The notes beneath the pieces were generated by a model. It was not told the DNA's origin, ran no database searches, and saw only the letters and a list, made by a program, of their open reading frames with translations. Shown one piece after another: positions 1 through 60,459 of a stretch of DNA of 60,459 bases. Source of the stretch: a virus; the IMG/VR virus record IMGVR_UViG_3300033150_000902, positions 1 to 60,459 of that record; one strand, written 5' to 3'. The translations under genes and the position numbers were made by a program. How positions within the stretch are numbered: the stretch's first letter is position 1; each line of letters starts with the position of its first letter.

Positions 1-242
1 CAATCTCCAAAGAATACAATGTCTATCCACGAGCCGATCTGATACACATTGTTGATTCCTATCACGTGCTCATCACGGATGACTCCAAAATACCCAGACA
101 ATATGGAAGGATGAGCCTCTTTCTTTAAGACCTGCTCCTGTGTCTCAGCAGGCACTTTAAGTATGTCAAGGATACTTGGCCCCCCTCCTATTATCCAGCA
201 CGCTTGCTGATCCCAAATTCTATCTGGTATCCATAATTTCAT
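1..242 (-). CDS. DUF115/MptE-like protein, partial (runs off the left edge)
   Basis: The reading frame starts at ATG 242-240, overlaps the stop of the upstream gene by the classic ATGA and is cut by the window edge after about 80 codons. It contains a GGGPSI loop and, further on, IGINNVY and VFFGD. The complete gene at 6957-7616 has the equivalent GGGPSL, IAINNAY and VWFGD, so the two are paralogues. The fold resembles the DUF115/MptE-like and sialyltransferase-like nucleotide-binding proteins found in glycan clusters. The biochemical role is inferred only; the paralogy is seen directly. Confidence 0.75.
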   Translation of the reverse strand, partial: MKLWIPDRIWDQQACWIIGGGPSILDILKVPAETQEQVLKKEAHPSILSGYFGVIRDEHVIGINNVYQIGSWIDIVFFGD

Positions 243-607
243 AAGTTCATATCCACCGCCTTAAAAGTGGCGCGTTTTCCTCCGATAGATTTTAACCTGC
301 CCGTAGTGTCCAGTAGTAGGGCTTGCTGTCCGTACGGCGTAAATTCTAAACCTTTTCCCGATGTGCCGTGATAAGTGATGCTCGCGTCCCCTACTTTTTC
401 GGACTTTGGCCTTTGATCTCTTATAGCCACGAAATGTGCCGCCACCCATTTTTCAATCGAAGCAAGCAACTCATCGCTAACACCAGTTTCATCTTCAAAC
501 AATTCATCTATCAAGTTGCTGGCGTCATTGATAAATGCTTCTACTACGGAATCAGACAAATCCGTGTCCAGAATATCTTTGACTTCCAACGCCGTAACTC
601 TGGCCAT
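239..607 (-). CDS. Head-tail connector/adaptor-like protein
   Basis: This 122-residue protein has an N-terminal helical half (MARVTALEVKDIL...) with acidic helices and a C-terminal part ending in a glycine/lysine segment. Length, the helical N-terminus and a location after the capsid gene fit the gp6/gp15-type head-tail adaptors that sit under the portal. The start overlaps the upstream stop as TAATG, so it is translationally coupled. The family assignment rests on general resemblance and position, not on a diagnostic motif. Confidence 0.5.
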   Translation of the reverse strand: MARVTALEVKDILDTDLSDSVVEAFINDASNLIDELFEDETGVSDELLASIEKWVAAHFVAIRDQRPKSEKVGDASITYHGTSGKGLEFTPYGQQALLLDTTGRLKSIGGKRATFKAVDMNL

Positions 608-921
608 TATTTGACACCTCCCCCATTGATTATCTTTTGCTTGATATCCAAAGGAAGATCGCTGAATATGATAAACCTTTCAAACATAGCAGAAAGCCGT
701 GCGACCTCTTTACGGGTCTCTTCCGTTTCATTATCCGTGCGATCAAATCGTTCCTTGCACACTTCTGTTTGCCTTTCAAACATGGATTGAGATAAATACC
801 TGTCACTGATATCCCTTATGTTCCTTTTGAATAAAAACTCCTTGCCCATCGCCGTGAAAAATGCGGAAGCACTTACAATAAGCCCGCCCAACAATACTGA
901 TTCAAGACCTGTCAACTGCAT
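607..921 (-). CDS. Small membrane protein with coiled coil
   Basis: This 104-residue protein has one N-terminal hydrophobic segment (about residues 7-25, ESVLLGGLIVSASAFFTAM) followed by a charged helical region likely to form a coiled coil. Phages often place such single-span proteins near lysis or tail genes, but nothing here identifies a holin or spanin. The gene overlaps the cupin gene upstream by 10 bases and the adaptor gene downstream by one base. Confidence 0.6.
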   Translation of the reverse strand: MQLTGLESVLLGGLIVSASAFFTAMGKEFLFKRNIRDISDRYLSQSMFERQTEVCKERFDRTDNETEETRKEVARLSAMFERFIIFSDLPLDIKQKIINGGGVK

Positions 922-1277
922 ATCAGCTTGCCTCCTTTTGTCTCTCGTTCTATGTCGTTTTCTGAATACTCAACATACATCTCCTCAATTACGCCAGAAT
1001 GCTCGTAAACCCGAAACTCATGCCATTGCCGGGGGGCTACAGTAAGAAATTGACCTTCAGTAAGGATTGTCTCTTTTCTGCACCCATCAATTCCTTCAAT
1101 TAAAATGCCTATTTTACCCCACACTACAAAGAACAAGTTGTATTTCTCTTGATGACAATGCCAACTACATCTGTAACCCTCATCCAACTTCAAGAACGAT
1201 GTAGCATGTGTACTGTCTTTTCTAATTAGCCAACGCTGTCCCCATACTTTGCTTTCCCGTTCCATAATTCCTCTCAT
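912..1277 (-). CDS. Cupin-domain protein (sugar isomerase/epimerase-like)
   Basis: At 121 residues this is a single-domain cupin. Cupin motif 1 appears as WHCHQEK (two metal-binding His and a Glu) and motif 2 as PRQWHEF near residues 82-88, with a conserved GKIGILIEG strand between. The size matches the C-terminal domain of type II mannose-6-phosphate isomerases and small sugar-modifying cupins. It lies in a run of glycosyltransferases, so a role in nucleotide-sugar or glycan processing is likely. An alternative start 12 bases in (ATG at 1265, preceded by AGAGGA) is equally possible. Confidence 0.7.
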   Translation of the reverse strand: MRGIMERESKVWGQRWLIRKDSTHATSFLKLDEGYRCSWHCHQEKYNLFFVVWGKIGILIEGIDGCRKETILTEGQFLTVAPRQWHEFRVYEHSGVIEEMYVEYSENDIERETKGGKLICS

Positions 1278-1944
1278 ACAATTCCTTGTTGCGTCGCAAG
1301 GCCTGTCTATGCCCGGCAGGTCTTATTCTCCGATGCCATTGATGTTCAACTACCAAATCATCCCGTACTATAAAGGGGATTCCACTTCTTGCCACACGAT
1401 CACGGAATGCGTCATCATCATAGCCGTAACCGTCTTTGAAACGCTCATCAAACCCGCCTATTTTCCAAAAATTCTCTTGACTAATAGCGGAACAAAAATG
1501 ATAACAAGCGTTTCGGTGTTCCGAATGTTGATACCATCTATAGAATGTCCCATCTTCATTCAATGCCCGGCAAGCACATATTACATAACAATCTTTACCG
1601 TAGCTAAACTCCTCATCCAAACCAGACAATATGTCTACCGTATGTTTACATTCTGGATTGGACAAAACTAAGAATTCACCCTGCGCTTGTTTGGCTCCTA
1701 AATTAAACAACACTGAAGGATTGAAACTATCTTCAAAGCCCTCGACTATCCTTACAGGCATACCACTCTCCTCTACGACTTCTTTCAACTGCCTGTGAAG
1801 CTCTGCATTCTTTACATTTTTAAAATCTTCCACTACAACGACTTCCCAATCTTCCCTGTTTGAATAAAACCGTTCAAAAGACCGTAACGTAACCTCCAAC
1901 AGAAATGACCGATCATAATAAGGCAGCAGAAAACTGTACCTCAT
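1222..1944 (-). CDS. Family 2-like glycosyltransferase
   Basis: This 240-residue protein begins MRYSFLLPYYDR, the first beta strand of a GT-A fold, followed by VVVVEDF. A middle region has LVLSNPEC where a DxD-type nucleotide-sugar site usually lies. It ends with the GGFDERFKDGYGYDDDAFRDR block typical of GT2/galactosyltransferase C-termini. It should transfer a sugar from a nucleotide donor in the cytoplasm; acceptor and sugar are unknown. Its 3' end overlaps the cupin gene by more than 40 bases. Confidence 0.8.
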   Translation of the reverse strand: MRYSFLLPYYDRSFLLEVTLRSFERFYSNREDWEVVVVEDFKNVKNAELHRQLKEVVEESGMPVRIVEGFEDSFNPSVLFNLGAKQAQGEFLVLSNPECKHTVDILSGLDEEFSYGKDCYVICACRALNEDGTFYRWYQHSEHRNACYHFCSAISQENFWKIGGFDERFKDGYGYDDDAFRDRVARSGIPFIVRDDLVVEHQWHRRIRPAGHRQALRRNKELYERNYGTGKQSMGTALAN

Positions 1945-1949
1945 TTATA

Positions 1950-2387
1950 CTACGTGCCTTTCGTATCCGGTGTTTTCTTTTCGGGTATCACCTGTACGTA
2001 TCCTCTTTCAGTGTCCTGTTTTACAAGGGAGAATATGTACTGCACCCCATCTTTATAATATGAGTACCCTATCAATACTACCGTGTTTGGAATTGGCGGG
2101 TTCCACTGCATTCCGGGAACAATACCGGCCTCAACCCATTTTATGTCCGCGTCAGGATCGGGATTGGCAAGAATCAAATGATAATGAGGCTCTCCGTTCG
2201 GGCACGGAAAAAATTTCACCGGTTTCCAATGTTTGAATTGATTGGGATCAAGCTCCCCTTCATGCGGGCCTATCACTGTAATATTCAATGGAGCCGTTTC
2301 CTCTTCCCCCATCACTGCTATTGGTATGCTGATAACCATAATCATTAATGCTACCAATGATAAAATTAAACATACATTTCGTCTCAT
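1950..2387 (-). CDS. Secreted or membrane-anchored protein of unknown function
   Basis: This 145-residue protein opens with a charged MRR and a long hydrophobic core (residues 5-25, ending near AVMG-EEE) that looks like a signal peptide or membrane anchor. The remainder is a proline-rich domain with a PHYHLILANP motif and no recognised catalytic signature. It sits inside the glycan-modification cluster with a normal ribosome site (GGAGGTG). Export across the host membrane is the only safe inference. Confidence 0.65.
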   Translation of the reverse strand: MRRNVCLILSLVALMIMVISIPIAVMGEEETAPLNITVIGPHEGELDPNQFKHWKPVKFFPCPNGEPHYHLILANPDPDADIKWVEAGIVPGMQWNPPIPNTVVLIGYSYYKDGVQYIFSLVKQDTERGYVQVIPEKKTPDTKGT

Positions 2388-2405
2388 AGCCTTGCACCTC
2401 CTTTA

Positions 2406-2969
2406 TTATTGCGCATACCCGAATACCTCAAAGTCCTTCTCACAGTATTCCAATACCAACCGTTTCTGAGAATCACTAAGATAATCATAAGCAGAAACTT
2501 GAGGCTTTGTCACGGTCCTATTCCGATGAGGGAAAGGAGGCACTTTTTTGCCCACAAATGGAAACCTACTCAAACCCTGCGGCACTTCTTCAAGTTTCAC
2601 CCAATCATCTATCCGAGCACGTTCGATCCACATAAACTGAGGTTGATAAAACTCAGGAATCTTTAACCGGCCATCCATCGCCTCAGGTGCCCATTCTCTC
2701 CTTTCTATGATGAATTCCATAAACTGTTCAAAAGAAACGTTCTCACCTCCCCGCTCTTTCCCGAACCACCACCAAGTTAACATACGTTCATAAGGATTAC
2801 GAACTAAACAATAACGTGGATAATGCTCGAACTTCTCTGGTACTCTCCAGGCGTGCTTTGATTGTATTTTACGGGCTTCAAAATACCGACGACACCAAAC
2901 CCCGAAACTTGTGGAGCCTGTATGCGGTATTTGGATGCCTACAAATCTATGTTGCTGACTGACCACCAT
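2406..2969 (-). CDS. Sulfotransferase family 2-like protein
   Basis: At 187 residues this looks like a PAPS-dependent carbohydrate sulfotransferase. IPHTGSTSF (residues 14-22) corresponds to the 5'-phosphosulfate binding loop PKTGSTS, with the usual Lys replaced by His. CLVRNPYERMLTWWW (54-68) is the 3'-phosphate binding strand and helix with Arg57 and Arg62. The C-terminus EKDFEVFGY matches the family's DFELFGY ending. It would sulfate a sugar or other hydroxyl acceptor. It overlaps the methyltransferase gene upstream by 23 bases. The Lys to His change makes activity uncertain. Confidence 0.72.
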   Translation of the reverse strand: MVVSQQHRFVGIQIPHTGSTSFGVWCRRYFEARKIQSKHAWRVPEKFEHYPRYCLVRNPYERMLTWWWFGKERGGENVSFEQFMEFIIERREWAPEAMDGRLKIPEFYQPQFMWIERARIDDWVKLEEVPQGLSRFPFVGKKVPPFPHRNRTVTKPQVSAYDYLSDSQKRLVLEYCEKDFEVFGYAQ

Positions 2970-3507
2970 TTGATTTATCCTTATATCTATAAGTTCCTAT
3001 AGTCACCAGGCCGTTCGGATTTGTGCCCTCATGAAGAAGTTGAAACCCAAAATTCGTTAACTCCGAATGGCTCCAAAAGCTAACATGCGTTTCATAAGGA
3101 TTCCCGTAAACCGAACCGTCCTGTTCCCGTTCGCCTGCAATGGGAATGATTAAAAAACATTCAGATTTATTCGCTTTAATCTCATTTAGCAACACCCAAC
3201 CGTTCTCTTTTGTTAGATGCTCAAGGACATCCCCCAAAATGATTACATCCCAATACTGGAGCAAATTCCATTTAAGCATACTCATGATATCGGCGACAAA
3301 CAAACGATCGTACCTCTCCATGAGATCGTACTTCTTAACATACTCCGGCCAAATCTCCACTCCGTCTAATTGCTGTACTTTATCGAATAACAAATCTGAC
3401 CACTTGCCGTCTCCGCAACCCACATCCAAAACCCGTCGGTTCGGGTCTTGCAAAATCAATTGCACCACCATATCCTCCGCTACTTTGGGTTGCTGAGACC
3501 TTGGCAT
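2947..3507 (-). CDS. Class I SAM-dependent methyltransferase
   Basis: This 186-residue protein carries motif I VLDVGCGDG (about residues 25-33), an acidic end of strand 2 (GVEIW), and DVIILGDVLEHL as the motif IV/post-IV region. These are the standard features of a small Rossmann-fold methyltransferase. The DVLEHL form is common in sugar and lipid methyltransferases. Position between glycosyltransferases suggests it methylates a glycan, but the substrate cannot be read from the sequence. Confidence 0.85.
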   Translation of the reverse strand: MPRSQQPKVAEDMVVQLILQDPNRRVLDVGCGDGKWSDLLFDKVQQLDGVEIWPEYVKKYDLMERYDRLFVADIMSMLKWNLLQYWDVIILGDVLEHLTKENGWVLLNEIKANKSECFLIIPIAGEREQDGSVYGNPYETHVSFWSHSELTNFGFQLLHEGTNPNGLVTIGTYRYKDKSNGGQSAT

Positions 3508-3508
3508 T

Positions 3509-3787
3509 TTATAACTCGTATGTCCTTACGTCAGGCGCATGATCAAAACCACCACGCTGTATGGCTTCCGCTAACCTGCGATTGATTTCGTCTCTAAGCC
3601 GGACTCTTTGTTCCCCTGCCTTGCGGGCCTTATATTCCAATTCGGATATCCGATTAGCATTTGGTTTGTATTTTCTCCGTTCAGCCAGTATTGCTTCGTT
3701 CGCATGATGACATTTTATATTCTCGATAGACAACTTATCTATTAATTCACCAATCGAACAGATATAATCATATACCTCATCCGCCAT
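3509..3787 (-). CDS. Short helical protein found with sugar genes
   Basis: This 92-residue helical protein contains SIGELIDKLSIENIKCHH near the N-terminus, then a charged heptad-like region (ISELEYKARKAGEQRVRL). The IGELIDKLSI phrase resembles short uncharacterised proteins encoded in bacterial surface-glycan clusters. It overlaps the upstream glycosyltransferase gene by 11 bases and precedes the methyltransferase gene. No function can be assigned. Confidence 0.6.
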   Translation of the reverse strand: MADEVYDYICSIGELIDKLSIENIKCHHANEAILAERRKYKPNANRISELEYKARKAGEQRVRLRDEINRRLAEAIQRGGFDHAPDVRTYEL

Positions 3788-4571
3788 GCTTTACCTCTCC
3801 TTCCTCTGGTAAATGTTCCGTCCCTTCGGGACGTCTCACTTTCCTCTCCCCTCCTTCATAATGGTATACAATGCTTCCCATCGCCATGAGAAACTTAGCC
3901 CCATTATCGTGGCAACGCTTTATGAATCGTCGATCTGGAGGAAGTATTCCCTTCCCTACTCCCGTCAATTCCCACGGACCGCATAGCTCCCACCACTTTT
4001 GGTGTATTAAATAAGGCAGTGTGGCAGTACTCATCCATCCACCCCTATCTTCTTCAGTTTCCATTTCACCCAATCTTTGATACTTTGTTACCAATTCATT
4101 GAATCCGACCTCATCAAATTCCCCTGGGCAAGGATATCCTAAGTCAACTCTTATTACATGATCGCCTTTAACACGAGAATGGGTGATGTGCTGACTATTA
4201 ACGATATAAGACTCATCAGTCGCCCACCGTAGTAATTCTCGTAACCAATTAGGCCCATACACCACGTCAATATCTGTATGTACAACCCAAGAATTCAAGG
4301 AGAAGCCCGCCTCAAAAGATTTATTGATTAAAGCACGAAGGTTGGGAACATATCCCACAGACTCGTCAGTGTCATGCCCTACCCAGTAGACGCCAGGTCT
4401 TTCCCTTTCCTTAATCCAGTCAACTACTGCGGCACTTGGATTCCATGTTGCTATTACCAAATCAACATACTCATTCCAATCAACCCCAAGATTCTCCATC
4501 ATTGAAGTTATTGAATAATCCAACATATCAACCGCAGTTGAAACACCACATGTAGCTATGCTAACTCTCAT
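3777..4571 (-). CDS. GT-A fold glycosyltransferase
   Basis: This 264-residue protein begins MRVSIATCG and carries WVVHTDIDVVYG (about residues 94-105), a DxD metal/nucleotide-sugar site. It ends with DRRFIKRCHDNGAKFLMA and an HYEGG segment, a layout shared with GT2-like enzymes. Tight overlap with both neighbours (11 bases each side) puts it in the glycan operon. Donor sugar and acceptor are unknown. Confidence 0.75.
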   Translation of the reverse strand: MRVSIATCGVSTAVDMLDYSITSMMENLGVDWNEYVDLVIATWNPSAAVVDWIKERERPGVYWVGHDTDESVGYVPNLRALINKSFEAGFSLNSWVVHTDIDVVYGPNWLRELLRWATDESYIVNSQHITHSRVKGDHVIRVDLGYPCPGEFDEVGFNELVTKYQRLGEMETEEDRGGWMSTATLPYLIHQKWWELCGPWELTGVGKGILPPDRRFIKRCHDNGAKFLMAMGSIVYHYEGGERKVRRPEGTEHLPEEGEVKHGG

Positions 4572-5319
4572 ACGTCACCTGTATAGCTTTGCTTATAGTA
4601 CACGGTTGTTCTTTAAACGTATTGTGTGTCAACCTATTGTTTGTTCGTTGATTGGCCCCCGCATACCAATGAATACCTACCGTCTTTTTAGGGAGTTGGT
4701 CCACTACATGACGGAAAAGGGCCCGTCGCATCCGAGCCCACGGCCAATTATGAAATGGATAAACAGTTTCAGATGGCAACCATCTATGATTATCGGAAAT
4801 AGACAATGCTTGCAGTAAGGGAGCCCCACAACTTTCATAATTATCAGGAGCGTATCTATTTAAAGCAATCTCATAAACCTCCTTCCAGAAACTACAAGGT
4901 TTGCCTTGCATAAAAGAAACAGGACAGTACCCAAAATCAAATCTAATTAATTGCACTTCTTCTGTTATCTCCGGTACAGGCTTGATATAAACAATGTCCA
5001 TATCCGAAACCGTGCCACCATAATCCGCCAGTAACTTCCAAGCCAACAAATCACTTGTATGCACTTCAGGAGCGTGCATCAAAGCAATATCCGGATACAA
5101 CATATCCAAAGGTACAATCTCCAAATTCGGCAAGTCATTCAGGCGTTCGGTGTAATCAGGCCCAGTGTAATGAGTCATGTCTTGCTTTTCCGTCCAATCA
5201 TGGCCTACTCCCTCTGATCTCACTATCAGGACTACTCTATCATTTAAGGCGCAAGCGGAATGCACAGTCATGTACCTCAAGAAACTCATTGTCTTGTTGC
5301 CCCAGTACAGCCATATCAT
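4561..5319 (-). CDS. Capsular-type glycosyltransferase (DXD, GT32-like)
   Basis: This 252-residue protein contains LAWKLLADYGGTVSDMDIVY (about residues 90-109), the signature of the glycosyltransferase DXD sugar-binding region seen in GT32 and capsule/LPS enzymes. Downstream GIHWYAG (about 218-224) is the usual conserved His-containing block. It should transfer a hexose or aminosugar from a nucleotide donor. It abuts the radical SAM gene upstream, with one shared base at 5319. Confidence 0.78.
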   Translation of the reverse strand: MIWLYWGNKTMSFLRYMTVHSACALNDRVVLIVRSEGVGHDWTEKQDMTHYTGPDYTERLNDLPNLEIVPLDMLYPDIALMHAPEVHTSDLLAWKLLADYGGTVSDMDIVYIKPVPEITEEVQLIRFDFGYCPVSFMQGKPCSFWKEVYEIALNRYAPDNYESCGAPLLQALSISDNHRWLPSETVYPFHNWPWARMRRALFRHVVDQLPKKTVGIHWYAGANQRTNNRLTHNTFKEQPCTISKAIQVTYES

Positions 5320-6287
5320 TACACAAACTCCTCGTGATCTATAGAGTCATTCATGATTCTCAAAGCCTGGTTGTAGTCCTCGTAGTAACACTTGACACAC
5401 TGCCTTCCATCAAACCAATCTTGCTCTTTCCAAATACGCTCCACATCTTCAATCCATCCCATCCTCATAGAAGGCACATAATCATACCCGGGCGGGTCCT
5501 GCGCATATTGCACCCCGCAACAGGGATATATGCCTCCGTCCGCTCCCACCACCGGCTTCAACAAACTCACTCTACAATCTTTGACGCCCGCCGTACACTC
5601 AGACCGGTCTTGAAAGATTACTTTTGAAACATCCACTGCTTTATCTTCCAAGTATTTCTTTACATGCTCCATCTTAGCGGATACCCGTTTTGTATCCATT
5701 ATATCTGTTACCAACCTCACGTGGGTGAACCCCCATTGATTGGCAAATTGAATAGTAGTGCTGATCAAGTGATAATTGGGTTCATTACTAAGTACATATG
5801 AAAACGCCCAATCAACTTGCCCAGTATCACAGACCACCTTATAAATGGCTTCCCAAGGCATCTCACGATGATCACCCACCGATATCCGTATCCACGTCAA
5901 TCGATCCATAGTGGAGCCTAATAGTTTTTCAAATTGGGTTCCATTAGTCACCAATCCTACCTTAATTCCCAATGACACAGACTGTCGGATGAGTTCATTG
6001 ATATTAGGGTACAACAATGGTTCCCCTCCGCCAGTAATTGTCATTGCCCTAGCTCCCATGCCAGCACACGTACGAACAAACTTCATCAATCTTTCAAACT
6101 CCATCCGCTCCCATCTATTCCGCATAGCGCACGAGCAGAACGGGCAATCAAGATTGCACACATTGGTAGGATTGATTTGCAAATGGACTGGCGGTATGAA
6201 TCCTCGTTTAATCGCAGCTACAATTTCAGGTCTCAAAAGCAACTTCCAAGGCACATTACCAGCCGCTGTATAAGATATTCTTTTCAT
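5319..6287 (-). CDS. Radical SAM protein with SPASM-like C-terminus
   Basis: CNLDCPFC gives the CxxxCxxC cluster that binds SAM, followed by TITGGGEPLLYP. The C-terminal part has GIYPCCG and QCVKCYYEDY, suggesting auxiliary iron-sulfur ligands as in SPASM proteins. The longer frame to 6353 is rejected. ATG 6287 overlaps the upstream stop as ATGA and follows GGAGGAAGGC, giving 322 residues. In this cluster it may modify a sugar or a peptide; the substrate is unknown. Confidence 0.82.
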   Translation of the reverse strand: MKRISYTAAGNVPWKLLLRPEIVAAIKRGFIPPVHLQINPTNVCNLDCPFCSCAMRNRWERMEFERLMKFVRTCAGMGARAMTITGGGEPLLYPNINELIRQSVSLGIKVGLVTNGTQFEKLLGSTMDRLTWIRISVGDHREMPWEAIYKVVCDTGQVDWAFSYVLSNEPNYHLISTTIQFANQWGFTHVRLVTDIMDTKRVSAKMEHVKKYLEDKAVDVSKVIFQDRSECTAGVKDCRVSLLKPVVGADGGIYPCCGVQYAQDPPGYDYVPSMRMGWIEDVERIWKEQDWFDGRQCVKCYYEDYNQALRIMNDSIDHEEFV

Positions 6288-6967
6288 GCCTTCCTCCATA
6301 ACTCCGCTACAGGTCCCTCTGTTATAGTGTGTAATCGAGGGGTGCCTGACCACGCCAAAACTCTTGCCTTCTTTGGAATACGGGAACCCTTCCCGGTTCT
6401 TTTCTTACCCACTATGTAGTCATCGGGCAGATAGTCTTGTAAACGTGGTACGTCTAAGCCTACGACGGATGCCACAAAGCCTTGATCACCATGTCTCCAT
6501 CTCTCCCGTTTTGCTTTCATGTGTTCGTCTGGTTTCTGACAAAACGTATGATAGATTTTAGCACAAGAAGGAAAATTACCTGCCATTACTCCTGTCGCCA
6601 GATTCAATTCACGCCTATGTTTAAACGCATAGTGCTGATTGAACCCCCGCAAGGTAATGAAAGGGAATTCAAAAGCCAAACGAGCCAACTCATCTATGTT
6701 ACCCAAAATGATGGTATCAAGATCGAAATATAAGCAAGCCTGAAAGGGTAAATCCGGTCTGAATAATTCAATCTTGCTCCACCATCCCGGCCACTTGTGC
6801 TTTAAAGGTATCGTTTCGCAGAAGTTAACAGAAGAAGGATTATCTGTCAGGCATATAAACTCATGATCCAAAGACAGGTTAGCACTTACTCCCTCATAGA
6901 GCTTTCTGACATACTCCTCTGTATAAACTCTACCTGTTTTATAGACACAAACCACATTAAGCTTCAT
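6284..6967 (-). CDS. Family 8-like glycosyltransferase
   Basis: This 227-residue protein has an N-terminal MKLNVVCVYKTG strand, FICLTDNPS, and ACLYFDLDTIILGNIDEL, where DLD is the manganese-binding DxD of GT8 enzymes. RHGDQGFVASV (about residues 157-167) is the second conserved region. It probably adds galactose, glucose or a related sugar from a UDP donor. The 4-base overlap with the radical SAM gene indicates coupled translation. Confidence 0.8.
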   Translation of the reverse strand: MKLNVVCVYKTGRVYTEEYVRKLYEGVSANLSLDHEFICLTDNPSSVNFCETIPLKHKWPGWWSKIELFRPDLPFQACLYFDLDTIILGNIDELARLAFEFPFITLRGFNQHYAFKHRRELNLATGVMAGNFPSCAKIYHTFCQKPDEHMKAKRERWRHGDQGFVASVVGLDVPRLQDYLPDDYIVGKKRTGKGSRIPKKARVLAWSGTPRLHTITEGPVAELWRKA

Positions 6968-7616
6968 TAGCCAAATACTCCTCCAAGGGCATGATCGGAA
7001 AGCAAGATAAAGCCGAACCTGGCGTGCAATTAATTATCTCCAATCCCAACCTATCTGCATCACGAGCAACTGTCTTGAAATGCTTTAGATACAGGTCATA
7101 GGGATTCTTATCTTTCGCCGGATGATCCTTGTGCCAATTTGGTTCCCCATCAACCCGCCTCATATCATACCCTAAAAGCACCGCTCGTTTCGCCCCGAGA
7201 TGATAGGCAAGATTGATTGCGCTTGCTCCGCTGTTCCGATTCCATCCCACCTTATCCGGCTCTTTGCATATACCAGATAGCTTGCCTTTGGCATAATAGA
7301 ATAGCCCTTGAACCTTATCCATTCCATCAGCACACGAGGCAACGAGTCCATGAAACCGCCGCAGATGATCTATATGCCATTCAAGCCATCGGCCATCCCC
7401 GAACCACACGATGTTAACCCAGTCACGAGGCACATACCTACAACGTCTGGGATCATGGGAACCTCCCCCTCGTGTAGGAACAGGGTCTCCGTACGCATTA
7501 TTAATTGCAATAATCCTCCTACCTTTTATTGAGTTAAGGTCTACTTGCTTTAGACTTGGTCCTCCTCCGAGTAGGAACACGGTTTCCTGTTCCCACAGAT
7601 TTGGCGGTAGGATCAT
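6957..7616 (-). CDS. DUF115/MptE-like or sialyltransferase-fold protein
   Basis: This 219-residue protein has an N-terminal VFLLGGGPSLKQVDL loop, RRIIAINNAY, NIVWFGDGRW, then GWNRNSGASAINLAYHLGAKRAVLLGYDM. This order is shared by DUF115/MptE-like proteins and GT42-type sialyltransferases, which bind nucleotide derivatives. Phages often carry it beside tail or glycan genes. The start at 7616 is preceded by GGAG and lies 83 bases inside the upstream gene, an unusually long overlap. A paralogue begins at 242. Confidence 0.65.
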   Translation of the reverse strand: MILPPNLWEQETVFLLGGGPSLKQVDLNSIKGRRIIAINNAYGDPVPTRGGGSHDPRRCRYVPRDWVNIVWFGDGRWLEWHIDHLRRFHGLVASCADGMDKVQGLFYYAKGKLSGICKEPDKVGWNRNSGASAINLAYHLGAKRAVLLGYDMRRVDGEPNWHKDHPAKDKNPYDLYLKHFKTVARDADRLGLEIINCTPGSALSCFPIMPLEEYLANEA

Positions 7617-7983
7617 CTTTCTGATTCTCCTTATCTTCCGGGTTTTGCTCCTCTTCTACAATATTGGTATCCCCAATACTCCTACCACGGACTATATCTT
7701 CTGCCTCTTCTCTGGTTAACAATCTGGTATTGATCGGCTTGCCATCCACGCCAAGGACATTGTACTTTCCGCCTCCACGATGTTGGATGGCAAAAGATAC
7801 AGGCTGTTCCAAAACTAACCTTTCCTGCTCTGGATCATCCTCTCCGTCAAGGCGTTGTAACAAGTCCCTATAACCTCTCACCTCGTATGGACTGGCCTCA
7901 AGCACATCGCCAGGTCGGTAAATGACCATTACCCCGTTCTCCCGGCGATGTACTTTACCAGACTTCACTTTGTATTCAGCCAT
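7534..7983 (-). CDS. Hypothetical virion-operon protein
   Basis: This 149-residue protein begins MAEYKVKSGKVHRRENGVMV, a short beta-rich segment followed by RPGDVLEASPYEV. The C-terminal third is charged and low in complexity (EEEQNPEDKENQKDD, then arginine/lysine rich). Similar small proteins lie directly after capsid genes in many phages, but no function is known to me. Its tail overlaps the MptE-like gene by 83 bases. Confidence 0.6.
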   Translation of the reverse strand: MAEYKVKSGKVHRRENGVMVIYRPGDVLEASPYEVRGYRDLLQRLDGEDDPEQERLVLEQPVSFAIQHRGGGKYNVLGVDGKPINTRLLTREEAEDIVRGRSIGDTNIVEEEQNPEDKENQKDDPTAKSVGTGNRVPTRRRTKSKASRP

Positions 7984-8048
7984 TTCAACAGCTCCTTAGA
8001 TTGACCGTTTGATTAACGATCTATTTGCCTATCATTCCCACCAACAGA

Positions 8049-9035
8049 CTATGCGCTGTAAACAGCTATCCCGCACCTGCCATCCTGGTCAGCCTGCAAC
8101 TGCGGAACCTTAATAGCCATAACCTTGAAATTAACCTTCATACCGCCCTCGGTCTCCCACTGAACGGTAGTGACATCAAGGCCATTGACTATTCGAACCG
8201 TATCAGACGCCAACTGCACAAGAACGACTTTGCCTGCGGTCAAGAAGTCAGCAACCTTGACAATCTCGATTCCCGAAACTTCCTGAATCCTTTGGCGGAT
8301 GGACTTATCGCTGTTCGCTTTGAAGTCATCATCCAAAGCCGTCTCATAGGCTGTCGGAACGTACAGCGCATAAGGCCCGTATCGCCTGTCGCTAATAAGA
8401 GCCTGCTTCATGGTCAATACGTCATCAAGGATTTCTGAACCGTCCACTGCCGAAGCAGACCAGGCACCCGTCAAACTCCCGGTGTTCCTACTGGTAAAAT
8501 CCTCGTAACCATAAAGGGATCCACCACCAAAGGTATAAGTAGACGCTCCCTGAAAGAGAATCTCCTCAACCTTTTCGGCAACTTTCCGAGCCGCCGCCTC
8601 AGCCATTGCCGTATCCAACGGCATGTTCCCGTTGCGAGAGGCCTCAATCTCCCTGATGGAAAAGGAAAAATCAGCATGGACTATCGGCAAGGGCAGATAA
8701 TTGATATCGTATTTCTGCCGATCGCGCTGCGCACGGGTCACACCATCCATGCTAAGCGAGGCATCCTCAATCTCACTGGCGTTCTGGTAAGCAAACACCG
8801 TCTTGCCGAGACCGTTTGGAATGTTGTAGGTTAGTCCACGAGCTTCAAGATCAGCAACACCCACCAGCCTTTGCTGATAAGCTTTCAGCACGGCCTTGTC
8901 AATTTCTTTCCACTCGTCATACAACAGAAGGTCGTTGGTTCTGAGAGCGGAAACGTCCATACCATTGGCCAACAGTCTGGCCGCCGCAGCCCCCGAACCA
9001 GTGCCTTTATAGATAACGTCAACATTAGCCTTCAT
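8049..9035 (-). CDS. Major capsid protein, encapsulin/HK97 fold
   Basis: This 328-residue protein resembles encapsulin-like (family 1) phage capsid proteins. The middle has LPLPIVHADFSFSIREIEAS, then AARKVAEKVEEILFQG, matching the E-loop/P-domain helix region of encapsulins. GPYALYVPTAYETALDDDF and the C-terminal strands complete the A-domain. It is preceded by the decoration protein and a very strong AAAGGAGGTAAA ribosome site, as expected for the most abundant virion protein. No N-terminal delta domain is obvious; the separate nested scaffold gene may supply that role. Confidence 0.88.
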   Translation of the reverse strand: MKANVDVIYKGTGSGAAAARLLANGMDVSALRTNDLLLYDEWKEIDKAVLKAYQQRLVGVADLEARGLTYNIPNGLGKTVFAYQNASEIEDASLSMDGVTRAQRDRQKYDINYLPLPIVHADFSFSIREIEASRNGNMPLDTAMAEAAARKVAEKVEEILFQGASTYTFGGGSLYGYEDFTSRNTGSLTGAWSASAVDGSEILDDVLTMKQALISDRRYGPYALYVPTAYETALDDDFKANSDKSIRQRIQEVSGIEIVKVADFLTAGKVVLVQLASDTVRIVNGLDVTTVQWETEGGMKVNFKVMAIKVPQLQADQDGRCGIAVYSA

Positions 9036-9053
9036 TTATTTTTACCTCCTTTC

Positions 9054-9518
9054 CTATCGAATTTCCACTTCAATTCTAGAAGCACCCACGGTGGAAGTAG
9101 CTGTATTCACCGTTTCCAAAGCCCTGCCGATCACGGCCTGCACATAACTCGTACCTGTCCAATTTGAAGACTCAGTAGGAGCAGTATACTTCTTGACGTA
9201 GCCGTCACCGTTGGAGCAAACCAAATCCCCCGCAGTGATGTTCTGACCGTCTGCCACATAAAGCAGAATCTCATCACCTGAACGGGGAGCCACAAACTGA
9301 ACCATATCTCCCGTAGCGTAGGAATCGTCTATGTCCTCTCCTTGCAGACTATTCTCAATAGCCACCAGAATAGGGGCAACGTCACCGCCGGAAGTGGAAT
9401 GAGCCTGCACCAATCCAGCACTAGTGCGTTCCAACACAAACCCGGGATAAATAGTCCCCGAACCTTTCGCTTCTTTCTGAAGCGGGTCACCTTTTAGAAC
9501 AATAGTCTTATGAGCCAT
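9054..9518 (-). CDS. Head decoration / capsid-stabilising protein
   Basis: This 154-residue beta-rich protein has ILLYVADGQNITAGDLVCSNGDGYVKKY in its second half, the pattern of small capsid decoration proteins (DUF2190 and similar) that bind the outside of HK97-fold shells. It lies immediately upstream of the capsid gene and has a strong AAGGAGGTAAG ribosome site, fitting high expression. The assignment comes from fold pattern and gene order. Confidence 0.75.
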   Translation of the reverse strand: MAHKTIVLKGDPLQKEAKGSGTIYPGFVLERTSAGLVQAHSTSGGDVAPILVAIENSLQGEDIDDSYATGDMVQFVAPRSGDEILLYVADGQNITAGDLVCSNGDGYVKKYTAPTESSNWTGTSYVQAVIGRALETVNTATSTVGASRIEVEIR

Positions 9519-9541
9519 TTATTCTTACCTCCTTTCCTTTC

Positions 9542-9763
9542 TTAGTCCAACCCACTGAAATCGGGCTGTCCGTCCGCCGTCCACTTGGGCTTTGGCGGAG
9601 CAGGGGTCATTTCGTTTTCTTCCTCAGTAGCCTTCATGCGTTCCTCGCCAGCATTGAGTTCAAAATTGCCTTCAGGCTGCGCCAAAACAGCAAGGGCTTT
9701 CAACTCATCCATGCCTTTAGCCCGCAGTTGCTCCTCCGTGAACTGATTTCGTTCGTTAGCCAT
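9542..9763 (-). CDS. Small head-operon protein
   Basis: The start is taken at ATG 9763 (MANERNQFTEEQLRAKGM), giving 73 residues. The longer frame to 9850 lies inside the upstream scaffold gene and is an artefact. The gene overlaps the scaffold stop by 8 bases. The sequence is helical then proline/acid rich (MTPAPPKPKW) and ends QPDFSGLD. Position between scaffold and decoration genes suggests a head assembly role; no family is recognised. Confidence 0.6.
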   Translation of the reverse strand: MANERNQFTEEQLRAKGMDELKALAVLAQPEGNFELNAGEERMKATEEENEMTPAPPKPKWTADGQPDFSGLD

Positions 9764-10076
9764 GATAGCCTTGACCAAACGATCTTTCTGTTCCCGATGG
9801 AGTTTTAGGAATCTGCTTTTCCTCTTGCTGTTCCTGCTTGTCCGTTTCATCTGAAGTATCCTCGGAGTTTGCCTTCACCTCGGCGGCATCATCATTGGCT
9901 TTATCTTCATTCACTTTCGCCTCCGCTTGTTCCGCCTTGGCTTTCACAAGAGATTCAATCTTGTCGAACTGTTCATCAGGCAATTCCTCAAGAAACTTCT
10001 GATCGTTCTCGCAGAAACAACCATTCTCCGCGGAAAGAATAGCCTCTATCCTTTCCTTTCTGTTCTCATCCGCCAT
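9756..10076 (-). CDS. Nested scaffold protein from an internal start
   Basis: Inside the protease/scaffold frame, ATG 10076 (MADENRKERIEAILSAENG) follows AAAGGAGGT with 8 bases to the start. The same ribosome-site sequence precedes the capsid and decoration genes. The product would be 106 residues, acidic and helical. Nested in-frame scaffolds made from protease genes are known in lambda (C/Nu3) and related phages. The internal start is inferred from the ribosome site, not proven. Confidence 0.55.
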   Translation of the reverse strand: MADENRKERIEAILSAENGCFCENDQKFLEELPDEQFDKIESLVKAKAEQAEAKVNEDKANDDAAEVKANSEDTSDETDKQEQQEEKQIPKTPSGTERSFGQGYHG

Positions 10077-11093
10077 CTCTTTTACCTCCTTTCCATTATC
10101 GTCTTTGTTTTCAGAGCCTTCTTCAGAGTCCTCGGAATCCAAGGACTGATCCTGTTTTGAAAGCTCCACATATTCTGATTTAGGAACCACCTCCTTCGGC
10201 TCACCAACGATTTCAACCTTACCGTCCACAATTCGATAATCCCGTTTGAAAAACCTTTCGGCTTCACCCGGCACAATCTCCTTATAGATAAAGTAGTCAT
10301 CAAATACCTCTTCAACATAATTGAAGATTCCTTCAGTTTGCCGAGGTGGTTGGTCCAAACCATCAACATAATTTTGCAGTTGTCCACGCAAATCATCATG
10401 GGAAAGCTCCTCTTCCCCAATCTGAATGCCAAGAGTCTTGCACATCATATGTACAAGCCGCTTGGCAAACCCCAATTGCTGTTGGGCACTGAGCTCGGTA
10501 CCAAACTCCTTGTCCAACAAACTCCTTGCCTTGTCTTGTGCAGATTCTTTAGCGGTATCAGGAATATCCGCTTGCGCCCCCCTGCCACTAATCACCGCTC
10601 GTAAGGCTCCTTCGTTCAATTTGTCTGTTGAAGGATTAACCACCGGGAAAAACACAAGCTCCGCAAAAGTATCTGCGCCAGCGTCACCAAGGAGGCTCTT
10701 AGACGCTATCCACTGTTTCATAGCAGACGGCATCTGTCCCACGCCTGTAATGCCTTCTTCAGGGCGTTCCGCGTCGGTGTTCTTGAAGTAACCATCAATA
10801 AACGCTTCCAAAGTCTTGTCCACGTCAGCCCAGCTAACAGTCTCGGTCCCTGAATAAGACGGATTTCTGGCCGTTGCTCTGATGTTGTTTATCACTTCAT
10901 CTTTACCTCCTTTCTTTATATCTTTATTCGCCCGAATCCCACAACCGTCTTCCCACGAGCAAGCTCCTATTGCCCCGGGGAGCAACGCCAAATGATCTGG
11001 GCGATAGTTCCTTACAATAGAATGATATTCTTCCTCATTCCAAACCCCTTCCACAAGCTCCTCATCACAGTACAACCCTGTTGAAACATCCAT
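9756..11093 (-). CDS. C-terminal part of prohead protease plus scaffold (frame +1)
   Basis: This 445-residue frame begins MDVSTGLYCDEE and continues RPDHLALLP...GACSWEDGCG, which is the C-terminal half of DUF2213-type prohead proteases. Its N-terminal half is the separate frame at 11065-11643, so the protease domain is split by a frame change near 11093. The rest is a region with GRGAQADIP and a long acidic, helical tail typical of scaffolding. A very strong ribosome site inside (AGGAGG at 10085-10090) marks a nested scaffold start. A second one (10906-10911) precedes an in-frame GTG at 10895. Confidence 0.75.
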   Translation of the reverse strand: MDVSTGLYCDEELVEGVWNEEEYHSIVRNYRPDHLALLPGAIGACSWEDGCGIRANKDIKKGGKDEVINNIRATARNPSYSGTETVSWADVDKTLEAFIDGYFKNTDAERPEEGITGVGQMPSAMKQWIASKSLLGDAGADTFAELVFFPVVNPSTDKLNEGALRAVISGRGAQADIPDTAKESAQDKARSLLDKEFGTELSAQQQLGFAKRLVHMMCKTLGIQIGEEELSHDDLRGQLQNYVDGLDQPPRQTEGIFNYVEEVFDDYFIYKEIVPGEAERFFKRDYRIVDGKVEIVGEPKEVVPKSEYVELSKQDQSLDSEDSEEGSENKDDNGKEVKEMADENRKERIEAILSAENGCFCENDQKFLEELPDEQFDKIESLVKAKAEQAEAKVNEDKANDDAAEVKANSEDTSDETDKQEQQEEKQIPKTPSGTERSFGQGYHG

Positions 11094-11643
11094 TTGGAAT
11101 TGCCGACACTAAAGAGGGCTCAATGGCATTCGCCTTTTCAACATCAATCCAAATCTCGCCTTTGAGTTTGCCGGAATCAAATGACACATTCCACAATCTG
11201 CCCACTACTTGAGTACTTACGATCTCAGGATCGTTACAAGAGATAGGAGTGCCTTCCTGTACTGGATGGTATACAGGGACAGGTATCCCATTCCAAGCCT
11301 CAGGGAATTTTTGTAACTCTTCCGCCGGATAATACACATCATTATGTACACCTTCCACCAGAAGCACTGTAGGAACTACTATGTACTTTCGCCCTTCCCA
11401 TACACGCTCTTGCGGAATGTAGTCCGCCTGATTCATTCGATAACCAGCGGACTTCAAGATGTTAGCTCTGTTGGCAACAGTCCCGTTGGCTTGTCGAATC
11501 GCGCTGGCTTCGCATTCAGACTGAGAGCCCCCGTCAGCCAAGCACCTCTCCAAAACATTGTTTGCCACCTCAACCCATTGCCGCTTTTGGGCATCGGTCA
11601 AACCTTGCTTAAATCGATCTACATCCTCTACTGTCCAAGGCAT
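11065..11643 (-). CDS. N-terminal part of DUF2213-type prohead protease
   Basis: The start is ATG 11643 after GGAGGAGATGAAGAA; MPWTVEDVDRFKQGLTDAQK is the standard opening of this phage family, so the upstream methionine is rejected. The protein runs through IRQANG, PTVLLVEGVHND and VPVYHP to GEIWIDVEKANAIEPSLVSA, where the family continues with a VSTGL motif. That motif is found in the next frame (11093). The N-terminal ORF ends 28 bases later. It matures the head by cleaving scaffold if the domain is made whole. Confidence 0.8.
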   Translation of the reverse strand: MPWTVEDVDRFKQGLTDAQKRQWVEVANNVLERCLADGGSQSECEASAIRQANGTVANRANILKSAGYRMNQADYIPQERVWEGRKYIVVPTVLLVEGVHNDVYYPAEELQKFPEAWNGIPVPVYHPVQEGTPISCNDPEIVSTQVVGRLWNVSFDSGKLKGEIWIDVEKANAIEPSLVSAIPNGCFNRVVL

Positions 11644-11659
11644 TTCTTCATCTCCTCCA

Positions 11660-11797
11660 TCAAACCTCGGCATCGCCTTCAGGATCAGGCGATTCGTCTT
11701 TTGTCAACTTGACCGGTAAAGGTCTCCCTTCCCTATCCACAAAGACGATGGACTCTAACCATTCGTTAAATTCCTTTTCCGATTGTTCGTCTATCAT
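11660..11797 (-). CDS. Small 45-residue protein
   Basis: A short gene starts at ATG 11797, overlapping the MuF-topoisomerase stop as ATGA, behind a strong AGGAGGTATTCC site. It encodes MIDEQSEKEFNEWLESIVF... and ends at TGA 11660, just before the protease ribosome site. It is acidic with a conserved-looking basic/aliphatic middle (RPLPVKLTKDE). No family is recognised; coupling and ribosome site argue that it is real. Confidence 0.65.
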   Translation of the reverse strand: MIDEQSEKEFNEWLESIVFVDREGRPLPVKLTKDESPDPEGDAEV

Positions 11798-13755
11798 GGA
11801 ATACCTCCTATATAGTCCCATACCATAGGATCAATATAACTGTTTCTGGCCATTGCAGGTGTGTTATGCAAAAACTCACTAACCTTCCTGGATACCTCGC
11901 TTACGATCTTTTTCCTTTCCGTCACAGTCAGTTCTTTCCCCGCGTATTTTTTAAGTTCGTCTCTGGCTATTCTGGTACCGTGATACGTCCTGAAATCCTT
12001 TACCGTATAATTCTTTCCGTCCGCCAATTTTTTAAGGTAACGATTCAGCTTAGTGGAGGGAACGTCAGCAAATAATTTTTCACCTTCCCTTGTCATCATT
12101 TTCCGTTCTTGTAACCAAGGAGCAAGCACATCATCTTCAAGAACGTACTTGGCGTGTTTTCCCTCTTTGGCAATAAATTCCAAAGTAATTTTATTCCCCC
12201 GTACTGTAACGTGTTCATTCAACAGCGTAGTAAGACCGTAAGCCTTTTTTCTTGCCTTGAAATCTTTATCCGTTCCAATTCTGATCGCCGTTTTCTCTTC
12301 CAGTCTCATAAGGTATGCTTCCGGGTGTCCCTGGGCAATACCATCCTCTATTTTCCTTGATATAGCGGGCATGTCACGACTGAACGACTTCACCCGGTTA
12401 AACTTTTTCTGCGCTTGCTCCTTGACAAACTCCGCCGAATATCTGTACTGCCACCGACCGGCAATATCAAGTCCAATGGCCTGTATCTTTTGCGTCGGGT
12501 CTTTTGCGACTACAACACTTCTCCATCCGGGAGGAATTCTCATACTGTCAAGTCTTTTCAACATGGCTTCATCTTCGATCAACTCCCCTTGAAGATACCA
12601 TTTGCCTTCTTCTCGCACGATGTCCCTGCAAGCCTGCGGCCTTTGCAAGACAAAAGGAACCGAGTTAGCCATTAACGTTACAATTCTAGGAGTGCAGGCT
12701 TCCATCCTGCCAATCACGTTCATAGGCTTTTCACGCGCTCCAATTACTCCGGCTTTCTCCCGTTCCAAGGGGGCTCGTCTTGCCTCTCGTACCTCCAATG
12801 GCAGGGCAATACATCGGCACAACGGATGGAAAGGGATCATATTCTCAATTTCTTCAAGCTTGAATACCCTACCTTGTAATGAAGCACAATCACTACATAC
12901 TCTATGATCCCCGGCAGTTGTCCACTCCGCTCTAACTCTTACTCCTTCCACCTCCCAATGTCTGTACTCATTAATAGTGGCGACATGATGTGATCTTATA
13001 ATCTCTGTTCTGGCCAATAACTCCGCCCGTCTCCGCGCCGGGATAAATCTGCCCAACGTATCAGTAATACCAAGATCACCAACAGGACCTGTAATTGTTT
13101 TGGTTAACAATCGCGCCAATCTTCGCGGATTTTCACCATCGGCCATTCCTTGTGCAAGCACCCGCGCCACCTGCTGTTCCATAGTGGTTGTTATGCCTTT
13201 CAACTCGGAAAAAGCACGGGTAGCAACCAGCCCTACACGATCCGCATGAATAGGCAGATTGAATGCAATCCGCAAAGCGTCCGTATCTCCTGGAGCAAGA
13301 GAGGGGACATCGTATCCTGCTTTTACCATTTCATTTCTGGCGCGCAAGACTCCTTTTTGGTATGCTGAATGAATATAAGTATCCGTCCAAGCCTCTCTTA
13401 CCCCCGGCAGCGTACCAGGTAATCTAATGACCTGTGCACCTCTTGCCCCGCCAGATAGTATGAACTCTTTATCCATGCTTTCAAGCCAATCCATAAACGC
13501 GTCCACTTTTTGAGCGGACGTAGCAAAAGCGAACTGCCTTGCTTGTACCCTTTCCATCGCCTGTCGCTTTGTTATCAATGCAACTGGACTCAGTCCGAAT
13601 ACGTCCTTGTCAACTATGGCGTGGCGTATCAAACTTGTGATAATATTAAACCTACGCCTCATCTCAACCGCGAATCTATCCCTTAATGTCTTGGTTCGGG
13701 TAGGGTCCACCTCTTGATTGAAGTGTAGGCGTCTATGTAAGTTATAAGCCAACAT
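11794..13755 (-). CDS. MuF-type minor head protein fused to type IB topoisomerase
   Basis: In this 653-residue protein, residues about 180-318 are the Mu gpF/SPP1 gp7 head morphogenesis domain (AELLARTEIIRSHHVATINEY, WTTAGDHRVCSDC, HPLCRC). Residues about 395-653 are a type IB topoisomerase: IPPGWRSVVVAKDP, GLTTLLNEHV, KDFRTYHGT and HNTPAMARNSYIDP. Expected catalytic residues are present: Arg492, Lys530 or Lys533, Arg589, Asn631 and Tyr640. The Asn-Tyr spacing equals that of the Deinococcus enzyme, where Asn replaces His. It likely rides in the virion near the portal and may relax DNA on packaging or entry. Confidence 0.9.
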   Translation of the reverse strand: MLAYNLHRRLHFNQEVDPTRTKTLRDRFAVEMRRRFNIITSLIRHAIVDKDVFGLSPVALITKRQAMERVQARQFAFATSAQKVDAFMDWLESMDKEFILSGGARGAQVIRLPGTLPGVREAWTDTYIHSAYQKGVLRARNEMVKAGYDVPSLAPGDTDALRIAFNLPIHADRVGLVATRAFSELKGITTTMEQQVARVLAQGMADGENPRRLARLLTKTITGPVGDLGITDTLGRFIPARRRAELLARTEIIRSHHVATINEYRHWEVEGVRVRAEWTTAGDHRVCSDCASLQGRVFKLEEIENMIPFHPLCRCIALPLEVREARRAPLEREKAGVIGAREKPMNVIGRMEACTPRIVTLMANSVPFVLQRPQACRDIVREEGKWYLQGELIEDEAMLKRLDSMRIPPGWRSVVVAKDPTQKIQAIGLDIAGRWQYRYSAEFVKEQAQKKFNRVKSFSRDMPAISRKIEDGIAQGHPEAYLMRLEEKTAIRIGTDKDFKARKKAYGLTTLLNEHVTVRGNKITLEFIAKEGKHAKYVLEDDVLAPWLQERKMMTREGEKLFADVPSTKLNRYLKKLADGKNYTVKDFRTYHGTRIARDELKKYAGKELTVTERKKIVSEVSRKVSEFLHNTPAMARNSYIDPMVWDYIGGIP

Positions 13756-14087
13756 TATGCGTCCGCCTCGACCTCCGCTATAACGTCAATAGCAACATAC
13801 CCCCAGACAACCCCTTCCGTATTCGTAGCGTCATACACTATAATAGGCACCATGTATCGGTCTGCTGTAATTGACTGGTCACCCAAGGCAAGTCGAATTT
13901 CCCCAGTGTCGTAACCAGACTGTGCCCATGTTATAGGACCATTCGCTGCATCAGTGGATTCAACTAGAGTGTCCTTGAAAGTAGCCGTGATCTTAGTTAC
14001 TCCGCTTAAATCCTGGGCCGTGCCGTCCGCCTTTAGTAGAAGATCGATTGTATTATCGTGCCCTAAATAAACAACTTCAGTTGCCAT
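13755..14087 (-). CDS. Virion-operon beta-sandwich protein
   Basis: This 110-residue protein begins MATEVVYLGHDNTIDLLLKADG and contains GVTKITATF and WGYVAIDVIAE, a beta-rich pattern typical of short phage structural proteins near fibre genes. Its stop overlaps the MuF gene start as TAATG. It may be a head or tail fibre accessory; no specific family is identified. Confidence 0.6.
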   Translation of the reverse strand: MATEVVYLGHDNTIDLLLKADGTAQDLSGVTKITATFKDTLVESTDAANGPITWAQSGYDTGEIRLALGDQSITADRYMVPIIVYDATNTEGVVWGYVAIDVIAEVEADA

Positions 14088-14102
14088 ATTATTTCCCCCA
14101 TC

Positions 14103-14348
14103 CTACTTAGACTCAATCGTTCTAGCTGTAGTCAGACTTGCTATTGTCCTTGCCACTGTTGTGCTTGCTATTGTCCTTAATGTCGTTAAGCTCTCAATGG
14201 TTGTATCAATAATATCCAGTGCCACAGCAACGGCCATTGTCCCAAGCAAGCCTGCGGTAACGGCAAAGCCCGCTCGCTCCGCCGTCGTAGTAGACGAGGG
14301 ATCAGGATAAGTCCCTCTACTTGCTATTGCCAAAAAATCCAAAGCCAT
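14103..14348 (-). CDS. Small hydrophobic protein with repeats
   Basis: This 81-residue protein has an Ala/Gly-rich hydrophobic centre (AGLLGTMAVAVALDII) and a C-terminal tail with repeated RTIAS/RTIES elements. The repeats suggest a fibre-associated or membrane-contacting segment. It is sandwiched between the fibre gene and the next structural gene, sharing base 14348 with the former. The function is unknown. Confidence 0.5.
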   Translation of the reverse strand: MALDFLAIASRGTYPDPSSTTTAERAGFAVTAGLLGTMAVAVALDIIDTTIESLTTLRTIASTTVARTIASLTTARTIESK

Positions 14349-14935
14349 TACTCAAGTTTCTTCCTCGTAGTAGTGCCACCAGACGATGTATACGCCGCTG
14401 ATACACTGGCGTATGGAGTAGTATCATCATCCTCATAAATCACCGTGTTTCCCGTGTTTTCATCAATGGTTTGCTTATTGACTACAACTTTCTTGATACG
14501 ATTGATATAATCATTGATACTATCTCCAGTAGGTGAACCAGGAATCGCCGTATCCAAAGCACTATCCACCTCGGCATTAACATCGGCTTTCGCTTGTGTT
14601 CCAAGTTCATTGACTGTACCCACTGTAACCCCGCTTTGATCAGCAGCCAGGTTGAAATCAGACTTGTCTGTTAAAGCTCTTGTAGCTACTGTCCAAACAT
14701 CAGCAGCCGAATGAGTTGACGTTCCATCAATTTGATCACTTAATGTTTCAAGAGTGTCTCCATCTGCTCCAGTCCGTGCTATCTGAGTTGAACCAGTGTC
14801 CGCAGACTTGATCGGAAAAGCAGTGGACTCATCAAACTTAGCCGCAGTGATAGCGTCGTCTGCCAAGTTCATCTCGCTACCAACTGCCGCAGGACTGGCA
14901 GGCAGATTATCTGTTTTAGTCTTGATTGCGTCCAC
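14348..14935 (-). CDS. C-terminal fragment of the long fibre protein (frameshifted)
   Basis: This frame (from an apparent GTG at 14935, 195 residues) continues the repeats of the fibre gene at 14964-17825: HSAADVW, ALTDKSDFNLAADQSGV, LGTQAKADVNAEVD. The fibre frame ends at TGA 14964. One extra base in an AAA run (plus-strand TTT 14974-14976) separates them. Removing it restores ELSTHDGKLDTVDS, identical in pattern to another internal repeat. It is therefore most likely the end of one gene of about 1,160 residues, not an independent gene. Confidence 0.7.
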   Translation of the reverse strand: MDAIKTKTDNLPASPAAVGSEMNLADDAITAAKFDESTAFPIKSADTGSTQIARTGADGDTLETLSDQIDGTSTHSAADVWTVATRALTDKSDFNLAADQSGVTVGTVNELGTQAKADVNAEVDSALDTAIPGSPTGDSINDYINRIKKVVVNKQTIDENTGNTVIYEDDDTTPYASVSAAYTSSGGTTTRKKLE

Positions 14936-14963
14936 GTTTGAATCTACCGTATCCAGCTTTCCA

Positions 14964-17825
14964 TCATGCGTGCTTTAGTTCTGCGCTGGTAGCAAAGCCT
15001 GTTGCAGTCACCCAATTTCCTTGGTTCGTCTGGAGTTCGTTTGTATCTTCTAAAATCGCATTGATATCCGCCCCATTATCATTGGCTGTCTGAGCAGTGC
15101 CTGATATATGGGTAACATTAACATCCGCGTAAGCATTAAGTATGTAATACTCATCCCCTGCCGCCGGAGTAAATCCAAAAGCACGATCAACCGTGATTTC
15201 TTTTGTAGAACCTGTATAGTCTATAATGCGGCGTGTTTCATAATGACCATCTGTCTTATCTTCCAAGGTAATGATCATGCCGTTGTAAGCGTTATCTACA
15301 GAAGAACCTGAATCTATAATAAACTTAGTGGCATCCGTCGCCGAGACCACATCGCCTTGTACAAGAAACACACGAGATAGATTGTAACCAAGGGTGCCAT
15401 CATCGTGACTGTCATTCGTACTTGACCTTGCCCATACAGCCTTTTGAATTGTATCCGCTGTAAGCCCTGCCGCCTCTTGGGCAACGCTCGCTACATTGAC
15501 ATAATCACAATACCAGACATCCGTACCGGTTTCCGATGTCGAGGTAAACCTGATTTTAACTTCACCGTCCGAAATCTTAACATTATCAATGCCTAAAGCG
15601 TATTCTTCCGTTGTATCCGTTCCCGAATTTCCAAAGTCGTTTGTGGAATTGGATATCTGATCATAGGAGGAAGTATTGTAATTATAAGCCCATACCTGTA
15701 CAGTCCGCTGGGCTCCTGCATCAAAGTGACCTCTGACCACAACTACGGAAGGAATGCGGCCTGTACCGATGCCAAAGGTCAAATTACAATCAAGACCGAA
15801 CCCGCCAACTGCCGCTCCTGGGCTTGTCTCGTAGTAATTAACTCCATCAGCGGTTGCCGTATCGGTATAATCACCATCAACCAGAACCGTATTTCCTTCC
15901 TCGGAATTCGCCGTTGCCGAATGTCCGAGAGGACTTGCGTCCACTAAAGCATCCCGAATTGCTTGTAGACTATCTGTAGTGTTGTCAAAGTTATCCCAGT
16001 CTGCTGTAGCAGATTTGGATACCAACTTGGCAATGATCGAATCATCAGTAATGTCCGTCCCTGTAACTGAAGCACTGATAAGATGGTCAAGTCCTATATC
16101 ACTTAGGGCTGTATCTACTTCAGCATTAACATCCGACTTGGCTTGCGTGCCAAGAGCGTTAGTAGTATCAGTTAAGACAACACCCTGTATTTTATGAGCG
16201 GACGGATCGTATCCCGTATCCACCAAGTCTTTCAAATCAGTAACAGATTGGACATCGTTTTGAATTGTTCCGAGCGTCGAATCCGCAGCTTGTATCTCAT
16301 AATCAGTGGACGAGTTTGGATTAGTAACCCAATTAGGTGAAACCGTAGCTTCTTTAGTTGAACCATTATATGCTGTAATGATTCTGGCTTGTCCTGCGCC
16401 TGTTCCTCCTACCAAGGCGATTCGAGCTCCCTTGTAAATATCATTTGTGCTTGATTCACCCGCCGCCAAAGTAATGCTATTATTCCCTCCGTCTTGAGCA
16501 GTGCCACTTGCAAGAGCGGTAAGTCCCGTACCGCTACCTGTAGTCCAAGCCGCGTCACCGCGATCTCTTATCGCTTCCAAGGAATCCGTAGTATTGTCAA
16601 AATCATCCCAATCCGCCGTGCCTGACTTAGACACCAACTTGGCTATAATGGAATTATCGACAACATCCGTTCCGGTCACCGAGGCTCCTACAAGGTGATC
16701 GAGTCCAATGTCACTTAGAGCGGTGTCCACCTCAGAATTGACATCAGCAGTAGATATGTCATTTAAGGCATCCAAGGTTGTCTTTGTTCCGCTTATACTA
16801 TAACCTGTCTTATCGTTATTGGTCCCAACTATTACCTGATCGGAACTGTTATCAAAATCAGAAATAGTGCCAGCCGGAAGTTTATCATCAATCGCTTTAA
16901 TTCTTTCATTGATACTATTCGCTGTAGGCGATCCTGGGATTTCTGTATTTAAAGCATTATCCACTTCAGCATTTACGTCTGCTTTGGCTTGTGTTCCTAA
17001 AGCATTAACCGTTCCTATTGTCACGCCACTTTGATCTGAGGCAAGATTGAAGTTGCTCTTATCTGTTAAAGCCCGCGTTCCTACAGCCCATACATCCGCC
17101 GCACTGTGACTGGAGCGTGAACTGACAGCTACATCCAAATTAGTAACATCTGCCTTGAAATCATTAACTCCAGAGACCGCTGAGTCATTAACATCCCTGA
17201 TATCTGCCAATACTAACGGGGTTCCATCTGAATTGAAATTGAGGTTATCAGTCTTGGCTTTAATAGCGTCTACATTCGAGTCCACCGTATCGAGCTTGCC
17301 ATCATGAGTACTCAAAGCCGACGCCGTTGCCGCATTATCCGTCCCACGCATATCCGTATTGGTTGTACAAGTATCGGTCAGGACTACACCTTGAACTTTA
17401 TGAGTGGATGGATCATAACCTGTATCAGCAAAGTCTTTCAGGTCAGTTGCACTTTGAGTGTCCCCACCAACCTGGGTAACATCCACCTGCAACTTATCGG
17501 AGCCATACTTAGAATCCCACACATTAGCAGGCAACACCGCAAACTCTAAACGTACTGCTAACGCACCGGCTACATGTACAAAGATTACTCCAGGGCCTAC
17601 TGTATTGGTATCGGTAGCATCCAGAACGATGTAATAGATACCATTGGACATATGAGTAGCCCCGCCGGAATTTTTATTGACAAGCGATGTTGCTCCCCAC
17701 TTCCAGATTTTGATATCTGTATTGTTAATAGTGAGGGAACCTTCCTCATCATCTCCGTTCGTTGAGTCAAGAAAGTATCCAAGTGGTACTTCTTGATTTG
17801 CTGTTGACTCTCTAAGTTCTATCAT
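14964..17825 (-). CDS. Long repetitive fibre-like virion protein (N-terminal part)
   Basis: In this 953-residue frame, the first about 110 residues (EVPLGYFLDSTNGDDEEGSLTI ... FAVLPANVWDSKYG) form a domain common at the N-terminus of environmental phage fibre proteins. The body has repeats: ADVNAEVD.AL with PGSPT.(N/D)SIN, and two copies of DIGLDHL.(G/S)ASVTGTD.VDDSIIAKLVSKS. A non-repetitive beta-rich insert lies around 650-760. The terminal segment is broken by a frameshift at about 14975. It sits between portal and MuF genes, so it may be a head- or neck-attached fibre. Confidence 0.72.
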   Translation of the reverse strand: MIELRESTANQEVPLGYFLDSTNGDDEEGSLTINNTDIKIWKWGATSLVNKNSGGATHMSNGIYYIVLDATDTNTVGPGVIFVHVAGALAVRLEFAVLPANVWDSKYGSDKLQVDVTQVGGDTQSATDLKDFADTGYDPSTHKVQGVVLTDTCTTNTDMRGTDNAATASALSTHDGKLDTVDSNVDAIKAKTDNLNFNSDGTPLVLADIRDVNDSAVSGVNDFKADVTNLDVAVSSRSSHSAADVWAVGTRALTDKSNFNLASDQSGVTIGTVNALGTQAKADVNAEVDNALNTEIPGSPTANSINERIKAIDDKLPAGTISDFDNSSDQVIVGTNNDKTGYSISGTKTTLDALNDISTADVNSEVDTALSDIGLDHLVGASVTGTDVVDNSIIAKLVSKSGTADWDDFDNTTDSLEAIRDRGDAAWTTGSGTGLTALASGTAQDGGNNSITLAAGESSTNDIYKGARIALVGGTGAGQARIITAYNGSTKEATVSPNWVTNPNSSTDYEIQAADSTLGTIQNDVQSVTDLKDLVDTGYDPSAHKIQGVVLTDTTNALGTQAKSDVNAEVDTALSDIGLDHLISASVTGTDITDDSIIAKLVSKSATADWDNFDNTTDSLQAIRDALVDASPLGHSATANSEEGNTVLVDGDYTDTATADGVNYYETSPGAAVGGFGLDCNLTFGIGTGRIPSVVVVRGHFDAGAQRTVQVWAYNYNTSSYDQISNSTNDFGNSGTDTTEEYALGIDNVKISDGEVKIRFTSTSETGTDVWYCDYVNVASVAQEAAGLTADTIQKAVWARSSTNDSHDDGTLGYNLSRVFLVQGDVVSATDATKFIIDSGSSVDNAYNGMIITLEDKTDGHYETRRIIDYTGSTKEITVDRAFGFTPAAGDEYYILNAYADVNVTHISGTAQTANDNGADINAILEDTNELQTNQGNWVTATGFATSAELKHA

Positions 17826-17826
17826 C

Positions 17827-18627
17827 CTACATCATCCTTTGCTCTTTGTAGTGATGTACAAATACTGGAATAGGCACTCCTTCTTCCAAGTAAAAATGCC
17901 TGGCCGAACTTGGCTGGTCGAACATGACGTAAGGGTTAGCATGGAGTAATTTAATCTCGTTTTCAGTTAAAGCCCTGGCATAAATATATACAAACTCAAT
18001 TTGACCATCAAAAAATTGGGGGCCTGGATAGTATGCGGCAATTCTCAGAGCTTCATCAAATGGTCCTGCTGATCCAGTAGCCGAAGACGTCCCTACTGAT
18101 ACCCCATCCCTATAAACCTCATGACTATTTGATGCGCGGGAAACAAAAACAAAATCATGCCACTCATAAGACAGATCACTAACATTCTCGATTATTATAT
18201 TGCCTCCTAAATTACGCCAAAACACACGAGTCCCGCCATTACTACTTACATCGTCATTAGGATATAACAATAAATCATCTGTCCCTGCCCATGCCAATGC
18301 TGGTCTGTCTCTGGTGCCACCATGCTCGTTGAATCTAAATACTGCTGAAAAGTTATATGTAGTAGGCAAAGCTAATAATTCTGGCGATGCCGAGATTGCA
18401 ATATAGTCCGATCCTGAGTTATCAAAATTCAACATAAAACCATGCGGCCCTGCTTGCCAATCAGTTGGCTCCATGTTCGTCATCGTTCCGTGATTTGGAC
18501 CTGCATAGTCCCATACTGTTTCCCCTGCACCCTCATTAAATAGCCAAGCCGCTACTAATCCCCTGGCTAACGGATGGGACTTATCGATCTGAGTTCCACG
18601 AGGAGGTTTTTGTCGGGGAACAATCAT
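17827..18627 (-). CDS. LamG/concanavalin-like lectin-fold virion protein
   Basis: This 266-residue protein reads LARGLVAAWLFNEGAGETVWDYAG at the start, WHDFVFV...YRDGVSVG in the middle and DGQIEFVYIYARALTENEIKLLH near the end. These are the hallmarks of LamG/pentraxin-like jelly-roll domains in phage virion proteins. Such domains bind carbohydrate on the host surface or decorate the head. The gene lies next to the fibre gene, separated by one base. Confidence 0.8.
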   Translation of the reverse strand: MIVPRQKPPRGTQIDKSHPLARGLVAAWLFNEGAGETVWDYAGPNHGTMTNMEPTDWQAGPHGFMLNFDNSGSDYIAISASPELLALPTTYNFSAVFRFNEHGGTRDRPALAWAGTDDLLLYPNDDVSSNGGTRVFWRNLGGNIIIENVSDLSYEWHDFVFVSRASNSHEVYRDGVSVGTSSATGSAGPFDEALRIAAYYPGPQFFDGQIEFVYIYARALTENEIKLLHANPYVMFDQPSSARHFYLEEGVPIPVFVHHYKEQRMM

Positions 18628-19013
18628 CAGCTAATATCCCACCTCCAGCTCTGTTCTTTGGCGGTGATAGTGGCTTCGTTAGCCTCCGAGGACACGTGTT
18701 TGAAACCGACCCGAAAGTGAAGCACGTCCTTGATGATGAAGGAATACTGAACCGTGTTGCCAGCACTGACTTCAAGTTCCTGGGCGAAGAACGGCTCATC
18801 GTCATAATTCGTTCCATCCAAGGAACCATAGAAACTGGCCTGGACGTTCTCAGTACCGGAGGCGTGCCAGGTCACATCTACAATGACATGACTTCCCTCG
18901 TAGCCGTCAGTTTCAAGATCGACATCGCTTGAAAATTCCTCGGTCGTGCCGTTTAAGGTAGTGGCGTTCTCAATAGTGGCTTCGTTTGAGAAAACTCTTT
19001 TTGCAGTTGCCAT
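18627..19013 (-). CDS. Small beta-rich structural protein
   Basis: This 128-residue protein, MATAKRVFSNEATIENATTL..., is rich in Thr, Ser and Glu with alternating hydrophobic residues (VIVDVTWHASG, VQASFYGSLDG). The pattern suggests a beta-sandwich such as a discoidin- or decoration-like domain. It shares base 18627 with the LamG gene and belongs to the fibre gene set. No motif identifies it further. Confidence 0.6.
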   Translation of the reverse strand: MATAKRVFSNEATIENATTLNGTTEEFSSDVDLETDGYEGSHVIVDVTWHASGTENVQASFYGSLDGTNYDDEPFFAQELEVSAGNTVQYSFIIKDVLHFRVGFKHVSSEANEATITAKEQSWRWDIS

Positions 19014-19022
19014 GATTGCCTC

Positions 19023-19310
19023 CTATATCGTCCGAATCTGAATTCGTGTCGGATCAATAGATTCGACCGTGGTCTTGATATCAGATTCAATGGTAGCCAC
19101 GTCCTGCTCTTTGGCTTTTTCAGCCTGGATCATCCGCTCGATGTTAGTCCTCAAAGCATCTCTACCTATGGCTGGATTATATTTGACCGAGTAAGCCCGA
19201 TAGACATTGCCGCCGGACTCATCCTGACCAATGACTTGGCTTGTGTCTTCCACGGTTACAATATAAAGATTGTCTTTCCGTTTGCTGATTGCTTTTAGTT
19301 GGATGGCCAT
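19023..19310 (-). CDS. Hypothetical virion-operon protein
   Basis: This 95-residue protein has an N-terminal beta hairpin (MAIQLKAISKRKDNLYIVTVEDTS) and a C-terminal helix (NIERMIQAEKAKEQDVATIES). It could join adjacent structural proteins. No family is recognised; support is codon continuity and spacing of 9-15 bases to its neighbours. Confidence 0.55.
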   Translation of the reverse strand: MAIQLKAISKRKDNLYIVTVEDTSQVIGQDESGGNVYRAYSVKYNPAIGRDALRTNIERMIQAEKAKEQDVATIESDIKTTVESIDPTRIQIRTI

Positions 19311-19325
19311 TTTTAAAACATCCTT

Positions 19326-19640
19326 TTATCCAGTATACTTGGTAGCGTCCAAGTAAGTTGCAACCACTTGATATATACTATGTACGATATCCTCAGTCAC
19401 CGTGGCAGTAACCTCAAAAGACCCAATAATCGGTACGCTAACCGTAACAGTTGTTTCCAAGGGAAAAGGGAGGGCCCCCAACGCCCTCATTACAATTCCA
19501 TCTCGGGCGTTCTGAGCCGCCAATAGGGAATCGGCGTTTGCCGGATAATAAGTCTCAGGCTGTTGCAAGTCCCAAAGCTGGCCGTCAAACTCTCGATACA
19601 AGTCTTTACACATTGCAATAATCTCACCAAAAAATGACAT
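19326..19640 (-). CDS. Hypothetical virion-operon protein
   Basis: This 104-residue protein, MSFFGEIIAMCKDLYREFDG..., has an N-terminal helical half and a beta-rich C-terminal half (VTVSVPIIGSFEVTATVTED). A good AGGAGGTG ribosome site precedes it. No family is recognised; it lies in the fibre/portal interval of the virion operon. Confidence 0.55.
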   Translation of the reverse strand: MSFFGEIIAMCKDLYREFDGQLWDLQQPETYYPANADSLLAAQNARDGIVMRALGALPFPLETTVTVSVPIIGSFEVTATVTEDIVHSIYQVVATYLDATKYTG

Positions 19641-19661
19641 TAATTACACCTCCTTCTTTTT

Positions 19662-19850
19662 TTAATAAGCAGTTGTGTCCAATGATTCAGCGGAAATTTC
19701 TATACCGCCAGTTGAATCCGTGCCGTCACAACCTGTATCTGAAATATCAAACTCAAGCCAGCCTTTTCCTGTCATCAGATTAACAGTAACAATAGTCTTT
19801 TCGGCGCATCCCACACTCTCCCCTGATTTAACGAGCTTAGCAAAACTCAT
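19662..19850 (-). CDS. Small protein of the virion operon
   Basis: ATG 19850 (MSFAKLVKSGESVGC) overlaps the upstream stop as ATGA and gives 62 residues. An ATG 12 bases earlier (19862) is also open. The sequence has two cysteines and a beta-like core (KTIVTVNLMTGKGWLEFDIS) with an acidic Gly/Asp tail. No function is recognised. Confidence 0.5.
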   Translation of the reverse strand: MSFAKLVKSGESVGCAEKTIVTVNLMTGKGWLEFDISDTGCDGTDSTGGIEISAESLDTTAY

Positions 19851-20116
19851 GACGGAGTCCATTTCTTTTGATAATCGAAATTGACGGTATCTATAGTATT
19901 TTCAGGGGTAGGTACAGGATCTTTATACTCACTGCTGTTATTTATTGAATATATCGAGTTTTCACTTGCAGTGGTATATCCTTGGCCATAACCATTACAT
20001 ATGCCTACGCTATACCCTTCCTCATAGCCCTGCTTCTTACCTTGTCTATAAGCAAGGCCAAAACCCACGATGAAAACAACAACGCCCGCAATAAAAACAG
20101 CTAATTCAGAAAACAT
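19847..20116 (-). CDS. Single-span membrane protein
   Basis: This 89-residue protein has an N-terminal transmembrane helix (LAVFIAGVVVFIVGFGLAY, residues 5-23) followed by a basic, Gly/Tyr-rich stretch (RQGKKQGYEEGYSVG). It is coupled to the portal gene upstream (shared base 20116). It might act in lysis or DNA entry, but nothing diagnostic is seen. Confidence 0.6.
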   Translation of the reverse strand: MFSELAVFIAGVVVFIVGFGLAYRQGKKQGYEEGYSVGICNGYGQGYTTASENSIYSINNSSEYKDPVPTPENTIDTVNFDYQKKWTPS

Positions 20117-21519
20117 TATTCTATCTCCTCTTCTTCCCCAAAGGACTCAAGCAAAGACTCAATATAAGCCAACTGTTCTGACGAGAAATTCAACCAATCC
20201 CTCAAGAATACCTCCGGCGGCACTATCTGGTCCGCGCCAGGGGACATCACATACTTGGACAAGGCTTCCGCTTTTATTCTACTAACCTCGGCTTCTTCCT
20301 TCTCACTGCGGGGCATTAATTCAGGCCATTTTATAACATATCCGTTCACAGGTTCCGGCAGAATTCCATAATCAATGCACCGATCAATCAATGCCCGTAA
20401 GATAACCGGTTCACAAAAGTTCTTTCGTCTCGCATCCACCCTCTCTAACCACGCCCGTTCATCCTGACTACTTGCTAACTCACCTCTCTCCGAACCTAGC
20501 AAAATGCGTTTGGGAATTTGACAACCCGCACTGATCATGCTTATCAATACGTCAAAATGATCTTTAGGACTAGCAACTTGTATTCCCAAACTTTTCATCT
20601 CGACGCCTTCTAATCGCACGTGCCTTTGTAAGTCATGCAAGAATGCTTGAATCTCATCTTCAAGATCGTCTAACGATTGAGCGTCAAAGGAGGCGTCGTC
20701 TTTGGCCTCCAAACTGTAGCCTGGGAACGCGCCCCGCCAAAACATTTCAGCAGAGCCCCCTACTACGTATTCAAGTGCTTGAAGATGGTTATAAACATTC
20801 TCCAAACGAGGCGTTCCCCATACGTCATTGTCAAGCAACCCTTCCGCTATATGTATCACCCTGGTATGATGCACCTTAAAATCTTTGCTTTGAGTAATGC
20901 CTTTTATGCTGTATCTTGGACTCAATTTGTATATCTTAGGGAGACCATAACGAGGACTCCCTGGGTCTTCCTCCCATTCCGCCACTGCCGAGTCATCAAC
21001 CATATAAGGCCGCAAATACAAGAGCTTTCTTTCCGTCCCCTGCTCCACAGGCAATATCATCTCATCAGAATTCTTGACATCATCCAAGCCCATATACAGG
21101 ATGCCAAACCAACCTATTCCTGATAACACGTCCGCCCGGCTCAGATAATGGTATATGCCATGAGACTTAACCAACTCTTTCCAAGCATTATCAAAGAGGG
21201 CTGCCTGCTTCGGGTCTTTGTCCACTTCCTCTACAGTCGGATGCCTACGCCAACTCGCCTCAGGTTTAGCCTCTATTACATGTTTGGCAATCTCATTCCT
21301 CTTATACATAGACAAGTAATGATTAAACGTCAGATTAAGGACATAGCCTAAAGACTTGTAAATGTCTCGTTCTGCCTTGCCCCCCGCGCTTGGGTAGTAG
21401 CTCTTCCCGGCCAGGCCTCCCAGGCTCATACGGTCTACTAAAATCTTTGCCGTATTCAAGAGTGTAAGAGTATTCCTCTTACGCCGTTCAAGGTTTACCG
21501 GATTATTTGTTCGCTTCAT
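20116..21519 (-). CDS. Portal protein (DUF1073-like)
   Basis: This 467-residue protein has LGYVLNLTFNHYLSMYKRNEIAKHVIEAKPEASWRR near residues 57-92, the conserved entry of DUF1073 portal proteins. RVIHIAEGLLDNDVWGTPRLENVYN and IPKRILLGSERGELASSQDERAWLERVD follow. It forms the ring through which DNA enters the head and lies directly after terminase. The ATGA overlap with the zinc-ribbon gene shows coupling. Confidence 0.85.
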   Translation of the reverse strand: MKRTNNPVNLERRKRNTLTLLNTAKILVDRMSLGGLAGKSYYPSAGGKAERDIYKSLGYVLNLTFNHYLSMYKRNEIAKHVIEAKPEASWRRHPTVEEVDKDPKQAALFDNAWKELVKSHGIYHYLSRADVLSGIGWFGILYMGLDDVKNSDEMILPVEQGTERKLLYLRPYMVDDSAVAEWEEDPGSPRYGLPKIYKLSPRYSIKGITQSKDFKVHHTRVIHIAEGLLDNDVWGTPRLENVYNHLQALEYVVGGSAEMFWRGAFPGYSLEAKDDASFDAQSLDDLEDEIQAFLHDLQRHVRLEGVEMKSLGIQVASPKDHFDVLISMISAGCQIPKRILLGSERGELASSQDERAWLERVDARRKNFCEPVILRALIDRCIDYGILPEPVNGYVIKWPELMPRSEKEEAEVSRIKAEALSKYVMSPGADQIVPPEVFLRDWLNFSSEQLAYIESLLESFGEEEEIE

Positions 21520-21788
21520 CTTCCCTCACCTTTGGTTTTATAGACTGTAGTGAATATATCTCTACTTGTCCGAATCGTGCCGGCCACAACCATGTCCCTG
21601 AAAGGATTCCTCAATTGTTTCCTTGAAAGCCTGCTCGGTCTATAACGTATATTATAACCGTGTATCTCCCGTGCAGGGCGTCGGCGCATCCGTTCTTCCA
21701 TTGTATACCCCTCTTCATCCCGTCCACATGAAGGGCAAGTGCTGCGTTCATTGTCCACATCAAGATCACAGAAATAGCATGTCCACAT
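21516..21788 (-). CDS. Zinc-ribbon protein between terminase and portal
   Basis: The start is ATG 21788, one base after the terminase TAA and behind GGGGGAGACGGTAAA. The longer frame (21848) lies inside terminase. The 90-residue protein has CYFC and CPSC (residues 4-7 and 18-21), a likely zinc ribbon, then an arginine-rich tail (MEERMRRRPARE). It could bind DNA or a structural partner during packaging; the role is unknown. Confidence 0.7.
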   Translation of the reverse strand: MWTCYFCDLDVDNERSTCPSCGRDEEGYTMEERMRRRPAREIHGYNIRYRPSRLSRKQLRNPFRDMVVAGTIRTSRDIFTTVYKTKGEGR

Positions 21789-21789
21789 T

Positions 21790-23352
21790 TTACCGTCTCC
21801 CCCATACTCCGGCTCGTCTTTTCTTCCCGGGAAAGGCCAACTTAGCAAACGCTCCAGACGCCGCGTCCACCTGATCCTTGTAAGTGGAGAAGGGAAAGTT
21901 TCGATGCTCTTCTATAAATTCATTGTTCCAATCGGCCCGCAACAGGAGAACATTGCCAACATTGACCTGAACGCTATAAGGATCGGCCCGGTATACCTTG
22001 TCCCCTGTAGGCGAGTCCGCCTTGGCCACAAACCCTGCAAGATTTCTTGCGGTAGCTTCTGCGCTTTCCTTGCCTCCACTCCCCGGTTCTTGCTCAAAAT
22101 ACACATGCACGTTTGTTCCATCTGCCTGAGCCGTTTGCTTGATAATCGCCTCCCGCTCATCAGTTGACCATTGACCCCTTTTAACGTCCTGCACCACATA
22201 AGCAGGAGTGTTGTCCGTCCTATCCCGCATAATAACTTTGCTCATCTTTACCCCGACTGTATAGGCTCCACCGCCCGCCGTTGCTCCCTTATCCCAGTAG
22301 CGCACCGTTCTTTCAATAGCCCCGATAGGTAAAGCGTCAACAATTTGAAAATGATCAACCTTGAACATGCCCCCGCCCGGAGGTGTGGGACGCTGGCCTA
22401 TCTGTCCGGCGAATCCGTATTGTCCCAGGTCCTGTTCCAACTCCTTCAGAATGAACCAGGGCATTCTTTTAGCGTCAAGCAAATCCTTTTCATAACGGGA
22501 AGCCAGTTCCGCCGGTTTTAGTTCTTCCTTGTAGTTTCTTATTTCGCCGGGCAAGCATATATGAAATGTATTCTCCTTAGCTTTTGCCAACAAATGTCCT
22601 GACGGATCGTTTTGATGAAGTCTTTGCATAATAAGAACAGTGGCACTGGTTTTCTTGTCTACTTTCCTGGTGCTCAATGTTTGATCAAGCCATCTGTTCG
22701 CCTTCCTCAGTTCAACATCACTAACCGCCCTGTTTGGATCAATCGGATCGTCTACTATCAGGATATGACCATGAAAACCAGTCAGGGTACCACCGACCGA
22801 AGTGCTGTACCGATTGCCACCTAACCGATTAACCCCGTTCGGCATCCGTTTTAAAACCCTAAAATTGCTTTTTGTGTCTTTATCTTGTTTGATGGTAAGC
22901 TCAGGGAAACATTGACTAAATTCAGTTGATCTGATCAAATCCCTGCTATACTCCGCGCTTTCAAGCGACAGCTGACCTGAATATGACGCCGTGATAAACC
23001 TCATCCAATGCCATCTTGTCCAGCACCACACCGGGAACATAATACTGCATGTTATTGTTTTGGTAGTGCCAGGAGGAACATTGATAATCAGATCATGTTC
23101 TTTAGGCAGTCCTTTTGCCACTCTTTCCGCCAGTTGTTCTAATTGTTCCGTTAGATATTCTATATGCCAATTCGGAATGAAGGTATCGTTGGATATGACA
23201 GGCCAGAATTCTTGAATGAAATGATACAATGATCTTCTACAACGCTCAGCCTTTATTTGATAGACATTCTCCAAGGCTTGGCGCATTCTTTCTCTTTTAG
23301 GAGCTTTGGTCCTTGCAAGGCCTAATGACGTTTGATTAAGTGCCACAGACAT
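21790..23352 (-). CDS. Terminase large subunit
   Basis: This 520-residue protein carries a variant Walker A NVPPGTTKT (residues 91-99) and a Walker B ILIVDDPID for the packaging ATPase. The RNase H-like nuclease domain has YWDKGAT, YFEQEPGSGGK and DQVDAASGAF. It packages DNA into the prohead and cuts concatemers. It follows the small subunit with a 4-base gap. Confidence 0.93.
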   Translation of the reverse strand: MSVALNQTSLGLARTKAPKRERMRQALENVYQIKAERCRRSLYHFIQEFWPVISNDTFIPNWHIEYLTEQLEQLAERVAKGLPKEHDLIINVPPGTTKTITCSIMFPVWCWTRWHWMRFITASYSGQLSLESAEYSRDLIRSTEFSQCFPELTIKQDKDTKSNFRVLKRMPNGVNRLGGNRYSTSVGGTLTGFHGHILIVDDPIDPNRAVSDVELRKANRWLDQTLSTRKVDKKTSATVLIMQRLHQNDPSGHLLAKAKENTFHICLPGEIRNYKEELKPAELASRYEKDLLDAKRMPWFILKELEQDLGQYGFAGQIGQRPTPPGGGMFKVDHFQIVDALPIGAIERTVRYWDKGATAGGGAYTVGVKMSKVIMRDRTDNTPAYVVQDVKRGQWSTDEREAIIKQTAQADGTNVHVYFEQEPGSGGKESAEATARNLAGFVAKADSPTGDKVYRADPYSVQVNVGNVLLLRADWNNEFIEEHRNFPFSTYKDQVDAASGAFAKLAFPGKKRRAGVWGRR

Positions 23353-23356
23353 GTTT

Positions 23357-23905
23357 TTACTTATCTTCTTCCTGTTTCTGCTGTAACGCTTTCAGGCCAA
23401 TCCTTTCCAACATTTTCAATTCCTCGTCGGTCAGGTCAGACAAATCAAGATCGTGTTGTATATTTTGATTCTGGGTTCTGATAGGGCCCCCGCCCTTGCC
23501 TGTTATTTCCGTGCGGGTGATTTCAAGCCAAGGTTGCGCATTGTTCTTGGTTCTGTTTTTCAACCAAATCCAGGCGGCCCCGGTATCAGGCGGGTAATGC
23601 TTGACAATAGGAGTTTTTACTATTTCGCCATTGACTACACGGATATCCACGTCTGGATGGGAATAACCACATGCCTTTCTGTACAGACTGACAGCCACAT
23701 TAGCATCGGCTTCTGTCTTGCCTTTTTTCAGAGCTTCCCTGAAAGACGGAAAACGATTTTTCCAATTCTCAATAGTCTGCGGAGCAACACCAAAAGCAGT
23801 TGCCAACTCCACGTCTGTAAGACCTAACAGGGTGAGCTTATAAGCCCGTTCCGCAATGTCTATAGTATATTTAGTTTTCCTTCCCGGTTTTTGTTTCTCG
23901 TCCAT
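23357..23905 (-). CDS. Terminase small subunit-like DNA-binding protein
   Basis: ATG 23905 (MDEKQKPGRKTKYT) follows GAGGGGAACGG, so it is preferred over 23929; the product is 182 residues. Residues about 20-60 form a helix-turn-helix (LTDVELATAFGVAPQTIENWKNRFP), as in terminase small subunits that recognise the packaging site. The rest is acidic towards the C-terminus. It is the first gene behind the promoter at 23971-23999. Confidence 0.8.
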   Translation of the reverse strand: MDEKQKPGRKTKYTIDIAERAYKLTLLGLTDVELATAFGVAPQTIENWKNRFPSFREALKKGKTEADANVAVSLYRKACGYSHPDVDIRVVNGEIVKTPIVKHYPPDTGAAWIWLKNRTKNNAQPWLEITRTEITGKGGGPIRTQNQNIQHDLDLSDLTDEELKMLERIGLKALQQKQEEDK

Positions 23906-23970
23906 CCGTTCCCCTCTATATATACACATGGATTGGGTAATATAACGTGTGATATACTACTTGGAATATA

Positions 23971-23999
23971 TTTATATCTGTTTTTTAATAAAAAGTCAA
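23971..23999 (-). promoter_or_regulatory. Sigma70-type promoter for the virion operon
   Basis: On the minus strand, TTGACT (23999-23994) and TATAAA (23976-23971) are separated by exactly 17 bases. This is close to the bacterial consensus and lies about 65 bases upstream of the small terminase start. It probably drives the whole leftward structural operon. The surrounding 23930-24129 gap holds no convincing gene. Confidence 0.75.
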
Positions 24000-24129
24000 G
24001 AGGGGATAAACGGAAGGAGTCTTTCTTTGTTGAATTTCCTGCGGCCTTTATACTAAGACACGCAACTGTCTTTATGATATTATTTTACTTATATCCCTTA
24101 TGCTATATTAATGCAATGCACTATTTTAC

Positions 24130-25680
24130 TCACCTATAACTCCCTAAAACCGGTCTACCTATCTGCAACCGCTGGAGCACGGTTACCGGCCTGAGTGAGT
24201 CAAAATCCGCCTCCCGCACCACCAGTTCATTTATCCGCACAATTCCGATTCGCTTCTCTTCCGGTGTTTGATTAAGACCGTACATGGCCGTAACATGGGC
24301 GAATTTCCGCTTGTCCTCGCTGAAATCAGACATACTAAGCAAATCTTTTTTATATCCAGCGGCCTTAATCTGGGTTGCCGTAATGACCAAACAATGTTTT
24401 TCCTCCGACAACGACCGCAGTCTCTGCCAAATCTTGCCTTGTTGTTGTCGAAAGTCGGCCCTTGAAAAATCCGGGTCAGGTGCCAGTATATCAGCGTAGT
24501 CTATAATAATCACGTCCGGCACAAATCCATCTCTTCGTTCCCAAGCGGAAAGCAGGGATTTGATTTCGGTGATACTTAACATCTCGTTAGGATAGGTGCT
24601 CAAACGAAATCTGTTTCCGAACCTTTCCCCAAACAACCTCAACATTCTATAAGCCTGTTGCCAAGTCAGAGGCTTTGTCTCTGGCTGCCATTCAAACCAG
24701 GGCGTTCCTACAAGCCGATCACAATTACGACACGGCTTGTGTTCCTTGAAATGTGTTACCGCTTGAATCAGATTATCGTACGTGATTTCCTCTTTTGGTT
24801 TGAAAATACGATCAATCGTTTCCTCCCGGCACTCCATATCGCACTCATCCGTCTGATGTAAGAGGCAGTCCACAACAGGCACCCACATTCCCTTGCAATA
24901 ACGGGACTCATCCGAACGTCTTGCCAAATAAATAGATATCCTCCTGAGTTGTTGCGCCTCGGTCATATCCCCTGCTTGAAAAAAGACAACATTACTGCCT
25001 GATCGAACCGCCCGCAAAGCCAAATCTATAAGCAAAAATGATTTGCCTCGTTTCTCCGCTCCCATGAAAGCCACAAACGCCCCTCGTACCAGCTCTCTAT
25101 TCATCATGTCCCCCAGGGCTTTTGAAAACCGGATCAGAGGTTCCCCCCTCTCTTGGAAGGCGGCTTTGACCTGGCTTCGAACGTCTTGCGAGAAAGGATC
25201 AATAGATTGACTATCCTGTGTAATCGCAGACGAGTAACCAAGGGCGAGATTCTCCGCCTCTGTTACATTGCCATCTTCTATCGCTTGTTGAATTCTTTCA
25301 GCGTGTTGTAATAAATTCCTTTGCCGCAGGTAAGCCTTGGTTTGATCAAGAAGATACTGTAGATTGAACTGACCCCGCTCATACTCGCTTGACAGGCTCC
25401 TTAACAACAGGTCAATAGCTTCCGCTATGTCTTTGCTCAAACCCGCTTTGAGTTTGGTTGTGTAAATGCCTTCTATGTCTCGTTTAGGAGCCTTTCCGTA
25501 TTGATTGAAGTAATCAAAGCACCAGGAAGAAAGCACTCTTGCAAAGCTTGACTCTAATAGGTCCGCACTCCAATGTCCCGATAACTCCCGTATGTAGTCA
25601 GTAGAGACGATCAGACCTATGCAAATTTTACGTTCTATAAACTCATCAATCTGAGTGATATTCATTTTACCCCTGTTCAT
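24130..25680 (-). CDS. DnaB-like replicative helicase
   Basis: In this 516-residue protein the RecA-type core has Walker A GAEKRGKSF and Walker B VIIIDYADIL, with LVITATQIK after it. The N-terminal about 170 residues resemble the DnaB primase-interacting region. Between the motifs there is a Cys-rich insert (CKG...CLLHQTDECDMEC...CRNC) likely to bind zinc, which is unusual for plain DnaB. It unwinds DNA at the fork and is loaded by the ATPase encoded just upstream, with an ATGA overlap. A second ATG at 25665 is also possible. Confidence 0.8.
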   Translation of the reverse strand: MNRGKMNITQIDEFIERKICIGLIVSTDYIRELSGHWSADLLESSFARVLSSWCFDYFNQYGKAPKRDIEGIYTTKLKAGLSKDIAEAIDLLLRSLSSEYERGQFNLQYLLDQTKAYLRQRNLLQHAERIQQAIEDGNVTEAENLALGYSSAITQDSQSIDPFSQDVRSQVKAAFQERGEPLIRFSKALGDMMNRELVRGAFVAFMGAEKRGKSFLLIDLALRAVRSGSNVVFFQAGDMTEAQQLRRISIYLARRSDESRYCKGMWVPVVDCLLHQTDECDMECREETIDRIFKPKEEITYDNLIQAVTHFKEHKPCRNCDRLVGTPWFEWQPETKPLTWQQAYRMLRLFGERFGNRFRLSTYPNEMLSITEIKSLLSAWERRDGFVPDVIIIDYADILAPDPDFSRADFRQQQGKIWQRLRSLSEEKHCLVITATQIKAAGYKKDLLSMSDFSEDKRKFAHVTAMYGLNQTPEEKRIGIVRINELVVREADFDSLRPVTVLQRLQIGRPVLGSYR

Positions 25681-26294
25681 CCTTTAACCCGATAGTCTTT
25701 GGCGTCCACGTGATAAATCATGCCTTCACACATCTCTTCAATTCGAGAAACAACCCGTGTATCCTGAAATTTTGAGCCTAATTCATCCAACGGAATATTG
25801 GATGTAATTATTGTTGGCAACATCTCGTTGTAACGCTCTCCTATAATCAGGTACAAAGTCTGGTATGTCCAGTCCGTGCTCATCTCCACGCCTACGTCAT
25901 CCAACACCAGCGTCCGGGCGTCCAGAAATTTATCAACTATTTCACTTCTGGGAGGCCCTGTATAGTGAGAATCAAAAGTGTCCTTAATGTCCTGGAGCAA
26001 CCGTGGGAACCAACAGAAGGCATGGTCAAACTTAGGAACATAGTATCGGTCGTACTGTTCAGACTTGGGATCAAGCCTTTGTAAAAACGTTTCGGCGTTG
26101 TGGATTTGTCGTCTCAGGGATTCGGCAAGGATGTGACATGCAAAAGTAGTTTTGCCGTTTCCATTGCCGCCATACCAGTAGCTGCTCCTGCCTATGTATT
26201 TTGCAGGATTACTCAGCTTCCCTGCCAATCTTCTTAAATCATGCCGAACCCGTTTCGGAATGCCTGTGTAAATCAACAAATCATAAAAGTCCAT
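25677..26294 (-). CDS. DnaC/IstB-like helicase loader
   Basis: This 205-residue AAA+ ATPase has Walker A YGGNGNGKTTF, Walker B TLVLDDVG and sensor region PTIITSNIPLDEL, then RVVSRIEEM as the Arg finger region. These match DnaC/DnaI loaders. It places the DnaB-like ring onto the origin. It is coupled to the helicase gene. Confidence 0.82.
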   Translation of the reverse strand: MDFYDLLIYTGIPKRVRHDLRRLAGKLSNPAKYIGRSSYWYGGNGNGKTTFACHILAESLRRQIHNAETFLQRLDPKSEQYDRYYVPKFDHAFCWFPRLLQDIKDTFDSHYTGPPRSEIVDKFLDARTLVLDDVGVEMSTDWTYQTLYLIIGERYNEMLPTIITSNIPLDELGSKFQDTRVVSRIEEMCEGMIYHVDAKDYRVKG

Positions 26295-26370
26295 TTTATC
26301 CTCACAGAAACAAGAGAGAGACGAACAATAAAACGCAAAAAACCGCCTCTAAGCCAAAAACGGCCAGAAA

Positions 26371-26388
26371 CCTATACCAAGGTATAGG
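26371..26388. repeat. Perfect 18-base inverted repeat, possible operator
   Basis: CCTATACC and GGTATAGG flank a two-base AA centre. It lies in the 175-base gap between the replication initiator and the helicase loader genes. Such symmetric sites commonly bind dimeric repressors. No promoter match is certain beside it. Confidence 0.5.
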
Positions 26389-26419
26389 GTTAACCGAGAT
26401 CGCCGCTCTGAGAGCCTAA

Positions 26420-26443
26420 AAAAGCGTCTCAGCATACGCTTTT
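26420..26443. terminator. Hairpin between replication genes, possible terminator
   Basis: AAAAGCGT and ACGCTTTT pair across an 8-base loop, giving an A-tract on one side and a T-tract on the other. It could work as a weak terminator in either direction just after the initiator gene stop. The stem is only 8 pairs with 4 A-T pairs, so attenuation is as likely as full termination. Confidence 0.4.
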
Positions 26444-26469
26444 GCATAAAAATGAAGATACCTCTCCCC

Positions 26470-27216
26470 CTAAATTAAGGCGGTTTTCTTTGCCTGCTTT
26501 CCGTACTGGTCATAATCACCGCCTGCGCGATTATGTTTCGACTTTGTTTTAGACGCTTCCACGGATTCAGGGAACACTCCGGTCCAGCCGTTCTCAATAG
26601 ACCGACGAAGGGCCATGATAACTTCCCTCTTATTGTGCTTACTTAGTTTGTTGGCGATCATCTTTCCGGCGCGGGGAGTGATCGGCTTATGTATCTCTTT
26701 ACGGTGCATGGCGTATTCCTTGAGTATTTTTTTAAGGGCGGTGCTTTGTCTCCACTCTTCAGGGAGATGCTCAAGTATTAAGTCTATCGAAGAGCCTCCC
26801 TTACCTTTTTTACTATTCTTCTTCTTTGTAGTCTTTGGTTGATCTTTGCCTGTCTTTTGGTTGTCCTCTTTTTCTTTGTCATTTTGGTATATATCATAAT
26901 TAACAATAGAAATTATACTATAATGGGCGTTCCTTTGGACAGTCAGTTTTCCCATGCTTCTTAATTTTTCAATTTTGTTGCGGACTGTGCTCTCTGGCAT
27001 ATCAAGCTCCTTTGCGGCGATTTTCCTACCAAAAAGGAACTGCCCCCTTTCAAGAAAAACCTCTATCTGCCTTCTGTAGGTGGACACACTCACCCAGGCG
27101 TCTTCATACTTTGCTTGACAAAGGCACCATATCCAAACCTTAAGGAGCTTCTCATTTTTAAATATCTTGCTGTCTATTATTTTTCTATAAAGGCGGAACC
27201 ATCCTTTGCTGTGCAT
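26470..27216 (-). CDS. Replication initiator / winged-helix protein
   Basis: This 248-residue protein opens with SKGWFRLYRKIIDSKIFKNEKLLKVWIWCL, typical of phage replisome-organiser and DnaD-like winged-helix N-termini. A helix-turn-helix (IAAKELDMPESTVRNKIEKL) follows near residues 66-85. A lysine-rich linker leads to a C-terminal helical domain. Its gene lies directly downstream of a repeat cluster (27400-27745) that it may bind. The ribosome site is AGGAG. Confidence 0.7.
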   Translation of the reverse strand: MHSKGWFRLYRKIIDSKIFKNEKLLKVWIWCLCQAKYEDAWVSVSTYRRQIEVFLERGQFLFGRKIAAKELDMPESTVRNKIEKLRSMGKLTVQRNAHYSIISIVNYDIYQNDKEKEDNQKTGKDQPKTTKKKNSKKGKGGSSIDLILEHLPEEWRQSTALKKILKEYAMHRKEIHKPITPRAGKMIANKLSKHNKREVIMALRRSIENGWTGVFPESVEASKTKSKHNRAGGDYDQYGKQAKKTALI

Positions 27217-27399
27217 TATATACTCCTAAGATAAAAAATAGTCTGGGTTACATGTCAGTCACTGAAGAGGCTTTCCATCGTACCGCTACAATAAATTTTC
27301 TAAGACGGACTTTATTTTGTAGGTTAGTAAGAGACACCCCTTTCTTTTATTCTTCTTTTCTTTATTCTTTATTTTTTATTCTTATATATTCTTTATATG

Positions 27400-27745
27400 T
27401 GTCCTCTCAGCTGTCCTATTTTTATTTTGCCCCCTATGTAACTATCGTAATTTATTAGAAAAAAACAGTGGTTATGCCTGTCCTCTCAGCTGTCCTTTGC
27501 CTGTCCTATTTTTATTTTGCCCCCTATGTAACTATCATAATTTATTAGAAAAAAACAGTGGTTATGCCTGTCCTTTAATTTCCCTTAATTGTCTTGTGCC
27601 TGTCCTCTCAGCTGTCCTCTCAGCTGTCCTCTCAGCTGTCCTGTTTTTATTTAGTCCTTTGGCAACTATCATAATTTATTACTAAATTCTATCGTCATGC
27701 CTGTCCTCTCAGCTGTCCTCTCAGCTGTCCTCTCAGCTGTCCTGT
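27400..27745. repeat. Iteron-like repeat cluster, candidate origin
   Basis: Fourteen copies of TGTCCT occur in 346 bases, most inside a 12-base tandem unit (TGTCCTCTCAGC). These clusters alternate with AT-rich blocks of about 60 bases (containing AACTATCATAATTTATTA) that are repeated nearly identically twice and degenerately a third time. On the minus strand the unit reads GGACAGCTGAGA. The whole 27217-27788 gap has no convincing gene. Iterons plus AT-rich blocks upstream of an initiator gene suggest a replication origin. Confidence 0.6.
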
Positions 27746-27788
27746 TTTTTCGATTCGCCCGTAATTGGGGGTTTTTGCATGTTTCATT

Positions 27789-28073
27789 TCATGACCCCTC
27801 GGATTCCTTTTTTCGGACGGCGTCTCTGACCATATCCGGATCAATGTTTAACCAAAAGCAAACCCTTTCTAATCCGTCATCCGTTTCATCCAGGAGAAAT
27901 CGTTTGGCACTTTCATAGTTCGCAGGAGAAGTATTGTTTGTAGATTTTGGATAATTCAGGTAGTCCCGTAGTGCCCTTAACAAGACGGCGGCCCACAGCT
28001 TTTGTTCCGGCGTGTAGGCAGGATGTCTTGTAATCTTACTGAGGTTAGATACACGCGATTTATTGATATTCAT
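27789..28073 (-). CDS. Conserved small phage protein
   Basis: This 94-residue helical protein has KLWAAVLLRALRDYL and a C-terminal FWLNIDPDMVRDAVRKK, a pattern seen in small phage proteins of unknown function near replication genes. It may be a DNA-binding or adaptor protein. It lies 7 bases from the primase gene upstream. Confidence 0.65.
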   Translation of the reverse strand: MNINKSRVSNLSKITRHPAYTPEQKLWAAVLLRALRDYLNYPKSTNNTSPANYESAKRFLLDETDDGLERVCFWLNIDPDMVRDAVRKKESEGS

Positions 28074-28080
28074 GAAATAA

Positions 28081-28977
28081 TTACTCCCACTTCAATGCCT
28101 CTTTTGTTAGTTTACGGGCTTGATCAATAGACAGACTGCCCGGATCACCTTCTATGGTAATAATCCGGGAAGCCACGCCAAATATCTTCAAATCAGACAT
28201 CAGCTTTTTGGCTTGTTCTTGCGCTTGCGGTTCATCATCAAAAATAATTGTTATCTTGTTGAAGTACTTTGCCATTTCGGTGACTTGTTGAGGTTTGTAA
28301 TTGATCCCGAATGTTGCAAACGCTTTTGGACCTAATTTCCAAACATCGGTAATACCTTCAACACATATTCCTGTCCGATCTTTCCAATGTTGTTGAAGTC
28401 CGTACAGTATATTTTTGTGATGTAGAATTTCCCTGTCTTTCGGACACGCTCGATATTTCGGGATGGCATTGTTATTGATTGCCCTGGTTTGAAAAGACAC
28501 CATTCTTTCATTCCAATAGACAGGAGCCAGTATCCTGTGTTTGTAGTCTATTTTGTCAAGCATGGAAACAGGGCCTGTTCCTAGGACGCCCCATTGAGCG
28601 GCTAAATATCCGGGATCAAACCCCCGCTTTTTTAGATACTGGAGATGTGGAGTTTGAAGCTTGTTTGTATTTGAGGGCAGTTGGAAAGGTTTAGGTTGAA
28701 TCCCTTCAGAGGTGAATTGGTGTTCTTTCCCTCCGTATTTTGGAAGAAGATTTCGTATCTCTGTTTGAGACAGCCCTGTTAATTTGGCTAAAGTCTCTAC
28801 TAATGGATGCCAGCCACACCTCCAGCACCTAAATTGATTGGAGGATAGGTTGAAACACAGGTGTTCTGACGGGTCATCACAGAACACACATTTCATACCT
28901 ATCCATCCTTTCCCTATATTCTTGCCTGATGTTAGGTAAGAAACGGAATAATCCTCTAAGAATCGTTTAATTCTCAT
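28081..28977 (-). CDS. DnaG-type DNA primase
   Basis: The start is ATG 28977 after GGAGGAATACGAGTG, giving 298 residues. An N-terminal zinc site (CVFC...H...CWRCG, residues about 30-56) and a Toprim domain (GICVEGITDVWKLG, IIFDDEPQAQEQA) identify a primase. It makes RNA primers for lagging-strand synthesis with the DnaB-like helicase. It lacks a long C-terminal helicase domain, consistent with the separate helicase gene. Confidence 0.85.
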   Translation of the reverse strand: MRIKRFLEDYSVSYLTSGKNIGKGWIGMKCVFCDDPSEHLCFNLSSNQFRCWRCGWHPLVETLAKLTGLSQTEIRNLLPKYGGKEHQFTSEGIQPKPFQLPSNTNKLQTPHLQYLKKRGFDPGYLAAQWGVLGTGPVSMLDKIDYKHRILAPVYWNERMVSFQTRAINNNAIPKYRACPKDREILHHKNILYGLQQHWKDRTGICVEGITDVWKLGPKAFATFGINYKPQQVTEMAKYFNKITIIFDDEPQAQEQAKKLMSDLKIFGVASRIITIEGDPGSLSIDQARKLTKEALKWE

Positions 28978-29242
28978 CACTCGTATTCCTCCAGATTTCC
29001 CTTATTACTTTGCATTGTCTCTTATTAGTCGCAGGACAGGTCGACTCGTCTTTTCTGGTTTGGTTGTAGAGACAAACCTGTAAATGGATACGTTGTTGCC
29101 TAAGATCACAATAGAAATAATCCTTTAGCTTAACGGTCGCACAACTCAAATTGCTCTCTGGAGTGGAATTTACGGAACAGAGAGAATTCTCACTCTCTTT
29201 CTTGGACGATCCATATTCGCAGTAGTTGCAGATTTCTTTCAT
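28967..29242 (-). CDS. Cysteine-rich small protein
   Basis: This 91-residue protein has nine cysteines, including CNYC near the N-terminus and paired Cys further on. This suggests zinc or iron-sulfur binding. It overlaps the primase start by 11 bases. A -10-like TATAAT lies 20 bases upstream. No family is recognised. Confidence 0.6.
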   Translation of the reverse strand: MKEICNYCEYGSSKKESENSLCSVNSTPESNLSCATVKLKDYFYCDLRQQRIHLQVCLYNQTRKDESTCPATNKRQCKVIREIWRNTSDEN

Positions 29243-29261
29243 AGCAGACCCCTCTATACAT

Positions 29262-29267
29262 ATTATA
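29262..29267 (-). promoter_or_regulatory. Possible -10 element
   Basis: On the minus strand TATAAT (29267-29262) is followed by ATGTATAG, close to the ATATGTAG that follows TATAAT in the two conserved plus-strand elements. A -35 match is poor (TTGTCA at 19 bases). It lies 20 bases ahead of the Cys-rich gene. Confidence 0.35.
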
Positions 29268-29272
29268 TCGTT

Positions 29273-29764
29273 TTAAGACGTTTCGTTGACAAATTTTTTC
29301 AATTCCGTGAAAGTTTTTTTAATGTCCGTCTCCTTCCATTCCATGCGTCTTAGAAGCTGTTTGAGTTTCCCCTTGGCTTTTTTAGGAGTAAAACCGCCTA
29401 TATATGGCCTGTGAAAGATTATTCTACAAATGATTTGAGCCTCTTTGCTTAGTTGGCACACCGTCTCCTTGAAGATCAGGTCCTCTTCCGGGGAGGTCGA
29501 ATAAGAAAAATAGTCAAGGTCAGGGGAGTATTTGATTTTCCCTTCCGATTGTTTTTGCTTATCAATATATTGCAACAAATGAGTCCTTATGCAGTGAAAA
29601 ATATAAGTGGTCACTTTTCCTTTATCTGGGTCATATGACTGTATGGCTTTCAGGTAGGCTGTATATGCCTCTTGTAACAAATCTTCCCATTCCAAATCAG
29701 CATTCTTGTTCATAGACCAGGCGACTTTTTGAATTAAATTCTCGACTTCTCGTAATTCAGGCAT
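29273..29764 (-). CDS. Sigma-70 region 2-like transcription factor
   Basis: In this 163-residue protein, LEWEDLLQEAYTAYLKAIQSYDPDKGKVTTYIFHCIRTHLLQYI (residues about 24-67) matches sigma-70 region 2 (core binding and -10 recognition). The C-terminal part (about 95-163) could be a degenerate region 4 but lacks a clear helix-turn-helix. It may be a phage sigma factor for late or middle genes. It has a good upstream AGGAGG and lies close to the next small gene. Confidence 0.68.
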   Translation of the reverse strand: MPELREVENLIQKVAWSMNKNADLEWEDLLQEAYTAYLKAIQSYDPDKGKVTTYIFHCIRTHLLQYIDKQKQSEGKIKYSPDLDYFSYSTSPEEDLIFKETVCQLSKEAQIICRIIFHRPYIGGFTPKKAKGKLKQLLRRMEWKETDIKKTFTELKKFVNETS

Positions 29765-29767
29765 TTG

Positions 29768-29983
29768 TCATCCTCCTATTTTTAGCCATTTTTCATTTGG
29801 TTGTCGTTCATATGCTTGTCCGCGTCCTTTGCCAAACCCTATACCGTTGTTAGAATAGCATTGCACACAAAAGACGCCCCGTGTTCCCCGCTTTAACTTG
29901 CCGTCAACAAAATAGAAATTTAAAGCACGGCCACACAAATCACATTTTTCAGGAGGGGCTCCTTCCCAATATTTTTTGTTCAT
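29768..29983 (-). CDS. Small zinc-finger protein
   Basis: This 71-residue protein has CDLCGRALNFYF and CVQC, a two-CxxC zinc ribbon with a basic Gly-rich tail (GFGKGRGQAYERQ). It follows AAGGAGGC. Such small ribbons often bind nucleic acid or host proteins; the role is unknown. Confidence 0.65.
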   Translation of the reverse strand: MNKKYWEGAPPEKCDLCGRALNFYFVDGKLKRGTRGVFCVQCYSNNGIGFGKGRGQAYERQPNEKWLKIGG

Positions 29984-30180
29984 TTGTTTTGCCTCCTTTT
30001 CATGTTGGCTTTGATGTCGTTGATTGCGTCTGCCAGGTTAAGCATAACTATACTAAGTTTATTATTTATGCGCTCCTGTGACTCATCGGTGCAAACATCC
30101 ATTGTGTAGGAGCGTAAATTGTTAAGGATATTCATTACGTTACAAAAACTTTCCGTCATGTGTTTGAAGTTGTACTCCAT
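29980..30180 (-). CDS. Small helical protein
   Basis: This 66-residue all-helical protein, MEYNFKHMTESFCNVMNILNNLRS..., is coupled to the zinc-finger gene by an ATGA overlap and has a strong AGGAGG site. No family is recognised. Confidence 0.6.
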   Translation of the reverse strand: MEYNFKHMTESFCNVMNILNNLRSYTMDVCTDESQERINNKLSIVMLNLADAINDIKANMKRRQNK

Positions 30181-30195
30181 GATCCAACCTCCTTT

Positions 30196-32646
30196 CTAAG
30201 ATGTATAGGTTCTAAGCAACTCATTGAATGTAGTACTTTCTTCAGGTTCTTTTCCATCCAATACTTTGTCCAGTACCTTTCGTTTCTTGTCCAAAATATA
30301 GGCTATTGTCTCTTCGATTGTTTCTTGAGCGAGAAGGTAATATACATTCACGGCGTTCTTTTGCCCGATTCGGTGGCATCTATCTGTGGCTTGTTCTAGT
30401 TCCCCAGGAGTCCAAGGAAGCTCCAAGAAGGCCACATTAGATGCTGCCGTAAGCGAAATTCCTACGCCCGCCGCCTTGATATTGCCAACGAATAAGCGGC
30501 AGGAGTCATCTGTTTGGAACTTATCAACTGCATCTTGACGCGCTTGCTGAGATGTGGAGCCATCGATCTTGACAGCAACATTTTTGAACTCATCCATTAG
30601 AATGTCAATGGTCATCTTGTGTGTTGCAAATGCAATTAGTTTGCCATCCACTTCAAGAAAGTCTCGTATCCATTCAAGAGCATTGTTTATTTTGCCCTTG
30701 ACCGCCAATTGCTTTAAAGCCTCGATTTTGGCAAGAGCTTCTGCGTTTGAGGCCTTTTTTGCCGCTTCATCTCCTTTGTTACGCCGTATCCAATCAATAA
30801 AGTCTGATTCGGCCTTGTGATATTCTCTTCGATTGTTGATTTCGATAGGGACAATCGAATAGGTTTTGTCGGGCAGATCAGTTAGAACATCCTTTTTTCG
30901 CCGTCTGATCATAACCGTATTGGTAAGTTTTTCGTGGAGTTCTTCAGTGCGTGAGGCCCCTGTGAAGTCCCATCCAAATCCGGTGTGGCGGGCACCACAA
31001 TATCTTTGAGCATACTCCCAAAAGTTAGGAACTACCGTATCATCAATTAGCTTCAGCGCATTGTAAGCCTCGACAGGTCGGTTAACTATAGGTGTGCCTG
31101 ATAAAGCGATCACATGAGGGATATTCTTGCCAAGAGCCTTCACTGCCTTAGTTCTTTTAGCTTTGTTATTTTTGATGTAGTGACAATTATGAACTAAAAA
31201 TCCTTCTGCGTAATATGACGGGTGTCCTGAAACTTCGAGATTATAGACAGTACTTTCGGTAGATCGCTCTCTACTTGGTGATTCCAAAATCTCAATCCCT
31301 TCCACCCTAACTGTTCCAGGAACTTCATTTTCTTTTGGCATGAGATTAAAAACATCTGAAGGAGTTAATAGGCATCTATCTCTACAGTTTCTTGCAAGCG
31401 TCCATCCAACGTCAGTAAAGAAAGGGTGGTTCGGGGTTACCGTTATTTGTTTATTGTTCGACAGGCGGAGATTGATCAATTCTTTTGTTTTTCTTTTTCT
31501 TGCCTTCAATACTGTCCCTACTCCAATGGCGTTGTATACTTGGTCCCCTTCTCGGATGGTTTCTATGTTTTTATCCCCTTCAGGAGTGGATATTTTTGTG
31601 CCAGCAGGGAAACACTCATCTATGATCAATACCTTCGGTTTGATTGCTTGTAATTTTCCAAGCCATCCGGGCAAGATATCATAGTTGATTATGATTATAC
31701 TTCCTGTGATACGCTTGTTGGGTTTAGTCCCGGACAGACGTTGGACGCGGGGGTTTTCCAACCACCTTTTACATTCCCTCTCCCAATTAAGTTTAAGGGA
31801 GGCCGGAACGACTACAATAGCGGGTCGTTTTTCAGGGTGTAATTGCAACCAGGCGAGAGCTTGCGCGGTCTTGCCTAAACCCATCTCATCTGCTATAAGA
31901 GCCCTTCCATTCTTGGCTTCAATGAATCCCACTCCTTTCTTTTGGAATGGATACAAATCCATCTTGAGCCCAGGCACATCTATAGCCTCTACATCATCCA
32001 CGTGTATTTTTGATTTGGATAAGAATTCTTGAAGTCCCTCGTCTAATTCAAAGTCCCATGCCTGCAGGGCCTCCACCGCGTCGATTGTTAAAGGACACGT
32101 CCAAAATTTATCATGAGGGCCGTTGTTGTGGAACCTCCTTCTTGACAAGGTTTTGACGTGATCTACATCCTCTTTATTATAAGGAAACATAATTTTGATT
32201 GCGGGCTTCACCCAACCTTTGAAATGAACAAGTCGGGCATATTTGCGTGTTTGTGATGTTTGTAGCATTCTATGATCCGCAGGCACTTGAATATTCTCAT
32301 TCCAAGGTTCTTGTTTGGTAATGGAAGATTTGGGGAACCACATGTCTATCTTTTTATTTATGATTAATGACCTCAGATAGTTGATGTCATCTTGTGTGAG
32401 GTCATTGAGCACCTCTTTTCTGGCCCCCCAATCCTTTAGGCATTCTGGCCCGATTCCGATTAAGATGGAGCCCGGATGGGTGAGTGTTCTCCCGCAACGG
32501 GCACAAACGCCACGAGGATCAAGCTCGCCGTGTCCGTAAAGATATACAGCCTTGGCTGTCTCCTTGAGTGGAACGGCGACAAGGGAAGTGGGCACATCTT
32601 TGATCTTCGCCACCGCTGGTTTGATTTGATATCGTTTTGTTTTCAT
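30196..32646 (-). CDS. SNF2-family helicase carrying a mini-intein
   Basis: This 816-residue protein has an N-terminal zinc ribbon (CARCGRTL...GPEC, residues 48-69). A HARP-like region follows, then Walker A DEMGLGKT (253-260), motif III LSGTP and the C-terminal SNF2 motifs with GVGISL and TDRCHRIGQ. The Walker B IIDE is interrupted at Cys345 by an intein that ends ...VHN487. After splicing, DECH is restored by Cys488. It probably remodels stalled forks, as SMARCAL1-like annealing helicases do. A strong ribosome site lies upstream. Confidence 0.9.
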   Translation of the reverse strand: MKTKRYQIKPAVAKIKDVPTSLVAVPLKETAKAVYLYGHGELDPRGVCARCGRTLTHPGSILIGIGPECLKDWGARKEVLNDLTQDDINYLRSLIINKKIDMWFPKSSITKQEPWNENIQVPADHRMLQTSQTRKYARLVHFKGWVKPAIKIMFPYNKEDVDHVKTLSRRRFHNNGPHDKFWTCPLTIDAVEALQAWDFELDEGLQEFLSKSKIHVDDVEAIDVPGLKMDLYPFQKKGVGFIEAKNGRALIADEMGLGKTAQALAWLQLHPEKRPAIVVVPASLKLNWERECKRWLENPRVQRLSGTKPNKRITGSIIIINYDILPGWLGKLQAIKPKVLIIDECFPAGTKISTPEGDKNIETIREGDQVYNAIGVGTVLKARKRKTKELINLRLSNNKQITVTPNHPFFTDVGWTLARNCRDRCLLTPSDVFNLMPKENEVPGTVRVEGIEILESPSRERSTESTVYNLEVSGHPSYYAEGFLVHNCHYIKNNKAKRTKAVKALGKNIPHVIALSGTPIVNRPVEAYNALKLIDDTVVPNFWEYAQRYCGARHTGFGWDFTGASRTEELHEKLTNTVMIRRRKKDVLTDLPDKTYSIVPIEINNRREYHKAESDFIDWIRRNKGDEAAKKASNAEALAKIEALKQLAVKGKINNALEWIRDFLEVDGKLIAFATHKMTIDILMDEFKNVAVKIDGSTSQQARQDAVDKFQTDDSCRLFVGNIKAAGVGISLTAASNVAFLELPWTPGELEQATDRCHRIGQKNAVNVYYLLAQETIEETIAYILDKKRKVLDKVLDGKEPEESTTFNELLRTYTS
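31186..31614 (-). other. Mini-intein within the SNF2 helicase
   Basis: Residues 345-487 (143 aa) begin CFPAGTKIST and end GFLVHN before Cys488. Block A is present at Cys1, block B as TVTPNHPF (Thr and His) and blocks F/G as VYNLEVSGHPSYYAEGFLVHN. The length leaves no room for a homing endonuclease. It sits exactly in the DECH motif, so the helicase is inactive until protein splicing occurs. Confidence 0.92.
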
Positions 32647-32695
32647 AGACAGCTCCTTCTTTTCAAGGTTTTATGTCTATCTTTCTTTTTTCTTG

Positions 32696-32842
32696 CTATG
32701 ATCGTTTTTCTGCTATAACCATTCCAAGAATGGTCATCAAAGCGAGGCCCGCGAAATTAACTAGTGGAAAATAAGGGCCTTCCGAGCAGACTATAAGAAT
32801 TGAACAGCCTAACAGTAAGCCGAGAATGATGTCAATTATCAT
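32696..32842 (-). CDS. Small two-span membrane protein
   Basis: A 48-residue gene starts at ATG 32842 behind AGGAGGGCATAA. Two hydrophobic segments (IIDIILGLLLGCSILIV and VNFAGLALMTILGMVIA) are joined by a short polar loop. It could be a small holin or host membrane modifier, but is only recognisable as a membrane protein. Confidence 0.65.
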   Translation of the reverse strand: MIIDIILGLLLGCSILIVCSEGPYFPLVNFAGLALMTILGMVIAEKRS

Positions 32843-32901
32843 TTATGCCCTCCTATTTCTGTCTTTTTATTGGTTTGCAATGTTTATACGGAGCTTCTAT
32901 T

Positions 32902-33558
32902 TTATTCCTCCTCAAATTCCCATGCTTCTGAAAAATCACGATCCGCGAATAATTCCGCTAACCCCGCAATTTGTTTTAATCGTAAAACCTCGTCTGGCTC
33001 CATTCCTAATTCTTTTCCAATTCGTTTGTCGCTCCAGTTGCGGCGCGAAAGTTCTACAATGATATCACTCATTGATTCAATTTGGTGTTTTCCTCGCGCA
33101 CGATTGTGTCTTATTGTTGCGGCTATACGATCATTGCGGCCCTGTCGTTCTTTATTGATAATAGAAAGAGGTAAATATCCTCTTAATCGTTTCTTGATTT
33201 TTTGTGATTCTTTGCCTACTCTGTTACGATGGAATCCGTCAACAACTTCATAACCATTTTCCCCCAACCATGCTACAATGGGTTGGGTGAAACCATCCAT
33301 GCCTATTGAATGTTCTAATAAGCGCATTTCTGGCGGAGCGACCACGTTTGGATTATAATCATTGGCATTAACCGATTCCGCATCAATCCAAAGCACACAA
33401 TCAACCGGCTCTTTGTGCATAGGACTGACTTCGTGCAAGGCAAGCTTGACATGATTAAGCACCTCAATTTTTTCATTGTCTGACAGCATGTTTATTTGTT
33501 CGCAGATGGATTTTATTTGTTCCAGTATTTTTGTGCCTAATAATCCAATATCCCCCAT
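32902..33558 (-). CDS. ParB-like protein (IbrB-type)
   Basis: In this 218-residue protein, a ParB/sulfiredoxin-like domain around residues 55-125 has PPEMRLLEHSIGMDGFTQPIV and EVVDGFHRNRVG. It is followed by HTH-like LSRRNWSDKRIGKELGMEPDEVLRLKQIAGL. It overlaps the PAPS reductase-like gene by 22 bases. This pairing is the IbrA/IbrB arrangement known from enterobacteria. A gene-regulatory role is known for IbrAB in E. coli; here the role is inferred. Confidence 0.78.
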   Translation of the reverse strand: MGDIGLLGTKILEQIKSICEQINMLSDNEKIEVLNHVKLALHEVSPMHKEPVDCVLWIDAESVNANDYNPNVVAPPEMRLLEHSIGMDGFTQPIVAWLGENGYEVVDGFHRNRVGKESQKIKKRLRGYLPLSIINKERQGRNDRIAATIRHNRARGKHQIESMSDIIVELSRRNWSDKRIGKELGMEPDEVLRLKQIAGLAELFADRDFSEAWEFEEE

Positions 33559-34748
33559 TGACGTCTCCTTTTTTTCATCATTTTCATGTAGTTATCGTAT
33601 GCGGGCGATTTATGCTGACTGAAAGACAGGCCCTTGCACCAGTAATCGTTACGTAGCAAGGCCTTGCAAATGCGCCGCCAGGACGGCACTTTCCGCGCCG
33701 CTTCGTCTTTCGGATCGGCCTCATCTGGTATGCCGTGCGGATATCCACGGTCTTGCCACCAGTGCAGGAACACCGCGATTTTGTTTTTGTAATGCTCCTG
33801 TCTTGGGGCGGGGAGACTTTCTAAAATCAGCTTGGCGAACGATTCCCATGTATGTCCTTCCGGGCGGGTTATTTTAAGGTTGCCTAAAATGTTGCCGGAC
33901 TCGCGTGCGTAAAGTGCTCCCTGATTAGCTCCATTGACACGGGCAACAACTCTCCCCCATGTTTCCGGCTCTATGATTTGGAATAACCATAACCCCTTGC
34001 GTTGATCGTCTCCATACGGCTGGCAAATCCGCTGCATGTGGATTGACAAGCCTGCTTTTTGCATCAGGTCATAGAGGCGGTTATAAGGCTTTTTAAATTT
34101 GCCTGTATACGTCCAGACATCTTCCGTCCGCCAATCATAGATCGGGTAGACGTTAAAAAGAGTCTTGCCTACATATGTTGTCCAGGCATGTCCCTCAAAG
34201 CTTGCTTTTTTGCCCATGATCGTGCGGAAACGGTTAAGACTTTCATCTGTCCGAATTCCAACAAAACAAGCCGTTAATTCTCCTTTGGCGTACCAATGGC
34301 CGAATAACGGCACAAACTCCTCAAACTCCATGCCGCGCCAAAAAAAGGGGAAGAAATTCTCATCGGTAATAGCTATTTCTGGTGGCTTGCGCACCCAGGC
34401 TTCTTGTTTATCAGGGTCCCAGCACAACCACTGCGGCTCAAACATAGAAACCGCGTTACGCAGATTGATGGGCAAGGCTACCCAATAGGGTGTGATATGA
34501 TCACGATAGAGATCATAACACTCCAATATATGCTCTATGGTGAGCTTATACTGGGCCTCCAGATCGACAAATAACACGCCGACCTCGCGATCTCTTTTAA
34601 TGGCTTCTTCCATTACCAGATGGAGCATGACGGATGAATCTTTTCCGCCCGAAAAAGAAACATAAACTTTCTGAAACGTATCAAACGTCCATGAAATACG
34701 ATCCCGTGCGGCGGTCAAAACATCTATGCCTAATGGTTTTTTAGCCAT
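33537..34748 (-). CDS. PAPS reductase-like PP-loop protein (IbrA-type, DUF3440)
   Basis: This 403-residue protein has the PP-loop SGGKDS at residues 33-38, then FVDLEAQY, WVALP and FVGIRTDES. The YDWRTEDVWTY segment and the C-terminal Trp-rich helical region match DUF3440/IbrA. This family is an N-type ATP pyrophosphatase related to PAPS reductase, not necessarily a sulfate reducer. It is paired with the ParB-like gene. Confidence 0.8.
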   Translation of the reverse strand: MAKKPLGIDVLTAARDRISWTFDTFQKVYVSFSGGKDSSVMLHLVMEEAIKRDREVGVLFVDLEAQYKLTIEHILECYDLYRDHITPYWVALPINLRNAVSMFEPQWLCWDPDKQEAWVRKPPEIAITDENFFPFFWRGMEFEEFVPLFGHWYAKGELTACFVGIRTDESLNRFRTIMGKKASFEGHAWTTYVGKTLFNVYPIYDWRTEDVWTYTGKFKKPYNRLYDLMQKAGLSIHMQRICQPYGDDQRKGLWLFQIIEPETWGRVVARVNGANQGALYARESGNILGNLKITRPEGHTWESFAKLILESLPAPRQEHYKNKIAVFLHWWQDRGYPHGIPDEADPKDEAARKVPSWRRICKALLRNDYWCKGLSFSQHKSPAYDNYMKMMKKRRRQWGILDY

Positions 34749-35089
34749 TCTTCAACCTTGCTTTTATCTATTCTTTCTGTGCGATTATTTTTTATCTCGC
34801 AGAAATATCTGTCAATTTTACGCCAGCTTTGCGGTGAGCTGACTTCATAAACTTTTCCTTCTTCAAGCCAGTAATACTTATATATGCCGCGACTTCCGAC
34901 ACTATTTGCTTCCGCGTAATCTATGTTAGGCCGCAAAAATTTGCGCTCAAAGCCGTATTTGGTGCTAAGGCCGACTATTTCCGCGACCCAGGCCCGTGAC
35001 TTTAACACATTTTTTAAAAGTATATATGCCATTGGGTCTAATGAAGGCTTAACGCCAATGTCTTCTATTCCGATAGCGACTCTAGGCAT
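34730..35089 (-). CDS. Hypothetical early protein next to IbrAB-like genes
   Basis: ATG 35089 (MPRVAIGIEDIGVKPSLDP) follows GGAGAAGTATATT and gives 119 residues; the longer frame overlaps the previous gene. It has LNNVLK-type helices and KFLRPNIDYAEANSVGSRGIYKYYWL. It overlaps the PAPS reductase-like gene by 19 bases. It could be a partner of the pair; no family is known. Confidence 0.6.
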   Translation of the reverse strand: MPRVAIGIEDIGVKPSLDPMAYILLKNVLKSRAWVAEIVGLSTKYGFERKFLRPNIDYAEANSVGSRGIYKYYWLEEGKVYEVSSPQSWRKIDRYFCEIKNNRTERIDKSKVEEWLKNH

Positions 35090-35618
35090 AATATACTTCT
35101 CCACGGGCCTTTCCTTCAAATTCATCACGGGAAACACTGGCCCATTTTAGTAATGAGAGGCCAGCCGGGAAATAACTCCACTGCTCCCCTGTCTCTGATT
35201 TATTAATTTTAACCGCCTCGATTACCAATTCTCGTTGGCCAGGCGTGGGGGATTGAGACGGATTATCAATATGCAGATATCCAATAGTCCCTGGGAAAAC
35301 TATTGGCGGAGGACCATAATGCGCAAGGCTGTTAGGAGTATTGCCGACTTTAATTTCACCAGTGAAGAAAAGCCCGGACAGCGGATGATCGTAGCCGTCC
35401 GCGTATTTTCCGGGGATAACTTGGCGACCTTTAACAATCATACCATTCCAATCGCCACCCGGCGAGTCAATGATTTCGACAACCGGCACATCCGGCGTGT
35501 CCTCGTCAACGTCAAAAAATAAAGATTCTTTTTGCCATTTCAAAACACCTCTAAAACTCGTATTGCTCCAAGTTCCACGAGTGTTCCATGTTACTATAAT
35601 TTCTGCTTTATCTTTCAT
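35082..35618 (-). CDS. Hypothetical early protein
   Basis: This 178-residue beta-rich protein has IIVTWNTRGTWSNTSFRG at the start, IPGKYADGYDHPLSGLFF in the middle and a C-terminal RDEFEGKARGEVYYA. It overlaps the next gene by 8 bases. No motif identifies it. Confidence 0.6.
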   Translation of the reverse strand: MKDKAEIIVTWNTRGTWSNTSFRGVLKWQKESLFFDVDEDTPDVPVVEIIDSPGGDWNGMIVKGRQVIPGKYADGYDHPLSGLFFTGEIKVGNTPNSLAHYGPPPIVFPGTIGYLHIDNPSQSPTPGQRELVIEAVKINKSETGEQWSYFPAGLSLLKWASVSRDEFEGKARGEVYYA

Positions 35619-35651
35619 TTTTCTTTCCTCCTCTTATCACTCACCATACAC

Positions 35652-36122
35652 TCACGCAAGTTGATAATGACGCGGTTTGGAATAGTCCCTGACTTTATAT
35701 TCTGGCCAGGGACACTGATAAATTTTTGTTGGCCCGACTGTGACGGCGGGGCCAGCAGGTGCGGTACGGAGAATTTCTCCGTCCGTCGCGAGCTCTTGCC
35801 AGGTCAGAGAGCCACGATCAAAGCACAACTCCCTGACTTGTACTTTGCGTACTAGGTGATAGATTATCACCCTGGCGCGCTCATCCGGGATGGCCTGCCA
35901 ACTCTCACCCGGCCTACATCGCCGCTCATCACGACGGGCAACCAGCGCGACCTTGCGGCCAGCATTAGTAGTAATAGTGCTGGCTTGACCACCCAGCAAC
36001 ACAACGGCCCGGTATCCGCCCCTTGACGGACTACCGGGCACTACCAAGATAACGTCCCCCTTGTCAACCTGGGGGACAACGCGGGCTATTACGCCCATAT
36101 TATAAGGTTTTTTATTTTTCAT
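35652..36122 (-). CDS. Hypothetical early protein
   Basis: ATG 36122 (MKNKKPYNMGVIARVV) after GGAGGAGCATTGGGA gives 156 residues. The longer frame to 36227 lies over the zinc-ribbon gene and is rejected. The protein has VILVVPGSPSRGGYRAVVLLGG and an Arg-rich middle (ARRDERRCRPGESW), suggesting an SH3-like or nucleic acid-binding fold. No family is recognised. Confidence 0.6.
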   Translation of the reverse strand: MKNKKPYNMGVIARVVPQVDKGDVILVVPGSPSRGGYRAVVLLGGQASTITTNAGRKVALVARRDERRCRPGESWQAIPDERARVIIYHLVRKVQVRELCFDRGSLTWQELATDGEILRTAPAGPAVTVGPTKIYQCPWPEYKVRDYSKPRHYQLA

Positions 36123-36288
36123 TCCCAATGCTCCTCCGACATGCCGGGCACAAATACAGGGTCTCACCTGTACGTGGGTACTGGACTCGCTTAATGGTTC
36201 CCCTGGGAACCAAGAGTGAGCACCCAAACCGGCCAGGCTTTTCCGTGCGCCCGCAAAAGTCGCAGATATATTTATCTCTTCCCCTCAT
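36112..36288 (-). CDS. Small zinc-ribbon protein
   Basis: A 58-residue gene starts at ATG 36288 behind GGAGGAAAAACA. It reads MRGRDKYICDFCGRTEKPGRF... with CDFC (residues 9-12) and CPAC (47-50). The stop overlaps the next gene start by 11 bases. It is probably a zinc-bound nucleic acid or protein-binding ribbon. Confidence 0.7.
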   Translation of the reverse strand: MRGRDKYICDFCGRTEKPGRFGCSLLVPRGTIKRVQYPRTGETLYLCPACRRSIGNEK

Positions 36289-36372
36289 TGTTTTTCCTCC
36301 TCCTTCCTTCTTTAGTCAACCACTCCATCAAGCCCGCCCTCTTTTCAAGAACGGGCAAGACGCAGGGGTTAT

Positions 36373-36618
36373 TTATAGAATCTCGCAAGGCCGGAAGTCC
36401 GCTACGCGCTTGACGCCGCTTTCATCTATCAAGCGTATGGCCATCATAAGTATTGGCTGGCCATAGGCGTCATGCCCGTTCCGGGCAATCGCCTTAATAT
36501 CATCCCAATCACTAATCAGGGTATGGTACCATAAATGGGTCCCATCCTCGCGTCGGACATATAACTGATCAAGCCCAATCACCTTGGCTCCTGGATAGAT
36601 TTTTTCTATTACGCTCAT
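36373..36618 (-). CDS. Small early protein
   Basis: ATG 36618 (MSVIEKIYPGAKVIGL) behind GGAGGATGATTGAAA gives 81 residues. It has a beta-rich core (QLYVRREDGTHLWYHTLI) and a short C-terminus. It starts two bases past the Csx16-like stop. The 85-base gap before the zinc-ribbon gene (36289-36372) holds no gene. The function is unknown. Confidence 0.6.
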   Translation of the reverse strand: MSVIEKIYPGAKVIGLDQLYVRREDGTHLWYHTLISDWDDIKAIARNGHDAYGQPILMMAIRLIDESGVKRVADFRPCEIL

Positions 36619-36620
36619 TT

Positions 36621-36908
36621 TCAATCATCCTCCTTGGTCACTACGTAAGTGACTGGTTCCTCCGCGATCTTGCGCAGGGTCTCAATGTCTAATTCTTTAC
36701 CCCGCATCTCCGGGGTTAAGGCCAGGGGAATCTCGGTCACCCTAGCCGCCTCAGCCGCCAAAAAAAGAGGCAGGACACCATACACGTGCCTGCCTCTGAC
36801 GTCCTCGACGCTGGCGTGGGTTAAGACTTCCACGCCGTCGCCGACCAGTCCCTGTTCCCGGAGATAATCCGCGAGAGCAGGGTGACGTGTTATGATTATT
36901 TTTGTCAT
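36621..36908 (-). CDS. Csx16-like (CRISPR ring-nuclease-like) protein
   Basis: This 95-residue protein shows, in order, IITRHPALADYLREQG, THASVEDVRGRHVYGVLPLFLAAEAA, IPLALTPEMRGKEL and a C-terminal VTYVV. The TRHP, G-LP--LAA and RGxEL elements follow the pattern of Csx16 (VVA1548), a family found in type III CRISPR loci and described as cyclic-oligoadenylate ring nuclease. In a phage such a protein could switch off type III signalling, as AcrIII-1 does. Identity is by motif pattern; activity is inference. Confidence 0.6.
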   Translation of the reverse strand: MTKIIITRHPALADYLREQGLVGDGVEVLTHASVEDVRGRHVYGVLPLFLAAEAARVTEIPLALTPEMRGKELDIETLRKIAEEPVTYVVTKEDD

Positions 36909-36909
36909 T

Positions 36910-37149
36910 TTAGACAGCCCTCTTTCCGTACTCTTCCCAAATTCTCATCAAGGGAAGAACAACAGCGGTCAGGGATACCGAATTGGATACTGATCGCCCT
37001 ACTCGAACAGCACCATTCTTACCAACAAAATGGAACTGTTCTTTCCTCAGCGGGTTCATGAATTTACGATATTTCCGGGAAGAACTTGGAACCTCCTGAA
37101 ACCCCTTCCCTTCAATTAAGTACCGCGCCAATCTGTCTTGTAGTTTCAT
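36910..37149 (-). CDS. First leftward early gene, hypothetical
   Basis: This 79-residue protein, MKLQDRLARYLIEGKGFQEV..., has KYRKF and FHFVGKNGAVRVGRS, a pattern seen in short uncharacterised phage proteins. It is the first gene behind the leftward promoter region. Strong early expression is likely; the function is unknown. Confidence 0.6.
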   Translation of the reverse strand: MKLQDRLARYLIEGKGFQEVPSSSRKYRKFMNPLRKEQFHFVGKNGAVRVGRSVSNSVSLTAVVLPLMRIWEEYGKRAV

Positions 37150-37259
37150 GATTGAACATCCCTCCGAAGGTGGGATAGGGACAGGTCACCGGCCCTGCCC
37201 CTGACAGGTTTTTTGATGCTGGCCTCCGGCGAGGTCTGTAGGTGATTAATCATGGCCTT

Positions 37260-37287
37260 ACTATACTATAGTGCGCCATATATACAA
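37260..37287 (-). promoter_or_regulatory. Leftward early promoter
   Basis: On the minus strand TTGTAT (37287-37282) and TATAGT (37265-37260) are 16 bases apart. A second TATAGT overlaps it at 37270-37265. It lies about 110 bases upstream of the first leftward gene and directly next to the 10-base repeats. Confidence 0.5.
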
Positions 37288-37290
37288 CAG

Positions 37291-37340
37291 CGATATATAA
37301 CGATATGGAGCGATTATGAGCGATTATCGCCAAATATCGT
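37291..37340. repeat. Four tandem 10-base repeats (CGAT-type)
   Basis: CGATATATAA, CGATATGGAG, CGATTATGAG and CGATTATCGC follow each other without gaps, and a related ATATCGT closes the block. A 10-base period puts each site on one face of the helix. The block lies just upstream of the leftward -35, a position expected for an activator or repressor array. Confidence 0.6.
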
Positions 37341-37489
37341 CCAATTTCTCATTTTTTCGTAGAAATTCTTCGATTTTTGGTGCATTTTAAAGTAACTTAG
37401 TGATATTATTGAGAAAAATAATATTTTATTAATTATCTAATAAATTCAATAAGTTATTCTAAAAATCAAAAAAAATTGAATTTTTTTGT

Positions 37490-37534
37490 CATTTTTTCGC
37501 CGTGAAATGAAAAAAAATTATATAATATATGTAG
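37490..37534 (+). promoter_or_regulatory. Conserved promoter element, copy 1
   Basis: This 45-base block includes a T-tract, a short inverted repeat around CGCCG and a perfect TATAAT at 37521-37526 followed by ATATGTAG. It recurs with two substitutions and one base gap at 47831-47876. No standard -35 is seen 17 bases upstream. It lies about 28 bases ahead of the first rightward gene. Confidence 0.65.
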
Positions 37535-37561
37535 ACACGGCCACAAATAGGAGGTCAGGAC

Positions 37562-37951
37562 GTGCATTGGACGCTTAATGGCAGATGGATACCACCGGAG
37601 CCGTCGAAACTGCCCTCAATCATCATAGAGCAGATACCTGATCTCCAATACTGGTCTGGAGAGAGCCTGGAGACATTCCACTTAGGACTGCTCCAACTTA
37701 TGATAGATATGGCTAAGTCAATCGACGACGAAAAAAGAAGATTGACTTTTTTTATTCGCAGAACCGAAAGAAAAATAAAAATAATTGAAAGACTGGCAAA
37801 AAGTCCTGCAACCCAAACGATTGCACTACGGCGAATATATGATCTGCTTCTCTGGTGTGAAGGGCATTCCCCCTTGCCTGGTTTTGGGATGTCCAACCGT
37901 TTTGGAAATAGTTTATTTATAGACCCGGAAAGACAGTCTATCCGTGTGTAG
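37562..37951 (+). CDS. First rightward early gene, hypothetical
   Basis: A GTG start at 37562 follows AGGAGGTCAGGAC; the 129-residue product opens VHWTLNGRWIPPEPS (fMet). The middle is a basic helix (DDEKRRLTFFIRRTERKIKIIERLA) suggestive of a coiled or nucleic-acid-binding region. It is the leader gene of the rightward replication operon. No family is recognised. Confidence 0.65.
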   Translation: MHWTLNGRWIPPEPSKLPSIIIEQIPDLQYWSGESLETFHLGLLQLMIDMAKSIDDEKRRLTFFIRRTERKIKIIERLAKSPATQTIALRRIYDLLLWCEGHSPLPGFGMSNRFGNSLFIDPERQSIRV

Positions 37952-37983
37952 ACCAAACAATAAGGAAAGGAGAAAAAAATCAA

Positions 37984-38592
37984 ATGGAAATTAAAAGAAG
38001 TCAGTTAAGTGCCGTGGCTAAAGAATTAAATGAGGTTCTTGGTCTTGAGCCTCCTATTGATTTTAAAGCTCCTGTCGGTGAATTAATGGAACAACTTGAA
38101 GAGGCTATTACTCTGATTGATCCTGTTGATGATGAGTTTACGCCCGAAACACAAGCGGTAATTGATCAATTAATGAAGGAAGAGAAACAAGAGGAACAGG
38201 AGAAACAAGAGGAACAGGAGGAAGAAGAGGGGAAGGAAACGCAAGAAGAACAAGAGAAACCAGAAGAGGAACAGCAGGAGGAATCACAAGAGGAAGAACA
38301 AGAAGAGGAAATACAGGAGGAAGATACGCAAGAAATTGTAGAGCCTCAGAAAGCCTTACAAGAAGAGGAATCCCAGGAGCCCCCAAAGAAAAAGAAGGGA
38401 AAATCTTATTTTGCAAAAATTGATGCGTTCATTGAGGATACTGACAAGCCTTTCACAATTGAGGACGTCACAAAACAAGTTGGATGTTCAAAACAGTACG
38501 TGTACTCCTATTTTCCGGCATTAGTTAAAGCTGGAGTATTGATTAAGAGCAGAAACGGGCGTACTGTCATCTTTCAGAAAAAAAATAAGTGA
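37984..38592 (+). CDS. Acidic-linker protein with C-terminal winged helix
   Basis: In this 202-residue protein, residues about 1-60 (RSQLSAVAKELNEVLGLEPPID) form a conserved N-terminal domain. A Glu/Gln-rich linker (about 65-125) follows, then a winged-helix-like C-terminus (FTIEDVTKQVGCSKQYVYSYFPALVKAGVLI). It could be a DNA-bound regulator or replication factor tethered by a flexible acidic linker. The linker is low in complexity and should not be used for homology. Confidence 0.65.
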   Translation: MEIKRSQLSAVAKELNEVLGLEPPIDFKAPVGELMEQLEEAITLIDPVDDEFTPETQAVIDQLMKEEKQEEQEKQEEQEEEEGKETQEEQEKPEEEQQEESQEEEQEEEIQEEDTQEIVEPQKALQEEESQEPPKKKKGKSYFAKIDAFIEDTDKPFTIEDVTKQVGCSKQYVYSYFPALVKAGVLIKSRNGRTVIFQKKNK

Positions 38593-38620
38593 ATGAGTGA
38601 TCATTAAAGGAGAAGAGCAG

Positions 38621-38866
38621 ATGAATAGCGAGGAAATGCTCAAAAAGGAATTGCCTGAGGGATGTATCTTTCACAATCGAAGCCGTCTTGGCGAAAAGCC
38701 AGATTGGGTGATTGTCCCATCAAAAAAGAAAGGGGAAATACAAAAGTATCTGATCATTTATGAAGATAATGTGTATGGTGCCGTTTACGAAAATTTTAAA
38801 GGAACCTTCAAGGAAGCTTTAATCAGAGCTAAAGAAGATGGCAGGTCATACCAGATCAAGGTCTGA
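38621..38866 (+). CDS. Small hypothetical protein
   Basis: ATG 38621 (MNSEEMLKKELPEG) follows AAAGGAGAAGAGCAG, so the earlier GTG is rejected; the product is 81 residues. It has a beta/alpha pattern (DWVIVPSKKKGEIQKYLIIYEDNVYG). It lies 45 bases before the sliding-clamp gene. No family is recognised. Confidence 0.6.
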   Translation: MNSEEMLKKELPEGCIFHNRSRLGEKPDWVIVPSKKKGEIQKYLIIYEDNVYGAVYENFKGTFKEALIRAKEDGRSYQIKV

Positions 38867-38911
38867 CGCACGGATCGCCCTTAACCGAATGAAAGGAGAA
38901 AAAATAAAATA

Positions 38912-39928
38912 ATGGAAAAACAAGATTTATTGACGGCGTTGGAAAAAGTGAAACCGGGATTGGCCAACAAGGAAATGATTGAACAGACAACGTCTTTTGC
39001 TTTTATGAATGGATACGTTGTTACTTATAACGACGAGATCAGCGTGTCGCATCCTTTGCCGGATTTAAAAATTGAAGGGGCTGTAAAAGCAAAAGAACTG
39101 CACTCCTTGTTGAATAAATTAAAAGATGATCAGTTAAATCTATCCATAGAAGGGTCTGAATTGCTGATAGCCTGCGGCAAGGCAAAAGCAGGTTTGACTT
39201 TCCAGACAAAAATAAATCTGCCTTTGGACGATCTTGGTGATCCTGGTGAATGGAGATGGGAACCGCTCCCGGATAGCTTTTTAAATGCGGTCAGGTTTTC
39301 GATCTTTTCCTGCTCTAATGACGTGTCCATGCCAGTTTTAGGCTGTTTGCATATTAGTGACCAGGGAATAGTTGAGGCCTGCGATAACTACAGATTAACA
39401 AGGTACAATCTCAAAGATAAAATGCCGGTTTCCACATTTCTTTTGCCTGCGACTTCCGCAAAAGAACTGGTTAAATACAGTCCTGTTGAAATTGCGGAAA
39501 CAGCGGGATGGATTCACTTTAAAACGGATGAGGGAACTTTTTTTCACGCCAGGGTTTACCAGGGAAATTACCCGGATACGTCCACGCTCTTGGCTGTGGA
39601 AGGAAGGAATTTGGTCTTGCCTGATGGGCTGTCTGACGCGCTCGATAAGGCAATGATATTTTCAAAACAAGAAAATTTTATTGATGAGTACGTCAATATT
39701 ACTTTATGGGACGGGCGCATGACAGTGCACGCCAAATCCGATGCGGGATGGTTTGAAGAAGAATTGGAGTTTCAATATATCGGGGAAGATATTACGTTTT
39801 CTATTAATCCCACCTTTCTGAAGCAAATACATGAAAAAATCAAAGAGTGCACTTTGGGGAAAGATAAAATTAAATTTGAAGGGGATGAAAAAACACATGT
39901 AGTGGCGTTGCACGCAACTAACGATTAA
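38912..39928 (+). CDS. dnaN: DNA polymerase sliding clamp
   Basis: At 338 residues this matches the bacterial beta clamp in length and segments: MPVLGCLHISDQG, VEACDNYRLTRY, FLLPATSAKEL and GRNLVLPDGL. The clamp encircles DNA and tethers the family A polymerase encoded downstream; the phage also encodes a clamp loader. It is shorter than host DnaN (about 370), typical of phage copies. Confidence 0.85.
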   Translation: MEKQDLLTALEKVKPGLANKEMIEQTTSFAFMNGYVVTYNDEISVSHPLPDLKIEGAVKAKELHSLLNKLKDDQLNLSIEGSELLIACGKAKAGLTFQTKINLPLDDLGDPGEWRWEPLPDSFLNAVRFSIFSCSNDVSMPVLGCLHISDQGIVEACDNYRLTRYNLKDKMPVSTFLLPATSAKELVKYSPVEIAETAGWIHFKTDEGTFFHARVYQGNYPDTSTLLAVEGRNLVLPDGLSDALDKAMIFSKQENFIDEYVNITLWDGRMTVHAKSDAGWFEEELEFQYIGEDITFSINPTFLKQIHEKIKECTLGKDKIKFEGDEKTHVVALHATND

Positions 39929-39941
39929 AAGGATTTAACCT

Positions 39942-41174
39942 GTGAAAGAACCGGGAAAATTTTTTCCAAATTCCCAAATCGAAAGTATTGTCAATCTGAA
40001 CGGGCGTCCTTTGTCTTGTCCTTCTTGCGGGTTGTATAAATACGTCCTTTCCCCGCGAATGGAACCGTTTGGAAAGTTCAAGAAAAAAATTCTGAACATC
40101 GGAGAAGCACCTGGCGAGACGGAGGACAAGAAAGGGAGACAATGGCAGGGTAAAGCAGGGCGGGCGTTGCGGCGAATGTATAGACAGTTGGGAATTGACT
40201 TGTTTGAGGATTGCCTTAACATCAACGCGGTAAACTGCCGTCCCATGACCAAACGCGGAACAAACCGAAGCCCGACATCACATGAGATAGCCTGTTGCAG
40301 AAAACGGGTCTTGGACGTTATAGAACAATACAAGCCGCATGTTATTATATGTCTGGGCAATCCCGCGATTGAATGTTTGATAGGTTATAGATGGAAACGA
40401 AATCTGGGGGGAGTTACAAAGTGGAGAGGTTGGATTATCCCTGATCGTGATTTTCAAGCCTGGATTTGCCCCACTTTCCATCCGAGTTATGTAGAGCGCA
40501 TGGACAGTCAGGATATAGACACTATTTGGAGACGGGATTTAGAAGGGGCTTTGTCCATGCAAGCCGTTCCTTTTCCGAGATTTCCAAATGAAGAGAATCA
40601 GGTAGAGATTATTGACAGTCCAGAACTCCTTGAGCCTTTTCCTGAATTGGTAGCCTTTGATTACGAAACCACCGGACTGAAACCTTATGCTAACGGGCAC
40701 CGCATTGTTTGCGCTTCTATCGCTTACAATGAAAATTATGCGGTCTCTTTTATGATGCCTACAGTCCCTTCTGAGAGAAAAAGATTCATACATTTACTCA
40801 GGGCGAAAGACATCGGCAAAATGGCCCATAACATGAAATTTGAAGAGTCGTGGAGCAAAATCAGGCTCCGTCAACCTGTAGAGAATTGGCAATGGGACTC
40901 AATGCTCGCCGCGCATGTATTGGACAACCGTTCAGGAATCACGGGATTGAAATTCCAAACATACGTGAATTTTGGAGTTGTGGATTATGACAGTGAAATA
41001 AACCCGTACCTAAAGGCAAAAGACGAAAAGAACGGAAACTCCCTGAACAGGGTAAACGAACTGATCGAAAGCGCGAACGGAAGGAAGAAATTACTAACAT
41101 ACTGCGGGCTTGATAGCTTATTTGAATACAAGTTGGCAATGAAGCAAATGAAGGAGATAGGAGTGAAAATATGA
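39942..41174 (+). CDS. Uracil-DNA glycosylase-like domain fused to 3'-5' exonuclease
   Basis: This 410-residue protein is a fusion. Residues about 20-200 resemble family 4/5 UDGs: CPSC (26-29), motif 1 GEAPGETED (54-62) with GRQWQGKAG, and motif 2 CPTFHPSYV (176-184). Cys91, Cys99, Cys118 and Cys119 could complete an iron-sulfur site. Residues about 230-410 are the proofreading exonuclease of family A polymerases: VAFDYETTGL (Asp240, Glu242), MAHNMKFEESW and YCGLDSLFEY (387-396). The polymerase domain is a separate gene at 46429. Confidence 0.85.
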   Translation: MKEPGKFFPNSQIESIVNLNGRPLSCPSCGLYKYVLSPRMEPFGKFKKKILNIGEAPGETEDKKGRQWQGKAGRALRRMYRQLGIDLFEDCLNINAVNCRPMTKRGTNRSPTSHEIACCRKRVLDVIEQYKPHVIICLGNPAIECLIGYRWKRNLGGVTKWRGWIIPDRDFQAWICPTFHPSYVERMDSQDIDTIWRRDLEGALSMQAVPFPRFPNEENQVEIIDSPELLEPFPELVAFDYETTGLKPYANGHRIVCASIAYNENYAVSFMMPTVPSERKRFIHLLRAKDIGKMAHNMKFEESWSKIRLRQPVENWQWDSMLAAHVLDNRSGITGLKFQTYVNFGVVDYDSEINPYLKAKDEKNGNSLNRVNELIESANGRKKLLTYCGLDSLFEYKLAMKQMKEIGVKI

Positions 41175-41542
41175 AAGTAGGACTGTATAATCAGAGAATA
41201 CTTGTAGGTCAAAGGAAAGAGGAGGATGTCCAAATCATTCCGAGATTTATTGATAACGTTTCCTCCCTCCTATCCAATACAAGCCCGATTGAAGAACACA
41301 ATTATTTGCTTGGAAAAGAGAATATTCAGTTACAATATTACATATGTCCTACTTTTAATGTTTGCGTCCTCATTTGGCCGCAAACGAACCTGTTCGTATT
41401 TTATTTGACTTCCCTCAAACAATTGCCAGTGCGTGATATAAACAACCTTATAATGGATTACTTCAACACCGATAAATTTGAGTATTCCGCAAGAACGATA
41501 GAGGAAATAGCAAGCAGCGAGTATTCTAATGCTTCTGATTGA
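41171..41542 (+). CDS. Hypothetical protein coupled to the exonuclease gene
   Basis: This 123-residue protein starts by ATGA overlap at 41171 and ends 14 bases into the next gene. It contains NVCVLIWPQTNLFVFYL as a hydrophobic strand and a C-terminal acidic helix. It could be a small accessory factor of the replisome. No family is known. Confidence 0.6.
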   Translation: MKVGLYNQRILVGQRKEEDVQIIPRFIDNVSSLLSNTSPIEEHNYLLGKENIQLQYYICPTFNVCVLIWPQTNLFVFYLTSLKQLPVRDINNLIMDYFNTDKFEYSARTIEEIASSEYSNASD

Positions 41543-42374
41543 TTCAAATAACCTTGCTCACATGGCGAAATACAGCGGCAGAGGTTTGGATAACGGCGTG
41601 GTATATGTTTTCCTGATAGGACTACTGACTCTTTGCCGGTTGTATCAAACCACGGATGTTGTGTTTGCTTGGGACAGTCGAAAATCTCTGCGCCGAAAGT
41701 TGTATGATCCGATGTATAAAAAGACCCGTATAGACGCAAGGGCGGCTAAAGACCAGGCAGAGCAAGAATACGATAAGGAGGCGTTCGCTCAATTTAACGA
41801 GCTCCGACGTTTTGTATTGCCTGATATGGGATTCAGAAATATCTTTCAATTCACCGGATACGAGGCGGATGACATACTCGTTGGATTGTGTAGGGACAAC
41901 CCAGATATTAATAAGATCGTGGTAAGCAGTGATCATGATCTGTTTCAAGTGTTGGCGTATTCTCGTACCGTAATCTATAATCCAAGATCGAAGAAAGAAA
42001 TTAATGCTCAAGAGTTCACGGAACAGAAAGGAATAGACCCTGCTGACTGGCCTATTGTCTTGGCCATTGCCGGCGACCCTGGCGACGGCGTGGTTGGCAT
42101 TAAAGGAATAGGTGAAAAGTATGCTATTAGATATTTGCGGAATGAATTATCCTCGTCTTCCAAGCGTTACAAATTGATCACGGAAAATTGGGATACGGTA
42201 GAGAAGAATATTCCTCTTGTGAAATTGCCTCTTGAAACATGGGATAAGCGAATTGCCTTGAATGAAAATGATATTACCGAGGAACGATTAAGAGCCGTGT
42301 TTTCAAAGTATAAATTTAACTCATTCTTGCATGGGAAGTACCGTCAAGGATGGGAAACGTTGTGTGTTTTGTAA
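41529..42374 (+). CDS. FEN-type 5'-3' exonuclease (PolA N-domain-like)
   Basis: This 281-residue protein begins MLLIDSNNLAHMAKY with acidic metal ligands (Asp5), then VVFAWDS, GYEADDILVG, IVVSSDHDLFQVL and the helix-hairpin-helix AGDPGDGVVGIKGIGEKYA. This is the T5/T7-like flap nuclease. It removes primers and flaps. Together with 39942 and 46429 it completes a three-gene version of DNA polymerase I. The TIGR-like array starts two bases after its stop. Confidence 0.88.
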   Translation: MLLIDSNNLAHMAKYSGRGLDNGVVYVFLIGLLTLCRLYQTTDVVFAWDSRKSLRRKLYDPMYKKTRIDARAAKDQAEQEYDKEAFAQFNELRRFVLPDMGFRNIFQFTGYEADDILVGLCRDNPDINKIVVSSDHDLFQVLAYSRTVIYNPRSKKEINAQEFTEQKGIDPADWPIVLAIAGDPGDGVVGIKGIGEKYAIRYLRNELSSSSKRYKLITENWDTVEKNIPLVKLPLETWDKRIALNENDITEERLRAVFSKYKFNSFLHGKYRQGWETLCVL

Positions 42375-42375
42375 G

Positions 42376-42714
42376 GAAGAAGCCAAGGGGCCAAAGAAAC
42401 CCAGGCTCCCCAAGCGAGCCAATGTTTTGAAGAAACCCACGACGCTCAAGCGAGCCAGTGAAGGGAAGAAACCCATGGTTGAGAAGCGAGCCAACCCACA
42501 CGAGAAGCCCAAGGAGCACGAAGTGAGCCAATAATGCGAAGAAACCCAAAGGCAGAAAGCGAGCCAGGTTTTCCAAGAAACCCAATAAGGATAAGCGAGC
42601 CAGTTATGAAAGAAAAGAAACCCAAAAGCTGAAAGCGCGCCATCGAGCTCAAGAAACCCATGATGACAAAGCGAGCCAAGGTCAATAAGAAACCCAGCGT
42701 AACTAAGCGTATCG
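42376..42714 (+). repeat. TIGR-type guide array 1 (two alternating repeats, 8-base spacers)
   Basis: Repeat 1 (AAGCGAGCCA) and repeat 2 (AAGAAACCCA) alternate every 18 bases with 8-base spacers between them, a 36-base period. Ten repeat-1 units (starts 42376, 42412, 42448, 42484, 42521, 42557, 42593, 42633, 42669, 42705) and nine repeat-2 units (42394 to 42687) are present. The first and last repeat 1 and the pair at 42502/42521 are degenerate, and one spacer (42603-42614) is 12 bases. No two spacers are the same. This is not CRISPR; it fits tandem interspaced guide arrays. Confidence 0.85.
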
Positions 42715-42762
42715 GCCCTGAAACCTAGAAACCTTTAACCCCAAACAGAAAGGAGTCTTAAA

Positions 42763-43731
42763 ATGGCGAAAGAAGAACTGAAAAAGAAAATCCTGAAAAC
42801 CCAGAACGGACTATGCGTTTTGACAGGAGAACCGCTCCCTGAAGATTTATCCCTGTTGGATACTGATCGGGAACAACAGAAAGCCGAGGGCGGCATCTAT
42901 ACAGAGGATAATACCAGGGTGGTAACTCCAGTGGCGCATATGGCAAGACACGGCAACCTGCGATTACGAGACAAAACATTAGACAAACTGAAAGCTCTTG
43001 TAGATGACCGTGAGCAAACAATGAAGTTATACAACAAGATAAATAACCAATTGCTTGCTTACCAAAGACGAACCGACAACCTTAATAATTCCACAATTGC
43101 TTTTCTTACTGACCATCTTGAATCGGTGGAAAAAGCATTGAAAGAAGTGACAAAAAAGGTTGAGAAGGAAGTGAAAAATCTTGCTAAAGTTAACCCTTTT
43201 GTGGCTACCATTCGGGCCGTCTCGGGTATAGGCGACATAACCGTAGCCTACTGTTTGGTCTATATTATTCTTGAAAAGGCTCCGCATGTATCGAGTTTAT
43301 GGAAGTACGCGGGCCTTCACGCACCTTCGCATAAACGGTATCCGAAAAAAGGAGAAAGTACGAAGGGCGGAGGCGGAAATAAAGCCCTGAGAACGGCGTT
43401 GTGGAATATGGCTAATTCGCAAGAGAAAAACATGAAAGGGGCTTACCGTCCAATATATGATCAGGTAAAAGCAAGGCTGGCGCAAAGTGATAAAATTGTT
43501 GAAACCAGAAATACTCAAGGTGTGCTTGTAAAAGTCCCGTGGAAAGAGGCGAAACCGTGTCACAGGCAAGGCGCGGCAAAGCGGGCGGTTATGAAGCATT
43601 TCCTTGCCGATTACTGGTACGTTGGAAGGACGCTGGCGGGGTTGCCTACAAATCCCCCCTATGCCGAGGCCATACTCGGGAAGGAAGGGCACCGAACAGT
43701 CGATCCGAGAGCAAGAGGATGGGTATTCTGA
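42763..43731 (+). CDS. Tas-like protein, HNH-like plus IS110/Nop-type domain
   Basis: In this 322-residue protein, residues about 14-66 resemble an HNH finger (CVLTGEPLP, LLDTDREQQKAEGGIYTEDN, VVTPVAHMARHGN), with Asn50 and His59 in place and Asp at the first His position. A coiled segment (75-145) leads to SGIGDITVAYCLVY and KYAGLHAPSHKRYPKKGES, then GGGGNKALRTALWNMA (203-217), the C-terminal Transposase_20 region of IS110. Tas proteins share this Nop-related region. It lies between two guide-like arrays and follows AAAGGAGTCTTAAA. It is most like TasH. Confidence 0.82.
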   Translation: MAKEELKKKILKTQNGLCVLTGEPLPEDLSLLDTDREQQKAEGGIYTEDNTRVVTPVAHMARHGNLRLRDKTLDKLKALVDDREQTMKLYNKINNQLLAYQRRTDNLNNSTIAFLTDHLESVEKALKEVTKKVEKEVKNLAKVNPFVATIRAVSGIGDITVAYCLVYIILEKAPHVSSLWKYAGLHAPSHKRYPKKGESTKGGGGNKALRTALWNMANSQEKNMKGAYRPIYDQVKARLAQSDKIVETRNTQGVLVKVPWKEAKPCHRQGAAKRAVMKHFLADYWYVGRTLAGLPTNPPYAEAILGKEGHRTVDPRARGWVF

Positions 43732-43781
43732 ATGTGAGTAACGCTTTAAGTAAGATAAAAAAGGAATCCATAATAAATGAA

Positions 43782-43935
43782 AAGCGAGCCACGATCCGTA
43801 AGAAACCCATGGAGGGCAAGCGAGCCACGATCTCGAAGAAACCCAGAGGACAAAAGCGAGCCAATAAACCGAAGAAACCCAACGAGAGGTAGCGAGCCAA
43901 AATTAAAAAGAAACCCAATGCGCTCAAGCGAACCA
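43782..43935 (+). repeat. TIGR-type guide array 2
   Basis: Five repeat-1 units (43782, 43818, 43854, 43890, 43926) and four repeat-2 units (43800, 43836, 43872, 43908) are spaced exactly 18 bases apart, with 8-base spacers. The last two repeat-1 copies each differ by one base. All eight spacers are different. It starts 51 bases after the Tas-like stop and carries the same repeat pair as array 1 in the same orientation. Confidence 0.85.
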
Positions 43936-43980
43936 ATAGCCAATAGAGAGAAAAACCAAATACCCAGGAGGAATTAAAAG

Positions 43981-44346
43981 ATGAAACGTTTTATAGTATC
44001 CGTAATGATTGGTCTATTTGCTACAGGTATTTTTTACATTCCGGCACAGGCGCAAGAAACCATTGATGAAAATAGTTTTGAATATCGTTTATCCATTTGC
44101 GCCAAATTTGAAAAGTTTGCCCGAACGATTATGCGATGTAGACAGAAGGGAGGTTCTTTAACGGAAATGCTTAAAATAGTTGATAAGGCGAATATGTCTG
44201 ACAAAGGAAAAGACGTGTGTAGAATAATTATCCTGATGGCTTTTGAAGAGCCGCGATACATGACAAAAGAAGTGCAACGACGAGCGGAAATACAATTCGG
44301 AAACAGGGTCAGTCGTGAATGTCTAAGCGGTTATTTCGATAAATGA
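43981..44346 (+). CDS. Exported small protein
   Basis: This 121-residue protein has an N-terminal signal peptide (MKRFIVSVMIGLFATGIFYIP, with AQAQ as a cleavage-like site). The mature part has four Cys (CAKFEKFARTIMRC, CRIIIL, SRECLSG) that could form disulfides. It follows GGAGGAATTAAAAG. It is a possible periplasmic effector or lysis-inhibitor; no family is recognised. Confidence 0.65.
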   Translation: MKRFIVSVMIGLFATGIFYIPAQAQETIDENSFEYRLSICAKFEKFARTIMRCRQKGGSLTEMLKIVDKANMSDKGKDVCRIIILMAFEEPRYMTKEVQRRAEIQFGNRVSRECLSGYFDK

Positions 44347-44756
44347 TTAGAAATAAAGAAGACATTGAAACAGAAGGCTACTATTGGTTTAGATGGGTAT
44401 CGCCTGATCGGGGGCCGTGTAATTCAACAGTAGCCAAGATAATTGATTTGGGCACACAAAAGAAAGTGTTAATATTTGATGATGAAGGAATAGAGGCATG
44501 GAATTTAGAGAAAATGAGATACCCCCATCAGTTTATTGGTCCTATCTTAAATCCCTTTATAGAAGAAAATAAAGAGCAAATGGACTTAATGACTCAATAC
44601 CTAAAAGACCCGAAATACCGGCGTAGGTACAAGTGGAAAAGGCATTGGCCTCGTTGCATAAAAAAAGGGGGAAAGAACAATGTTATCAAAACTAGCACGA
44701 ATTTCTGCCATTTTCTCTTGAGCATAAATTTTCTGAGGAGTGTTATACATATTTAA
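44343..44756 (+). CDS. Hypothetical protein with a repeated C-terminal segment
   Basis: The 137-residue frame starts by ATGA overlap. Residues 1-80 (EDIETEGYYWFRWVSPDRG, KVLIFDDEGIEAW) look like a genuine small domain. The MDLMTQYLKDPKYRRRYKW part (44580 on) is nearly identical to the start of the 46285 gene. The last about 20 residues read across a duplicated, degraded piece, so the C-terminus may be non-native. Confidence 0.6.
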   Translation: MIRNKEDIETEGYYWFRWVSPDRGPCNSTVAKIIDLGTQKKVLIFDDEGIEAWNLEKMRYPHQFIGPILNPFIEENKEQMDLMTQYLKDPKYRRRYKWKRHWPRCIKKGGKNNVIKTSTNFCHFLLSINFLRSVIHI

Positions 44757-44772
44757 TTAAGGGGATAAAACG

Positions 44773-45516
44773 ATGTACAAATTAACTCAATTAGATGGAA
44801 CAGATTTTTATTCAGGTACGATTAATTATGCTGAAAATATAGGTAAAATCATTCGTGTTAAAGATTATGATGGCCCGGAATTTGGAGTATGTGGCAAGGG
44901 TATTCATGCAAGTCGTAATCCTAACGATTGCTTTATTGAAGCGAAAATACCCTGTCGGGCATTTAGAGTACAGGGGATACAACGTATTGTGGGGAATAAA
45001 AAGAAGTCCCAGTATCAAGCAGTAAAAGTATTGGAGGAAATAACTGATTTGGATAAACTATTTGGCTGGAAGTACTCGGAAGCCATTAATCCTATACATC
45101 CCTTTATGATAAAGTCTCCAAAAATAACAGATGAGCATATTAAGTTATTGGAGAAGTGGACTTCGGTCTGGGATTGGTCTATGTATTCTGTCGTGGCTTC
45201 GGTCAGGGATTTGGTCAGGAATTTGGTCGTGGCTTCGGTCAGGGCTTCGGTTGGCGGGAATTCGATTGTGGTTTCAGTCAGGGCTTCGGCCAGGGATTTA
45301 GTTAGGGCTTCGATCTGGAATACGGTCTGGGCTTATGTAGGTTCTATATTTCCGAATATTAAAAAATGGAAATATGTAAAACATAAACTTGGTGAATATC
45401 CTTTTCAACCCGCAGTGGACTTATGGAAGCAGGGATTTGTACCGTCATTTGATGGCAAGACATGGAGATTGCATGCGTGCAAAAAGTCAAAAGTTTTATG
45501 GGAAGGGGAAATTTAA
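44773..45516 (+). CDS. Hypothetical protein with VRAS-type repeats
   Basis: This 247-residue protein has an N-terminal part (GTDFYSGTINYAENIGKII) and a hydrophobic region of short repeats (VVASVRDLVRNLVVASVRASV, VSVRASARDLVRASIWNTVW). A C-terminal part follows (YPFQPAVDLWKQGFVPSFDGKTWRLH). This layout occurs in uncharacterised phage proteins with Val/Arg/Ala/Ser/Trp repeats. The function is unknown. After its stop the same frame stays open to 45660 but lacks a start. Confidence 0.65.
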   Translation: MYKLTQLDGTDFYSGTINYAENIGKIIRVKDYDGPEFGVCGKGIHASRNPNDCFIEAKIPCRAFRVQGIQRIVGNKKKSQYQAVKVLEEITDLDKLFGWKYSEAINPIHPFMIKSPKITDEHIKLLEKWTSVWDWSMYSVVASVRDLVRNLVVASVRASVGGNSIVVSVRASARDLVRASIWNTVWAYVGSIFPNIKKWKYVKHKLGEYPFQPAVDLWKQGFVPSFDGKTWRLHACKKSKVLWEGEI

Positions 45517-45672
45517 TTTTTTACCAATGTTTGTTATGAAGAAATTAAATTTTGTAAGGCTTGTAGATACACCATTGAAATCAGAATACTTGCAGTTGAG
45601 ATTGAGGATATCATAATTCTAACAAGCAAAACCGACAGCGACGACTCAGCCCTGCCATAAGGAGTATAATAG

Positions 45673-45876
45673 ATGAAAAAAGAAACACTCGAACAAATTA
45701 AAAAAGAACTACAGGAAGAATGTCAATACGATCCTAACGAACCGATTGATTATATTCGCTCGGTAGTAGAAGATCAAGAATGTGAATGTAAAATCACAAA
45801 TAGTGATATTGTAATTTGCCCCTGGTGTCAAATTAAGGCGGCTTTGCAAGCTATAGATAGAAAGGAAGGTGATTGA
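45673..45876 (+). CDS. Small Cys-containing protein (paralogue of a deaminase N-domain)
   Basis: This 67-residue protein, MKKETLEQIKKELQEECQY..., has ECECK and CPWC. Its first 20 residues match the N-terminus of the dCMP deaminase at 59035 (LEQYKKELEQECQC). This suggests a shared zinc-binding mini-domain. It follows AAGGAGTATAATAG. The function is unknown. Confidence 0.65.
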   Translation: MKKETLEQIKKELQEECQYDPNEPIDYIRSVVEDQECECKITNSDIVICPWCQIKAALQAIDRKEGD

Positions 45877-45878
45877 AA

Positions 45879-46136
45879 ATGAAGGAGCCGTGGGAAATGA
45901 CGAAAAAGGATTTTGAGCTTGACTGGTATGAATATTTTGAGAGGTTTGCGGAGCGTGATCCCAACTTGAGTAAAGTCTTACGTGATCATAAAGAGACGGC
46001 GCAGGACTATGCTCAAGAGAAATTAGAAAACCTTCGTAAAAACAGAGAGCATGAAAAGCTGGTTAGACAGGCCATAAATGAGGGCAAGGCTGTGCCGGAT
46101 GAGGTATTGATAGATTATCCTGATTTAAGGGGATAA
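45879..46136 (+). CDS. Conserved small phage protein
   Basis: ATG 45879 (MKEPWEMTKKDFELDWYEYF) is used instead of the TTG two codons earlier, giving 85 residues. It is charged and helical and ends HEKLVRQAINEGKAVPDEVLIDYPDL, a tail found on many small phage proteins. The function is unknown. Confidence 0.65.
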   Translation: MKEPWEMTKKDFELDWYEYFERFAERDPNLSKVLRDHKETAQDYAQEKLENLRKNREHEKLVRQAINEGKAVPDEVLIDYPDLRG

Positions 46137-46284
46137 GACAGAATGCCAAGAAAAGGAGAATATGGTGGATGATATCCCTTAAATATTAATCTTGTTGAAA
46201 CATGGAAGGAAGAAGCGTGCTCCGTATTTCTCTTGAACACAAATTCTCAGAGTAAGAGCAAGTTGCGCCACATAAGGAGTAAAA

Positions 46285-46422
46285 ATGGACTTAATGACTC
46301 AATACCTGAAAGACCCGAAATACCGTCGCAGGTACAAGTGGGAAAGGTTCAAACTGCGCTGGTCAGAAAGATGGTGGTGCTTGAAACTGAAAATTCGGGC
46401 ACTCCTACAGAGACAAAGGTAA
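46285..46422 (+). CDS. Small basic protein (duplicate of the 44343 gene segment)
   Basis: A 45-residue gene starts at ATG 46285 behind AAGGAGTAAAA. It reads MDLMTQYLKDPKYRRRYKWE... and is very basic (KLRWSERWWCLKLKIRALLQRQR). Its first 19 residues repeat the segment at 44580. It lies just before the polymerase gene. The preceding 46137-46284 stretch holds only decayed fragments. Confidence 0.6.
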   Translation: MDLMTQYLKDPKYRRRYKWERFKLRWSERWWCLKLKIRALLQRQR

Positions 46423-46428
46423 TCGGTA

Positions 46429-47823
46429 ATGCAAATCACCGCTACAACAAAAGACGCATACTATTTGCTTCATGAAGGGTCGCTGGCGTTCGCACGCGCC
46501 GAGCAGGTAGGACTTAGGATTGACGTTGAGTACTGTGAAAGACAAAAAGTAATCCTCGACAAAAAAATCAATCGATTGAAAACCAAATTTGAGGAAACGA
46601 AATTCGGCCAAAGGTGGAAGCAGATATACGGAGCAAAATTCAATCTGAACTCCAACCCGCAGTTGTCCTATTGCCTGTATAAAGTTTTGAAAATAGAGCC
46701 TGTCAAACTGACCGATACCGGCATGGGTTCGACTGATGAAGAGGCGTTGTCATCCCTTGAAATGCCCGAATTAGACTTGCTCCTGCAAATTCGTAAACTG
46801 ATAAAAGTCAAAGACACCTATTTGGACTCTCTTATCAGGGAGCAAGTGCGGGGAGTGATTCATCCTTTTTTCAATCTACATACAGTGCGGACTTACCGTT
46901 CAAGTTCTGACAGACCTAATTTTCAGAACATCCCGAAAAGGGATAAGGAGTCCCAAAAGATTGTTCGCGGAGCGATCTATCCCCGCCCTGGCCATCAGTT
47001 ATTGGAAGTTGACTACTCAGGGATAGAGGTCAGGATAGCCGGTGTCTATACGCAGGATGAAAAGTTGATTTACGATACAGTTCATGGGGACATGCACACA
47101 GATATGGCTATTGAATTGTACATGCTTGATTCCCTGAACAAACATCATTCAGGAGAAGCCCAGTTGCGGCAAGGGGCGAAAAACGGTTTTGTTTTCCCTC
47201 AATTCTACGGCGATTATTACGGTAATTGTGTTCCTAACCTTCTTAAATGGGCGAAGGACGCTACTCTTGAGGACGGCACGCCTGCCTTAGTCCATCTGAA
47301 CGATAAAGGATTGGTGAAACTGACCAAAACAGGGAAACTTAGAAACTCGGATAAATTCATGGATCATGTAAAACAAGTTGAAGATCAATTTTGGAATGAT
47401 CGTTATAGAAAATACACTGAGTGGAAAGAAAAGACTTGGAGAAGGTACCAAAAGACAGGATACATCGAATTCCTTAGCGGATTTCGTTGTTCGGGAGTCA
47501 TGCGTAAAAATGAGGTGCTGAACACTCCTATTCAGGGAACGGCCTTTCACTGTCTTTTATGGTCATTTATCCAAGTTGACAAACTTTCCCGGAAAGAGAA
47601 GTGGGATACTAAATTAATTGGGCAAATTCATGACTCAATGCTCTTGGATGTAAATCCAAAAGAACTGAATATGGTGGCTAAGAAGGTGCAAGACATTAGT
47701 TGCAACGAATTATCTAAGGCATGGCCCTGGCTAAACGTACCCCTTGAAGTAGAAGCTGAGATTTGTCCCGTGGATAGACCGTGGGCGGACAAGACAGACT
47801 GGGAAATCCCAAACAATTTTTGA
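46429..47823 (+). CDS. Family A DNA polymerase (polymerase domain only)
   Basis: At 464 residues this matches the polymerase module without exonucleases. Motif A is LLEVDYSGIEVR (Asp195), motif B RQGAKNGFVFPQFYG (residues 247-261) and motif C GQIHDSMLL (His401, Asp402). DRPNFQNIPK is also present. It copies the phage genome, with proofreading and 5' exonuclease supplied by separate genes. The protein starts with the thumb-like helical region. Confidence 0.92.
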   Translation: MQITATTKDAYYLLHEGSLAFARAEQVGLRIDVEYCERQKVILDKKINRLKTKFEETKFGQRWKQIYGAKFNLNSNPQLSYCLYKVLKIEPVKLTDTGMGSTDEEALSSLEMPELDLLLQIRKLIKVKDTYLDSLIREQVRGVIHPFFNLHTVRTYRSSSDRPNFQNIPKRDKESQKIVRGAIYPRPGHQLLEVDYSGIEVRIAGVYTQDEKLIYDTVHGDMHTDMAIELYMLDSLNKHHSGEAQLRQGAKNGFVFPQFYGDYYGNCVPNLLKWAKDATLEDGTPALVHLNDKGLVKLTKTGKLRNSDKFMDHVKQVEDQFWNDRYRKYTEWKEKTWRRYQKTGYIEFLSGFRCSGVMRKNEVLNTPIQGTAFHCLLWSFIQVDKLSRKEKWDTKLIGQIHDSMLLDVNPKELNMVAKKVQDISCNELSKAWPWLNVPLEVEAEICPVDRPWADKTDWEIPNNF

Positions 47824-47830
47824 TTTTTTT

Positions 47831-47876
47831 CATTTTTTTCGCCACGAAATGAAAAAAAATTATATAATATATGTAG
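47831..47876 (+). promoter_or_regulatory. Conserved promoter element, copy 2
   Basis: This 46-base block is nearly identical to 37490-37534. It contains TATAAT at 47863-47868 and a near-perfect inverted repeat (TTTTTTTCATTT and AAATGAAAAAAA around CGCCACG). It starts 8 bases after the polymerase stop and ends 13 bases before the clamp-loader gene. It could restart transcription of the second half of the operon. Confidence 0.7.
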
Positions 47877-47888
47877 AGGCACGATAGA

Positions 47889-48803
47889 ATGAGTTTATAC
47901 CTGAAATACAGACCTAAGTCACTGGATGAAATATACGGTAATTCCGATCTGGTAAGGACTTTATCCAATATTCTGTCCGATGTTGAAACTTGTCCTCAAG
48001 TCTTTATGCTTCACGGTCCTACCGGTTGTGGAAAAACAACTATCGCCAGAATCATAGCCAACAGATTGGAATGCAAAGGAATGGACTTGCGGGAAGTGGA
48101 CGTTGCCGACTACAGGGGGATTGATTCAATTCGGGAAATCAGAAAGCAGGCGCAGTTCCGTCCTCTTGAAGGCAAGTGCAAAGTTTGGATTCTTGATGAG
48201 TGCCACCGGCTAACGCCGGACGCTCAATCCGCCTTGCTGAAAATACTTGAGGATACTCCTAAAGATGTCTATTTCATTCTTTGCACAACCGACCCTCAAA
48301 AAGTATTGCCTACAATACGCGGACGGTGCAGTCAATTTCAGGTCAAGCAATTGTCACCCGATGATATGTTCGCTTTGTTAAGATCAATAGTCAAGGCGGA
48401 AGGAGAGCGACTGCCAAAAACAGTATACGATCAGATTATTCAGGACAGTTTAGGGCATCCGAGAAACGCCATACAAACGCTTGAACAAGTGCTGCAAGCG
48501 GAGCCGGATGACAGATTAAAGGTAGCCAAGAGAGCGGCGGAGGAACAATCCCAATCTATTGAGCTTTGCCGAGCATTGTTAAAGGGCGCAGGATGGAAAG
48601 AGATCACAAATATCTTGTCCGGTCTACAAGAACAGGACCCTGAAGGAATTCGCCGCCACGTCCTCGCTTACTGCAACAGCATTCTACTGAAGGGAAGAAA
48701 TGATCAGGCGGCGCGGGTAATGGAGGAATTCATTGAACCTTTTTGGAATGCAGGCAAACCGGGATTGACTCTTGCTTGCTATTCCGTGATTTTTGGAGGG
48801 TAA
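47889..48803 (+). CDS. Clamp loader ATPase (DnaX-like)
   Basis: This 304-residue AAA+ protein begins MSLYLKYRPKSLDEIYG, with Walker A HGPTGCGKTT, DEAD-like ILDECHRLT, LLKILEDTP and the SRC-type motif IRGRCSQFQ. This is the gamma/tau core. It opens the sliding clamp encoded upstream. It lacks a zinc finger and tau tail, as in many phage loaders. Confidence 0.88.
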   Translation: MSLYLKYRPKSLDEIYGNSDLVRTLSNILSDVETCPQVFMLHGPTGCGKTTIARIIANRLECKGMDLREVDVADYRGIDSIREIRKQAQFRPLEGKCKVWILDECHRLTPDAQSALLKILEDTPKDVYFILCTTDPQKVLPTIRGRCSQFQVKQLSPDDMFALLRSIVKAEGERLPKTVYDQIIQDSLGHPRNAIQTLEQVLQAEPDDRLKVAKRAAEEQSQSIELCRALLKGAGWKEITNILSGLQEQDPEGIRRHVLAYCNSILLKGRNDQAARVMEEFIEPFWNAGKPGLTLACYSVIFGG

Positions 48804-48809
48804 ATAATC

Positions 48810-49310
48810 GTGAATTATGAAAGAGACATAAAAATTGATGAATTGGCATTGGATGTGGAATGGTTGGAACAGCCACGCTTAATGTTAAAGTACAGCAGAC
48901 ATGCGGTGGAGACGAGAAAGACGTTGGACAAGGCAAAGTTGAATTTGGATGTTGCGCGGGCGCGGTTGGACAAGAAAATCCGCGCAAACCCGGGAGAATA
49001 CGGCCTGGCCAAAGTAGTGGAGGCTGCGGTGCAAAACGCCATCTTGGACGCACCTGAATATCTTGAAGCGCATGAAGAATATCTAAACGCCAAATACGAG
49101 GCGGAGATGGCTAAGGTGGTTGTCCAATCCATTGAACAAAGAAAAGAAGCCCTTGAAAATCTGGTGCGCTTACATGGCCTTCAGTACTTTGCAGGGCCAA
49201 AAGTGCCCCGCGACCTGTCCAAGGAAGTACAACAGCAACATCAACAAAAACAGGTAGACGGCAGGGTGGCGTCGGCCATGAGGCGTAGAAAGAGGAGTGC
49301 CGACGAATGA
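48810..49310 (+). CDS. Helical replication-operon protein (possible recombination mediator)
   Basis: This 166-residue, almost fully helical protein reads ERDIKIDELALDVEWLEQPRLMLKY... with a long coiled core and VRLHGLQYFAGPKVPRDLSKE near the end. Proteins of this pattern lie beside SSB and RecA in other phages. Its layout recalls UvsY-type mediators that load recombinase on SSB-coated DNA, but this is inference from context. It starts with GTG-near spacing behind the clamp loader. Confidence 0.6.
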   Translation: MNYERDIKIDELALDVEWLEQPRLMLKYSRHAVETRKTLDKAKLNLDVARARLDKKIRANPGEYGLAKVVEAAVQNAILDAPEYLEAHEEYLNAKYEAEMAKVVVQSIEQRKEALENLVRLHGLQYFAGPKVPRDLSKEVQQQHQQKQVDGRVASAMRRRKRSADE

Positions 49311-49477
49311 GATGGGAAGTAATACTTATATGTATTATATGCGGTGCCATATTTCTATTCCCTTGTTTTATTTACTTAATCAGCAAAGCGCAAATGTTGG
49401 GATGGTTAACCGGATTAAATCAATTTTTTGAACAGGAGGTAAAAAAACATGGCAAGAAAAAGCCGGAAAACAAGTAG
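49307..49477 (+). CDS. Small membrane protein overlapping the SSB gene
   Basis: A 56-residue gene begins at ATG 49307 (ATGA overlap) and reads MRWEVILICIICGAIFLFPC... with one transmembrane helix (residues about 4-25) and a basic tail. It ends 29 bases inside the SSB gene. No separate ribosome site is obvious, so it would depend on coupling. The role is unknown. Confidence 0.45.
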   Translation: MRWEVILICIICGAIFLFPCFIYLISKAQMLGWLTGLNQFFEQEVKKHGKKKPENK

Positions 49478-50522
49478 ATTTGCAGGCAAGGTCAAGGCTA
49501 ACGCTAAAAAACAGCGTCAAGCCCAAACTCAGTATGGATACCTGAACCTGCCTCGTGAAATTAGTGTGTTCAACCCTGAGCCTGGCTCACGGGTAAAGCT
49601 GGACTTTTTGCCCTACAAGGTGACGGACGCAAGGCACCCTGATCGTGATAACGAGTTGGGAGTGGCCATTCCCGGAGAGCTTTGGTACAAGCGGCCTTTC
49701 AAGGTTCACCGAAACATAGGCGCGGGCAATGAAACAGTGGTTTGTCCTTCATCCGTGGGCAAAAAATGTCCTATTTGTGAATACCGCGGCAAAAGAATGA
49801 AAGAAGGCGCGGATAAAGAGGAACTGGACGCGTTAAAACTCTCGTATCGCAACTTGTACGTGGTGGTTCCTAAAAATTCCAAGAAGCATGATGAGGAACC
49901 CCATATTTTCGACATCAGTCAATTCCTCTTCCAAAATTTGCTTACGGATGAACTGGACGAGGACGAACGGTATGAAACATTCCCTGATCTTGAAGAGGGA
50001 TGGACTTTGCGCGTTCGATTTGATAGCCGAACAATCGGGAGCGGGAGACCGTTCGCCGACGCTTCCCGGATAGACTTTGAGGAAAGAGACGCGCCCTATG
50101 ATGAAAGCATACTGAAGAAAGTGCCTAACCTGGATGAAGTGTTGAATGTTTTATCGTACACGGAGCTTGAACGGAAGTTTATGGAATTGGAAGATGAACC
50201 GGAACCGGACGAAGAAATTGTAGAAGATGAAGAAATAGTGGAGGATGAAGAAATTGTGGAAGATGATGTTATAGAAGAGGAAGAAGAACCAAACGAGGAT
50301 GACACCTGCATTGCGTGCGAGGGAACAGGGAAGAACTCCAAAGGCAAAACATGCCGAATTTGCAGAGGAACCGGAAAGAAGAGAGAAACCGAAAAAGAGG
50401 ATAATCGTTGTCCTTACGGGCATACCTTTGGCAAGGACTGCGAAGAGTACAGGGAATGCGCGCAGAAATGCGAAGTATGGGATGATTGCATAGACGAGAA
50501 AGAGAGATTTCAAGATGAGTGA
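49449..50522 (+). CDS. Single-stranded DNA-binding protein with zinc sites
   Basis: This 357-residue protein resembles gp32-type SSBs. The N-terminus is basic. A zinc site (CPSSVGKKCPICEY) sits in an OB-like core with WTLRVRFDSRTIGSG, and an acidic tail follows (EEIVEDEEIVEDDVIEE). After the tail lies a DnaJ-type Cys motif (CIACEGTGK...CRICRGTGK) and another Cys-rich segment (CPYGH...CEEYRECAQKCEVWDDC). The fused Cys domains are unusual. Confidence 0.75.
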   Translation: MARKSRKTSRFAGKVKANAKKQRQAQTQYGYLNLPREISVFNPEPGSRVKLDFLPYKVTDARHPDRDNELGVAIPGELWYKRPFKVHRNIGAGNETVVCPSSVGKKCPICEYRGKRMKEGADKEELDALKLSYRNLYVVVPKNSKKHDEEPHIFDISQFLFQNLLTDELDEDERYETFPDLEEGWTLRVRFDSRTIGSGRPFADASRIDFEERDAPYDESILKKVPNLDEVLNVLSYTELERKFMELEDEPEPDEEIVEDEEIVEDEEIVEDDVIEEEEEPNEDDTCIACEGTGKNSKGKTCRICRGTGKKRETEKEDNRCPYGHTFGKDCEEYRECAQKCEVWDDCIDEKERFQDE

Positions 50523-50859
50523 TTCTAATCCATTCTACTCAAAAATTGATAAACTGGCCGGGGGATATATCCCTCGGTCTATGGCAGAGCGTTTGGCTTT
50601 GGTGGCAGTATATAAGAACACAACCAGAACCGATCTCATAAAGAAAGCGGTTGAGTCTATTTTGTCTGATCAACCAGATAATAATGAATTAATACAGAAG
50701 ATAGCTCAAATGGCTTTGGATAGTAGAAATGGAGAAGAGGATTGGGATGCATTTTTAAACAGCGTTATCAATAATCTTACTAAACGCAGACTACCTCTTA
50801 CCTTTATTAACTCAATTTTAGATGAAGTTGAAAGGCGGCAAAGGATAAATGAATATTAA
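50515..50859 (+). CDS. Ribbon-helix-helix-like small protein
   Basis: This 114-residue protein has GGYIPRSMAERLALVAVYKNTTRTDLIKKAVESIL near its start, which reads like a ribbon-helix-helix dimer that binds DNA. The rest is helical. It overlaps the SSB stop by 8 bases. A regulatory role in the replication operon is possible. Confidence 0.6.
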   Translation: MSDSNPFYSKIDKLAGGYIPRSMAERLALVAVYKNTTRTDLIKKAVESILSDQPDNNELIQKIAQMALDSRNGEEDWDAFLNSVINNLTKRRLPLTFINSILDEVERRQRINEY

Positions 50860-50971
50860 TATAGTATACAGGGAGGAACCGCACGAGGTCAAAAAACTTA
50901 TGACTGCGGCTCTGCGGCCAGTTCCATGGCCGGGGGACAGAGGGGGTTATTGTGGTGATGACACGTTGTAA
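50849..50971 (+). CDS. Small 40-residue protein
   Basis: A short frame starts at ATG 50849 inside the previous gene's end, behind AAAGG. It encodes MNINIVYREEPHEVKKLMTA... and ends at TAA 50971. The PWPGDRGGYCGDD tail looks like a folded loop. It fills the gap before the recombinase gene. Support is modest. Confidence 0.4.
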   Translation: MNINIVYREEPHEVKKLMTAALRPVPWPGDRGGYCGDDTL

Positions 50972-50982
50972 CGCACATTGGA

Positions 50983-52065
50983 ATGAAAAGGAATGAAAAG
51001 GGAATGAAAAGAACTAAACGAACATCCAAATCCTTAGCGTCCAAAGTAGAAAACTACCTCAATGGCCCTTCAAACCAACAAAGCAAGGAGTTTGACGGGG
51101 ATACTAAACTCATGGTGAGCACAGGCTCCACCTTGCTTGATCTGGCTATCTCAGGCGGACGCTGTAAATATGGGGGAATTCCGGCAGGCATACTTGTAGA
51201 AATATTCGGGCCGAGCGGATGCGGAAAGACCACGCTGCTATGTGAAATCGCCGGAGACGTGCAACGGAAAGGCGGTCAGGTAATGTTCCATGATCCTGAA
51301 GCCAGGCTGAATAAAGAGTTCGCAAAAATCTTTGATCTTGATACTACTAATATGGAATATGTGGTAGTCAATACCGTGCCTGAAGTTTTCTCGTCTGTGA
51401 GGGAGTGGGACGTGGAAAATCCAAAACGGGTGAACGGCATTTTCGCGGACTCTTTAGCCGCCCTATCCACTGACATGGAGATGTCCAAGGAGACAGGCGA
51501 TAAAATGGGCATGAGACGCGCCAAGGAGTTCAGCGAAGAGCTAAGAAAGACTTGCCGGATTTTAGCTCAGAACAATTATCTAATGGTTTGCTCTAATCAG
51601 ATTAGACAGAACATTGACGCAGGTCCTTACGGTCAGCGTTACGTGAGTCCTGGCGGGGAAGCGATAGGATTTTATTCAAGTCTCCGTCTGCGGTGTTTTT
51701 CTCCACAGAAGGTCAAAGTCAAAAAGGTGGTCAATGGAAAAGAATATTCAAGGGTGATAGGTGTGGATACGCAGATCGAGGTTTTCAAGTCGTCTATATG
51801 GAAACCTTATCATATAGCACCTGTTACGATTATTTTTGATTACGGGATTGATGACATCCGGCAAAATCTGCAATTTATAAAGGCGCATCAAAAAAGCACT
51901 ACCTATATCTTACGGGATGAAAAATTAGGAAAGTCGCTGGAGCAGGCGATTCAGACAGTTGAGAAAGAAAAACTTGAGACGGATTTAAAGGATGAGGTAG
52001 TAAGGTTATGGCAGGAGATAGAATCCAAGTTCCAAAGTGACCGCAAGCCTAAGAAACGTTCTTGA
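50983..52065 (+). CDS. RecA/UvsX-like recombinase
   Basis: This 360-residue protein has Walker A GPSGCGKTT, the Walker B-like IFADSLAAL region, MVCSNQIRQN (loop L1/L2 area) and YVSPGGEAIGFYSS. The N-terminal basic tail and acidic C-terminus match RecA. It pairs homologous strands for repair and recombination-dependent replication. Three tandem ATGAAAAG units precede it; the start may be 50983 or 51004. Confidence 0.88.
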   Translation: MKRNEKGMKRTKRTSKSLASKVENYLNGPSNQQSKEFDGDTKLMVSTGSTLLDLAISGGRCKYGGIPAGILVEIFGPSGCGKTTLLCEIAGDVQRKGGQVMFHDPEARLNKEFAKIFDLDTTNMEYVVVNTVPEVFSSVREWDVENPKRVNGIFADSLAALSTDMEMSKETGDKMGMRRAKEFSEELRKTCRILAQNNYLMVCSNQIRQNIDAGPYGQRYVSPGGEAIGFYSSLRLRCFSPQKVKVKKVVNGKEYSRVIGVDTQIEVFKSSIWKPYHIAPVTIIFDYGIDDIRQNLQFIKAHQKSTTYILRDEKLGKSLEQAIQTVEKEKLETDLKDEVVRLWQEIESKFQSDRKPKKRS

Positions 52066-52082
52066 AAAAGGAGAAAATTACT

Positions 52083-52295
52083 ATGGACACTGCACTATCT
52101 GAAAAACTTGAAAGGATAGAAAAACTATTACTCCAACAAGCGCAAGAGAGGGAAAAGAAGGGAGAGAAAGCAAAAAAGGCATTCGAAGAAATTGTAGTCT
52201 GTATGGTAGGCATACTCAAGATAGCCCTTGTCATTATGGGACTTGCTTTAATGGCGGGGGTTCTCTATGCTTTCTTAGATATGTTGAACGTATAG
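52083..52295 (+). CDS. Small protein with C-terminal membrane helix
   Basis: ATG 52083 (MDTALSEKLERIEKLLL) follows AAAGGAGAAAATTACT, replacing the TTG at 52062; the product is 70 residues. A charged coiled N-terminus precedes one hydrophobic segment (IALVIMGLALMAGVLYAFL). It resembles small phage membrane anchors. No function is recognised. Confidence 0.6.
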   Translation: MDTALSEKLERIEKLLLQQAQEREKKGEKAKKAFEEIVVCMVGILKIALVIMGLALMAGVLYAFLDMLNV

Positions 52296-52313
52296 TCAAG
52301 GAAGATAAACCAA

Positions 52314-52904
52314 ATGGCCAAAGGAAGTCAAAACGAGAGAGATAAATGCCGTGAATGGTCTTTATGGTGGAGCAATGGGCTTGGCATCAAACCACCGAGG
52401 GATGATATTTTTTGGCGATCTGCGGGAAGCGGAGCCCGAGCCAGACTAAGACGTAATATCGGGCATACCGTGCACCAGGGATACGGAGATATGATTGCGG
52501 AGGATTCAATCGGCCAGCCGCTCATAGATGCATGCACTTTTGAATTTAAAAAAGGATATCGCGATCTCTCATTGCTTTCTTGCATAGACAGCAAACAGAA
52601 AACGCCGAGGCTTGTGTCGTTTCTGAAGCAAATAGAAGCGGACGCTGAAGAGAAGGGAAATCATCCTGTATTGGTTTTTCAAAGGGACTACCGAGATGCG
52701 GTTATTTGTATAACCACTGTACTGTACAACCTAATTGTACAGTGGAATGAAATAAACACGGCAAAGATAAGGTTCACCTACCCAGGCTTACAACACAAAT
52801 TCATTATGATGAGGCTTATAGACTTCTTTCATTCGGTAAATCCTAATTTTTTCATTCATTACGCAAACAATAAAACAGATTACATTGCAGGTGACTATGA
52901 CTAA
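52314..52904 (+). CDS. PD-(D/E)XK nuclease-like protein
   Basis: This 196-residue protein reads KGSQNERDKCREWSLWW at the start, FWRSAGSGARAR and GDMIAED, then CTFEFKKGY (Asp, Glu, Lys of the PD-(D/E)XK core). This is the fold of phage Holliday-junction resolvases and related endonucleases. It lies between RecA and the SbcCD genes, fitting junction or DNA-end processing. Confidence 0.72.
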   Translation: MAKGSQNERDKCREWSLWWSNGLGIKPPRDDIFWRSAGSGARARLRRNIGHTVHQGYGDMIAEDSIGQPLIDACTFEFKKGYRDLSLLSCIDSKQKTPRLVSFLKQIEADAEEKGNHPVLVFQRDYRDAVICITTVLYNLIVQWNEINTAKIRFTYPGLQHKFIMMRLIDFFHSVNPNFFIHYANNKTDYIAGDYD

Positions 52905-53952
52905 AGACATGATTAAAGAATTGCATATTCAAAATTTTCAGTCCCACAAACAGACTGATTTGACGCTTGCTCCTGGGATCAATGCTTTCCTCGGTTCCTC
53001 GGATACAGGCAAGTCTGCTATTTTACGAGCCCTTCGTTGGTTAATTTGGAATCGCCCGCAAGGGGACGCCTTCCGTTCAACCTGGGGAGGTGATACTTCT
53101 GTTTCTTTAGTAGTCTCCTCTGATGATCAGGACTTTTCAATTACCCGTGCCAAAAGCAAGTCAGACAATATATACACCTTGAATGACCTTGAGTTTCGGG
53201 CATTCGGAACGGAAGTGCCAGAGGAAATTACGAATGTATTGAATATTAACGGGATAAATTTTCAACAGCAATTGGAGAGACCCTTTCTTCTTGACAGCAG
53301 TCCCGGTGAAGTGGCTTCACATTTCAATCGTGTGGCCCATCTTGACACAATCGATTTCGCAATAAGCAATATTCAAAGATGGATAAGGGAAACAGAACGG
53401 AATATTTCCACTGTTCAAGATCGTAAAACCGATCTGGAAGAAAGCCTTGAACAATACATCCACCTTGATGAAGTGGAAAAAGATATACAAGTAGCCGAGG
53501 CTTTAGAAAGACACCTCTCAAGTTTGACGCAAAGAAAAGTTAATATATCACGGATTCTTCACGAGATTCAAGAGGCGGAAGAAAGAAAAAAGACGTACTC
53601 CCGTTGGACAAAACTGGAAAAGCCTGTAGCCCGATTGATAAAGTTGAATCATGATCATAATGAATTATCCGATATCTTAGACAAGCTAAAGGACGTAAAT
53701 GATGATATCTCCCTTTTCTCCGATGTTCTTGAACTTGAAGATGAAGTCAACATCATTTTGGAGTCAATCTCCAGATTGAAAGTCCTTACTCGACGGTTTG
53801 ATCAATTAGAGTCTCTCATAAGGTCTGCTGTAAAAACAGATCGACAATACTCCCAAACCCAGGCGTTATTGAATGATTATGAATTGCAATTTGAAAGCGC
53901 AATGCCTGATCAATGCCCTTTGTGCGGACAGACAATTCCTAAACAATCATAA
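52897..53952 (+). CDS. SbcC/Rad50 N-terminal half with zinc hook
   Basis: ATG 52897 (MTKDMIKELHIQNFQSHK) gives 351 residues. Walker A is GSSDTGKSA in the N-terminal ATPase part and a long coiled coil follows. The protein ends CPLCGQTIPKQS, the CxxC zinc hook at the apex of Rad50, so it stops right at the hook. The C-terminal ATPase half is the separate gene at 55220. Confidence 0.82.
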   Translation: MTKDMIKELHIQNFQSHKQTDLTLAPGINAFLGSSDTGKSAILRALRWLIWNRPQGDAFRSTWGGDTSVSLVVSSDDQDFSITRAKSKSDNIYTLNDLEFRAFGTEVPEEITNVLNINGINFQQQLERPFLLDSSPGEVASHFNRVAHLDTIDFAISNIQRWIRETERNISTVQDRKTDLEESLEQYIHLDEVEKDIQVAEALERHLSSLTQRKVNISRILHEIQEAEERKKTYSRWTKLEKPVARLIKLNHDHNELSDILDKLKDVNDDISLFSDVLELEDEVNIILESISRLKVLTRRFDQLESLIRSAVKTDRQYSQTQALLNDYELQFESAMPDQCPLCGQTIPKQS

Positions 53953-54006
53953 AATGTAGGCACTTCACAATATCTGTTTACATTTACTGTTTTCAAAGGA
54001 GCAAAG

Positions 54007-54906
54007 ATGAAAAGAACCAGACAAACGGTAGGGCCAGACGCAATACTAACTGCTGATTGGCATTTAAGGGAAACCACTCCCATTTGCCGTACTGATGATT
54101 TTTGGAGAGCGCAATGGGACAAGGTGGAGGAAGTTACTAGACTACAGATCAAATATAACTGCCCTGTAATCCACGCCGGTGACCTGTTTGATCATTGGAA
54201 GCCTTCTCCATACTTGCTATCGCAAGCATTCTTGAAATTGCCAAATCGGTTTTGGACTATCTATGGCAATCATGACCTGCCTCAGCATAACCTTGATTTA
54301 TCAGTTAAGAGTGGAGTATACACTTTGGTATCCGGCTTCAGAATTAATCTCCTGGCCTCCGCTCATTGGAATATAGATAACTTACGGGAAGATTTACAAG
54401 CGCACACTATTCACCTGAAAAAGAGTGAGTTATTGGTCTGGCATATTATGACATACCACGGGGAACCTCCTTGGCCTGGATGCACCGACTTCTCGGCAAA
54501 ACAGATTTTAGAGATGTTCCCTCAATTTGACTTAATACTTACGGGGCACAATCACAAGTCCTTTATAGTCGAGCATGAAGGAAGATGGTTGGTTAATCCA
54601 GGGGCATTAACAAGGCAAACGGTGGATCAGATAGATCACCGACCTTGCGTGTATTTATGGTATGGGGAATCCCGTGAGGTGAAGCCCTATTATCTGCCTT
54701 GTAAAAAAGATGTAATTTCAAAAGAACATCTGACTTATGCAAAAGCAAAAGATGAACGGATAGAAGCATTCATTAACCGCTTGAATCAAGACCATCTGAC
54801 CTCTATTAGTTTTGAGCGTAACTTGGAAATATTTGAAAAACAAAATCGAGTGCGAAAGTCCGTCATGGACTTAGTATGGAAGGCGGTACAGGGTGACGAG
54901 TTGTAG
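54007..54906 (+). CDS. SbcD/Mre11-like nuclease
   Basis: This 299-residue metallophosphoesterase has ILTADWHLRE, HAGDLFDHW, IYGNHDLPQHN and LILTGHNHKSF, the metal-binding Asp/His/Asn motifs. This is the nuclease subunit that trims DNA ends and hairpins with the Rad50-like ATPase. It lies between the two ATPase halves. Confidence 0.88.
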   Translation: MKRTRQTVGPDAILTADWHLRETTPICRTDDFWRAQWDKVEEVTRLQIKYNCPVIHAGDLFDHWKPSPYLLSQAFLKLPNRFWTIYGNHDLPQHNLDLSVKSGVYTLVSGFRINLLASAHWNIDNLREDLQAHTIHLKKSELLVWHIMTYHGEPPWPGCTDFSAKQILEMFPQFDLILTGHNHKSFIVEHEGRWLVNPGALTRQTVDQIDHRPCVYLWYGESREVKPYYLPCKKDVISKEHLTYAKAKDERIEAFINRLNQDHLTSISFERNLEIFEKQNRVRKSVMDLVWKAVQGDEL

Positions 54907-54995
54907 AAAAAACCTATGCTGAGTCAGGGTTTTCCGGTCAAATTTAGGAGTTTTTAAGTTAAGGGTACTTTTGTGGTTATAGGGAGGAGTGAAAA

Positions 54996-55223
54996 GTGAA
55001 AGAAAAAGAGCTTTTAGAACTGAAGGAAAAAATTGAACACGCCAAGTCTGAAATCGCCGAACTTACCGGACGGAGGAATTACCTCCTACAGGAGTTGAAC
55101 GACAAATGGGATTGTTCTGATATTACAGAGGCGAAACAGAAGTTGAAACAGATGGAAGCCGAAATAGATACTTTGGAAGAGGACATAAGACATAAGGTCA
55201 AACTAATCGAGGAAAAACTATGA
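54996..55223 (+). CDS. Coiled-coil protein between SbcD and the SbcC C-half
   Basis: A GTG start at 54996 behind AGGGAGGAGTGAAAA gives 75 residues of almost pure coiled coil (LELKEKIEHAKSEIAELTG...). It may supply part of the long Rad50 coiled-coil arm missing from the split halves. It overlaps the next gene by 4 bases. Confidence 0.65.
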   Translation: MKEKELLELKEKIEHAKSEIAELTGRRNYLLQELNDKWDCSDITEAKQKLKQMEAEIDTLEEDIRHKVKLIEEKL

Positions 55224-55837
55224 ACACCATTCAGCGACTCCGTCTTGAGCTTGAACAGAAAAAAGGCAAAAGAGCCCAGATTCAAAGCGATCTGGAAACC
55301 TGCGCCTCTGAATTAAAGGAACTGAAAAGATACTTGCGCCGATGCGAACGGGCAAGAGAGATTATCCGTCAAGTAGGATTGAGGACCCAACAACAGCTTG
55401 AATTTCACATCTCCGATATAGTGACTATGGCTTTGGAGGCAGTATTTCCCGATCCCTATTTGTTCAAAGCTGAGTTTATCCAGAGAAGAAACAAAACGGA
55501 ATGCGACTTGTGGTTTGTACGAGATGAAGATAAAGTTGATCCCATTTCCTCCACTGGGGGAGGTGTAATAGACATAGCCAGTTTTGCGTTGCGTATAGCG
55601 TCCTGGTCTATTCAACACCCAAGGTCACGGGCTGTTCTGTTTTTAGATGAGCCTTTTAAACATTTGTCCATAGAATTATTGCCAAAGGCTGCCCAAGTAA
55701 TGAAACAATTATCCGAGCAACTCAATCTCCAAGTTATCATGGTAACCCATTCAGAGGAACTTGCAGAAGCTGCAGATAAAACTTTTCTTACTTCCATTGC
55801 AAAAGGAGAATCCACTGTTAAAGAAGTAGACACATAA
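55220..55837 (+). CDS. SbcC/Rad50 C-terminal half
   Basis: This 205-residue protein has an N-terminal coiled coil, the ABC signature-like SSTGGGVIDIASFALRIAS and Walker B AVLFLDEPFKHLS with D-loop and HSEEL switch. It complements the Walker A half at 52897 to form the ATPase. Only one half carries a hook motif. Confidence 0.82.
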   Translation: MNTIQRLRLELEQKKGKRAQIQSDLETCASELKELKRYLRRCERAREIIRQVGLRTQQQLEFHISDIVTMALEAVFPDPYLFKAEFIQRRNKTECDLWFVRDEDKVDPISSTGGGVIDIASFALRIASWSIQHPRSRAVLFLDEPFKHLSIELLPKAAQVMKQLSEQLNLQVIMVTHSEELAEAADKTFLTSIAKGESTVKEVDT

Positions 55838-55858
55838 GAAATAAGGAGACTATCACAA

Positions 55859-56752
55859 ATGAATCATGGAAACTTAGGCTTATTGAATTATATACCTACG
55901 AAAAATATAAAAAGAGATTTGTTACAGGCTATCGATAAAGCTATTGAAATAGCCCCAGATGAAGAAGGCTGGTATCCTCTTTATCAAAAAGCCCCTAAAT
56001 ATGGAGGATTCAACCAGGAAGCGGAGATCGAAGAATATACAGAAAGAGTAAGGGAGCACGAAACGGTTCAGTTTCAAGCCTGCGGTACCACCTACACTAT
56101 TATTAATACCAAACCGCGCTTGAAAAATTTTAGGGAGCGGATACAAAGAGATTTTCCCGACAAACCTTTGAATCATCCTGCGGTGCTACCTACAATGAGG
56201 CCCAGCGCGCCTTCTCGTAGTAACCGTATACGAGGGCCTGTTTCATATTATAACCCTTTCAAGGCAAGAACCAATAATATCAAACCCAAACCGGAACCAG
56301 ATGAAATTGTTATAATAGATAAAGAAAAAAGATGGTTGTCAAATGGTTCATACATAGTACTTCTGAAGGACATCTCCTCGATAAAGAATAGGGAAGTTGT
56401 AGAGCGATCTATTGAGAGCATCTGGCCTAAATCTGATGAAACTATTGCTCCTTGTATTCACTTGGCCGAATTTTTCTTAGGTTCCGCTGATCTGACTGAT
56501 AATTTCCATCATTTTCCTGTAAAGGTGCACGCTGTATCTTCTCCGTCGAATCATGAAATCTACCAAGCACGTTATTTTGATCGCATCCTTACCCTTTGGC
56601 CTAAAGCTCAAATTTTCATGCTTGAAGAACGTGAACGGTCGCATGGCCCTGCATTTTTTAAATTTGAGAATAATTTTGTAGGAGCGGTAATGCCTCTTCA
56701 AGTGGGTGAAAATACCTGGGAATTTGTCAGGGCTAATTTTAAAGAGCAATGA
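55859..56752 (+). CDS. Hypothetical protein
   Basis: This 297-residue protein has an N-terminal helical region, a Pro/Arg-rich middle (RPSAPSRSNRIRGPVSYYNP), VIIDKEKRWLSNGSYIVLL and a C-terminal WPKAQIFMLEERERSHGPAFF domain. It lies before the radical SAM genes and has no recognised family. It could be a host-interaction or DNA-modification factor. Confidence 0.55.
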   Translation: MNHGNLGLLNYIPTKNIKRDLLQAIDKAIEIAPDEEGWYPLYQKAPKYGGFNQEAEIEEYTERVREHETVQFQACGTTYTIINTKPRLKNFRERIQRDFPDKPLNHPAVLPTMRPSAPSRSNRIRGPVSYYNPFKARTNNIKPKPEPDEIVIIDKEKRWLSNGSYIVLLKDISSIKNREVVERSIESIWPKSDETIAPCIHLAEFFLGSADLTDNFHHFPVKVHAVSSPSNHEIYQARYFDRILTLWPKAQIFMLEERERSHGPAFFKFENNFVGAVMPLQVGENTWEFVRANFKEQ

Positions 56753-56767
56753 AGGAGATATCATAGC

Positions 56768-57268
56768 ATGAAAGAAGTCACCATAGAAATTACACAGTTT
56801 TGTCCGAATGAATGTGATTATTGCTCATCAAATGCCAACATAGATGGAGAGCATTTGAGCATCAGTGTTATTAGGAAATTTATAGAATCGCTATCTTCCC
56901 CACCTGATATTATAAACATCTCTGGAGGCGAACCCTTGGCGCATCCCAACTTCTATGAGATTTTGCTCTTAGCCAAGCAGTATGCACCTGAGGTTTGGGT
57001 CTACACAAACGCTTTAACGCATATTCGCTTCAATTCAGATATTTTGCCTGACGGAATCACGTGCCATGCTAACGTTATCCTCAAGCCAGGTTCCCGTATT
57101 CCTAAAGCGGATGGAGTGCATTTTCTAAGGTTAATCAATCAGGGACGAGCAAAACATCTACCTGAAATGAAATACAAAGTATCGGGAGAAGATTGTAAGA
57201 ATTGTGATCATGTCGTTTTGCAGGCAGACGGCAAGGTTGTATTAGCTCCATGCCGAAAGGAATATTGA
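56768..57268 (+). CDS. Radical SAM protein
   Basis: This 166-residue protein has the CPNECDYC cluster (CxxxCxxC) at residues 12-19 and ISGGEPLAHP about 30 residues on. A C-terminal CKNCD and an LAPC may add a second site. It is shorter than most radical SAM enzymes. The substrate is unknown; context suggests nucleotide or protein modification. Confidence 0.75.
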   Translation: MKEVTIEITQFCPNECDYCSSNANIDGEHLSISVIRKFIESLSSPPDIINISGGEPLAHPNFYEILLLAKQYAPEVWVYTNALTHIRFNSDILPDGITCHANVILKPGSRIPKADGVHFLRLINQGRAKHLPEMKYKVSGEDCKNCDHVVLQADGKVVLAPCRKEY

Positions 57269-57280
57269 AAGAGGTGTCTT

Positions 57281-57664
57281 ATGAGTTATATTGAAAATCT
57301 TAAGAGTAAGGGTAGTGGTGTTGTCTGCTGTACTCTACAAACAAATAGATGCCCGGATAATTGTGAAGATTGTTACTTTCAGTCAGACCGGTCGCATCTT
57401 GAACCGTTGGAAGGATACCATCTTAGCGCGTCTCCGCAAGTTCCTACTAATGTCCGAGTCGTACGGGTTAACGTTGGAAATGATGATGGTATACAGCAGG
57501 ATAAAGTGATAAGTCAGCAAGATGAAGTAATCCGACTGACAAATCAACATTCCATGAGATTCTTTGATACTTCAATTCCATACAATCTTGAGAGGTTTCC
57601 CGCACCCGTAGTGCTCACCATAAATCCAGGCAAAATGACGGATGAAAAATTCTATGAAGTATGA
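57281..57664 (+). CDS. N-terminal part of a radical SAM-like protein (in-frame stop)
   Basis: This 127-residue protein has CPDNCEDCYFQSDRSHLEPL as a Cys cluster near the start and FPAPVVLTINPG near its end. TGA 57662-57664 stops it, but the same frame continues SHNLMFVRFRTNTWN to 58291, which reads as the expected next part of the protein. It is therefore a broken, error-affected or recoded gene, not two unrelated ones. Confidence 0.7.
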   Translation: MSYIENLKSKGSGVVCCTLQTNRCPDNCEDCYFQSDRSHLEPLEGYHLSASPQVPTNVRVVRVNVGNDDGIQQDKVISQQDEVIRLTNQHSMRFFDTSIPYNLERFPAPVVLTINPGKMTDEKFYEV

Positions 57665-58291
57665 TCTCATAATTTAATGTTTGTCAGGTTTCGAACTAAT
57701 ACTTGGAATCTATCTCTTGCCGAAGCCGCCATTCAATACTATGCAAAACGAGAAGTGCCAATAGTGCTTACTTTCATGGCATATTTTCATCAAATCATAC
57801 CACCAGAGCATAGGAAGAATTATGTCCTTCGAAAAAGAACTTTGGATTTTTGCTGGGCTATTACCACCGAGGCGTGGCGATCCATTATGGATTCCTATCG
57901 AAACACCCCATACGAGAAATGGGTTTATTCTTGCGGCAGAATTGAAGGGGAATTGGGAACCACTGCCTGCCGACATTGCGGAAATTGTCTTAGAGAATAT
58001 TTTGCAACGATGGAAAGACTGCAAAGAGGAATGGATGCGCGATATTTGGGATTTGATGAACACCTACGAATAGATTGGATGTTGGAGTGGATAAAACGCA
58101 TGACAGAAAAATACGGAGCGACTGTTTATGCGAAAGATGGTAGTGCATTAGATTGGGGTCAAGCTTTACACCGGGAATGTTATGGTAAAGACTGGCAGCA
58201 CAGAACACCATCTACACCTACGTGGAGGGCTATAGAATGTGCTAAAGCATGGGAATCAGGTAAGTTGCCCGATTGGTTACGATTAGTATAA
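57665..58291 (+). CDS. C-terminal part of the same radical SAM-like protein
   Basis: It is in the same frame as 57281-57664 after TGA. MFVRFRTNTWNLSLAEAAIQYY... has a first ATG at 57677 but no ribosome site. VYSCGRIEGELGTTACRHCGNCL (Cys cluster) and a Trp-rich C-terminus follow. It probably is the C-terminal half of a 336-residue enzyme. Confidence 0.65.
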   Translation, partial: SHNLMFVRFRTNTWNLSLAEAAIQYYAKREVPIVLTFMAYFHQIIPPEHRKNYVLRKRTLDFCWAITTEAWRSIMDSYRNTPYEKWVYSCGRIEGELGTTACRHCGNCLREYFATMERLQRGMDARYLGFDEHLRIDWMLEWIKRMTEKYGATVYAKDGSALDWGQALHRECYGKDWQHRTPSTPTWRAIECAKAWESGKLPDWLRLV

Positions 58292-58303
58292 GAGGAGCCT
58301 ACC

Positions 58304-58435
58304 ATGAAAGAATTTCCTATCATATTTTCAGCTTCAATGATCACCACCACCTTGGACGGCAGGAAAACTACGACCGCGTGCGGACATAAAGTATACTTAA
58401 ATGAGCAAGGAGATAGAAATGCTTTATTCCTATGA
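58304..58435 (+). CDS. Truncated ASCH-domain-like protein
   Basis: A 43-residue frame at ATG 58304 reads KEFPIIFSASMITTTLDGRKTTT, matching the opening of phage ASCH-domain proteins (PIIFSAPMVRALLDGRKTQTRR). It then runs out after about 25 residues and overlaps the next gene. It looks like a remnant of an RNA-binding ASCH gene. Confidence 0.5.
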   Translation: MKEFPIIFSASMITTTLDGRKTTTACGHKVYLNEQGDRNALFL

Positions 58436-59033
58436 TACTATTACTTCTACATGGAAACAAAAAGAAAGCTTAGGTGCCATTAAATACGTTAATCCGCGTA
58501 ATCCAGAAATTTACATTCGCGTCAATAAGAAGGCTGAAATCGGTAAAACCGTACAATTTTCATCGAGAGTAGTTATCCATAAAGCTACCATAGGAGATTT
58601 TTGCATAATTGATGGTAAGGTTACTATAAATGATGATGTAGTGATAGGAGATCGTGTCCAAATAGGGGTGTACGCATATTTATGGGAAGGTGTGCAGATA
58701 AAAAAAGGTTCGCGCATACAAGGAAGTGTAGTAATATATCGGAATACTACAGTGAACGAGCGCATAACAATTTTCAAAGGAATGCAAATAGATGAAAATC
58801 TAATAGTGATAAAAAATCCCACATTTATAAAAGGTTCTAAACACACAGTATACTGGTTCAATGATACAAAAGTGCGGATAGGTTGTAATACTCTTCATAT
58901 TGATGAGTGGCTAAAACGCTATAAAGAGTATGGAGAGACTAACCAATATACCGAGGAAGAAATTGAGGAATACTTAAGTTATATTAAGTTATTAAAAGCA
59001 CAAGGTCCTCCGTATATAAGAAAGGGAGAATAA
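58419..59033 (+). CDS. Hexapeptide-repeat (left-handed beta-helix) protein
   Basis: ATG 58419 follows AAGGAGATAGAA with ideal spacing, giving 204 residues; an ATG 18 bases earlier is less likely. Repeats like IGDFCIIDGKVTINDDVVIGDRVQIG suggest a left-handed beta helix as in acyltransferases. The C-terminus (DEWLKRYKEYGETNQYTEEEIEEYLSYI) is helical and charged. No active-site His is clear. Confidence 0.65.
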   Translation: MLYSYDTITSTWKQKESLGAIKYVNPRNPEIYIRVNKKAEIGKTVQFSSRVVIHKATIGDFCIIDGKVTINDDVVIGDRVQIGVYAYLWEGVQIKKGSRIQGSVVIYRNTTVNERITIFKGMQIDENLIVIKNPTFIKGSKHTVYWFNDTKVRIGCNTLHIDEWLKRYKEYGETNQYTEEEIEEYLSYIKLLKAQGPPYIRKGE

Positions 59034-59034
59034 G

Positions 59035-59742
59035 ATGAAAAGAAGCGTGCTTGAACAATACAAAAAAGAGCTGGAGCAAGAATGTCAATGTAAAGAAAAA
59101 GAAGAGACCTGCGTCTTTTGTTATGCTAAGCAAGACATAGAGCAAATATTAAGCATGGCAGATGCGTTAGGCATGGAAGAAGAAATAACAATAAGAAGAA
59201 AAAGGGATGCTGATCGAGAAAGAGCCTTACAACGCTGGGATAGGTATTTTTGGGAAACAGCTAAAGTTGTAGCATTAAATAGCAGATGTCTAAGTAGAAG
59301 AATGGGATGTCTTTTGGTCAAAGATAATAGAATCTTATGCACAGGTTACAACGGGCCTCCCGCAGGTGTTCCTCATTGTGGAACTGCAAGATTAGAAAAA
59401 GATGCCTGGTTGAGAGAAATGGGAGAAGATGTCTTAACAGGAGATAAAGTTGATCGCGTATGCCCAAGAGCATTATTAGGTTATAAATTGGGAGAAAGAT
59501 TGGATATCTGTATCGGCGCACATGCTGAAAGAAACGCCTTAATTACAGCGGCCAGATATGGCATATCCACTGATGGAGCAAGTTTATATGTAACGGGTGA
59601 GGTACCTTGTAAAGATTGTTTAATTGAAATTATCAATGCCGGAATCAAGGAAGTGGTATGTACAAGAATGTCTTTTTATGATGACATGTCTAAATTTTTA
59701 GTAGATGAAAGTGGTTTAAAGGTTAGATTATTTGAACTGTAG
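59035..59742 (+). CDS. dCMP deaminase-like protein with N-terminal Cys domain
   Basis: In this 235-residue protein, residues about 70-230 form the cytidine/dCMP deaminase fold with AHAERNALI (zinc His, catalytic Glu) and GEVPCKDCL (zinc Cys). It would make dUMP for thymidylate synthesis. The first 45 residues (ECQC, CVFC) are a small Cys domain shared with the 45673 gene. Confidence 0.85.
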   Translation: MKRSVLEQYKKELEQECQCKEKEETCVFCYAKQDIEQILSMADALGMEEEITIRRKRDADRERALQRWDRYFWETAKVVALNSRCLSRRMGCLLVKDNRILCTGYNGPPAGVPHCGTARLEKDAWLREMGEDVLTGDKVDRVCPRALLGYKLGERLDICIGAHAERNALITAARYGISTDGASLYVTGEVPCKDCLIEIINAGIKEVVCTRMSFYDDMSKFLVDESGLKVRLFEL

Positions 59743-59755
59743 GGGAGATTAAAGC

Positions 59756-60088
59756 GTGAAAAAAGATAAGGAGCAGAAAAAGTTTGACGGTATTTATAAA
59801 ATCACGGAACCCAGCGATTATTTTATAAAACCGCCTACTGTTCAGGATTGGTTGAATTACTCCGTGGGTGAACAAGCGGATCGCTACTATGAGATGGAGG
59901 GAAAAACCATTAGAACCTGGTCACGGCAGAATACAGATTTGAATACTCTCAAAACTATAGTTGAAAAAAGCTTGGAGAAGTGCAACATCTATAGCATTAC
60001 AGCGATTTCGAGCAAAGAGAATGTATTAGATCGCGTAGTAATTAGACTATCAGCTCCCTACACTTTCGGGCCGTGGGAAGATGAATAA
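59756..60088 (+). CDS. Hypothetical protein
   Basis: A GTG start at 59756 after GGGGAGATTAAAGC gives 110 residues. The sequence is mixed alpha/beta (KKPPTVQDWLNYSVGEQADRYYEM and a C-terminal VVIRLSAPYTFGPWEDE). No family is recognised. Confidence 0.6.
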   Translation: MKKDKEQKKFDGIYKITEPSDYFIKPPTVQDWLNYSVGEQADRYYEMEGKTIRTWSRQNTDLNTLKTIVEKSLEKCNIYSITAISSKENVLDRVVIRLSAPYTFGPWEDE

Positions 60089-60099
60089 AGGAGGTACTT

Positions 60100-60354
60100 A
60101 TGGGATATACTACTGATGAAGAAATGGTAAGAGTAGATATTTTCAGAGACAATTTCAAATGGTACACTACAGTAGCTATGTACTGGGATAGATACACTTC
60201 AGAGAATCCTATAACGGGTTATGAAAATATATATGATACATTCAAAAGATGCATGTCAGAACAATTCAGGGAAGAATACCAAGGAATGGTAGCCGTATGT
60301 CTCAAACCTTATCACAAGCATAGTCATCCACTAATGATTAGAATAGGAGAATAG
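60100..60354 (+). CDS. Hypothetical protein
   Basis: This 84-residue protein, MGYTTDEEMVRVDIFRDNFKWYTT..., has an aromatic N-terminal half and a His-rich KPYHKHSHP near the end. It follows AAAGGAGGTACTT, so it is a real, well-translated small gene. The function is unknown. Confidence 0.6.
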   Translation: MGYTTDEEMVRVDIFRDNFKWYTTVAMYWDRYTSENPITGYENIYDTFKRCMSEQFREEYQGMVAVCLKPYHKHSHPLMIRIGE

Positions 60355-60358
60355 GACA

Positions 60359-60459
60359 ATGCAAAAAGGAGATATTGCTTGGAAGGTCGTTGAGAAGCAT
60401 ACCAGGTTATGTACCAATTTAGCAATTCATAGGAAGTACGTAGGAAATAGCAAAATATT
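60359..60459 (+). CDS. Partial gene at the right edge
   Basis: ATG 60359 follows AGGAGAATAGGACA. About 33 residues (MQKGDIAWKVVEKHTRLC...) are visible before the window ends. No family can be assigned. Confidence 0.5.
   Translation, partial: MQKGDIAWKVVEKHTRLCTNLAIHRKYVGNSKI

What the first reader, a model, noticed from the sequence alone, without database searches (positions are those of the whole stretch)
42376..43935. TIGR-Tas-like RNA-guided module inside the phage replication operon
Two arrays flank a gene for a protein with an HNH-like N-terminus and an IS110/Nop-type C-terminus. In each array two distinct 10-base repeats (AAGCGAGCCA, AAGAAACCCA) alternate with 8-base variable spacers, giving an 18-base half-period and a 36-base full period. 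To my knowledge this matches published TIGR-Tas systems: tandem interspaced guide RNA arrays with paired spacers, and Tas proteins carrying a Nop-like domain with or without HNH (TasH) or RuvC (TasR). It sits between the phage's 5'-3' exonuclease and polymerase genes, so it would be expressed early and may target competing DNA or host sequences. The array is seen directly; the function is inferred.
Basis: partly seen in the sequence, partly recalled or inferred. Interest (0 to 1): 0.96.

Follow-up and report, generated by a model that had tools for sequence, protein, structure and literature searches.

The report
Phage RNA-guided DNA cutter (TIGR-TasH)
This phage carries a recently described miniature RNA-guided DNA-cutting system (TIGR-TasH) with 13 two-part guides; it is a genuine new member of a known kind, and comparison with relatives shows that the guides are swapped out much faster than the genes around them, a clue to what such systems are for.

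Summary
Confirmed. Window 42381-43935 is a TIGR-Tas locus of the TasH type. The 322-aa protein (42763-43731) passes NCBI's TIGR-Tas cut-off, matches the solved TasH of Salicola phage CGphi29 (E 1e-99), and its predicted fold matches the TasH-tigRNA-dsDNA structure (TM 0.86-0.90). HNH residues are kept. Nine guide units lie upstream and four downstream of the gene (edge-spacer-loop motif 11 times against 0.01 expected).

The system is known, so this is a new member. What I add: all 25 IMG/VR relatives found have arrays beside the gene; scans of 84,980 prokaryote species genomes and 72,556 plasmids found none. In a near-identical neighbour all four downstream guides differ while repeats and flanking genes are conserved. 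A second pair (93% identical) swaps guides mostly as whole A+B units.

Natural targets of the window's guides were not found. A related phage's guide matches the end of the clamp-loader gene in many array-less relatives, right beside where its own array sits. This hints at a homing-like role, but the general signal is weak and two isolate pairs gave no support.

The parts
41529..42374 (+). 5'-3' exonuclease gene directly upstream of array 1 (context, not part of the system)
   Evidence: phrog_107, E 9e-31; array 1 begins 6 nt after its stop codon
42381..42709 (+). TIGR array 1: nine units (edge AAGCGAGCCA, spacer A, loop AAGAAACCCA, spacer B), truncated edge repeats at both ends
42763..43731 (+). 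tasH: 322-aa TasH, HNH nuclease domain (about residues 1-65), coiled coil (71-143), Nop/IS110-like RNA-binding C-terminal part
   Evidence: PDB TasH E 1e-99; NF052498; model and fold match; conserved D33, R36, N50, H59, H63
43743..43781 (+). degenerate leader unit of array 2 (loop AAGGAATCCA), conserved in L011
43782..43935 (+). TIGR array 2: four units; all four guides differ in the near-identical phage L011
39942..41174 (+). UDG/3'-5' exonuclease part of the split polymerase (left border of the variable slot)
   Evidence: phrog_17 positions 476-828; synteny with relatives
46429..47823 (+). polymerase part of the split polymerase (right border of the variable slot)
   Evidence: phrog_17 positions 835-1238; synteny with relatives

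Best explanation
A working TIGR-TasH system. The arrays are transcribed on the + strand with the replication genes; with TasH bound, the transcript is cut in the middle of each edge repeat by a host RNase, giving about 13 tigRNAs of roughly 36 nt. A TasH dimer holds one tigRNA: spacer A pairs with one DNA strand and spacer B with the other over a 16-bp site that reads 5'-A-rc(B)-3' (gaps of 0-2 tolerated). Each HNH domain nicks one strand, giving a double-strand break, with 3' overhangs of about 6 nt predicted for 8-nt spacers. The likeliest purpose is to cut DNA of related or co-infecting mobile elements, with guides replaced mostly as whole units. Shown here: anatomy, family, fold, guide turnover. 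Inferred from published TasH and TasR work: processing, pairing and cleavage. Inferred only: purpose.
For: Family and fold. HNH residues conserved in 24 homologues. Array anatomy equals the published one. SpTasH of CGphi29, about 53% identical, was shown to bind 36-nt tigRNAs and to cut DNA HNH- and guide-dependently (PMC12045711). Guides change while repeats and genes stay, as expected if guides follow changing targets. The window's own genome carries no match to its guides with fewer than 3 mismatches (absence also expected by chance).
Against: No target of any window guide was found. Published TasR did not restrict conjugation or phage plating, only plasmid maintenance, in E. coli. No terminator was found after the arrays. 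Expression and processing were not tested.
Confidence: 0.9

Rival explanations
1. Homing-like or allele-targeting role: some guides are aimed at the version of the gene bordering the array in related phages that lack the array. Cutting and repair would spread the array or remove the rival allele, while the carrier's own copy is spared by mismatches.
For: L198 guide 1 equals the end of the clamp-loader gene of L213, has 1 mismatch in four relatives and 2-3 in about 20 more; its own site has 4 mismatches and lies just before its own array; L290 shows the site without an array. Five relatives are hit at 0-1 mismatch, while 1842 re-paired guides reach at most 3. Near-matches within 40 bp of own arrays: 16 against 7.0 for re-paired guides, 0 of 100.
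Against: The order-swapped control within 40 bp is also raised (11). Most of the wider 150-bp excess is explained by base composition. Two isolate pairs with an empty site gave no match. The window itself shows only one 4-mismatch near-match beside array 1. L198 has no tas gene on its 7.8-kb contig.
Confidence: 0.14
2. An IS110-family transposase gene with fortuitous neighbouring repeats.
For: Transposase_20 C-terminal domain just below its cut-off; IS110 profile 42.5 bits; PHROGs call the family transposase.
Against: IS110 cut-off is 140 bits; no DEDD domain; HNH N-terminus and full-length TasH fold; arrays beside all 25 relatives.
Confidence: 0.01
3. An inactive relic: arrays and gene are no longer used.
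For: Two irregular units and a degenerate leader unit in the arrays.
Against: Intact open frame, conserved HNH residues, 11 regular units, and repeats kept (78 of 80 positions) while guides change in L011.
Confidence: 0.05

Closest known systems
SpTIGR-TasH of Salicola phage CGphi29 (PMC12045711; PDB 9w04, 9vzx, 21kl)
   Same: HNH plus Nop architecture, 53% identity over the full length, 10-nt edge and loop repeats with 8-nt spacers, the same edge repeat AAGCGAGCCA, array beside the gene.
   Different: Arrays on both sides of the gene instead of downstream only; loop AAGAAACCCA instead of AAGACAACCA; lies in a replication operon instead of the head-gene region; all guides different.
TIGR-TasR and TasA systems (PMC12045711)
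   Same: Nop-type RNA-binding part, dual-spacer guides, paired repeats.
   Different: RuvC or no nuclease instead of HNH; TasR is only about 22-24% identical by fold alignment.
IS110-family RNA-guided transposases (IS621)
   Same: Related RNA-binding C-terminal part.
   Different: DEDD catalytic domain absent here, HNH instead; array of many guides instead of one bridge RNA.

Membership tests
TIGR-Tas | Nop-domain effector of the Tas family | tested here: met
   NF052498 102.5 bits, cut-off 100; fold match to TasH and TasR
TIGR-Tas | Dual-repeat array: two alternating 8-12-nt repeats with short paired spacers next to the gene | tested here: met
TIGR-Tas | Edge and loop repeats share the same box motifs at both ends | tested here: met
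   both repeats begin AAG and end CCA; most relatives keep the same two boxes, with variants such as TCA or GAG
TIGR-Tas | Array begins and ends with truncated edge repeats | tested here: met
   array 1 AGCCA ... AAGCG; array 2 ends with a near-full edge
TIGR-Tas | Rho-independent terminator after the array (typical, not required) | tested here: not met
   no terminator-like site after either array; the scan is a simple consensus
TIGR-Tas | Processing into 36-nt tigRNAs bound by Tas | not testable with these tools
   needs small RNA sequencing
TasH | N-terminal HNH nuclease domain with catalytic residues | tested here: met
   D33, R36, N50 invariant, H59 and H63 nearly invariant in 24 homologues; fold match to TasH structures
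TasH | Guide-dependent double-strand DNA cleavage | not testable with these tools
   shown for SpTasH in PMC12045711, not for this protein
IS110 transposase | DEDD catalytic domain and IS110 profile score | tested here: not met
   42.5 bits against cut-off 140; no DEDD domain

The most novel reading that the evidence does not exclude
TIGR arrays act as RNA-guided homing or allele-exclusion elements: at least one guide in an array is aimed at the array-less allele of the gene bordering that same array in related phages, the carrier being protected by mismatches, so that the array (with Tas acting in trans) spreads or displaces rival alleles.
Probability: 0.14. Interest if true: 0.85.

Novelty: new member of a known kind. 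Interest (0 to 1): 0.45.

Why it matters
The natural targets and the role of TIGR-Tas are open questions (PMC12045711). This locus and its near-identical neighbour show complete replacement of the guides of one array in otherwise conserved phages, and L057/L058 show replacement mostly of whole units. The clamp-loader match of L198 is a concrete candidate natural target that can be tested at the bench. TIGR systems also recur at different places within one widespread phage group.

Tried and rejected
1. TasH phages targeting one another: no clear excess over re-paired guides in 1.09 Mb. 2. Window and L011 guides against 0.99 Mb of polymerase relatives: no hit at 0-1 mismatch, 2-mismatch counts equal to control. 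3. Exact scans of IMG/VR with four guide patterns: hits scattered or in abundant families, without support from other guides of the same array. 4. Terminase as a common target: three suggestive hits, no support on scanning. 5. L003 guides 4 and 9, which differ by changes that are synonymous in some frames, as targeting the adjacent HNH gene: self-similarity seen, but no HNH homologue among 44 exact hits. 6. Guides shared between unrelated phages: none beyond chance. 7. Homing in TasA isolate pairs Morrissey/Gustav and Peregrin/Grayson: no match at the empty site (guides of these stem-loop arrays were delimited by eye). 8. Guides against TasH N- and C-termini at peptide level: not significant as a set. 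9. Homologues in species genomes, plasmids and defence libraries: none found.

Full report
Observation. The two arrays and the gene are real and at the stated place. All 12 exact copies of AAGAAACCCA in the 60-kb window lie in the arrays (0.28 expected), and the edge-spacer-loop motif occurs 11 times against 0.01 expected. Array 1 has nine units and begins 6 nt after the exonuclease stop codon. Array 2 has four regular units and a degenerate leader unit. Eleven of 13 units are exactly 10-8-10-8; unit 4 has a 9-nt spacer B and unit 7 a 12-nt spacer A.

Identity. The 322-aa protein matches the solved TasH chain (21kl and seven further entries) with E 1.1e-99, passes NCBI's TIGR-Tas equivalog cut-off and scores far below the IS110 cut-off. 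The AlphaFold model (pLDDT 90.6) aligns over its full length with the TasH-tigRNA-dsDNA complex 9w04 (TM 0.86 and 0.90), then with TasR 9mty and with IS621. The closest phage record is Salicola phage CGphi29 (53% identity), the source of the published SpTasH (PMC12045711). HNH residues D33, R36 and N50 are invariant, and H59 and H63 nearly so, in 24 homologues; L006 has lost both histidines.

Anatomy against the published system. The paper gives dual repeats of 8-12 nt, 16 nt of spacer in all for SpTIGR, arrays up- and/or downstream of the gene, and truncated terminal edges. All fit, except that no terminator was found after the arrays. The published pairing rule and 3' overhangs imply that a target reads 5'-A-rc(B)-3' on one strand, gap 0-2 (my derivation); with 8-nt spacers the same geometry predicts 6-nt overhangs.

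Context. The module lies between a UDG/exonuclease gene and a polymerase gene that match consecutive parts of one PHROG polymerase profile. In many of the 79 other polymerase relatives fetched, these two genes are adjacent or nearly so, so this is a variable slot. TIGR systems recur in the group at other places: L143 and L324 carry TasA-like proteins with arrays, L324 followed by a ParB-like gene; L136 and L198 carry small arrays with no tas gene seen on the contig.

Relatives. An alignment-based scan of IMG/VR found 25 loci that encode relatives, and all 25 have arrays beside the gene (L072 repeats the arrays of L069). The repeat parser, run at a stricter setting, finds no array in 20 shuffled windows. 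No relative was found in 84,980 species genomes by the degenerate-pattern scan or in 72,556 plasmids by tblastn.

Guide turnover. L011 is a 5.7-kb fragment of a near-identical phage (polymerase 98% identical). Its array 2 has the same frame and repeats (78 of 80 positions), but all four guides differ (23 of 64 positions alike, close to random), while the neighbouring genes are mostly 90-95% identical in DNA. L057 and L058 (93% identical) share six guides in order, four identical and two with one change each; units between them are replaced, mostly with A and B together, although the last unit differs mainly in spacer B. Unrelated phages share no guides.

Targets. No target of the window's guides was found in TasH phages, in polymerase relatives or, for the single window guide that was scanned, in IMG/VR. 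One lead came from L198: its guide 1 equals a site at the 3' end of the clamp-loader gene in L213, with 1 mismatch in four and 2-3 in about 20 more relatives; its own site has 4 mismatches and lies just before its own array. Re-paired guides reach at most 3 loci at 0-1 mismatch in 1842 trials, L198 reaches 5. L290, the closest relative, has the site with 2 mismatches and no array. Across all systems, near-matches within 40 bp of a phage's own arrays are about twice the re-paired expectation (16 against 7.0, 0 of 100), but the order-swapped control is also raised (11), so the general claim is weak. Within 150 bp most of the excess is composition. Two isolate pairs with empty sites gave no support.

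Verdict. A genuine TIGR-TasH locus, a new member of a known kind, predicted active. The role is unproven; cutting of related or co-infecting DNA is most likely, and a homing-like variant is the most novel reading left open.

Noticed in passing
window 30196-32646 (-): DEAH-type helicase interrupted by what looks like an intein (CFPAGTKISTPEG ... VHNCH) in its Walker B motif; several PHROG hits at residues 340-420 are to other intein-bearing proteins.
   Followed up: no
window 32902-34748 (-): A ParB-like gene overlapping a PAPS-reductase-like gene (phrog_2159 and phrog_2302), a pair that recalls IbrA/IbrB (the name is from memory).
   Followed up: no
window 27341-27743: Dense direct repeats in a non-coding stretch (90-bp repeat, two runs of CTGTCCTCTCAG); could be a replication origin.
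   Followed up: no
window 45156-45298: 36-bp tandem repeat inside a reading frame (VRASV-type repeats) in the same variable slot as the TIGR module.
   Followed up: no
L006 2980-3930: TasH homologue whose two HNH histidines are replaced (H59R, H63Q) while its array of eight units is kept: probably a natural nuclease-dead TasH.
   Followed up: partly
L081 10638-14660: TasH phage with five small arrays spread between genes, one directly after a gene that resembles TROVE/Ro60 proteins.
   Followed up: partly
L136 7637-7700 and 10335-10434; L198 6332-6449: Small TIGR arrays in gaps between replication genes with no tas gene seen on the contig.
   Followed up: partly
L324 1378-3266: TasA-like gene between two arrays, followed by a ParB-like gene, like the published TasA-TasParB operons.
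   Followed up: partly
L336 (Gordonia phage Morrissey gene 42) and L337 (Rhodococcus phage Peregrin gene 187): TasA-like genes with stem-loop arrays in isolated phages; the relatives Gustav and Grayson lack them at the same site, giving lab-ready pairs with an empty site.
   Followed up: partly
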